Below the pieces are notes generated by a model, which saw only the letters and a list, made by a program, of their open reading frames with translations, made no database searches and was not told where the DNA came from. Positions 1 through 35,000 of a stretch of 35,000 nt of DNA are shown one piece after another. This stretch comes from Pelodictyon luteolum DSM 273 (lineage in GTDB: Bacteria > Bacteroidota > Chlorobiia > Chlorobiales > Chlorobiaceae). The number at the start of each line of letters is the position of its first letter. The first letter of the stretch is position 1. The position numbers and the translations under genes were made by a program. The stretch lies in the NCBI RefSeq assembly GCF_000012485.1, contig NC_007512.1, positions 2,032,501-2,067,500 of the forward strand, written 5' to 3'.

Positions 1-240
1 TACTTTCATGCCAGAGGAGGCAGGAAATGGGTGTTCGTCGCCGAAGAGGCGGACCGAAAGAAAGAACGACGGCTCTTTCTGGAAGCCAGCATGCCAATCC
101 AGCGACACGTCAAAATCAGAACGAAGGCAAACCCGCACGATCCAGTGTGGAGGGAGTACTTCAGCGCCCGTAGAACACAGATGTGGAAAGCGACACCATT
201 GAGTTGCCGGGTGCCTTACGGCGCCTTATTCGAGGCTTGA
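1..240 (+). CDS. ltrA: Group II intron-encoded maturase/reverse transcriptase, C-terminal end (partial)
   Basis: The frame is open from base 1 and stops at 238-240, immediately before intron domain V. It encodes the extreme C-terminus of a group II intron-encoded protein. The recognisable signature is the segment RHVKIRTKANPHDPVWREYF, which resembles the conserved tail of bacterial LtrA-like proteins. The reverse transcriptase and maturase domains are upstream of the window, so activity cannot be judged. In this family the protein helps the intron fold, splice and reinsert by retrohoming. The last codons after the YFSARR motif look unconserved. The position directly upstream of domain V is unusually tight, since the stop codon overlaps the first bases of domain V. 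Confidence 0.8.
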   Translation, partial: YFHARGGRKWVFVAEEADRKKERRLFLEASMPIQRHVKIRTKANPHDPVWREYFSARRTQMWKATPLSCRVPYGALFEA

Positions 241-313
241 GCCGTGTGCGGTGAAAGTCGCACGCACGGTTCTTAGGGGACGGTGGCGCAGTAATGCGCC
301 GCTGTTACCCGAT
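239..313 (+). ncRNA. Group II intron domains V and VI
   Basis: Domain V occupies 239-272 as a 34-nt hairpin: it begins GAGCCGTGTGCGGTGAAAGT and ends in the complementary strand finishing CGCACGGTTC, with a GAAA tetraloop, as in the family consensus. Domain VI follows at 273-313, with a stem around GGCGCA/TGCGCC and a probable branch-point adenosine in the GTTACCC strand, a few bases before the 3' end CCCGAT. This is the catalytic core and branch-point region of the ribozyme. Both domains look intact, so the 3' half of the intron is not visibly degraded. Confidence 0.9.
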
Positions 314-1098
314 CACGGCGACCTAAAAGCTCCAGAACAGAAGAGAACGCGAGAATCATGACCGCTATCAAGGATATCCATAAAGAGAGCCACGAGACCT
401 ATGGGAGCCCCAGGATAGCGCTGGATTTGGGGAAGCGAGGCATCAAATGCAGCCGGCCCCGGGTAGCCCGACTGATGCGGGAAATGGGCATCCGGGCAAG
501 GTGCGCCCGAAAGTTCAAGGTGACGACGGACTCGAACCATAAGGAGCCCATAGCACCGAATTTCCTGGATCAGGACTTCTATCCGGATATGCCGTTTGAA
601 GTCTGGACGAGCGATCTGACCTACTTGTGGACCGATAGCGGCTGGCAGTACCTCACAGTGGTCATGGAGCTCTTCAATCGGGAGATCATTGGGTATTCAC
701 TCAGCAGAAGCATGTCGACCGAAACCACCGTCATTCCTGCATTTGAGATGGCTGTACTGCATCGGCAGCCACCGGAAGGAGTCCTCTTCCATTCTGATCG
801 TGGCGTGCAGTATGCCAGCAAATCATTCAGAAAAAAACTCTCCGAGTACCGGATGATTCAAAGCATGAGCGGCAAGGGAAACTGTTACGATAATGCGGCA
901 ACAGAGTCGTTCTTCAAGACCCTGAAGTCCGAATGGATTTACGGCAGAAGGATCCGTAGCAAGGAAGAGCTACAGAAGCTCCTGTTTGAGTATATCCACG
1001 TCTTTTATAACCGGAAACGGATGCATTCGACCTTGGGATATCTCTCTCCAGCAGAATACTTACGTAATTATTACCAATCGAGGTCTTTGGATTCTTAA
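314..1098 (+). CDS. IS3-family transposase OrfB, 3' exon
   Basis: This is the DDE integrase-type transposase of an IS3-family element. The frame is open from the intron boundary through [11 protein letters not shown], a typical N-terminal segment of OrfB proteins, so the real start lies upstream of the intron; the ATG at 358 is internal. An HTH_21-like segment (YGSPRI) comes first. The catalytic core follows, with D in WTSDLTY, D in [10 protein letters not shown] and E in [12 protein letters not shown], ending with [12 protein letters not shown]. The C-terminus is intact and stops at 1098, close to the element end. Splicing of the intron would restore the protein if the 5' exon is intact. As it stands, the gene is interrupted. 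Confidence 0.88.
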
Positions 1099-1119
1099 AG
1101 TGTTCATTTTTCCCTTGCA
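314..1119 (+). mobile_element. IS3-family insertion sequence, right-hand part
   Basis: The element runs from outside the window, through the group II intron, to a right end near 1119. The orfB stop is followed by about 20 bases (AGTGTTCATTTTTCCCTTGC) that probably contain the right terminal repeat. Host coding sequence on the opposite strand is recognisable from about 1120 onward. The exact terminus and target duplication cannot be fixed because the left end is not in the window. Confidence 0.75.
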
Positions 1120-1642
1120 ACTCCAACATCACCAGAATGCCGGCAGCCTCCATCCTGGCCATAAGCTGCCGCAGCGCATCGGTCCATGTCGATAGGGCCG
1201 CCCTCTCCTCCATCGAAAGCGATAGCTCCTCCCGGATCTTACGGGCCACATCCACAGGACGGTCGGCCACCGAAACACTTCCGACAAAAGGCAGGGGCTG
1301 CATGCCCTGCATCTGGGCATACTCGCGAAACCACTCCTGGCGCTGCTCACACAGGAAGATCGTACCCAGCAACTCGGTGCTCGGGTCACGAAGATCGATG
1401 TCACGGAAGGTACGGTAATCAGGAACCGGTAAGGGCAGGGCGGGAGGCTCGGGCAGGAAAAAGTAGCCGAAGGAGGTGTGCGTCAAACGGGCGAACTCTT
1501 CCAGCTGCCTGAGCGTAGGCATGGCCTCCCCGCTCAGCCACAGCGACCATTTCGGGAACCGCGCTTCAAGCTCGGCATCAGTCAGCCGGACCCGCTCTGC
1601 AGCCCAGCGCAGCACCGAAACCGTTGCTGGAACACCCGTCAT
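1120..1642 (-). pseudogene. XRE-like/ImmA-type protein, truncated by IS3
   Basis: The leftward ORF starts at ATG 1642 (MTGVPATVSVLRWAAERV) and encodes about 174 residues. They resemble the N-terminal half of XRE/ImmA-IrrE proteins: a helix-turn-helix-like start (LRWAAERVRLT...AELEARFPKW...WLSGEAMPTLRQLEEFA), then the FFLPEPP...PVPDYRT linker typical of this family. The zinc-binding HExxH metallopeptidase half is missing because the IS3 element cuts the gene after ...AAGILVM. The frame runs on into the IS and ends at 914 with unrelated residues. Members of this family often precede a PIN-like DUF4411 gene, which, if present, would lie left of the window. The gene is probably inactive. Confidence 0.8.
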
Positions 1643-1664
1643 GCGTTCACTATTGATTGATTAG

Positions 1665-1680
1665 AGCCTATAACCGTCAA
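1665..1680 (-). repeat. 16-bp repeat upstream of the XRE/ImmA gene (copy 1)
   Basis: Reading leftward, TTGACGGTTATAGGCT lies about 22 bp upstream of the ATG at 1642. The identical 16-mer recurs at 15572-15587. The TTGACG hexamer and its position suggest a promoter element, but no convincing -10 hexamer is spaced correctly, so the promoter role is only a guess. Confidence 0.4.
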
Positions 1681-1775
1681 GGAGTGCATCATACTGTCTG
1701 GAAGCAATATAGGCAAACGATTGGATCACAGCATGGTCAGTATGACATAGCACGAACCTCGGACCTCAGCCCCAA

Positions 1776-3707
1776 TCACTCGCCAATAAAATCAATCTTC
1801 TTCTCACGCTCAATCTTCACCCGCAGCTCACGGATATCCTGCTCAACCAATTGCTTATGAGGGAGCAGTTCGACTGAATTCATCAAAGGCTTCAGCGACT
1901 CAAAAAAACTCAGCCGCCGATGAAGGACAGGCACCATGCTGCCACTCCATGACCAAGTGTGGGGCTCCAAAGAGAGGCGCCTGAACACTTCAACGTCCTT
2001 GTTCCGCAGAAGAAATCGCCGGACAAATTCGATTCTTCTTTCCGGCTGGAAATGCGCGATGACACGAAACAGGCCTATCATGACCTCCACATTACCGCTG
2101 CGTTCATCAATCACTTTCAACAGGAAATCATCCTGTCGTTCCCGGGCCTCCCCTTTCGACTCCCCATCTTTGATCCCGTGAAGAAAAAAGGCCCTGAGAG
2201 TAAGATCAAGGAGGGCAACATGGTTTTGCTCTGAACGAATTGCATCCGCCAATACCCTGTCCATCATCCACTGATAATCAGGACGCAACCAGATGAAGGA
2301 ATAATCCCTGTGGTCACCAGAATTGCTCATCCTCAAGCGCTCCGCATGCTCATGCATCCACGCGAGATACTCGGAAATAAATTCCGGATCAAGCGTTAGG
2401 AGCAGGTTGAATACCTCACCCTTCTGGTCATGATGGTCCCGCATCCCATCAACTAAAAAGTACGCCAATTTGAGAACATCAAGATCATCAGCAAACAACT
2501 CGGGAAGCCGCTTGACCACAGCCGTAAAGGGATTGAACAACATCTCCAGAATATAAGCGTAGCGCAAATCGAGATTCACCTTCTCAACAACAATGCCCAC
2601 CACTTTAGCAACGACCCGCTCATCGAGAAAACAATACTCAAGCAGATAATCGAACCCATGAGGCAACTCTGATAGCTCCGCGGCGCCATATAGCTCACAG
2701 AGTTGCCGTAGCACCGCCTCATCAAGGTCATCAGGCTTTATCCCCTCATAAGCCCAAAACAACCAGCGCTTTTTGGCAGGATACTCCGGATCTTGAAACA
2801 ACCGAATCACCTTCTTGTACCCCTGCACATCCAGAAGCTTCATCACCAAAGCTCGACCATCCAATTGCAAAGGATCGCCCAACCGGAGATAGCGCCCCAA
2901 CACATCGCCATAAAGAGCAGTGTCCCGACCCGCCAAAACCAGCAAAGCATTCACGACTTCTTGACGCAGCAAAAAGTCGCTATGACCATCCGCAAGTGCA
3001 TCCCTGATTTCACAGCAGCGTTCGAAGAAGACCTCATAATCATCTGCGGAGTATGCATCGGTATATGATTCCAGTCTATTCCTCTTGTGCTCTTCGAACG
3101 CGTCTAACGACTCGTCTGAAGCCATCCGATCTCCCCAAGTCAGCATGAGAACTTCCGCAAGCGCAAATGTCTCATTGCGGAACCTGCCGCGAAGCCGATT
3201 GTGAGCATCGCCGCCATGCGTTTCCAGAAAATCGAGATACTCATGCATCAGGGTGCAGTCCGAATAGCTGGACGGATTAAGGACAGACTCCAGAAAAGGC
3301 CGAACATGCAAAGCATCACCACGAACGACTTCTTTATTCGGCGGCCGAACAGAGTCAACGCAGTATTGGCGGATCGTATCCAAGACAGACGATTGCAGAC
3401 CCTCCTCTTCATAGAGAGAAAAAAGCCTCGTCCAGATTGCCTCTCGCAAGATCGAGAGTTCAGGAGTGGCAGGAAGGCTGAAGTTCGTGAAGTGGAAAGT
3501 TCGATCATCCTTCATCCCGGTATTCTCGAAGTGCATGCCGAGAAAGTGAGCGGCGACAGCCATAAAAACCCTGGCAAAGATGGGCTCCCCACCTTCTGCG
3601 AATCGCCACAGTTCATCCATAACGGTACGCTGAATCTCAAAGCCTCGCCGGTATGACTCCGGCCGGAACCCATAGCCTTCAACGAGCACTTTCAGCACGG
3701 AAGGCAC
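1776..3707 (-). CDS. STAND NTPase C-terminal helical/sensor half (second frame of a split gene)
   Basis: This 643-codon frame opens at GTG 3707, inside the 3' end of the preceding STAND frame (29-nt overlap), with no clear Shine-Dalgarno sequence. The protein is almost entirely alpha-helical and Leu/Asp/Glu-rich, without recognisable catalytic motifs. This is what is expected of the long helical-repeat sensor half of a STAND NTPase. Its first residues (VPSVLKVLVEGYGFRPESY) read as a direct continuation of the end of the upstream frame (LLLRYLEKR). Removing one base in the CCC run at 3716-3718 (minus strand) would fuse the two into a protein of about 1,261 residues. It is most likely the frameshifted 3' half of one gene; a separately translated, coupled subunit is the alternative. 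Confidence 0.75.
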   Translation of the reverse strand: MPSVLKVLVEGYGFRPESYRRGFEIQRTVMDELWRFAEGGEPIFARVFMAVAAHFLGMHFENTGMKDDRTFHFTNFSLPATPELSILREAIWTRLFSLYEEEGLQSSVLDTIRQYCVDSVRPPNKEVVRGDALHVRPFLESVLNPSSYSDCTLMHEYLDFLETHGGDAHNRLRGRFRNETFALAEVLMLTWGDRMASDESLDAFEEHKRNRLESYTDAYSADDYEVFFERCCEIRDALADGHSDFLLRQEVVNALLVLAGRDTALYGDVLGRYLRLGDPLQLDGRALVMKLLDVQGYKKVIRLFQDPEYPAKKRWLFWAYEGIKPDDLDEAVLRQLCELYGAAELSELPHGFDYLLEYCFLDERVVAKVVGIVVEKVNLDLRYAYILEMLFNPFTAVVKRLPELFADDLDVLKLAYFLVDGMRDHHDQKGEVFNLLLTLDPEFISEYLAWMHEHAERLRMSNSGDHRDYSFIWLRPDYQWMMDRVLADAIRSEQNHVALLDLTLRAFFLHGIKDGESKGEARERQDDFLLKVIDERSGNVEVMIGLFRVIAHFQPERRIEFVRRFLLRNKDVEVFRRLSLEPHTWSWSGSMVPVLHRRLSFFESLKPLMNSVELLPHKQLVEQDIRELRVKIEREKKIDFIGE

Positions 3708-5562
3708 TTTCAGCAGGGCGCTTTTCCAGATAACGCAACAGGAGCTGAAGCGCCATCTTCACATTCTCTTCACGCTCAAAAGCCAGCGACCGCAAGACAC
3801 TCAATATCGAGGGAGCAGGCAATGCGCCCGACTCTTTGGCGAAACAGATACTGGTCAGATCTACGGACTCGACCGTCAACGCGCCAATACGGTCACCAAT
3901 CCACAGTAACGTCTCGGTCGGGCGAACAAACCAGAACAGGTCAATCAGCTGAAAAAGCTCCTCCTCACTACCCCTTGATTCCAGTTCAGCCCAAAGGTGC
4001 GCAACATGCGGCCGCATCCGTTCTATAATCCGATCACTATCAAACGCGCTCAAAACAGGATTGATGGAATCAACGATACGGTCCCGCATTCGGGAAAAGA
4101 AGTGACTGAGGAGCGCACCGAAGTCAAGGGCCCCATCCTGGAAAAATGCCCGATAGAAGAGATAGGTCCCGAGCACCTGATCAGACACCCGCACAACCTC
4201 ATCATCATACATATCAAGGATCTCCATCTCATGCAACCGGTCGGCAGCCTCCCAGAAACCTGCCAACGTAATGCCGAACGCCTTTTCGATGGCGAGCATC
4301 ACGTCCTCGTTCGTACGATCCACCGCCTTGAAAAAAGAAACCATAGCGGCAACCCTCAGGAGATCGGCACTTACAGGATCGACACAAATATCTTTCAGAT
4401 CCTCCCGAATTGAGGAAAAGTAGCTATCGTACAGGCTCGACACATCGTGCAGAGAGTCCAAAGGCGCGTCTTTGGACACCGCTGCCGCCATGACGGCCAA
4501 TCGCGGATTACCTTGGGCGACCGCTGCTATGCGCTCTAAATAGTGGAAGTTGACAATCCCATACTCATCCTTGATTAGGGTTTTTATCTCCTCATCGGTG
4601 AACGCCCCCAACTCCAACTCAGAACACATGTCCAAAGGTCGCGCAGCCTCCCGGACCGCTGAAAGCGCATAATCCCTGACCGTTGCCAGCACCTTGAAGC
4701 GCCGGTCATCACGCTGTTCGTGAAGAAGAAGGTCCACCAGGTACTCAAACCGGCTCACCCTATTGGCATCGTCAACCAATATGAGGAAATAGCCGGGCCT
4801 GATGAATCGTACCCGGAGATCCTCCCAAAGATCTCTGCCCCGCCTAACAACACAGTACACCTGATACTCGGGATATGCCTTTCTGAACCGCTCGCATGCC
4901 TCAAGAGCCAGCCTCGACTTTCCGACTCCTGGCCGCCCGGAAAGAACGGTGAGCTCATTGTTTTCCAGCGCATCGAGGACCTGAGGAAGCTCCTGCTCAC
5001 GGAAATGGAAATCCAGATCGAGCCGTGTCGCAAGCTTCCCGCTGTTATAGTAGGCAACGAACTGATCGGGCGAAACGATCTGCCCCGTATCAATAGCAAC
5101 CCCGAGAAAATCACGGGCAAGCCCGGGATACTTGCTGTAGCAATCAAATGCGATCGCATCGATACCGAACAGGTCAAGTTCAACATTCTGCACCCTGCAT
5201 AACTCAGTCACCTCATGGACCTCTCCGGCATCAAGTGTTCCCGCGAAACAATAGACCAAACGACTGATTCGATCAACAGGAACCCCGGTCTTTCGCTCAT
5301 CAAAGCACTTGGCCAGATCATCCTTTATCTTCGCCAGCAGCCCTGCTTGCTGTGTGGTATACTCTGCAAAAACATACGACCCATCTGGCAAGACCATAAG
5401 AGTATCCGGAGTACCCGCCCTGACCTTATTGGCAGCAACGACCGAACCGATCGAATTGATATGCCCATACCCCTTTTCCATGAGATAGGCATCAGCCAGC
5501 TTCTGGAAATCGCCGCCGCTCAGTTCACTGAGAGCTCGCTGTATTTGATTTACCTTTGACAT
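3679..5562 (-). CDS. Restriction-endonuclease-like plus STAND (nSTAND3-type) NTPase, N-terminal half
   Basis: About 627 residues from ATG 5562; TTG at 5568 is also possible, and neither has a good ribosome site. Residues about 15-130 resemble a Mrr/PD-(D/E)xK nuclease fold: FQKLADAYLMEKGYG, then D in GTPDTLMV and E in YVFAEYTTQQ (about 53 and 67), with the usual Lys replaced. A P-loop follows at about 209-216 (GRPGVGKS), Walker B at about 259-265 (FLILVDD), and the ATVRDY sensor/arginine motif of STAND ATPases near 294. The order nuclease-STAND-helical repeats matches Avs-like antiphage sensors, in which ligand binding triggers oligomerisation and DNA cleavage. Here the frame ends shortly after LLLRYLEKR, and the helical half continues in another frame. 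It is either a pseudogene or a naturally split protein. Confidence 0.8.
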   Translation of the reverse strand: MSKVNQIQRALSELSGGDFQKLADAYLMEKGYGHINSIGSVVAANKVRAGTPDTLMVLPDGSYVFAEYTTQQAGLLAKIKDDLAKCFDERKTGVPVDRISRLVYCFAGTLDAGEVHEVTELCRVQNVELDLFGIDAIAFDCYSKYPGLARDFLGVAIDTGQIVSPDQFVAYYNSGKLATRLDLDFHFREQELPQVLDALENNELTVLSGRPGVGKSRLALEACERFRKAYPEYQVYCVVRRGRDLWEDLRVRFIRPGYFLILVDDANRVSRFEYLVDLLLHEQRDDRRFKVLATVRDYALSAVREAARPLDMCSELELGAFTDEEIKTLIKDEYGIVNFHYLERIAAVAQGNPRLAVMAAAVSKDAPLDSLHDVSSLYDSYFSSIREDLKDICVDPVSADLLRVAAMVSFFKAVDRTNEDVMLAIEKAFGITLAGFWEAADRLHEMEILDMYDDEVVRVSDQVLGTYLFYRAFFQDGALDFGALLSHFFSRMRDRIVDSINPVLSAFDSDRIIERMRPHVAHLWAELESRGSEEELFQLIDLFWFVRPTETLLWIGDRIGALTVESVDLTSICFAKESGALPAPSILSVLRSLAFEREENVKMALQLLLRYLEKRPAESAFRAESAR

Positions 5563-5660
5563 CAACAAGAAGATTCTAGCATCAGGCCTAAAGCTATTGG
5601 ATCAGCAGTAAACACACACCAAACACAAGTAGAGGACGCAGTTTTCACTACAAACACTAC

Positions 5661-5688
5661 AAAAAAAACGCCGCCACTGGAAGGCAGG
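5661..5688 (-). terminator. Possible Rho-independent terminator after the ImmA gene
   Basis: On the minus strand, CCTGCC-TTCCAGT-GGCGG forms a short bulged stem followed by a run of eight T. It lies about 75 bp downstream of the ImmA stop at 5763 and about 100 bp upstream of the STAND start, so it may separate the two transcription units. The stem is weak. Confidence 0.45.
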
Positions 5689-5762
5689 TTCAAACAAGGC
5701 ACTGCATCAGGGTGACGTTAAACGAATTGCCATCTGCGGGGAAACCGAGCCGGCCGAAAAGC

Positions 5763-7214
5763 CTAAGACTCTTTGCGTATCCCAAAATCATGAACAATGC
5801 GGGCAATCTCATCCTGATCGGATTTAGGTATACTCAGCAAATCCGGCGAGTTCTGGATCTGCCATGCGGCAACCTCGCGACTCACCCGGAAGCGATCAGA
5901 AACAACCCCGATCGTTTCCCTCACCGAACTGCCGGTTTTCAACACCTCGATAGCTGCAGCCTGAGGGAGAAGAAACTCAGCAGCAAAAGCCCTTGCCCTT
6001 TTCTCAAGGATACTGGGCGTCATGCCACCAAGCACCTCCGCCATTGGCAAGCCTCCCTCACGATCCACCAGCAAATGGCAGATTTCATGGGCAAGAGTTG
6101 CCCTCCGGCCGAACCCATGAGCATTACGGCAGGTTGTTGAGGTATTCAATACGACTACGGGGCCATGCATCTCGCCCCAGGCTGCCACAGCATCCAGCGT
6201 ATCGGCTTCAGTCGGAAGCTCGATCTCACGGATCTCGACATTCCAGCCATGCAGGAACGTTTCCGGATCGACCGGTGCATGCCTCACAATCCCCAACGCC
6301 TCACGCAACCAGGTAGCCAATCGATAGCCCTGCTCATACGGCGGCAAATCCGGTTCGGCAACCAAGGCCTCCTTCACCTTCATTGAGAGTGCATCCAGCA
6401 CTGCCGTGTCATGAACGGATGCATTCCGAACCGTCTGGATCAAGGTCGCCTGAACGGCACTGGAATAGACCACTGAAGTCATTCTAGCCACGGCAAGCAG
6501 TTCGGAATCATAGCGATCCTTTGCCTCCCAATACGCCACAGGATCCTGCCCGCCCTCCAGCTCCGCCCGGGCTTCAACATCCAGGCCGCTATTGATTGCG
6601 ATCTTCTTTTCCTCCAGGACCAACTCCCGCTCCCGCCATTTCCGGACTATGGGCTCACACTGTCCTGCGCCCCCTTCATCGACGATACCGACAAGAAGGT
6701 CACCGACCTTGGTCAAGGTATCGAGCAACTCGACAGCAGGAAGCAAGATCGTCCGTTTCAGCAAAGGAACCGACACAAAATAGTCCCTGCCGCTGCGCAT
6801 GATCACGACAGAAGGGAAAAACGCGCCCTTGATCCCCATGGCCAGATCATGGCGAAGAGAAAACGAATAGACCTTGATCTGCTCATCATCAACCAATGTT
6901 TCAGGAAGATCCTGCCAGCGACGCTCGGCCTCCTGCACAAACATTCCGGGATAGAGCGGATTGACCGGGATAGGATAGCGCTGCTCAAGGACCAGCCATG
7001 GCCATGACTCTGCCAGAAACTCCAGCAGATCGAACCAGGACCAGGCAAACGGCACGTCCTCCCCGTTATCCTCATCAGCCCAGACCACCTCATCGCCAAG
7101 AAACAGCATAGCCTCTCCCCATGCCTGCTGCCGGCACTTGGGATTTGATCGGTCAAATCGAAACTCAAAACGCAGCCCATCCGGGGAGCCGATTATGTAT
7201 GTTTCTTCACCCAT
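5763..7214 (-). CDS. ImmA/IrrE-family zinc metallopeptidase with an extra N-terminal domain
   Basis: A 483-residue protein. The C-terminal 180 residues are an ImmA/IrrE (COG2856-type) peptidase: ATLAHEICHLLVD carries the HExxH zinc site at 376-380, and FAAEFLLP near 410-416 supplies the third acidic ligand. The first 150 residues, rich in Trp and acidic residues (WGEAMLFLGDEVVW...WSWFDLLEFL), form a separate domain of unknown role. ImmA-type peptidases usually cleave repressors or antitoxins to switch on phage, ICE or stress genes. The gene starts at ATG 7214, overlapping the end of the upstream gene by 22 nt, so the two are probably translated together. Nearly identical but decayed sequence recurs at 15609-16655. 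The catalytic motifs are intact here. Confidence 0.85.
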   Translation of the reverse strand: MGEETYIIGSPDGLRFEFRFDRSNPKCRQQAWGEAMLFLGDEVVWADEDNGEDVPFAWSWFDLLEFLAESWPWLVLEQRYPIPVNPLYPGMFVQEAERRWQDLPETLVDDEQIKVYSFSLRHDLAMGIKGAFFPSVVIMRSGRDYFVSVPLLKRTILLPAVELLDTLTKVGDLLVGIVDEGGAGQCEPIVRKWRERELVLEEKKIAINSGLDVEARAELEGGQDPVAYWEAKDRYDSELLAVARMTSVVYSSAVQATLIQTVRNASVHDTAVLDALSMKVKEALVAEPDLPPYEQGYRLATWLREALGIVRHAPVDPETFLHGWNVEIREIELPTEADTLDAVAAWGEMHGPVVVLNTSTTCRNAHGFGRRATLAHEICHLLVDREGGLPMAEVLGGMTPSILEKRARAFAAEFLLPQAAAIEVLKTGSSVRETIGVVSDRFRVSREVAAWQIQNSPDLLSIPKSDQDEIARIVHDFGIRKES

Positions 7215-7633
7215 TTCCTGTATTTCGCTTGTGTTCCTTCAGCTATTGCCTGCTGTTCCAACTGTTTCAGAATGGATTTCGGCAAGGGTGGACGACCTTG
7301 CAGCTGCCGCCATGGATAGGCATGATACGACTCACCTGGCCTTGTCGGAACAGCCTCATAGATAACCCCACGATATACTGCATACAGCCTCTCCGGCCAC
7401 TCATGAGAGCCGGTGTTCAACGCAATGGCGCGACTTAATACCGCTGCAGCCTCAGGAGCTGTAACATCGGAAGGACACTTGCCAGTTGCACCCTTGCCTT
7501 TATGGCCAGGGACGAAGCCGGCAAAAGAATTGTGCCAATGATGCTTCCACCGATGCTCACCTTTCTCGTATATCCACGTCATATGAAGCCACACTTCATG
7601 CTGTTCGCTGTTGGAACAAGTTAACAAAAACAT
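7193..7633 (-). CDS. Small hypothetical protein paired with the ImmA peptidase
   Basis: 146 residues from ATG 7633, with a GGGGGAAG-like ribosome site upstream; the internal ATG of MTWIYEKGEHRW is an alternative start. I do not recognise the family. Visible features are a His/Trp-rich start (EHRWKHHWHNSFAGFVPGH), a GKCPSD motif, an A/L-rich helix (PEAAAVLSRAI), a PERLYAVYRGVIYEAVPT strand-rich part, and a basic tail. The 3' end overlaps the start of the ImmA gene by 22 nt in another frame, so the two form a tight unit. It could be a toxin, substrate or regulator controlled by the peptidase, but nothing in the sequence decides this. Confidence 0.7.
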   Translation of the reverse strand: MFLLTCSNSEQHEVWLHMTWIYEKGEHRWKHHWHNSFAGFVPGHKGKGATGKCPSDVTAPEAAAVLSRAIALNTGSHEWPERLYAVYRGVIYEAVPTRPGESYHAYPWRQLQGRPPLPKSILKQLEQQAIAEGTQAKYRKWVKKHT

Positions 7634-7777
7634 GATTCTTCCCCCAACCGCTCCAATGCCTATGAAACAACCCGGGAAAAAACGCGCTCAGGACCGCACT
7701 ACTGCGCCACAGCCTCCGGATAGAACGGCTTCAAGCAATTTCTCGGAAAGAGGCTTCATCCCCCTTGTATCCTTTTC

Positions 7778-8710
7778 TCAGCTTGCATCGAGAGCAGCTT
7801 CATAATCCCGAATAATGCGACGAAGGATGTCCAGCCAATTCCTTCCAATCCCCTGCAATGACCCAACATTGGCCAAGACTGCAGCAGAGAAGAATTCCCA
7901 TCTCAACGCAACGGCATACACGTAGCGCCAAGACAATGTGTCACGCAACAGCTCAGCCAGGTCATCCGGTGTGGGCGACACCACAAAAACCGGGAGAGGA
8001 TTGGACTTCAAAAGCGACACAACATATCTGAACGAATGAATATCGTCAAATCCACCACTGCGCTGGCCGAAAGAGTACCCGAGGATAACCACCGCGCGCG
8101 CATATTTGAACAGCACGCCGGCCTTCGAGTATACGTTCTGCTGCGTGATCGTCGCAGGCTCAACCTGGGGCAGAAGTTTCGGGGTTATATGAGGAAAGCG
8201 AACACCATAAACAACCGTTGCCTCAAGTAGATCACTGAATCGCGCTTTTTCAACGAGAGCTGAATCGACCCGTCCGTGCATTTCGAATACATCGTGGCGA
8301 TGCCCACAGTATTTTGAGGCCAGGCCATCCAAGTTGAAATTGCAAAACGTGGCGGGTGCCCCCACAACATCGAAAACAGCATACTGTGACGGAATTATGC
8401 CATCGATTGAAAGGGAAAGAGTATGCTGAACCAAGAAATCCAAAGCGCTGGGAGGCATGTGCATCAATAACAGCTTACGAAGATCGGGTTCATTTTTTGA
8501 AATATCTCCAAACAGGCGCTCGAACAATTGACCATGCGCGGCAGGTGTTGATTGATAAACGCCTACCGAGTGAAATGCGGACTCAATGTTACGCCGAAGG
8601 TCTTGAGTAACCGGAATCAACCCATAGGAGGCACCGGCACCAAGGATATAGAATGTCCGCGTCTGGGACATCGCCCAAAGCAACCCGCGCAATGACCTTA
8701 ACTGGTTCAT
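7778..8710 (-). CDS. SIR2-like domain protein
   Basis: 310 residues from ATG 8710; TTG 8713 and ATG 8671 (MSQTRTFYILGAGASYG) are alternatives, and the last puts the nucleotide-binding motif right at the N-terminus as in many SIR2 proteins. Motifs seen: GAGASYG (NAD-binding loop), NFNLDGL (equivalent of the TxNxD motif), FEMHGR (His of the active site), and VVILGYSFG later in the Rossmann fold. SIR2-like proteins in defence islands hydrolyse NAD+ on phage infection (Thoeris ThsA, DSR types). No second effector or sensor domain is obvious in the remaining 90 residues. It sits downstream of a membrane protein gene with a 191-bp gap, so it may have its own promoter. The defence role is an inference from fold and context. 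Confidence 0.8.
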   Translation of the reverse strand: MNQLRSLRGLLWAMSQTRTFYILGAGASYGLIPVTQDLRRNIESAFHSVGVYQSTPAAHGQLFERLFGDISKNEPDLRKLLLMHMPPSALDFLVQHTLSLSIDGIIPSQYAVFDVVGAPATFCNFNLDGLASKYCGHRHDVFEMHGRVDSALVEKARFSDLLEATVVYGVRFPHITPKLLPQVEPATITQQNVYSKAGVLFKYARAVVILGYSFGQRSGGFDDIHSFRYVVSLLKSNPLPVFVVSPTPDDLAELLRDTLSWRYVYAVALRWEFFSAAVLANVGSLQGIGRNWLDILRRIIRDYEAALDAS

Positions 8711-8901
8711 CAAAAAAAGCGGTCAACCGAACTGAGCAGCAAGATGCCTATCGGTATTCATAAACAGGCCATCGCCACAGTATGTGAGAGCCAATCAATC
8801 AACTCATCAGACCCGGCAGCGGCCTCATCGGCAACCTTGTCAATCCCAGACCCCCGCCCCCTCTAGAACGAGAATTCAAAACACATTATGAACCTGAACA
8901 T

Positions 8902-9492
8902 TTAGTGACCAAGTGGCGTTCGAAGCACAAGAAACTGAAGCAGAATAATTCCGAGATAGACTGCTGCTGCAAGACCAAGCGCCATTAGTACAGTAGCGGC
9001 TCTTCGAACAGTGCTACTGATAACAGGTTGCGGATACATGTTGATGTTTTGGGCCATGCATTGAACACTCCGAACGGTTACCAAGTTGGGCAAATCTTCG
9101 TTTACAGTGAGAACTTCAACACCGAGGGCTTCGCCTGGGGCGAGGCTATCAAAAATAAGGACATAACGACGGTCTGGTTCTATGTGCTCTTCATAGTGAC
9201 GGATAGGCCAGAGATTGATGCACATAGGTTTCCAGTTAAACACAAGCTCAAGTTTCGTCGCCGAATCGCGCCCTGCATTGCGAATGATGAATGAGTTTGT
9301 TCTTACGGTTTGCGCAGGTGAAACCTGCTTCCCTTCGGAATTTATTAATGGCTGTTGAACAAGGAAGGTAAACTGATGTGGCTGCGCGACTTGAAGTTTT
9401 GCCTTTGCCTTGAAGAACACGTTAAATACCCAGGTAAAGATCGGCACGAGTAAGGCAACAAGTTCTTTTCCATAGGTCTCAAGAACACTCAT
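8902..9492 (-). CDS. Hypothetical two-helix membrane protein
   Basis: 196 residues. ATG 9492 is chosen because GGAGG lies 7 nt upstream; TTG 9495 is the alternative. There is a hydrophobic segment at about residues 9-27 (LVALLVPIFTWVFNVFF), then a soluble, strand-rich middle domain of about 130 residues (e.g. TNSFIIRNAGRDSATKLELVF, resembling an immunoglobulin-like fold), then a second membrane helix near 165-190. The arrangement resembles small membrane-anchored proteins associated with defence genes, but the family is not recognised. Its neighbour downstream is the SIR2-like gene. A partnership, with the membrane protein as sensor or anchor, is possible but not shown. Confidence 0.7.
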   Translation of the reverse strand: MSVLETYGKELVALLVPIFTWVFNVFFKAKAKLQVAQPHQFTFLVQQPLINSEGKQVSPAQTVRTNSFIIRNAGRDSATKLELVFNWKPMCINLWPIRHYEEHIEPDRRYVLIFDSLAPGEALGVEVLTVNEDLPNLVTVRSVQCMAQNINMYPQPVISSTVRRAATVLMALGLAAAVYLGIILLQFLVLRTPLGH

Positions 9493-9603
9493 CAAATGAC
9501 CTCCAAAAAGATGGGGATATACGCACCAATCCTCATAGTTGAGGGAATTTTTTTATGGCTTATATCCATAAATTGCAATGGAGGTAACGGTATGCCAGAG
9601 TGA

Positions 9604-9933
9604 CTATGGAATAGTTTCCACATACAGCACTCCTTCATACCCCTTGGCCGTTTCCCAGTTATTAAGCAATGCATCGTAAACACTTCTCATAAACGATTCA
9701 TCACGAGCTGCATTCTCACCAACATAATCATTCCCTTTCTGAAATGTCACCATCCTCATCTTCATATCAGGACACGCCCTCTTAAACCCAATTGGAGAAA
9801 GGTCATCAGGCACTTTATCTAACCTAACCTCACCCTGCAAATCAACCCATAAAATATGATGTCCAGCATTATCATTACACACTGCAAATAGCTCTTGAAG
9901 CTCTGCTAGGGAAGAAAAAACGTTTAGATTCAT
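9604..9933 (-). CDS. Hypothetical protein, 109 aa
   Basis: Starts at ATG 9933, 32 bp after the stop of the preceding gene, so probably in the same transcript. It is a small soluble protein with no signal peptide or membrane helix. Visible are a helix-forming start (VFSSLAELQELFAV), a strand HHILWVDLQGEVRLDKVP, a Cys-containing segment and a C-terminal helix plus strand (GYEGVLYVETIP). This alpha/beta pattern with the WVDLQGEVRL strand gives no recognised family. It lies between two other unknown genes of the same orientation. Confidence 0.6.
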   Translation of the reverse strand: MNLNVFSSLAELQELFAVCNDNAGHHILWVDLQGEVRLDKVPDDLSPIGFKRACPDMKMRMVTFQKGNDYVGENAARDESFMRSVYDALLNNWETAKGYEGVLYVETIP

Positions 9934-9965
9934 TTGTTATCAATCCATTTCATTCTTAGTAAGAA

Positions 9966-10457
9966 CTATGACCCAGGGATCTCCCAATTGTCAAGGCGGG
10001 ACAGAGGAACCAAAAACTTCTGCTGACGATCCTTAATAACTCGAAGCTGCCCCCCATCCGGCTTCCTGACCGTAAGACTTTGCTGATCGGCCGAATAGTC
10101 GATGACTGCAGATAATTGTTCGGGATCAAGCAAGCAAACCTGCATATCTCCGTCTGCCGGAGACTTCCTGCCACAAACCATTGCGACCCAAACAGGTAGT
10201 TCAGAATTGTCCGGGTTCATTTGGCGAAGTTGGTTGGCACTGAACACAAAACTCCATGAAACACCACCATTGCCACGAGATACAGAACGGCGCACTTTGC
10301 TGAATGTCACCAATAGATTCACGGCATCATTCAACGTGTAGGTCGACCAGTTCTCTCCAGGCTGGGTTTCAACCAGGCGGAGGGCCACCGGCTTATCCGA
10401 ACGGAGAATCTTGGCAAGAACCGCACCATGGTATAATTCAAACTCCCTGACACTCAT
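9966..10457 (-). CDS. Hypothetical protein, 163 aa
   Basis: ATG 10457 is preferred over the longer frame from 10499 because it falls 7 bp after the stop of the upstream (IS21-split) gene, typical of coupled translation, and begins MSVREFELYHGAVLAKIL. No family is recognised. The N-terminal third is mixed alpha/beta (KPVALRLVETQPGENWSTYT), followed by KVRRSVSRGNGG, a strand-rich core (SWSFVFSANQLRQM, LPVWVAMVCG) and a C-terminal KPDGGQLRVI. It could be a nucleic-acid-binding or nuclease-like domain, but no catalytic motif is clear. Its tight link to the 104-codon gene upstream suggests a shared role. The IS21 insertion upstream may impair its expression. Confidence 0.65.
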   Translation of the reverse strand: MSVREFELYHGAVLAKILRSDKPVALRLVETQPGENWSTYTLNDAVNLLVTFSKVRRSVSRGNGGVSWSFVFSANQLRQMNPDNSELPVWVAMVCGRKSPADGDMQVCLLDPEQLSAVIDYSADQQSLTVRKPDGGQLRVIKDRQQKFLVPLSRLDNWEIPGS

Positions 10458-10648
10458 TGCTGCATTACCCCTCAGAGCGAAGGGCCCGATCAATTTCAAT
10501 AAGTTTTGCGCTATTGCTTTTCAACTGAAGATAGAGCTCGTCCAGCAATGACTGTGCCTCATCGGCAATTCCTTGACGCGCCGCCTGTGTTTTCGTGCCC
10601 ACAAGCTTTTTGAGACGGTTTGTAATCGTTCGCTTTTTTCCAAGGAAG

Positions 10649-10654
10649 CTGTAG
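10649..10654. repeat. Target-site duplication, left copy (CTGTAG)
   Basis: CTGTAG directly precedes the TGACC terminus of the IS21 element and is repeated exactly at 13284-13289. Keeping one copy restores the host reading frame. Confidence 0.85.
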
Positions 10655-10673
10655 TGACCACACCGGAGAATAC

Positions 10674-10775
10674 TGTACCACCTCTACCGGAATAAACTGT
10701 ACCACTGATTCCGCGATATACTGTACCACCCGTACCGCGATATAGTGTACCGGGCGTACCGCTAAATAGTGTACC
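10674..10775 (+). repeat. IS21 left-end iterons (five TGTACC boxes, 24-bp period)
   Basis: TGTACC starts at 10674, 10698, 10722, 10746 and 10770, an exact 24-bp spacing. Neighbouring bases are partly conserved (ACC...TACCG...GATATA). These are probably the multiple transposase-binding sites known for IS21 ends, and they also overlap the likely istA promoter region. They could be mistaken for a short repeat array, but there are no unique spacers. Confidence 0.85.
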
Positions 10776-10840
10776 ACCCTTCAGGAGGGGTTTGCAATAA
10801 AATCAACCGTATCTTCGGGGTAAAAACCCCAGATGCGATA

Positions 10841-12421
10841 ATGGCAAACAAACCCCTGACCATGCTACAAATCCGACGTATTCTCAAACTCTTCATGGAA
10901 GAGTGCTCCATTCGTGAGCTTCACCGTCAGACCGGTATTCACCGGGTCACCCTGAAAAACTATCTGCATCGTTTCAGGGCGAGCGGCAAAAGCTTTGTCG
11001 AGCTCGCTGACCTGTCCGACCATGATCTCGCACAGATGGTCCATCCATCAAGAAACACCAAAGCTCCCGATGAGCGGTTCGAGGATCTGGAAGGCCGACT
11101 CAAGGGGTATGCAAAAGAACTCGCCAACAAGAGGAACAAGTATCTCACCAAGCAGGTCCTCTGGGAGGAGTATCTCAAGGAGTGCCCCAACGGCTACCAC
11201 TACTCCCAGTTCTGTCATTACCTCGAACAGCATCTCCAGCGCAATGACCTTACGATGGTGGTGCCGTATCATGAACCGGGCAACCGGCTGCAGATTGATT
11301 TTGCCGGTGAGCCGCTCTGGATCGTCACACCTCGAACCAGCGAGCGTATCGCCTGTCCGGTCATTGTCTGTACGCTGCCCTGCAGCAGCTTCTTTTATGC
11401 CGAGCCGCTGGCCTCGGCCCGCCAGGAGCATCTGATACCTGCGCTCAACCGGGCGTTGGTGTATCTCGGCGGAGTGCCCCGCAACGTCCTGAGCGACAAC
11501 ATGGCACAATCGGTGACGAAAGCCTCACGCTACGAGCCGCACTTCAATGAACTGATGGAACACTGGGCCCTGCACTATGGGACGAACCTGCAGGCCACCA
11601 GGATCGTCAAACCCAAAGACAAGCCCTCGGTCGAGAAGTCGGTCCATATCGCCTACCAGCAGATCTATGCGCGGCTGCGCAATGAAACCTTCACCAGCCT
11701 CAATGCACTGAAGCACCGGGTCAATGAGCTGCTTGAACAGGTCAATGACCGCATCATGCCGGATTATAGTGAAAGCCGTCGGCAGCGATTTCACGACATG
11801 GAGCAGGCTGTTCTGCAACCGTTGCCATCCACACACTTCGCCTACAAACGCGAAACCAAGGCCAAGGTCAAGAGGAACTACCATGTCATCCTTGGAGAGG
11901 ATCGGTGCCAGTACTCCGTGCCGCACAAATATGTCGGCGAAATGACCAAGCTGGTGTATGACGAAAGCGTCGTTGAGGTCTATTTCAAGTTCGAGCGCAT
12001 CGCCATCCATCAGCGGATCCTTGGCCACCGCGGCCGATACAGCCCGCCGGTGGAGCAGCACATGCCGGAATCCCATCGCCGGTACACCGAACAGAAAGGA
12101 TGGACTGAAGAGGACTTCATTGAAAAAGCGGCACGGGTCGGGACCTCTACCGAAGCCGTTGTCCTGCGTCTTTTAACCTCAAAACCCTATGTCGAACAGA
12201 GCTTCGACTCCTGCCTGGGAGTCCTGAGCCTCCAACGGAAATATGGTGCACCTCGCCTTGAAGCTGCCTGTGGAGTTGCCCTGCAACTTCCCGGTGCCAG
12301 CTACCGGCTGGTACGCAACATCCTTGAAAACAACCGGGATCAACGAAGCGACCCAGCAGAGCCTCATGCTCCAATGCTGCCGCTTCATGACAATATCCGC
12401 GGCAAGGAACTCTACCGTTAA
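10841..12421 (+). CDS. istA: IS21-family transposase IstA
   Basis: 526 residues from ATG 10841 (MANKPLTMLQIRRILKLF); the frame is open further upstream into the terminal iterons, but that part is not protein-like. An N-terminal helix-turn-helix (CSIRELHRQTGIHRVTLKNY) precedes an rve-type DDE core: D in RLQIDFAGEPLW, D in NVLSDNMAQSV and E in KPSVEKSVHIAYQQ. It acts with IstB to carry out transposition and should bind the repeats at the element ends. istB starts 18 bp after its stop. The length and motif order are normal for the family. Confidence 0.92.
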   Translation: MANKPLTMLQIRRILKLFMEECSIRELHRQTGIHRVTLKNYLHRFRASGKSFVELADLSDHDLAQMVHPSRNTKAPDERFEDLEGRLKGYAKELANKRNKYLTKQVLWEEYLKECPNGYHYSQFCHYLEQHLQRNDLTMVVPYHEPGNRLQIDFAGEPLWIVTPRTSERIACPVIVCTLPCSSFFYAEPLASARQEHLIPALNRALVYLGGVPRNVLSDNMAQSVTKASRYEPHFNELMEHWALHYGTNLQATRIVKPKDKPSVEKSVHIAYQQIYARLRNETFTSLNALKHRVNELLEQVNDRIMPDYSESRRQRFHDMEQAVLQPLPSTHFAYKRETKAKVKRNYHVILGEDRCQYSVPHKYVGEMTKLVYDESVVEVYFKFERIAIHQRILGHRGRYSPPVEQHMPESHRRYTEQKGWTEEDFIEKAARVGTSTEAVVLRLLTSKPYVEQSFDSCLGVLSLQRKYGAPRLEAACGVALQLPGASYRLVRNILENNRDQRSDPAEPHAPMLPLHDNIRGKELYR

Positions 12422-12439
12422 CCCTCAGACTCAACCAGC

Positions 12440-13180
12440 ATGAACACCCAGATAACTCTTGACCAGCTTCGCTCCATGAAGCTCAACGGCATGGCCGACA
12501 CTTACGAAGCCCTGCTCTCGCTTCCCGTCCATGAACAGCCGGAAGCAGACATGCTGCTGGCCAAACTCATCGATGCGGAATACCACTACCGGAAGGAACA
12601 GCTCAGCAAGCGATACCTTCAGCAAAGCCGGATCCGGTATCCGGCCATACTCGAACAGGTGCAATGTTCTGCCGCCAGAAACCTGAAACGTGAACAGCTC
12701 ATCAGCCTTGCGGACTGCCGCTTCATCGACCGCGGTGAGAACATCCTGATTACAGGCCCCACCGGCTGCGGAAAAAGCTACCTCGCCTGCGCCCTTGGGC
12801 GCCAGGCCTGCACGCTCGGACACCGGGTACTGTACTTCAACATGACCCGGTTCCTTGAGCAGATAGCACAGACAAAGCTCGACGGAACCTTCGTGAAGTT
12901 CCTCAACAAAATCGAGCGGACCGACCTCATGATCCTCGATGACTTCGGGCTGCAGCCGCTTGATGGTACCACACGAATCGCCCTGCTGCAAATCCTTGAG
13001 GATCGCTATGGGAAGCTCGCCGTAATCATCACCTCACAGCTTCCCGTGGCCCAGTGGCATGACGTAATCGGCGAGCCGACCATCGCCGACGGCATCATGG
13101 ATCGACTGCTCGGAAACGCTCATAGACTTGAAATTACCGGCGAGTCGATGCGAAGAAGAAAATTGGAAAAAAACCTGTAA
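12440..13180 (+). CDS. istB: IS21-family helper ATPase IstB
   Basis: 246 residues, DnaA/DnaC-like AAA+ ATPase that assembles on DNA and directs IstA to the target. The Walker A motif is GPTGCGKSYLAC at about residues 105-116, Walker B is LMILDDFGLQPL, and a sensor-like ITSQLP follows. It starts at ATG 12440, 18 bp after istA, so the two are expected on one message. The C-terminus ends in a basic tail (RRRKLEKNL). It appears complete. Confidence 0.92.
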   Translation: MNTQITLDQLRSMKLNGMADTYEALLSLPVHEQPEADMLLAKLIDAEYHYRKEQLSKRYLQQSRIRYPAILEQVQCSAARNLKREQLISLADCRFIDRGENILITGPTGCGKSYLACALGRQACTLGHRVLYFNMTRFLEQIAQTKLDGTFVKFLNKIERTDLMILDDFGLQPLDGTTRIALLQILEDRYGKLAVIITSQLPVAQWHDVIGEPTIADGIMDRLLGNAHRLEITGESMRRRKLEKNL

Positions 13181-13211
13181 GTTTAACCTGCAAATCCATC
13201 CTGAAAAGGCC

Positions 13212-13265
13212 GGTACATTTTCTGGCGGAATGGGTGGTACACAATATCACGGAATGCCCGGTACA
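13212..13265 (-). repeat. IS21 right-end iterons (three TGTACC boxes, 24-bp period)
   Basis: GGTACA, the reverse of TGTACC, starts at 13212, 13236 and 13260, again exactly 24 bp apart and in inverted orientation relative to the left end. The next 24-bp step falls on the element/target junction at 13284. Confidence 0.85.
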
Positions 13266-13283
13266 CTTTCGCCGGTACGGTCA

Positions 13284-13289
13284 CTGTAG
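13284..13289. repeat. Target-site duplication, right copy (CTGTAG)
   Basis: Exact copy of the left 6-bp flank, directly after the element end GGTCA. It marks IS21 insertion into the leftward 104-codon gene. Confidence 0.85.
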
Positions 13290-13511
13290 TCGGCCACCTG
13301 CCAATAAATCTCCCAATAGCCATACTGGGGATACTTCTTTTCCAAATCAGCGATTGTCTTTCCCCGGAAAAGAAGCTCATTCATTTCCTGCAACTCAGAT
13401 TTGTTGATTGCCATAGGATGCCTCCTTTTCTGATAACAGTTGAATACACTGACGATATTGGCGACACACAGAAAGTTCTTCGGCCCACACCAAACACAAT
13501 AGAAGCGCCTG

Positions 13512-13763
13512 TCACTTTCCTTTCCGCCCTTTCTCCCTTTGCGACAGCGTACTTCCGGCAGCAGTTTTCGACACCTTACTCGTCCTCCCGTCACGAAGAG
13601 TCTTTGAGGCTGCCGTTGCAGCTCCGGCTGATGTGGTTTTCGAAGGAGCTTGCCGTTGCGACAATGCACTCCCTGAAGAAGATTTGGTGGTACTACCAGT
13701 GGAACCGCTCTGCAGTGTTTTCGATGCGGCCGTTCCGGCTTTTTTCCCCGTCACTTTTTTCAT
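13512..13763 (-). CDS. Small Ser/Ala/Lys-rich protein with two internal repeats
   Basis: 83 residues from ATG 13763 (AGGA about 10 nt upstream); the frame can extend to 13817 but the extension looks non-coding. The protein consists of two copies of a unit of the form AASKTL...G.T.K.SK..AGS.LSQR (about residues 9-35 and 47-76), flanked by basic ends (MKKVTGKK and EKGRKGK). It is strongly basic and low in hydrophobics, so probably a nucleic-acid-associated or disordered protein. I recall similar Ser/Ala-rich repeat proteins in bacterial accessory regions but not a function. It is the first gene of the leftward group that continues with the IS21-split gene at 13414. Confidence 0.65.
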   Translation of the reverse strand: MKKVTGKKAGTAASKTLQSGSTGSTTKSSSGSALSQRQAPSKTTSAGAATAASKTLRDGRTSKVSKTAAGSTLSQREKGRKGK

Positions 13764-13843
13764 GTGCGTCAATTCCTGATAATATGAATCCCCAAAAACA
13801 CATAACTCCCAGCTCAATCATACATCATTTTTATTTCACAAGC

Positions 13844-13990
13844 AAAAAAACAGCGCCCGCATCACACAGGCGCCCATCATACACACAACCATCAGCCCTT
13901 GTCTCCACACGGTGGCGAAACCTGACCAAACCCGCACCAGCACAGGGTTTCATTTTTCGCCATATCCCTACCAAAACCACCATTTTCGAG
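13844..13990 (-). ncRNA. Candidate structured RNA with terminator (copy 1; Chlorobi-1-like?)
   Basis: A 147-nt leftward element closely related to 19926-20073. Shared blocks include CTGGTG(C/T)GGGTTTGGT, then AGGTTT(C/T)GCCACC, then GTGTGGAGAC, and an intrinsic terminator at the 3' end: GGCGCC...GGGCGC followed by TGTTTTTTT at 13844-13875. GGTG and CCACC may pair to form an upstream hairpin. Stem sequences differ between copies while remaining paired at the terminator. The known Chlorobi-1 RNA motif is described as stem-loops followed by a terminator in Chlorobi, which would fit, but I cannot match it to the published alignment from memory. No convincing protein frame is present. Confidence 0.6.
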
Positions 13991-14203
13991 GGCCCCCAAG
14001 CTGTCGGTTCCACCCCAGCCCCCCTCGACTGCCATGAAGCCACAGCAGAAACCCTCAGGAATCCCACCTAAGCCACCATTGCGCTCCGGGCTCCTTCGCC
14101 TTCCCTGATCTGCCGCCGGCGAACCCGCTTCTTCTCAACATCCTTCGGATGCCAACCTGGGGATTCCTACTTTCCAAAATATGAGGAATCTTAATTTCCG
14201 ATT

Positions 14204-14272
14204 TCAGACCCGCTCTGCAGCCCAGCGAAGTACCGAAACCGTTGCAGGAACACCCGTCATGCGTTCACCATT
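14204..14272 (-). pseudogene. Remnant of a second XRE-like/ImmA gene start
   Basis: Reading leftward, this repeats the start of the gene at 1642: ATG 14260, MTGVPATVSVLRWAAERV, then an immediate TGA at 14206-14204. Similarity to the first copy extends about 12 bases upstream of the ATG (GTGAACGC) and stops at the end of the eighteenth codon. It is only a fragment and shows that the XRE/ImmA locus was once duplicated here. Confidence 0.8.
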
Positions 14273-14401
14273 GATTTTCAGTCACTCGCAAATGAGGTTA
14301 ATGTGGCGAAGTCAGGAAAATTCGGTCGATAGTGCAGCAGCAAATGAAAAAGGCCTCGCACAACAGCAAAGCCTCTCACAGGATCAAGCGGGCAGCCAGC
14401 A

Positions 14402-14844
14402 TCACTCAGAGGCTTCCGGCTCGGCCTCTCCGGAACTCCGGACGAACACCTTGCCTGCGATAAAGACCGCGGCAAGCCCGATCAAATCGAGGCCACCGAT
14501 AATGGATGCCGTTACTTCGTGGCCGCTGAAAGCGAGCCCTGCAGCAATGACAAGGGCCAGCGAACAGATGAAGAGGGCATAATGCTGGCCCCGGGTGGCC
14601 TGCCGCATCTGCTCTCTGGCAAGAAGGGATTCCGTGTCGATTCTATGCTCGAGCTGCTTTTCGGCCATGCGCAGAATCCGCTCGGCACTGCCCGGTACTA
14701 CATCATCATATCCGGCAAGAACGGAGGGGTGCGGCAACGGACCCGCAAACTCCTGACGGATAAGGCTTACCTGGCCCGAATCCTGAGGTTGCCATCGGCC
14801 GAACCGCTCTCCTCGTGTATGTTATCTGGAAGGTCGCGAGGCAT
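14402..14844 (-). pseudogene. DUF2335 membrane protein gene, probably frameshifted
   Basis: The 111-codon frame from TTG 14737 has the DUF2335 signature: PLPHPSVLAGYDDVVPGSAERILRMAEKQ, then a helix ending in an arginine-rich part, then two membrane helices (YALFICSLALVIAAGLAF and IIGGLDLIGLAAVFIAGKVF). Upstream of TTG the same frame continues as SLIRQEFAGPLPHP, still protein-like, but has no start codon. A short frame from ATG 14844 (MPRDLPDNIHEESG) runs into TAA at 14769. A one-base deletion between about 14800 and 14769 would join them into a protein of about 148 residues, the normal size. It may still be translated from TTG 14737. The function of DUF2335 is unknown; it is often found on mobile elements. 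Confidence 0.7.
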
Positions 14845-15088
14845 TCTTTCGTGTTGCTTTAGGAGCCGGGCTACTCTTTACGGCCACGGTCGCCTTGCGG
14901 ATTTCATTGCCGACAATCCCCCAGTCACTGCGAAGCGCCCTGATATCATCCGAGGCATCGCCGATCTTGACAGGGCGAGTGGATGCACCGGCAAGATTAA
15001 AGACGCTGCCGGCTCCGGAGAGGGTATACTTGTGCTTCATCATCATTTTCATTGCGTGGTCCAATTCGCCTTTTTTCGAGAGCGACAC
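14822..15088 (-). CDS. Small basic hypothetical protein upstream of DUF2335
   Basis: 88 residues from GTG 15088, or 76 from the ATG near 15052 (MKMMMKHKYTL). It ends 23 nt inside the DUF2335 frame start at 14844, so the two genes overlap and are probably co-transcribed. Features seen are a Gly-rich TLSGAGSVFNLAGAS segment, an acidic/basic middle (DDIRALRSDW), and a very basic tail (KATRKNASRPSR). The family is not recognised. Such small basic partners of DUF2335 genes may be DNA-binding, but no helix-turn-helix is evident. Confidence 0.55.
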   Translation of the reverse strand: MSLSKKGELDHAMKMMMKHKYTLSGAGSVFNLAGASTRPVKIGDASDDIRALRSDWGIVGNEIRKATVAVKSSPAPKATRKNASRPSR

Positions 15089-15188
15089 AATAGTAAACTT
15101 AACACATCCTGACGACTATTTGAACAAAAAACGGCACAATTGCTGCCTTCCGTACCCACCACAGCATATACGGCAAGGCTCTCGGCTA

Positions 15189-15602
15189 TTATGGATTAAG
15201 ATCGGCGACATAACCATCCCCTACCACCCGCTTCACCTCCTCATACCATTTCCGGAACCATTCCTGGTGGTGCAAGAGGCTTATCCGCTGAGCATCGAAC
15301 AGTTCAATCCAGTATTTGGCCTTCTCCTTATCCCCCGATAACTGCAAGTGCAGATACGCAACCGCAACCGCGAACTGCTCACGACCCGGAAATGGCCACC
15401 CATCCCTCATGACCACATCCATACGCACCAAGTACTTGATCGCAGTCTGCCAAATCTTTTCCCGTCTGGCAGGATGCAAGGCCTCTGCATAACCCATATA
15501 CTCATCACAATACCCGATCAGGACATTAATCTCTGCCCCTCTGTTCTTTCGCTCCGACCATAATTCATTACAGCCTATAACCGTCAATGAGCTGCCGACC
15601 AA
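15189..15602 (-). CDS. Hypothetical protein, up to 137 aa
   Basis: A helical soluble protein, with Trp/Tyr-rich helices (EKIWQTAIKYLVRMDVVM, REQFAVAVAYLHLQL, AKYWIELFDAQRI, WFRKWYEEVKRVV) that resemble a TPR-like or HEPN-like bundle. No catalytic motif is recognised. The start is uncertain: TTG 15602 would read through a 16-bp repeat that also occurs in front of the XRE/ImmA gene, so translation may start later, perhaps at the ATG of YMGYAEALHP, giving a shorter protein. It lies just downstream of the decayed ImmA copy in the direction of transcription. It may be a fragment of a larger gene. Confidence 0.5.
   Translation of the reverse strand: MVGSSLTVIGCNELWSERKNRGAEINVLIGYCDEYMGYAEALHPARREKIWQTAIKYLVRMDVVMRDGWPFPGREQFAVAVAYLHLQLSGDKEKAKYWIELFDAQRISLLHHQEWFRKWYEEVKRVVGDGYVADLNP
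15572..15587 (-). repeat. 16-bp repeat (copy 2)
   Basis: TTGACGGTTATAGGCT, read leftward, is identical to 1665-1680. In copy 1 it lies directly upstream of the XRE/ImmA start. Here it lies close to the 3' end of the decayed ImmA copy, about 1.3 kb from the matching XRE start fragment at 14204-14272. Confidence 0.45.
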
Positions 15603-15608
15603 AAAAGC

Positions 15609-16655
15609 CTACGACTCTTTGCGTATAAACAAATCACGGACAATCCGGGCGATCTCATCCTGATCGGATTTAGGCATGCTCAGCAAATCCGGCAAGTTCT
15701 GGATCTGCCATGCAGCAACCTCGCGACTCACCCGGAAGCGATCAGAAACGACCCCGATCGTTTCCCTCACCGAACTGCCGGCTTTCAACACCTCGATAGC
15801 TGCAGCCTGAGGGAGAAGAAACTCGGCAGCAAAAGCCCTTGCCCTTTTCTCAAGGATACTGGGCGTCATGCCGCCAAGCACCTCCGCCATTGGCAAGCCT
15901 CCCTCACGATCCACCAGCAAATGGCAGATTTCATGGGCAAGAGTTGCCCTCCGGCCGAACCCATGAGCATTACGGGAGGTTGTTGAGGTATTCAATACGA
16001 CTACGGGGCCATGCATCTCGCCCCAGGCTGCCACGGCATCCAGCGTATCGGCTTCAGTCGGAAGCTCGATCTCACGGATCTCGACATTCCAGCCATGCAG
16101 CAACGTTTCCGGATCGACCGGTGCATGCCGCACAACCCCCAACGCCTCACGCAACCAGGTAGCCAATCGATAGCCTTGCTCATACGGCGGCAAATCCGGT
16201 TCGGAAACCAAGGCCTCCTTCACCTTCATTGAGAGCGCATCCAGCACTGCCGTGTCATGAACGGATGCATTCCGAACCGTCTGGATCAAGGTCGCCTGAA
16301 CGGCACTGGAATAGACCACTGAAGTCATTCTAGCCACGGCAAGCAGTTCGGAATCATAGCGGCCCTCCGCCTCCCAATACGCCAGAGGATCCTGCCCGCC
16401 CTCCAGCTCCGCCCGGGCTTCAACATCCAGGCCGCTATTGATTGCGATCTTCTTTTCCTCCAGGACCAACTCCCGCTCCCGCCATTTCCGGACAATGGGC
16501 TCACACTATCCTGCGCCCCCTTCATCGACGATACCGACAAAAAGGTCACCGACCTTGGTCAAGGTATCGAGCAACTCGACAGCAGGAAGCAAGATCGTCC
16601 GTTTAGGCAAGGGTTGGTCAGCGTCCCATTTCTCAACGATATGCGTCCCCTTTTT
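15609..16655 (-). pseudogene. Second ImmA/IrrE peptidase copy, 5'-truncated with a nonsense codon
   Basis: The last 286 codons (from 16469) are almost identical to the peptidase at 5763-7214, including ATLAHEICHLLVD and FAAEFLLP. Upstream, the same frame carries a TAG at 16508-16506 where the intact copy has CAG (Gln in GAGQCEP). Beyond the stop the frame still matches the intact gene up to KRTILLPAVELL (about 16604), and then continues as different but protein-like sequence (GTHIVEKWDADQPLPKR). The N-terminal domain is missing because the divergent toxin promoter begins near 16660. Translation could restart internally, giving a bare peptidase domain, but it is most likely a decayed paralogue. 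Its small partner gene is absent. Confidence 0.85.
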
Positions 16656-16666
16656 GTTTTGATAAC

Positions 16667-16684
16667 AGTAACATAAGTGTTACT
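16667..16684. promoter_or_regulatory. Palindromic operator upstream of the RelE-type toxin
   Basis: AGTAACA-TAAG-TGTTACT is a perfect 7-bp inverted repeat ending 7 bp before the toxin ATG at 16692. Such palindromes are typical binding sites for the antitoxin or toxin-antitoxin complex in autoregulated type II modules. Confidence 0.7.
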
Positions 16685-16691
16685 ATGATCC

Positions 16692-17039
16692 ATGGATAAG
16701 CGGGTAGAAGTTATCGAAGCCCTTGATGTTTATGGCAATAGCCCATATCAAGAGTGGTTTGACTCACTCGATGCAGTAACTGCTGCACGAGTGGTGGTCT
16801 ATGTAGAGCGAGTAATTCAGGGCAATCATTCCAATGTAGCTCCGATAGGTGCCGGGTTATCTGAGATAAAGATGGACTTCGGCCCCGGGCATCGGGTTTA
16901 CTTTGGCACGCGAGGCAAAAACCTGATGATTCTTTTAGGCGGAAGTGGTAAAAATGGGCAGAGTAAGGCGATCGCCAGTGCCAAGCGGTTATGGAAAGAG
17001 TACATGGCGACTGCAAAGGTGTCGCGTAAATCCAAATAA
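16692..17039 (+). CDS. RelE/ParE-superfamily toxin (HigB-like, phage Gp49-type)
   Basis: 115 residues from ATG 16692. The protein matches the short addiction-module killer family: YGNSPYQEWFDSLD near the start, then ARVVVYVERVIQGN, LSEIKMDFGPGHRVYFG and the LMILLGGSGKNGQSKAIASAKRLWKEY tail. Members are usually ribosome-dependent mRNA interferases. The antitoxin gene follows with its own ribosome site, the toxin-first order of HigBA-like modules. A perfect palindrome just upstream suggests autoregulation. The gene is complete and, unlike most neighbours, shows no damage. Confidence 0.85.
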   Translation: MDKRVEVIEALDVYGNSPYQEWFDSLDAVTAARVVVYVERVIQGNHSNVAPIGAGLSEIKMDFGPGHRVYFGTRGKNLMILLGGSGKNGQSKAIASAKRLWKEYMATAKVSRKSK

Positions 17040-17050
17040 TGGAGAAGATA

Positions 17051-17389
17051 ATGGCTTTAACGAAATCATATAGGGACACTCTAAAGGCTCGGGTCGAACG
17101 AGACCCCGAGTTTCGAGCCGCATTGTTTGAAGAAGCAATGTCTGCATTCCTGAATGGCGAAACCGGAGTCGGCAAAGCTCTGCTGAAGGATCTGGTCCAT
17201 TCAACCATTGGATTTGAAGGGTTAGCACTTGAACTCAAAAAGTCCAGCAAGAGCCTTCACCGAATGCTTGCGCCGTCTGGTAATCCTACGATTGGCAATT
17301 TCTTTCAAATGATTGGTGCAATCAAGCGTACAGGTGATCTGGATTTGACCATGAAATCTTCGCCACATCACCGAGATAAGGTTCACTGA
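17051..17389 (+). CDS. HigA-like helix-turn-helix antitoxin
   Basis: 112 residues from ATG 17051, chosen because GGAGAAG sits just upstream; an ATG at 17039 overlaps the toxin stop but has no ribosome site. The sequence resembles the addiction-module antidote family: YRDTLKARVERDPEFRAALFEEAMSAFLNGE, then a helix-turn-helix around LALELKKSSKSLHRMLAPSGNPTIGNFFQMIGAI. It should neutralise the toxin at 16692-17039 and repress the shared promoter. It follows the toxin by 11 bp. Confidence 0.85.
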   Translation: MALTKSYRDTLKARVERDPEFRAALFEEAMSAFLNGETGVGKALLKDLVHSTIGFEGLALELKKSSKSLHRMLAPSGNPTIGNFFQMIGAIKRTGDLDLTMKSSPHHRDKVH

Positions 17390-17527
17390 TCTGTCGGTTT
17401 TTTATACCCTCACCACAGTCCTTTTTCGGAACGCGGCATTGTTAGTTATAAATGCTCGTGAATTCAGGTTACTCACGCCGCTCACCAACGTCCCGACCCC
17501 CTCGCAGTCCGGCGCTGCATCTTCCGC

Positions 17528-17613
17528 TGTCATTCTGAGTCCGGCGTCGCCGGGCGAAGCATCCATCCCCTTGACCGGGTAGCCCTGGATTCTCTCACCT
17601 GCACAGCTCAGCA
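17528..17613. repeat. REP-like TGTCATTCTGAG element
   Basis: Begins TGTCATTCTGAG, carries a GC-rich hairpin (TCCGGCG-TCGCCGGG), then GAAGCATCCATCCCC, and ends with a degraded inverted half (GGATTCTCTCACCTGCACAGCTCAG). It is related to the element at 19294-19403. The gap between the antitoxin and hipA holds no gene that I can support. Confidence 0.6.
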
Positions 17614-17624
17614 ACGCATTTCAT

Positions 17625-18873
17625 TTATAAGCGTAATGCATGGTACAGGTCATCATGCTCAAAAGCGCTCTCCATGCGCCTGAATTCGGCTGGCCGGGCA
17701 CAAACAGCTTTTGCAACATCACGCCAGGTCTTTGTAGCATGAGCCACTTCGGAAATCATACGATCTGCCGCCGCCATCTGCAATCCGAAGAGAGGAGCAA
17801 CCTCCCGGACCAGCTCGATTGAGCAGGTTCCATCCTCATAGTTGATCGCGGTTGTCAGAACTCTTGGTTTCAGCTCCTGAGGCGTCGGGTTGAGATCGTA
17901 CACCGGAGACAACCTCCAGCCATGCCTGCCCAACATCAGAAAACCGTGGTTGCGCAGATGATCATCAACATTTGAGATCAACACATTGAAAACCATGCGC
18001 CGAAACAACTCGGCACGATCCTCCTTGGCCTGCACACCGGCTTGCCCGAGCGCATCAACGATATCCAGATAGCTTCCCCCCCTGGCCATCCAACGATCCG
18101 GTCATAGACATTGCAGACATGAATGGAACACGTCCTTCCTGATTTCGATCAAAACGGCGGGAAAGAAGGACTGCCTTATCCGCAACCATTACCAAATCAT
18201 GCTCAGGTGTTCGTATCCCGGCTTTTTCAGCGAGTCTCAGAGCAATCTCTTCCCAGGATTCGATGCTGTATTCATCGTTCTCCTTTGGAAACTTGGCTAT
18301 CGCAAGATGACCATACTGATCAATCACCGAAGCCTTCGGGCGAGCGCCTCCAAGTGAAGAGCCCGGAGCAAAAATCATCCGCAGATCTTCATCGCTCTCT
18401 TCATCACGAAAAATCCGCTCGCTCACACCCAACAATTTCCCAAGATCAACGAGCCTGGGCACCCCACTCTCTTTCGGTGACTGGAAAACCTCCTCTCCGG
18501 TGTACTTGAAGCGAAGGGCGCCCTGCCGAGTCTCATCTGCAACTCCCAGCAGATAGTCCGTTTCAAACAATGTACGCGGTGTCCGCCGCTCTTTTTCAGC
18601 ACAGCGACGCTCAGCACGACGCATAAGACGCCGTCCCCATTGATCGGGAGCCGAATCACCCAATGTTCCGAACATCTCCTGCCCGGGCAGTGGAACAAAA
18701 ACACCTCGTCCCACCTTGAGTGAGGCGTCAATTGAGAAATGATCGACCGCCTCAATCCATCCATTATCATACTGAAATGAAACCGTCTCACGCCCACGTC
18801 CGCTTTGAGGGAAAAGACGGCCGATCAATCGGCATGTTCCTTGCCAATCCAGAAACACTTCGATATCAGGCAT
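17625..18873 (-). pseudogene. hipA: HipA-type kinase toxin, frameshifted in a G7 tract
   Basis: The first frame (ATG 18873, with GGAG 6 nt upstream inside hipB) covers the N-terminal domain and the nucleotide-binding part: SSLGGARPK at 172-180, then FPKEND, IESWEEIALRLAEKAGI and VLLSRRFDR. After SMTGSLDGQ a run of seven G (C7 at 18076-18082 on the plus strand) shifts the frame, which ends at 18055. The other frame continues as GGSYLDIVDALGQAG and contains the catalytic part (FNVLISNVDDHLRNHGF, SPVYDLNPT) up to 17625. With six G the protein would be 415 residues, a normal HipA length. HipA phosphorylates glutamyl-tRNA synthetase in E. coli. As sequenced, the kinase active site is lost, unless slippage at the G-tract restores it. 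Confidence 0.88.
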
Positions 18874-19201
18874 TGCCGTCTCCATGTTTCTGGCCAGTAA
18901 TGCGGGCCCGCTTCGGCAACCCAGCCGACACAAGTTGTTGCCCCACGCTATCGAGTGCGGGATCTGCAAGCCTGGGAAGATCATCCAGCAGCCCAAGAGC
19001 CTGAAGCACCGCTGCATAAATACCGATACTCACTGAAGGATCGCCCTTCTCAAGACGCGAGAGGGTTGGCCTGGAGGTCGCAGCGCGCTCTGCAACAACA
19101 CTCATAGGGAGCTTGCGGCGCACCCGCGCTTCGTGAATATTGGCTCCTAACTTGCGCAGCACTTTTCGAACTGCAGGCGATGGAAAATGAGGTGTAGGCA
19201 T
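18866..19201 (-). CDS. hipB: HipB-type antitoxin/repressor
   Basis: 111 residues from ATG 19201. It has an XRE helix-turn-helix at about residues 33-65 (MSVVAERAATSRPTLSRLEKG) followed by SVSIGIYAAVLQALGL, the standard HipB arrangement, preceded by a basic segment. It normally binds and inhibits HipA and represses the operon. Its stop at 18866 overlaps the hipA start at 18873, so the two are coupled. A palindrome 33 bp upstream of the start is the likely operator. With hipA frameshifted it may persist as an orphan repressor. Confidence 0.85.
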   Translation of the reverse strand: MPTPHFPSPAVRKVLRKLGANIHEARVRRKLPMSVVAERAATSRPTLSRLEKGDPSVSIGIYAAVLQALGLLDDLPRLADPALDSVGQQLVSAGLPKRARITGQKHGDGNA

Positions 19202-19233
19202 TGGTAATGTTCATGTATCCCAAAAACCATTTA

Positions 19234-19253
19234 ATGTAATACGATGATTACAT
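19234..19253. promoter_or_regulatory. Palindromic operator upstream of hipB
   Basis: ATGTAAT-ACGATG-ATTACAT is a perfect 7-bp inverted repeat with a 6-bp spacer, in the hipB promoter region. It is a good candidate for the HipB-binding site. Confidence 0.65.
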
Positions 19254-19293
19254 ATCACCAAAAAACCACAGAAATTCCTGGCATGTCCCCACC

Positions 19294-19403
19294 TGTCATC
19301 CTCACCCCGGAGCAGCCGTGCGAAGAATCCATCCCCTGGATGCTTCACTCCGCTCAGCATGACAGAAATGTACATCACCGCCGCCCCACCGTGTCATTCT
19401 GAG
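19294..19403. repeat. REP/MITE-like inverted element
   Basis: TGTCATCCTCACCCCGG...GAAGAATCCATCCCC is followed by its approximate inverse, GGATGCTTCACTCCGCTCAGC ending in ATGACA at 19364. A second TGTCATTCTGAGTCC half starts at 19393. The ends match the element at 17528-17613. It looks like a palindromic interspersed repeat. Confidence 0.6.
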
Positions 19404-19534
19404 TCCCATGTTTCCTGTAAGTCCGACAGGCGGCTGGCAAGTACGGCCAAATCATAACCGAATTGACCAAGCCTCAGCGGCAAATCCTCAAGGCTCTCGA
19501 TAATCCGATACTGACTCTGGGCAGAACGCGGCAT
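19394..19534 (-). CDS. Possible 46-aa protein
   Basis: A leftward frame MPRSAQSQYRIIESLEDLPL, continuing with RLGQFGYDLAVLASRLSDLQ and ending at 19394. The amphipathic, helix-forming composition looks coding. The last codons fall in the REP-like repeat, so the 3' end may have been altered by it. The 16 bases around the start (GAACGCGGCATTGTTA on the plus strand) recur at 17429-17444, where the frame stops after a few codons. No ribosome site is clear. Function unknown. Confidence 0.35.
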   Translation of the reverse strand: MPRSAQSQYRIIESLEDLPLRLGQFGYDLAVLASRLSDLQETWDSE

Positions 19535-19925
19535 TGTTATAACCTGAAAATCGGATAATACGTCCACGATATCAGAAGGTCCGCATAAGGCCTAATGAAT
19601 TTCTTGCATTACAACAAAATAGGCCGGAAGCTCTAGTTTCAAGGTGACCGATTAAGGGGCTATACGCAATGAGCAAGTTATCGCCTTAAACCGCTGTCCG
19701 AAAACCGGGGGCCACTATAGACCAACAGCGCATACCACCCCCTCCGCGCACACAATAACTGGAAACAACAACAGGAAACAATCACCCCAAACCCTGAAAA
19801 AACCAACCGGCAGCCGACCGTAAAAATCGAGTGTACGGTTTGTAAGCTTTTCAGGGGAGCACACACGCCACCAACAAAAGCACACAACAACTCCATCAAG
19901 TATACTCATTTTTTCCAATACAGAC
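19535..19925. other. Intergenic stretch without a supported gene
   Basis: No frame here has protein-like composition. The leftward frames through this stretch are Cys/Val/Trp-rich and look like out-of-frame artefacts of T/G-rich sequence. It leads leftward out of the candidate RNA element at 19926-20073. Confidence 0.5.
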
Positions 19926-20073
19926 AAAAAAACAACGCCCACTTCACAGGGCGCCCTACCAACCACACACACCAACCCCGGTCTCCACACGGTGGCAAAA
20001 CCTAACCAAACCCACACCAGAAACGAATTTCACTTTTTAGGCGAGTTGGCTCGAATAGCGCCGTTTTCAAGAA
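19926..20073 (-). ncRNA. Candidate structured RNA with terminator (copy 2; Chlorobi-1-like?)
   Basis: Second copy of the element at 13844-13990, nearly the same length. It shares CTGGTGTGGGTTTGGTTAGG, GCCACC, GTGTGGAGAC and a terminal hairpin CGCCC-TGTGAAGT-GGGCG followed by TTGTTTTTTT. Upstream blocks (GAAAACGGCG, AAAAAGTGAAA) are also partly conserved and may include the promoter. Two diverged copies with a retained terminator favour an independently transcribed RNA over chance. Confidence 0.6.
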
Positions 20074-20379
20074 AACCCCAGCGGGTCAGCGACCAATCGA
20101 CCACTTCAACCCCCCAACATCCACAATGCTTGCAAAAGACCCCACCAGACAATCCCGTCCAACCCAAACTCTTGTATCTGCCGCTCTCAATGTCTTCCCA
20201 CTACCAACCTCTCAGCACATCCACCGCCGAACTGCAGTTGGTATGAGGGGGTTGTCATCTCGCTGACCAGTACCCGCTCATACGCTTGGCCACACACACG
20301 CACAGAGGGGAGTTCATCCCCCCTGCAATTCATTCACCACCCCAACACCGCCCGCCATTCAAGCGAGCAACAGCTCTCT
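20074..20379. other. Intergenic stretch downstream of the polysaccharide cluster
   Basis: No supported gene. The only structure seen is a short GC-rich hairpin (GAGGGGAGTTCATCCCCCC, about 20306-20324) without a T-run, which could be a weak terminator or processing signal for the operon ending at 20380. Confidence 0.5.
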
Positions 20380-20676
20380 TCAGCTCTGCAGCACCTGGTT
20401 GATCTTCTCCTGTAGAGCAACATCCACATTCGCATACTCCACCCGTTCATACCCCGATGAGCGTATCTTCTCGAGATTACCCTCAATCCATCCCAGCAGC
20501 TCCTCGGTAGATCCTCCTACCAACGCCATATCACGGCTGAGGAGTATCTGGTTGCCAACCATCAACTCCATAGTCCCCCAGTCTCGCGGCCTGGGCATCT
20601 CATCGATTGAGATAGAGAGCGTTCTGGAATCGCGCTTCGGTTGTATCAAGTTCTTTACTGATGCCATCAGTCCCAT
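20380..20676 (-). CDS. Hypothetical protein at the end of the polysaccharide operon
   Basis: 98 residues. ATG 20676 is supported by GGAGG 6 nt upstream; GTG 20682 also lies in frame. The protein is soluble, with alternating strands and helices (RTLSISIDEMP, WGTMELMVGNQILLS, STEELLGWIEGNLEKI, YERVEYANVDVALQEKI). No family is recognised. It follows the dehydratase gene after 28 bp, so is probably the last gene of the operon, but a role in polysaccharide synthesis is not shown. Confidence 0.65.
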   Translation of the reverse strand: MGLMASVKNLIQPKRDSRTLSISIDEMPRPRDWGTMELMVGNQILLSRDMALVGGSTEELLGWIEGNLEKIRSSGYERVEYANVDVALQEKINQVLQS

Positions 20677-20704
20677 TTTCACCCTCCATATAGTGAGTTA
20701 TCCA

Positions 20705-22759
20705 TCACGATACCCGTCCATTGACTGCTACTGACCGATCCATAGCCATATGAACCCAGTCCACAACCTCCCCGCTTGGCCGGTAATCCGCCACTACCTC
20801 CTCAAGCATCCCCCGAACCACCGGCACATCGTTCTCACTCATAGCACGACGCAACAGAGTGAGCTTCTCTTCCAGCTCCGCCCATGGCAGGAACTGCTCA
20901 TGAGCCTTCATGATGCGCGGATGCTCCGTAGGCTTGGGGTTTTCCCCTATCAACAACTCTTCATAGAGTTTTTCACCCGGCCGTAGACCAATAACTGTAA
21001 TCTCAATATCCCCATCGGAACGAGCCTCATCTTTAAGGGTCAACCCCGACAGCTCCACCATACGACGGGCCAAGTCAATGATCTTGACCGGCTGGCCCAT
21101 GTCCAACACAAACACATCCCCCCCTGTCCCCATGGTACCAGCCTGAATAACCAGCTGCGCAGCCTCAGGGATGGTCATGAAATACCGGGTGATATCAGCA
21201 TGGGTCAAGGTTATCGGCCCACCGTTCTTAATCTGCTCACGGAACAACGGCACCACAGAGCCGCTGGAACCGAGCACATTGCCGAACCGGACCATTGAGA
21301 AGCAAGTACATGCCCCCTCAGCCGCTCCCCTTTCAGATACTTCTACCCGGTTCCGTTCACTGAGAGCCTGCAATACCATTTCCGCCAGGCGCTTGGTTGC
21401 GCCCATGATGTTGGTTGGCCGCACCGCCTTGTCCGTACTGATCAACACAAAATCACGCACCCCATGACGCAGGGCGGCTTCAGCGCACACCCTTGTTCCC
21501 CACACATTGTTGCGCACCCCTTCAACCGGATTATGCTCCACCAGTGGCACATGCTTGTATGCTGCTGCATGGTATACCGTATGCGGCTTCCATGTCTCCA
21601 TGATCTCATGCATCCGCACCGCATCACACACCGAAGCAAGCAGCGGCACAATCTCCACATGCGCCTGCTGCATTACTCCCGAAAGATCCCCCATATCACC
21701 ATCACCCTCAACACCCCGAAGGACACCAAGTCGCTCTCCCTTCAACAATGCCAGCAGTTCCTGATGAATCTGGTACAGCGCAAACTCACTCATTTCCACC
21801 AACAGCAGCTGCCGGGGGTTGGTTTTGAGGATCTGGCGGCATAGCTCGCTACCGATGCTCCCCCCGGCTCCGGTCACGAGCACCGTTTTGTTGTGGATGT
21901 TCAGGTTGAGCAACTGCCCATTGGGGGCAACAGGTTCACGCCCCAACAGGTCGTCAAGGTCCAGCTCGCGCACATCGCTCATACTGACCTTACCGTTGAC
22001 GATATCGCTCAAGGCTGGCAAGGTGCGCACCGCCACCTTATAGGGCTTAAGGATATCCAGAATGGCATTGCGCCGCTCACGCGACACCGACGGTAGCGCA
22101 AGCAATACATCCGACACCTCTGCCTCTGCCACTATTTCAGCAAGATCAAGAGGGTTGTAGATAGGCAGACCGTTCTGCACATGACCATGCAGACGCTCGT
22201 CATCATCAAGAAACCCTACCACACGAACCTCAGGGCTGCTCGCCATGGCGGAAGCCAGCTGCTGGCCTGCACTGCCTGCTCCGTATATCAGCATCTTCCG
22301 CAAATCCACATTCCCAAGCTGGCGGAGATACAAGCCACCAAGCCACACCCGGGCGACAGCACGCGATGCCCCCACAAACACAAACAGCAGCAGCGGCTGT
22401 ATCAACCCGATGGTTCTGGGAACACCATGCACTCCATAAAAAGTAAACACACCAGCAAACATCACCATATAGAGCAATAGCGCACGCGCCACAGCTACCA
22501 TTGCCGGCAACCCGCTGTAACGGAAAATAGCACGATACAGCCCCGAACGAATAAAGAGAGGCAACGCCACCACCACCGACACCACAACAGGCCAGAGCAC
22601 CGGTCCGGAAAGCGGCACAAACACGCCCAGGCGCAAATAAAACGCAAGCCAGACCGTCAGCACGCAAAGGAAAGCATCAATGGCCAGCACAAGCCAGCGC
22701 TTCACAAAACGAGGCAATGCCAACGCAGGCACGGCAAAGAAACCGAACACACGCTTCAT
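20705..22759 (-). CDS. Membrane-anchored nucleotide-sugar dehydratase (CapD/PglF/WbpM-like)
   Basis: 684 residues. The N-terminal 140 residues contain about four membrane helices. Then a CoA-binding-like Rossmann fold (GAGSAG at 160-165) and a second, short-chain dehydrogenase-type fold with TGAGGSIG at 296-303, YHAAAYKHVPLVE, STDKAVRPTNIMGATKR (the Met-x3-Lys variant of the usual Tyr-x3-Lys pair) and LRPGEKLYEE. This layout is that of UDP-GlcNAc 4,6-dehydratases, which make the keto-sugar precursor of bacillosamine-, QuiNAc- or FucNAc-type residues. It overlaps the upstream PglC-type gene by 4 nt (ATGA), and that enzyme family often uses its product. The protein looks complete. Confidence 0.9.
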   Translation of the reverse strand: MKRVFGFFAVPALALPRFVKRWLVLAIDAFLCVLTVWLAFYLRLGVFVPLSGPVLWPVVVSVVVALPLFIRSGLYRAIFRYSGLPAMVAVARALLLYMVMFAGVFTFYGVHGVPRTIGLIQPLLLFVFVGASRAVARVWLGGLYLRQLGNVDLRKMLIYGAGSAGQQLASAMASSPEVRVVGFLDDDERLHGHVQNGLPIYNPLDLAEIVAEAEVSDVLLALPSVSRERRNAILDILKPYKVAVRTLPALSDIVNGKVSMSDVRELDLDDLLGREPVAPNGQLLNLNIHNKTVLVTGAGGSIGSELCRQILKTNPRQLLLVEMSEFALYQIHQELLALLKGERLGVLRGVEGDGDMGDLSGVMQQAHVEIVPLLASVCDAVRMHEIMETWKPHTVYHAAAYKHVPLVEHNPVEGVRNNVWGTRVCAEAALRHGVRDFVLISTDKAVRPTNIMGATKRLAEMVLQALSERNRVEVSERGAAEGACTCFSMVRFGNVLGSSGSVVPLFREQIKNGGPITLTHADITRYFMTIPEAAQLVIQAGTMGTGGDVFVLDMGQPVKIIDLARRMVELSGLTLKDEARSDGDIEITVIGLRPGEKLYEELLIGENPKPTEHPRIMKAHEQFLPWAELEEKLTLLRRAMSENDVPVVRGMLEEVVADYRPSGEVVDWVHMAMDRSVAVNGRVS

Positions 22760-23331
22760 GGCGTCCCCGTTGGTTTCACCCGGTCCCCACGACCTTTACC
22801 GAGCACCGTGACCAGAATGTACCGGAAATACTCGCGCACTGTGATCTTGCTGATCATGAGTGCATCTGTCTCGGCCAACAGTTGAGGGGTAGACATATCG
22901 ATGTCATTGATCTGCGCCAAACCTGTAATCCCTGGTCTTACAGCAAACACGCCACGAGCAACTCGCTCAGCGATCAACTCATCCTGATTGAACAGACAGG
23001 GACGGGGGCCAACCAGGCTCATATCGCCCTTGAGAACATTCCAGAGCTGGGGCAATTCATCGAGTTTGCTCTTGCGAAGAATATGCCCCAAAGGTGTCAC
23101 GGCTGCAGCATTGACGAGATGGCTTGCGACTGATGCTGTGCCGATATTCATGGTGCGAAACTTAATCAGCTTAAACGGCCGTTGCTCACGGCCAACCCGT
23201 TCATGACAGAAAAAGGGTGACCCTGTATCGAAGAATCCCACAAGCGACACCAAGAGAATCAGTGGCGACAACACCAGTAATCCTCCAAGCGAAAACACTA
23301 TATCAAGTACCCGAATCACGATTCCCCTCAT
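22756..23331 (-). CDS. Undecaprenyl-phosphate sugar phosphotransferase (PglC/WcaJ-like)
   Basis: 191 residues, the short monotopic phosphoglycosyltransferase form. It has one re-entrant N-terminal helix (LDIVFSLGGLLVLSPLILLV), then HERVGREQRPFKLIKFRTM, SKLDELPQLWNVLKGDMSLVGPRP and the RPGITGLAQI motif. The Asp-Glu pair in KLDELPQ is characteristic of the catalytic dyad. It transfers a sugar-1-phosphate from UDP-sugar to undecaprenyl phosphate, starting the repeat unit at the inner membrane. It overlaps the dehydratase by 4 nt and lies 9 bp after the epimerase at 23341-24270, a common grouping. Confidence 0.9.
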   Translation of the reverse strand: MRGIVIRVLDIVFSLGGLLVLSPLILLVSLVGFFDTGSPFFCHERVGREQRPFKLIKFRTMNIGTASVASHLVNAAAVTPLGHILRKSKLDELPQLWNVLKGDMSLVGPRPCLFNQDELIAERVARGVFAVRPGITGLAQINDIDMSTPQLLAETDALMISKITVREYFRYILVTVLGKGRGDRVKPTGTP

Positions 23332-23340
23332 TCTGCCACC

Positions 23341-24270
23341 TCAGGATTGAAACTCATCCGCCATTTTCATCAACTGTTCTTCCATCGTAACCACCGGACT
23401 CCAACCCAACACATTTTCTGTGTGCGAAATGTCCACCTGCAACGACCCACAAAGCCTCTCGGCAATACCAGAATAGCCTAATAACGACAAAGTGGCCGAA
23501 AGCCACTTCTCAGGGAACGCGAACAGCATTGATCGCCGATGAAAAGCACCAGCTATCTTCCGCAACAGCTCAGCAGTAGAACTGTCCTCACCATCACTCA
23601 CCATGAAGGTATTGCCCGGAGCATCAGGATGCACCAGGCATACTCTGATCAAGTCAACCAAATTATCCAGTGCGACCAAGCTCCGCTTATTCTGCACACT
23701 CCCCAGCGGTAAAGGAATACCATACTGAACCGCCTTCATCATGCTGCGGAAATTGCCTTTCACACCCGGACCGTAGACCATGGGAGGCCTTATTATCACG
23801 ACCTCCAGACCGGTGGCACGAGCAAGGGCACGAAGGCCTTCCTCAGCCTCCTGCTTAGAGATACCATAAGGATCCTGAGGATGAGGCGTCTGATAAGGGC
23901 CGAAAGGCTCCCCATCAGTTGCTTCGCCATTGACCTTGACCGAACTGATGTAGATGAAACGCTTTACACCTGCATCAACAGCCTGACGGGCAAGATGCAA
24001 TGTACCATCAACATTGACTCGACGAAACGCAGAAAGCGGATCAGTTACGGCATCCTGCATCACATGCACCCGGGCAGCGCAATGAATAACACAATTCGAC
24101 GCAAAAAGTCCTTGAGACCAAACTGTCAACGGCCCAATATCACCAACGGCAAAGTCATCAGCACTAATCGATTGGCGAACCATCCCAAAAACCTCATGAC
24201 CAGAGCTTTTTAGGTATACACTCAACCTCGCGCCGATAAAACCATTAGCACCAGTAACAGTCACATTCAC
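23341..24270 (-). CDS. NAD-dependent sugar-nucleotide epimerase/dehydratase
   Basis: 309 residues from GTG 24270, which overlaps the stop of the upstream glycosyltransferase (GTGA). It is an extended short-chain dehydrogenase: TGANGFIGARL at the N-terminus binds NAD, ISSVKVNGE and DPYGISKQEAE give the Ser and Tyr-x3-Lys catalytic set, and IIRPPMVYGPGVKGNF follows. It is close to UDP-GlcNAc/GlcNAc-type 4-epimerases (WbpV/WbpP-like) that are often linked to PglC-type transferases. The substrate cannot be fixed from sequence. The position before the initiating transferase suggests it supplies the first sugar. Confidence 0.85.
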   Translation of the reverse strand: MNVTVTGANGFIGARLSVYLKSSGHEVFGMVRQSISADDFAVGDIGPLTVWSQGLFASNCVIHCAARVHVMQDAVTDPLSAFRRVNVDGTLHLARQAVDAGVKRFIYISSVKVNGEATDGEPFGPYQTPHPQDPYGISKQEAEEGLRALARATGLEVVIIRPPMVYGPGVKGNFRSMMKAVQYGIPLPLGSVQNKRSLVALDNLVDLIRVCLVHPDAPGNTFMVSDGEDSSTAELLRKIAGAFHRRSMLFAFPEKWLSATLSLLGYSGIAERLCGSLQVDISHTENVLGWSPVVTMEEQLMKMADEFQS

Positions 24271-25037
24271 GATCTAAGAAACTCCAATGCCTTCAGCGGA
24301 TATTTCGTAAGAATCTTCAGCATATTGGTGTCAATATTATTTTCACGACAAGCGCGTAACACCTCTTGATTCAAAAGAATTGTACTTCGCCAACCGCCAG
24401 TACTGATGCCCCCAGAAGACATATGCACTAATACCTCCGGTAAATAAATGGATCGTAGCCTTCCCGATCGAAATACACGTGCAACAAACTCAAAGTCTGC
24501 AGCAATTCGATAATCGATTTTATAAAGACCATATTGATCAAACACCCGCTTCCGAAAAAAAAGGGCCGTATGCGCAGGCATCCACCCCCAATCAAGCATC
24601 TCCGGCCTAAAGCGATCTGATCGATAACGCCGAATTATTTTTCCCGGCGACTGCGGGTGAAAGAACGCCACATCTCCATATACAGCATCTACATCAGAGT
24701 CTGCAAACGCATCAGCAACACGCGTCAACACATGCTTATTCGCATATACATCATCAGAATGCATTAAACCAATAATTTCGCCACTTGAACGAATAATTCC
24801 TTTATTAATCGCATCGTAAATCCCTTGATCTGACTCACTGACAAGTAGCGTACGATAATCCGCATAATCACAAACTCTTTTGAGGGTAGAATCAGTCGAC
24901 CCTCCATCTATAACAACATGTTCATAATATTTATATAATTGCAGCTGAACACTTTTCATTGCCAGATGTATACAATCGGCACGATTATATACTGCCGTTA
25001 TAATTGAAATTGTGTCAATACCAACCAATTGCGTCAA
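24267..25037 (-). CDS. Family 2 glycosyltransferase
   Basis: 256 residues. A GT-A fold: SIITAVYNRADCIHLAMKSV at the N-terminus, VIDGGSTDSTL, SDQGIYDAINKGI and the DDV (HSDDVYAN) metal site, then WGWMPAHTALFFRKR and RIAADFEFVARVF. The DQGIYDAINKGI pattern is typical of the WcaA/colanic-type group of transferases in polysaccharide clusters. It is expected to add one sugar to the lipid-linked repeat unit on the cytoplasmic side. It lies 90 bp after the GT4 gene and overlaps the following epimerase by 4 nt. Confidence 0.85.
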   Translation of the reverse strand: MTQLVGIDTISIITAVYNRADCIHLAMKSVQLQLYKYYEHVVIDGGSTDSTLKRVCDYADYRTLLVSESDQGIYDAINKGIIRSSGEIIGLMHSDDVYANKHVLTRVADAFADSDVDAVYGDVAFFHPQSPGKIIRRYRSDRFRPEMLDWGWMPAHTALFFRKRVFDQYGLYKIDYRIAADFEFVARVFRSGRLRSIYLPEVLVHMSSGGISTGGWRSTILLNQEVLRACRENNIDTNMLKILTKYPLKALEFLRS

Positions 25038-25127
25038 TCAGAATATTATATGATCACATCAAGGAAATAGAAGCACATGATAGTCATTTTTTACATCATC
25101 AATCGATTCTCAATCTGACAATCACCA

Positions 25128-26303
25128 CTAAAGATGGTCTTTTGATTGGATGGCGTATCGTATAGTCTTAACGATTTTATCGGCGAAAATCGCCCTGCGT
25201 TGCTCATTGATGGAGGTAAGCTGTTCGATACCAGAGATCTTTCTTTTTGGAGGATCTATCAATGCCGCGACCAGCGCTGATTCCGAATGCCGCTTAAAGT
25301 ATCGTGCATCACCGCAAGTTTGTTCAAAATGAACATCAATGTCCGAAAGTATCATCGGGACCCCCAATGCCTTCGCTTCCTCGACGGTTGTGCTCCACCC
25401 CTCGAATAGTGAAGGATTTATCAACGCCTCCGACGCAAATACTAGTTGAATCAAATCAGCATAAGGTATTTTTCCTAAAATCCTGAATTGTGACTCCAGC
25501 GAACATTCAGCTATCTTGGCCTGTAATATTGAGAAATATTTAGGATGTCTGAAATCTACTGTCAATCCCGTAGCAGCTACGACTATATCCATATTACCTT
25601 TCTGCTTTAATGATGCAAGTGCATCGATAACAAGCATATGGTTCTTGTGTAGCCAGAACTGATTTGGTAAAATATAATATCTTTTCGGTAAACCGTATTT
25701 GTCAGCCGTAGAACGCGCCATTGCCGCATCAATATTTGATGGTATGGGGACCGCGAATGGAACCGTATAAATCCTTCCGGCAGCGGGACGATATAATTCT
25801 TCGCAGACCGCTTTTGAGTCCTCACTGCTGAGCATGATTGTACGTTTGGAGGCAATTTGCGCACGAAAGCCGATTTCCCGCTTCCAGTAAGCAAGCGGCC
25901 CAAACATTCCAGGAAGACACTTATGCTGAAAATCCGGAATCCAAGCAACTGAAGGAAACTCGGAACGCCATCCATGAAATTGTGCCGCCTCGAAAATACA
26001 ATCGATGCGGTTGTCACGAAAGACCCGTTGAACTGCGTTATCGCGACCAAAAACCAAAGCATAGATCAGTCGCTTGCTTGCATATTGTCGATTAAATACA
26101 GAGCTCTTCACGACTTTAGCACCCGACAAATCTAGAAATGGACTTATCTCGTCCACATCGAAATCATCACCAAAAAAAATAATCGGCTCTATGGACTGAG
26201 CCATATAATCATCCAGAGCACGAAAAAGATTGAGAAGATAATTATATCCCCCCGCCCACGACTTCCCACCGATAAGAGTAAAAGCCACCCTTAGCTTAGC
26301 CAT
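25128..26303 (-). CDS. Glycosyltransferase, GT-B fold (family 4-like)
   Basis: 391 residues. ATG 26303 is chosen because AGGGG lies upstream and the start overlaps the previous stop by 8 nt; the longer frame to 26405 lies inside the preceding gene. The N-terminal half has LRVAFTLIGGKSWAGGYNYL; the C-terminal half has YYILPNQFWLHKNHMLVIDAL, FRILGKIPYADLIQLVFASEALINPSLFEGWSTTVEEAKALG, the donor-binding E-x7-E-like motif of GT4. It should add a sugar to the repeat unit. Base composition is somewhat AT-richer than the genes to its left. Downstream, 90 bp separate it from the next gene. Confidence 0.85.
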   Translation of the reverse strand: MAKLRVAFTLIGGKSWAGGYNYLLNLFRALDDYMAQSIEPIIFFGDDFDVDEISPFLDLSGAKVVKSSVFNRQYASKRLIYALVFGRDNAVQRVFRDNRIDCIFEAAQFHGWRSEFPSVAWIPDFQHKCLPGMFGPLAYWKREIGFRAQIASKRTIMLSSEDSKAVCEELYRPAAGRIYTVPFAVPIPSNIDAAMARSTADKYGLPKRYYILPNQFWLHKNHMLVIDALASLKQKGNMDIVVAATGLTVDFRHPKYFSILQAKIAECSLESQFRILGKIPYADLIQLVFASEALINPSLFEGWSTTVEEAKALGVPMILSDIDVHFEQTCGDARYFKRHSESALVAALIDPPKRKISGIEQLTSINEQRRAIFADKIVKTIRYAIQSKDHL

Positions 26304-27249
26304 GCTGATTCCCCTTGCAAAACCATTGAACATAATCATCCAACCCTTTTTCGAGAGGAATCTTCCATCGAAATCCGGTTTCATCAAGTTTAACAGTATA
26401 AGCAATCAAACTGAATGGATCGCCCGGCCGTGACTTGCCACTGAGCTCCACAGATATTTCCCTACCGTTTCTTTGCGACCAGACTCTGGTTATCCTCTCG
26501 GCAATCTCCCGAACCGTCGTTCCGACGCCGGTGCCAACATTTACTGAAGGAACACTCTCCGAGGCCATCATGGCAAGCATCGCGAGCGCCCTAACGACAT
26601 CGCGTACATCCGTCCAGTCGCGAAGCTCGTTTCCACTTCCGCCAAGAACCAATGGAACCAAACCTGATTCGAGTCGAGTACATATATCCCAGAGAAGCTG
26701 TTTTTTTAGCTCGGGACCATAAACAGAAAAAAGTCTCGGCAAGACAATGCTTAATCCGAAATTAGCGCCATAGGAGTGACAGAGCTCCTCCATTATCAAT
26801 TTGTGAGCGCCATAAGGAGAGTACGGCGACAAACTTGTCGCTTCGGCTATGTTTCCACTGTGACCCCCTCCATAGACTGCCGCGCTCGAAACTGATACCA
26901 GGCGCGTATGAGGTGAATGCTTTCGAAGCCATTCAAGCAGCTCCGCGGTGGAGACAACCGTTCTTCTGAAGTCTTCATATGGATTGGCTATTGCTGCTCC
27001 AACAGAAGACCCTCCTGCCAGATGATAGACAACATCGGGCAACCCTGCGATACTCCGCAACTGAGCGAGATTACTTTGCTGGATCTCTCCGTTGAGCCAA
27101 AAGGAAACACCCCAATGCATTGCTTCCATTTCCGGCCACAAACCATGGCCGATGCCGGCAACCCGACAACCCTTGGAGTTCAGATACGCTGCCAGATGCC
27201 TGCCGATGAAACCATGGGTACCCGTGATCCAGACTGTTTCCGTGTTCAA
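26296..27249 (-). CDS. NAD-dependent epimerase/dehydratase
   Basis: 317 residues from TTG 27249, overlapping the stop of the upstream methyltransferase (TTGA). Short-chain dehydrogenase features are WITGTHGFIGRHLAAYL (NAD-binding), YHLAGGSSVG, VSVSSAAVYGG and SPYGAHKLIMEEL (Tyr-x3-Lys). It resembles GDP/UDP-sugar 4-epimerase or reductase family members (RfbB/GalE/Gmd neighbours), without a diagnostic substrate motif. It presumably makes a sugar nucleotide used by the glycosyltransferases on either side. Confidence 0.83.
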   Translation of the reverse strand: MNTETVWITGTHGFIGRHLAAYLNSKGCRVAGIGHGLWPEMEAMHWGVSFWLNGEIQQSNLAQLRSIAGLPDVVYHLAGGSSVGAAIANPYEDFRRTVVSTAELLEWLRKHSPHTRLVSVSSAAVYGGGHSGNIAEATSLSPYSPYGAHKLIMEELCHSYGANFGLSIVLPRLFSVYGPELKKQLLWDICTRLESGLVPLVLGGSGNELRDWTDVRDVVRALAMLAMMASESVPSVNVGTGVGTTVREIAERITRVWSQRNGREISVELSGKSRPGDPFSLIAYTVKLDETGFRWKIPLEKGLDDYVQWFCKGNQHG

Positions 27250-28118
27250 GCTTTTTCTCCCTTGAAAGAATAGAGCCGGCCTGAACGGTTATCGACTCGT
27301 TCAAGCACCTTTTTCGTCAAGTTCCAGAATACTGGTACATCGAGGAACATTTGGGTAATAGTCGACAATGGAGTCAACCCCGCACGACATACAAGCTCGC
27401 GTTTGAGGGCCGACACTGTGTACGGAGAGAAATTGATTGCGCTGCTCCATGGCGAAAGCACGACAATCTTTCCGAATCCTGCACTGCCGAGAGCAGCCGT
27501 ATATCTTTTGAGAAGGAATGCATTTTCCCCACCATAAAGTTTGTGTAGCGGATGCTGCTCAAGAAAAGTGTCAAGGTCCTCTTTACGAGATATTACATGT
27601 TCCCGAATAGCCAATAAAACCCCTCCTGGTTTGAGCACACGGTAAAACTCTCTGCATGCTGAGTCCAGATCCTTTGTGTGATGAAGCACCGCTCGCGCGA
27701 AAACGACGTCAAAGGAATTGTCGGCAAAAGGCAACCGTTCGGAAAACTCAACTTCGACCGAGATAGGCAACGATTCCTCGATAGCAAGACGCCGAATAGC
27801 CTCTGCACCGACAAGCTCGCTGGTATCAGGCTCGAGTGCGGTAACCGTAAATCCATCCCGTGCAAGGGCATAACTTGCAATCCCTCGGCCAGCCCCAACA
27901 TCGAGAGCTTTCCCCGAACGACCTTTCAACAAGTTTCGTATATCTGCCCATTCAGCGCTTCGCCAATACCGCTCGGCGGCAACCGAAAGTGGATCGTCAT
28001 AATAGCAGTCGAGCACCATCTGCTGCTGATCCGGTTGATCGCGCAGCCACTCCACGGCCTCTTCCCAGCTTCTGAAATGACTCTCAGTGTTCATCTTCTG
28101 CCAGTTTACGTACTTCAT
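27246..28118 (-). CDS. SAM-dependent methyltransferase (class I)
   Basis: 290 residues from ATG 28118, or 282 from ATG 28094 (MNTESHF), which overlaps the upstream stop more tightly. Motif I is ALDVGAGRGIASYALA, with LEPDTSE at the acidic end of strand 2, then FDVVFARAVLHHTKDL and LKPGGVLLAIREH. This is a UbiE/COQ5-like fold. In this setting it probably methylates a sugar or a lipid-linked intermediate. It lies between the acyltransferase and an epimerase with short overlaps on both sides. Confidence 0.82.
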   Translation of the reverse strand: MKYVNWQKMNTESHFRSWEEAVEWLRDQPDQQQMVLDCYYDDPLSVAAERYWRSAEWADIRNLLKGRSGKALDVGAGRGIASYALARDGFTVTALEPDTSELVGAEAIRRLAIEESLPISVEVEFSERLPFADNSFDVVFARAVLHHTKDLDSACREFYRVLKPGGVLLAIREHVISRKEDLDTFLEQHPLHKLYGGENAFLLKRYTAALGSAGFGKIVVLSPWSSAINFSPYTVSALKRELVCRAGLTPLSTITQMFLDVPVFWNLTKKVLERVDNRSGRLYSFKGEKA

Positions 28119-28653
28119 GAGCCGGATTTCCGGAAACTATGGAAAACGGAGCCACGTCACCAGTCACAACCGATCCGGCGCCAACAATCGCACCCGTACC
28201 GACAGTGACGCCCCTCAGGATTATGGCATTTGCACCTATCCATGCATCATCAGCTATGACTACAGGTTTTTCGCCAAGATCGATTTTTCGGGGATGTCCA
28301 TTTTCCATAATCTCCCTGAAATGGGCATGACGCTTACTCGGACTGATCGGATGGGTTCGGGAATCGAAAATGCTGACATTATGTGCAATCAAAACCCGGT
28401 GCCCGATTTCGATGGCACATGATGACCATACGCGAGTCCCTTCGCCGATATAGCACCAATCTCCTATTGAGATTTTGCCCCCATGCCGGAAAATCAGTAA
28501 TTCTCCGGCAATGAACGAGTTTGAACCTATTTTAATAGCGTTACTTTCGTCTTGCATATTAACGATGCGTGCCGACGATGCGAGCTGAGAACTTTCGCCC
28601 AAGTTGCAAGTCGGACGAAAAGAAAGGCGCTTTATCCAATACTTGAAATTCAT
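28084..28653 (-). CDS. Hexapeptide-repeat acyltransferase (WbbJ/NeuD-like)
   Basis: 189 residues from ATG 28653, which overlaps the stop of the upstream gene as ATGA; ATG 28671 gives six more residues. Left-handed beta-helix hexapeptides run through the protein (IKIGSNSFIAGELLI, ISIGDWCYIGEGTRV, IEIGHRVLIAHNVSI), then VVIADDAWIGANAIILRGVTVGTGAIVGAGSVVTGDV and SGNPAHEVRKL, the classic end of the acetyltransferase family. His in IAHNVSIFDSRTHP is the likely catalytic residue. It should O- or N-acetylate a sugar of the repeat unit. Confidence 0.88.
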   Translation of the reverse strand: MNFKYWIKRLSFRPTCNLGESSQLASSARIVNMQDESNAIKIGSNSFIAGELLIFRHGGKISIGDWCYIGEGTRVWSSCAIEIGHRVLIAHNVSIFDSRTHPISPSKRHAHFREIMENGHPRKIDLGEKPVVIADDAWIGANAIILRGVTVGTGAIVGAGSVVTGDVAPFSIVSGNPAHEVRKLAEDEH

Positions 28654-29480
28654 GAGATAAGACGAATGCATGCAACAGATCGAGCAGCGGCAGCAAAGTC
28701 TTGAGCGTAGCGATGCCCTTTGTTATAGTCAAAAAACTCTGCATTGGCTACATTTTCAGCAACAGTTCTGAACCAACCATCCAATCCATATCCAAAATAA
28801 TCAACAGAATATTCCGCAGGATGAAAAGCGTCTATCAGCTGTGTAACCATACGCTCATCAAACACCTGATACCAGTCCTGGACCTCAGGTTTACCGTATG
28901 GTACAGTGATCAGACAAAGCCCGCCTGGTTTAAGGATACGCTTATATTCAGTAATTGCGGACAGATAGCCATCGACATCATTCTCTTTTTTTGTAACGTC
29001 ACTCGTATAGAGCTTCGTATTATCCAGACCAATGTGCTCGATCGTCGAAACACTAACAACCACGTCAAATGATGCATCTTTGAACATGGTGTTCCGCAAA
29101 TCTCCAAAAACGTATGAGATAGAACGTCCCCAAAAACAACGTTTCTCAGGAGCTAGAGTCATAATGGTAAGCTCTGCATTTTTGAGCGGCGCTCTCTCTA
29201 TGAGAAAACCATGATTCAAGGCAGAACCTGCATCAAGCACTTTTCCGGGCTTTGCAGGCAACTGAGCAAACAACCATGGATATTCAATTGAGCGTTCATC
29301 TATACGGGAAGCGTATCCAGCAGGAAGTTTTGAATCCTTTATCAAAAGACCTTTATCAATAGCAGCACAGATCGTGTCTTTTTTTGCAGTATAATAGCCA
29401 GGGCTCCATGGACGACGCCCCTTAAGGTTATACAGCGGTGTTGCGATCCTGTCGAGCGCTTCTTTGATTTGAAATCGCAT
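28650..29480 (-). CDS. SAM-dependent methyltransferase
   Basis: 276 residues. Motif I appears as KVLDAGSALNHGFLIE, then FDVVVSVSTIEHIGLDN and ILKPGGLCLITVPYG, a class I methyltransferase. The DAGS form of motif I instead of GxGxG is a mild deviation. The C-terminus (YFGYGLDGWFRTV) resembles members of polysaccharide clusters. It probably methylates a sugar hydroxyl or the growing glycan. It starts 12 bp after the glycosyltransferase at 29493 and overlaps the acyltransferase by 4 nt. Confidence 0.8.
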   Translation of the reverse strand: MRFQIKEALDRIATPLYNLKGRRPWSPGYYTAKKDTICAAIDKGLLIKDSKLPAGYASRIDERSIEYPWLFAQLPAKPGKVLDAGSALNHGFLIERAPLKNAELTIMTLAPEKRCFWGRSISYVFGDLRNTMFKDASFDVVVSVSTIEHIGLDNTKLYTSDVTKKENDVDGYLSAITEYKRILKPGGLCLITVPYGKPEVQDWYQVFDERMVTQLIDAFHPAEYSVDYFGYGLDGWFRTVAENVANAEFFDYNKGHRYAQDFAAAARSVACIRLIS

Positions 29481-29492
29481 TGAATGACACTA

Positions 29493-30407
29493 TTAATTTC
29501 GGAATAAACGTCTAACTCTGTCCATAAAATAAACCAACCAACCACCGTTCTTTTGCCAGAGTGCCTTTTTTGCAAATTTAAATACATCGTCATCAACTAG
29601 AATCGACTTCGGCAAATCAAATTCTGTGGTAACCAGGATATCAGTAGGCGTTGAGAATTTTCTCAGCATACCTCGCCCGTGAGAACCACTGCCGTCGAAT
29701 CCGGTGTTGTCTACAAGCGAACGGGGAGGAAACAAGACAACACCTTCATTCCTGAACACGCTCCAGCACCAGCGTATTGCCCAGGAATCTCGCAGACCCT
29801 GCATCTGCCTTTCAAGCATGGTCGCATAGTCATAGGTACCGTCAAGATTGAACCGTCTTCTCGTATTATGGACTGTACGCAACTGCTCCCATCCAGTGGC
29901 CAGTGGTTCAAATTGTTCCCATGCCCGTCTCCACGTACCCCATCCCCATGAAACGGTAAATGGCAGGAACAGTGCAGAAGAGAAATCTTTCAACTCAGGA
30001 ACACCAACCATATAGCCGGAAACCTGAAACACTCTGTCATCGTGTTCGTATCGGTCAAGCCCCTGATTGATAAAGGTCAGAAAGTACGGGTTGAGCAAGA
30101 GATCGTCCTCGACGACGATAACCCGGCCGAACCGATCGACAGCCTCACTGACCCCTCTGATCACCGAACTAGATAGACCAAGATGCACATCGCTGAAATG
30201 ATATTCTGCACGATCACCGAGCATGGATCTGGCAACTTCACGTGTAGCGAAAACAGCTTCTGTTTCGTCGGCGCTCTTCGGTCCATCGCCATAGACTATA
30301 ATCCGACTATCGTCGAATCCCTGGCATTGCATCAGGCTATCGAGTGTCCTTCGCAGATGGTCGGGACGCCTGTAAGCGAACACTACAACAGGAGCATAGG
30401 TGTTCAT
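29493..30407 (-). CDS. Glycosyltransferase, GT-A fold (family 2 / GNT-I-like)
   Basis: 304 residues from ATG 30407. GAGG lies just upstream and the start follows the asparagine-synthase stop by 1 nt; the ATG at 30434 would overlap more. The N-terminus APVVVFAYRRPDHLRRTL and the DD motif in VIVVEDDLLLNPYFLTFIN are the metal/donor site. TVSWGWGTWRRAW and SWAIRWCWSVF follow in the C-terminal half. This W-rich group is seen in O-antigen and capsule loci. It should add a sugar to the repeat unit. Confidence 0.82.
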   Translation of the reverse strand: MNTYAPVVVFAYRRPDHLRRTLDSLMQCQGFDDSRIIVYGDGPKSADETEAVFATREVARSMLGDRAEYHFSDVHLGLSSSVIRGVSEAVDRFGRVIVVEDDLLLNPYFLTFINQGLDRYEHDDRVFQVSGYMVGVPELKDFSSALFLPFTVSWGWGTWRRAWEQFEPLATGWEQLRTVHNTRRRFNLDGTYDYATMLERQMQGLRDSWAIRWCWSVFRNEGVVLFPPRSLVDNTGFDGSGSHGRGMLRKFSTPTDILVTTEFDLPKSILVDDDVFKFAKKALWQKNGGWLVYFMDRVRRLFRN

Positions 30408-30408
30408 G

Positions 30409-32265
30409 CTAACCTCTTCGGTCGATGCATTCACTGATCCAGAGATGAGTGGAGAGCAGCTTGTAGAGGTGATGGTCTGCAGCCATGGCTCCTTGACGGT
30501 TGCGTTCGATCAGGCTACGGATTTTCACCGGATCACACCATTGATGAAGCGGATTGTTGTCGGCAAGCAGCATCCGTTCGACCTTTAGGCCCTGCTCCGT
30601 GGCAAGCCATTGTCCTGCCGGAGTCGGATAGCCTTTCTTGTCGGGTCGGTTTCCGATCTTGACCTGGCCGTGTTTACGCAGGTACTCTCGCAAAACCCAT
30701 TTTGTTTCGTTTCCTTGAAACATCAGAGAGGACGGAAGCCTGAACATCCATTCAACCAGCCGGTAATCCATAAAGGGAAGGCGAGATTCGATTCCGAATG
30801 CCATGCTGATGGCGTCTCCATAGTGCAGAAGACCAGGCAGGATCAGGCGCGCATGATCCGCCAGCAACCGTGTCCTTACCGGATCAGCTACGTTCGATAC
30901 CGATTGGGTGGAACAATCGGGCAGTCGCAACCCGGAACGCATCAACGAGTGAAACCCGACACGATTCCGATGCCAACGCAGCATCGCCGGCGAGATCTCC
31001 CTTGCGGTCCATGCAAGCACCCAAGGCAACGAAAAAGTTCGATTCAGGGCGGCAATCCGGCTTTTCATGCCTGAGACACTCCTCCGGAGTCCTGCTTTCC
31101 CTGTCACATAGGCAATCATCTCCAACACCGCATATTGGGGATAACCGGCAAGTGCTTCATCAGCTCCCTGGCCCTCGAGCAATACAGGAATACCCTCCGT
31201 TCTCGCTCGCTTCATCAAATGCCAGAGCGGATACACGGCTGGAGAATAGCCGGGACCATCCATATGCCTTGCAATCTGACCCAGGGTTTCGAGCCATTGA
31301 TCATCAGGAGCAGCAACGGGAATCAGCCGGGATTTAACAGCATCACTGGCAAGTTGCGCCCATGGCAGTTCACCAGTCTCACGCTCGCTGTAGATCGATG
31401 TAAAACTGGTCAGCGTGGCGGAAGAGAACGATGAAGCAGCCGTCAGTACACCGGTCGAATCGAGTCCGCCGCTCAAGGTCATACCAACCGGAACATCACT
31501 GCGCAGCCGCAGGCGAACTGCATCGGAGAAGAGATCATCGAACTGCTCCTGGGCATCATCGACAGTCAGGGAGCCATCTGCAGATTCAGGATAATCCCAA
31601 TAGCGTGACATTTTGAACCCGCAGGTCTGGTAATCGAATTCACCAAAGTGTGCGGGGGGTAGAACCTTGATTCCCTTGTAAAAGGACTCTCCCCTCGCGA
31701 AAAGAAGGTTATTGGCAAGGAAATCGAGCAAAGCGGGTTCGGATACCGCGCGATGACCGGGAAACAGCTCAAGCAGTGCTTTGGGCTCAGAGGCGAAGGC
31801 AAAACCTTCGTCGCCCAGTCGATAATAGAGTGGTTTGACACCGAACCGGTCCCTGCAGAGTAACAGGCGGCGCCTGTCAGGTTGCCAGAAGGCAAAAGCC
31901 CACATGCCGTTCAGACGGGACAATGCACTGACATCCCACTCATTGAGAGCATGAAGCAGCACTTCGGTATCAGAGTTGCCGAAAAAACGGTGACCTTTTT
32001 TTTCGAGCTCAGCGCGTAACTCCAGATAGTTGTAGATTTCACCGTTAAAAACAATTATCGATCCGCTGTCAGGGTCGATCATCGGCTGCCGCCCGCCCGA
32101 AGAAAGATCCAATATCGAGAGTCGACGGTGCCCAAGCATGATACCGTCAGCCTCAAAAATGCCGCTATCATCTGGTCCCCGATGCGACAGCGTATCAAGC
32201 GCCTTGCCGAAACGTATTCTATCTTCCGGCCTTTTTCCGCCATGCCACCCAAGAATTCCACACAT
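30409..32265 (-). CDS. asnB: Glutamine-dependent asparagine synthase-like amidotransferase
   Basis: 618 residues from ATG 32265, overlapping the upstream stop as TGATG. The N-terminal Ntn glutaminase domain starts MCGILGW with the catalytic Cys2, and has SHRGPDDSG, LGHRRLSILDL, FNGEIYNY and GNSDTEV. The synthase domain has DVPVGMTLSGGLDSTGVL (P-loop-like SGGxDS) and LEGQGADEALAGYPQY. In capsule and O-antigen clusters, such AsnB/WbpS-type proteins amidate uronic acids or other sugar acids rather than make asparagine. Its position between two glycosyltransferases favours that role. The protein looks complete and catalytically normal. Confidence 0.9.
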   Translation of the reverse strand: MCGILGWHGGKRPEDRIRFGKALDTLSHRGPDDSGIFEADGIMLGHRRLSILDLSSGGRQPMIDPDSGSIIVFNGEIYNYLELRAELEKKGHRFFGNSDTEVLLHALNEWDVSALSRLNGMWAFAFWQPDRRRLLLCRDRFGVKPLYYRLGDEGFAFASEPKALLELFPGHRAVSEPALLDFLANNLLFARGESFYKGIKVLPPAHFGEFDYQTCGFKMSRYWDYPESADGSLTVDDAQEQFDDLFSDAVRLRLRSDVPVGMTLSGGLDSTGVLTAASSFSSATLTSFTSIYSERETGELPWAQLASDAVKSRLIPVAAPDDQWLETLGQIARHMDGPGYSPAVYPLWHLMKRARTEGIPVLLEGQGADEALAGYPQYAVLEMIAYVTGKAGLRRSVSGMKSRIAALNRTFSLPWVLAWTAREISPAMLRWHRNRVGFHSLMRSGLRLPDCSTQSVSNVADPVRTRLLADHARLILPGLLHYGDAISMAFGIESRLPFMDYRLVEWMFRLPSSLMFQGNETKWVLREYLRKHGQVKIGNRPDKKGYPTPAGQWLATEQGLKVERMLLADNNPLHQWCDPVKIRSLIERNRQGAMAADHHLYKLLSTHLWISECIDRRG

Positions 32266-33089
32266 CAGACCTGCCCACCCTTTTGTCCAGCAACGAACTT
32301 TCTAAGACCCCTGAAAACGTAATCAAACTGACCCTCTCCAAGCATCAGACTCAATCGGCGCAGTTTGTACATGGATTTGCGCCACTCAGGCATCGACCGA
32401 CCGTCAAGAATCTGCTTCTGTTCCGAAAGAAATCGCTCCGTCATCGTACTCGTCTTCGTCTCATCGTGATAGCGCAACGCACCCCAGACACTACTTACAT
32501 GCATTCCTTTGGCATGCTCCGCAACACGAAGAAACCATTCGTAATCGAACGAACAATGATAGTTCTCATCCAGGTAACCGATTTTCTCGTGAAGTTCGCG
32601 ACGCCAGAATGACGACTGATTCGCAATGAGCATTCCTTCAGCCAGCAAAGCATGGTATTCCGGGTTGATGTATCGAACGTCCCTTATCTTTTTTTCATCC
32701 TGATCAATCAACATCAGGTCGCCGATAATAAGTGATGCTTCTGGATGCATCCGGATCGCTTCTGCAAGCTCTTCGAATGCGCCAGGATAGTAAATATCAT
32801 CAGAATTCTGCCAGGCAACCCACTCTCCGCTCGCACGCCGTAAACCTTTGTTGATCGCGTCAACCTGCCCATTATCGCGTTCGCTTATCCAGTAGGTCAG
32901 ATAGGGCTCATATTTTTTTATAATCTTAACGCTACCATCAACGGAACCGCCATCAATGATGATATACTCAAGGTTGGGATAGCGCTGATCAATAACTGAG
33001 TTTATCGTCTTTTCGAGATAACCCGCTTGGTTGAAACTAGGAGTAACAATAGATATCTTTGGAAAAAGCGATACTGCCATAGGGCTCAT
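32265..33089 (-). CDS. Family 2 glycosyltransferase
   Basis: 274 residues from ATG 33089; ATG 33080 is an alternative. A GT-A fold: SIVTPSFNQAGYLEKTINSV, IDGGSVDGSVKIIKKY, ERDNGQVDAINKGLRRA and the metal site QNSDDIYYPGA, then NQSSFWRRELHEKIGYLDENYHCSFDYEWFLR. This DNGQxDAINKG group is typical of exopolysaccharide clusters and is similar in layout to the transferase at 24267-25037, though not a close copy. It should extend the lipid-linked glycan. Its stop overlaps the asnB start. Confidence 0.88.
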   Translation of the reverse strand: MSPMAVSLFPKISIVTPSFNQAGYLEKTINSVIDQRYPNLEYIIIDGGSVDGSVKIIKKYEPYLTYWISERDNGQVDAINKGLRRASGEWVAWQNSDDIYYPGAFEELAEAIRMHPEASLIIGDLMLIDQDEKKIRDVRYINPEYHALLAEGMLIANQSSFWRRELHEKIGYLDENYHCSFDYEWFLRVAEHAKGMHVSSVWGALRYHDETKTSTMTERFLSEQKQILDGRSMPEWRKSMYKLRRLSLMLGEGQFDYVFRGLRKFVAGQKGGQV

Positions 33090-33113
33090 ATTACACTGGA
33101 TTAACTATACTGT

Positions 33114-34361
33114 TTATCCCACGTCAATACTTTCCATACTACCCTTATTGGCGACGACTACTAAAACCATCAATGACCACATAGACGCACTGCCATACAA
33201 TGATCCTGAAACCATCGAAATTATCACCGCCTGAAAAAAAAGAATTGATATCCATGCAGACTCCGGCGTATATAGGTAACGCCAAAATGCGCAGTATGTG
33301 GCATACCCCAGCAAACCAACGAATAAAAAACCGCTAATCACTCCATACAACATAAAGCTTTCAAGAATGACATTATGTGGATAAAATCCAAGCGGCTCAA
33401 TACCACTTCCTAATAATGGATGGGAGTAAAAAGAATCAAGCCCTAACTGTAACAGTCTCACTCGTATATCATCACTAAACAAGCCACTTTGTATACGATT
33501 GAAGCCCTCAAATTCATGAATATGAATCAAAAGATAACTCACAGCAGGCAGTACCAATACTATAGACCATATTAGTTTTATTAAATAGTCAAAGGTCATG
33601 CGTTGATTTCGAAAAAGTTCGTACGCAAGAAGTGGCAACAACACAAGTAACGAAAGTACGGGGCCACGTGAACCTGCAATTATGGCTGCCATCAAGCCAA
33701 CCATGATTGTACAAGCAAAATAAATCTTTTTAAGAAAATGCGAATATGATTGTTGAAATATCGCCCATATCCCAAGCAAAACGACCATAACGCCTAAATC
33801 ACCAAGCGATATAGTGCTTAATGTCTCTGTGGCTTGCCGTTTTACCAGCAATGACATCAAGTCATCAACACTTCCTTGCTTTTGAATTAGCAACAGATTA
33901 AATATTACAGCAAAAAAACCAATAATCAACACCCATCTCAATAAGAACCAAATTGCCTTAGGAGGGCTAATAGCAATTGCCAATGCTGGCAAGAAACAGA
34001 TGCCAATACCAGATAAAATATACTCGCCCAAAGAAAGGCGCAAAACCTCAGGACTGAAAATCGAATCGAGTATCATACGACCAAAATACAAACCCCAAAA
34101 CAGCGACAAAAAAAACCACATCAAACCGCTGGGCATGTTCTTTTTAATAAATAAACGTTTAAATATTATGAATAATGCTAAACCCAAAATAGTTGCACGC
34201 AAAGGAATCGAAATAAAACGATTGGGTACATCTAACAATAGTGATATAGGCGCAATAGCTTGGTAACCAACCAACGTTAATACAACCACTATTTCAGACA
34301 AATAGCCCCGTCTATGTCCGCCTTTGTGGAACTCAAACAGCTTCATAATGACGTTTCGCAT
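33114..34361 (-). CDS. Polytopic membrane protein, O-antigen polymerase/ligase-like (Wzy/WaaL)
   Basis: 415 residues with about ten to twelve membrane helices and one larger loop (about residues 268-330) containing FNRIQSGLFSDDIRVRLLQLG and HPLLGSGIEPLGFYPHNVILE. The last pattern, GxG...HN, matches the Wzy_C/O-antigen ligase family, where the loop arginine and histidine are important. It would polymerise repeat units or ligate the glycan in the periplasm. The gene is clearly AT-richer than its neighbours, as is common for wzy genes and suggesting transfer. It is the first gene of the leftward operon. The start is ATG 34361, with ATG 34346 possible. Confidence 0.8.
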   Translation of the reverse strand: MRNVIMKLFEFHKGGHRRGYLSEIVVVLTLVGYQAIAPISLLLDVPNRFISIPLRATILGLALFIIFKRLFIKKNMPSGLMWFFLSLFWGLYFGRMILDSIFSPEVLRLSLGEYILSGIGICFLPALAIAISPPKAIWFLLRWVLIIGFFAVIFNLLLIQKQGSVDDLMSLLVKRQATETLSTISLGDLGVMVVLLGIWAIFQQSYSHFLKKIYFACTIMVGLMAAIIAGSRGPVLSLLVLLPLLAYELFRNQRMTFDYLIKLIWSIVLVLPAVSYLLIHIHEFEGFNRIQSGLFSDDIRVRLLQLGLDSFYSHPLLGSGIEPLGFYPHNVILESFMLYGVISGFLFVGLLGYATYCAFWRYLYTPESAWISILFFQAVIISMVSGSLYGSASMWSLMVLVVVANKGSMESIDVG

Positions 34362-34443
34362 ACCTTAGAAAGAAAATCATAAACAGAAACACTTACGCCG
34401 GACAATGTCAACGAAGATGACGCATTTTTTTGAAAAAAAACAT

Positions 34444-35000
34444 TCACTTTTCAGCCGGGTTCAGCACCACTTCCCGGTTGATCTCCCACGTTCTTGCAGG
34501 CCTTGCTCCCCAGCGTTCCGGATTGAGCTCCCTGGCTCGCTGTAAGGTTGCATTCCGCTGTTCAAAGATCGCACTTGCATGACCGTATCGCATCTGGTGC
34601 GGTGTCACATAACCGATCGATGAGTGCATGTGCTTGGTGTTGTACCAGTGCACAAAGTCGCCCATCCAGCGGCGGGCATCTTCAAGCGTATCGAAGGCAT
34701 TCGGATAGGTGACATGGTACTTCATCGTCTTGAACAGCGACTCGATGTAGGGGTTGTCATTGCTGGTTCGAGGCCTGCTGTGCGAGACTGCAACATTGAG
34801 CTTTTGCAGAAGGGCCATCAGCGTAACACCTTTCATCGGGTGACCGTTATCAGCATGGAGCGCCTTGAGTTTAACCTTGCCTCCGTTCAGTATCCGGGCG
34901 AAGAGAGCTCGGCTGTGCTTTTCGCTTTCTTCTTCGTGAACCGCCCAGCCGACGATGGATCTGTCAAAGAGATCCTTGACAACATATGCGTAATAGAATA
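34444..35000 (-). CDS. IS3-family transposase (OrfB/rve), C-terminal part, runs off the window
   Basis: The frame is open from the window edge to TAA-type end at 34444; the ATG at 34836 is internal. It has YYAYVVKDLFDRSIVGWAVH, D in ALHADNGHPM and E in NPYIESLFKTMKY, with HSSIGYVTPHQMRYG and the NPERWGARPARTW tail common to IS3-family transposases. The first catalytic Asp is outside the window. It is not a copy of the IS3 transposase at 314-1098. It separates the polysaccharide cluster from whatever lies to the right. The element end is probably within about 60 bp left of the stop, but no terminal repeat can be confirmed. Confidence 0.85.
   Translation of the reverse strand, partial: FYYAYVVKDLFDRSIVGWAVHEEESEKHSRALFARILNGGKVKLKALHADNGHPMKGVTLMALLQKLNVAVSHSRPRTSNDNPYIESLFKTMKYHVTYPNAFDTLEDARRWMGDFVHWYNTKHMHSSIGYVTPHQMRYGHASAIFEQRNATLQRARELNPERWGARPARTWEINREVVLNPAEK

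What the first reader, a model, noticed from the sequence alone, without database searches (positions are those of the whole stretch)
1776..5562. Nuclease-STAND NTPase split at the NTPase/sensor boundary
Two overlapping leftward frames together read as one 1,261-residue protein with a Mrr-like nuclease, STAND ATPase and helical sensor, the Avs-like architecture. One extra base in CCC (3716-3718, plus-strand GGG) explains the break. It lies beside a 12-bp direct repeat (3686-3697, 3704-3715). Either the gene is broken, or sensor and effector are separate coupled subunits, which would be unusual.
Basis: partly seen in the sequence, partly recalled or inferred. Interest (0 to 1): 0.65.

Follow-up and report, generated by a model that had tools for sequence, protein, structure and literature searches.

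The report
Frameshifted bacterial immune-receptor gene
A bacterial gene for a large three-part immune-sensor protein has been cut in two by a single small frameshift; relatives carry the same protein whole at this point, so this is most likely an ordinary, recently broken gene and not a new two-subunit system.

Summary
Two overlapping minus-strand frames (627 and 643 aa, offset +1) join without a gap into a 1,261-residue protein. About 40 homologues from many phyla were examined: 37 are one frame of 1,193-1,286 aa, and none is split at this point. The exceptions break elsewhere: in-frame stops in a Gammaproteobacteria MAG, a frame that ends near a contig end, and a 'Ureaplasma' whose split is only its TGA code. 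Best explanation: a recent +1 frameshift (less likely a sequence error) in an Avs-like STAND receptor. Both halves are otherwise free of stops, and the C half has not evolved unusually fast. The gene sits in a decaying island with a frameshift-split hipA, an IS-truncated gene and a truncated duplicate. No dedicated PADLOC, Pfam or NCBIfam model was found for the whole protein; that intact family is the more interesting part.

The parts
3679..5562 (-). N-terminal part of the broken gene: predicted PD-(D/E)XK-like domain (residues 1-~155), STAND NTPase with winged helix (~160-~480), first helices of the solenoid (~480-614), then a short out-of-frame tail to TGA
1776..3707 (-). C-terminal part of the broken gene: HEAT-like alpha-solenoid, presumed sensor; open from GTG 3707
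3704..3715 (-). best-supported interval of the +1 frameshift; homologues keep K-R-P-x-E, which the window reads in the upstream frame down to about 3709
3716..3718 (+).
3686..3697 (+). first copy of a 12-bp direct repeat (GCACTTTCAGCA)
3704..3715 (+). second copy of the 12-bp direct repeat, 18 bp away
4918..4944 (-). Walker A region, residues 207-215 LSGRPGVGK, of the STAND NTPase (G212, G214 and K215 invariant in 38 sequences)
4762..4773 (-). Walker B-like DDAN, residues 264-267 (D264, D265 and N267 invariant)

Best explanation
This is a recently inactivated copy of a single-gene STAND (NLR-like) immune receptor. The intact family protein of about 1,240 residues has an N-terminal effector-like alpha/beta domain, an nSTAND3-type NTPase switch and a C-terminal HEAT-like solenoid. 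By analogy with Avs proteins, the solenoid would bind an invader protein, the NTPase would oligomerise, and the N-terminal domain would then attack nucleic acid or otherwise stop the infected cell. In this genome a +1 frameshift within the solenoid (best placed at 3704-3715) ends translation at TGA 3681-3679, leaving effector plus NTPase without most of the sensor; the remaining sensor could only be made by reinitiation. The frameshift and the intact homologues are shown. Loss of function and the Avs-like mechanism are inferred.
For: 37 homologues are single frames of 1,193-1,286 aa and align through the junction without a gap when one base is skipped; the incomplete ones that reach this point are also in one frame across it. 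No free-standing C half was found in 394 genomes of the phylum, apart from a fragment with several stops. The genome has no second copy, and sampled congeners lack the gene apart from two distant STAND paralogues. Another family member is broken at other sites: L023 has in-frame TAG at codon 525 and TGA at 1211. Recency: no other stop in 3,786 nt bounds neutral divergence since the break at about 0.02 substitutions per site, and the window's terminal-branch C/N ratio (1.78) lies within the intact homologues' range of 1.31-2.45. Decaying surroundings: hipA at 17625-19017 is split by a frameshift at a run of seven G; the gene at 914-1642 is cut by an IS3-type element; 5757-6758 has a 96.7% identical truncated copy at 15603-16604. 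Fold matches: Avs3, Avs4, Avs5.
Against: A sequence error cannot be excluded; no second assembly of this strain was available. Both halves are otherwise intact, so residual function of the N-terminal half, or of a reinitiated two-part protein, is not excluded: GTG codons in the downstream frame lie at 3707, 3698 and 3689, close to the upstream stop. No phage-defence activity has been shown for any member.
Confidence: 0.8

Rival explanations
1. Sequence error: the gene is intact in the organism and the recorded sequence has one base too many.
For: No other lesion in 1,261 codons and no relaxed evolution of the C half; a single-base event; a second frameshift in the same window at a G7 run (hipA) also fits a homopolymer error.
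Against: The break here is not in a long homopolymer (AAA and CCC only). The genome is a single contig. The neighbourhood has lesions that are not single-base errors: an IS insertion and a truncated duplicate.
Confidence: 0.13
2. Effector-NTPase and sensor are two separate, coupled subunits made by reinitiation at a GTG in the overlap.
For: 29-bp overlap with GTG codons near the upstream stop; both halves remain open and the C half is not evolving faster than in intact relatives.
Against: No relative is split here. The break cuts through a helical solenoid rather than between domains. No good ribosome-binding sequence was seen by eye, only a distant GGAAAAG. The out-of-frame tail of the upstream frame fits the family profile worse than the downstream frame does.
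Confidence: 0.04
3. Programmed +1 ribosomal frameshifting or transcriptional slippage makes the full-length protein.
For: The required shift is exactly +1 and the overlap is short.
Against: No conserved shift site in homologues, which are unsplit here. The last sense codon and stop, CGU UGA, would re-pair badly as GUU (unlike CUU UGA in prfB), and runs of 3-4 A are too short for known polymerase slippage (general knowledge; sequence).
Confidence: 0.03

Closest known systems
Avs (AVAST) STAND antiviral proteins, Avs3, Avs4 and Avs5
   Same: N-terminal effector, STAND NTPase and C-terminal helical sensor in one chain; best Foldseek matches of the N half are 8dgc (Avs3), 8dgf (Avs4) and 9jap (EfAvs5); Avs5 also carries an nSTAND3 NTPase (PMC12931631)
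   Different: Shorter (about 1,240 aa); no hit of the window protein to PADLOC Avs models; no match above cut-off to NCBIfam Avs4 NF041815; different N-terminal domain; broken in this genome
Pfam PF20720 nSTAND3
   Same: All 33 family members scanned match it (best 7.2e-15); window protein 24.9 bits over residues 190-305
   Different: The window protein alone falls just below the curated cut-off of 27.2 bits
Mrr-type restriction endonuclease domain (PF04471)
   Same: Compatible predicted order of helices and strands, with an acidic G-x-P-D motif before an E-x-T strand
   Different: No Pfam match; hhalign probability 0.4%; the lysine of (D/E)-x-K is Thr, Ser or Gly in all 38 sequences, though K78 further on is invariant
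Large Leptospira plasmid proteins such as WP_017857409.1 (hypothetical protein)
   Same: Full-length unsplit homologues of 1,242-1,244 aa
   Different: About 30% identity over the N half; C half too diverged for tblastn with the window's C half

Membership tests
Avs (AVAST) antiviral STAND family | Effector domain + STAND NTPase + C-terminal helical sensor in one polypeptide | tested here: met
   Met by the intact homologues and by the joined reading, with the effector role of the N-terminal domain only predicted; not met by the window's gene as it stands, which is split
Avs (AVAST) antiviral STAND family | Match to a curated Avs model | tested here: not met
   No Avs hit for the window protein in PADLOC; of 33 members only one hits PADLOC Avs4 (E 2e-4) and two hit NCBIfam Avs4 weakly
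Avs (AVAST) antiviral STAND family | Direct recognition of a conserved phage protein (terminase, portal) | not testable with these tools
   Needs experiment
STAND NTPase (nSTAND3) | Walker A, Walker B and winged-helix arrangement of STAND NTPases | tested here: met
   G212, G214, K215, D264, D265, N267, R296 invariant; fold matches to NLRs, CED-4 and EfAvs5 over residues 157-515 with Z about 13-16
STAND NTPase (nSTAND3) | Score above the Pfam nSTAND3 cut-off | tested here: inconclusive
   Window 24.9 bits against 27.2; all 33 members match at E up to 0.01, best 7.2e-15
Mrr-like nuclease | Match to Mrr_cat PF04471 | tested here: not met
   No hit in Pfam for 22 members; hhalign probability 0.4%
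PD-(D/E)XK nuclease fold | D...(D/E)-x-K catalytic motif on the core strands | tested here: inconclusive
   D53 in 38/38, E67 in 25/38, Lys absent at the third position, K78 in 38/38; predicted topology is compatible

The most novel reading that the evidence does not exclude
The two frames are translated as separate effector-NTPase and sensor polypeptides that reassemble: a bipartite NLR-like receptor created by a frameshift.
Probability: 0.04. Interest if true: 0.6.

Novelty: new member of a known kind. Interest (0 to 1): 0.2.

Why it matters
As a broken gene it matters little beyond annotation: the locus should be recorded as one frameshifted gene, or resequenced, and not as two genes. The by-product is more useful: a coherent, widespread family of about 1,240-residue STAND receptors in which an nSTAND3 NTPase and a HEAT-like solenoid carry an unassigned N-terminal domain. 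None of PADLOC, Pfam and NCBIfam, as searched here, has a model for the whole protein, so it is a clean candidate for testing as another Avs-like type. Breakage of other members at other sites would fit a costly, dispensable immune gene.

Tried and rejected
Looked for a natural split among relatives: L023 (Gammaproteobacteria MAG) is interrupted by in-frame stops at codons 525 and 1211; L050 ('Ureaplasma' MAG) is open under code 4; L027 (Anaerolineae MAG) ends at query residue 1008, close to its contig end. None supports a conserved split. Looked for phage-borne relatives: none among 50,697 phage records, two in IMG/VR contigs. Looked for an intact paralogue in the same genome: none. Looked for a conserved partner gene next to homologues: none is general; some members lie beside type I restriction-modification genes and one beside a Fic gene. 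Searched the N-terminal domain against solved-structure sequences by profile: only chance-level hits. Promoter and terminator scans were at shuffle level. No paper found names this architecture. The 37 aligned members were chosen as frames of at least 1,150 aa, so '37 whole' is to be read with the list of exceptions, not as a rate.

Full report
OBSERVATION. The two minus-strand frames are there. 3679-5562 encodes 627 aa from ATG; 1776-3707 encodes 643 aa from GTG; they overlap by 29 bp and differ by +1. Skipping one base gives 1,261 aa. The 12-bp direct repeat is real and unusual for this window, but its 18-bp period keeps the frame, so simple repeat gain or loss would not cause the shift. The window lies in a 2,364,842-bp single-contig genome. 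From memory that is the size of Chlorobium (Pelodictyon) luteolum DSM 273; this identity was not tested.

HOMOLOGUES ARE WHOLE AT THIS POINT. The N half found four relatives in 150 related genomes, all in open frames of 1,233-1,261 aa, and the C half independently found the same four frames. Plasmid, genome and viral collections added Leptospira plasmids and about 35 further members: Microcoleus, Nitrosospira, Nitrosovibrio, Sulfuricurvum, Clostridium, Paenibacillus, Flavobacterium, Methanobrevibacter and others. Thirty-seven members with frames of 1,193-1,286 aa were aligned with the joined window protein; all are continuous through the junction without a gap there. These 37 were selected for length, so the exceptions count: L023, L027 and L050, plus contigs that end early (L047, L053). 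None of them breaks at the window's break point. A search of 394 genomes of the phylum found no separate intact C half, only one stop-riddled fragment.

EXCEPTIONS. L023 has in-frame stops at codons 525 and 1211; L050 is open under the Mycoplasma code; L027 ends near its contig end. So other members do get broken, at other places.

WHERE THE SHIFT IS. Homologues keep a K-R-P-x-E-like sequence at this helix (P in 28 of 38 sequences). The window reads K-R-P-A-E in the upstream frame and P-S-V-L-K-V in the downstream frame. Scored against a profile built without the window, a shift in 3707-3715 gives about 1182 bits, at CCC 3716-3718 1177.7, and further away less. The difference is modest, but it moves the likely site into the second repeat copy. 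Structure predictions place the break between helices 598-614 and 618-626, inside a run of helices that starts near residue 480, about 100 residues beyond the STAND core matched at 157-515. It is therefore not at the NTPase/sensor boundary.

AGE. No further stop in 3,786 nt bounds neutral change since the break at about 0.02 substitutions per site. On a tree fixed to the N-half topology the window's C/N branch ratio is 1.78, within the range 1.31-2.45 of intact members. The break is therefore recent, or an error in the sequence, or the halves are still under selection.

SETTING. The same 35 kb shows other damage. hipA is split by a frameshift at a G7 run (17625-19017; HipA_C model positions 1-89 and 98-213 lie in different frames). 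A gene at 914-1642 is truncated by an IS3-type transposon. 15603-16604 is a 96.7% identical truncated copy of 5757-6758. An IS21-type pair is present. This looks like a decaying mobile or defence island, which favours real gene decay.

WHAT THE INTACT PROTEIN IS. The NTPase is a STAND ATPase: all 33 members scanned match nSTAND3, and the N-half model matches Avs3, Avs4 and Avs5 first, then NLRC4, Apaf-1 and plant NLRs. The C half is a HEAT-like alpha-solenoid with only generic matches. The N-terminal domain has a helix/strand order compatible with a PD-(D/E)XK nuclease, with invariant D53 and K78, but E-x-T replaces E-x-K, E67 is missing in 13 of 38, and there is no Mrr match. 'Nuclease' is thus a prediction. 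Function as an Avs-like abortive-infection receptor is inferred by analogy (PMC12931631). The window protein does not match any curated Avs model.

VERDICT. An ordinary, probably recently frameshifted member of an uncharacterised branch of Avs-like STAND receptors. Residual two-part function is not excluded, but nothing supports it.

Noticed in passing
17625-19017 (-): hipA-like gene split by a frameshift at a run of seven G; the HipA_C domain is divided between two frames.
   Followed up: partly
5757-6758 and 15603-16604: The 3' two thirds of an IrrE/M78-peptidase gene (5763-7214) recurs 10 kb away, 96.7% identical, as a truncated copy.
   Followed up: partly
358-1642: An IS3-family transposase (358-1098) abuts and appears to truncate the leftward gene 914-1642; 70 bp of that gene's start (1589-1658) recur at 14207-14276.
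   Followed up: partly
L011:2858-6877 (-): About 8-12 kb upstream of the window start lies another large (1,339 aa) protein with a P-loop (LLGEPGAGKSS) and no Pfam match, possibly a second STAND-like receptor.
   Followed up: no
L012, L013 (Leptospira plasmids): Full-length homologues of 1,242-1,244 aa are carried on Leptospira interrogans and L. noguchii plasmids, annotated only as hypothetical proteins.
   Followed up: partly
L029, L041, L046, L054, L055: Several homologues lie beside genes that cluster with type I restriction-modification proteins (HsdR, HsdM and HsdS identified by Pfam in L029 and L041).
   Followed up: partly
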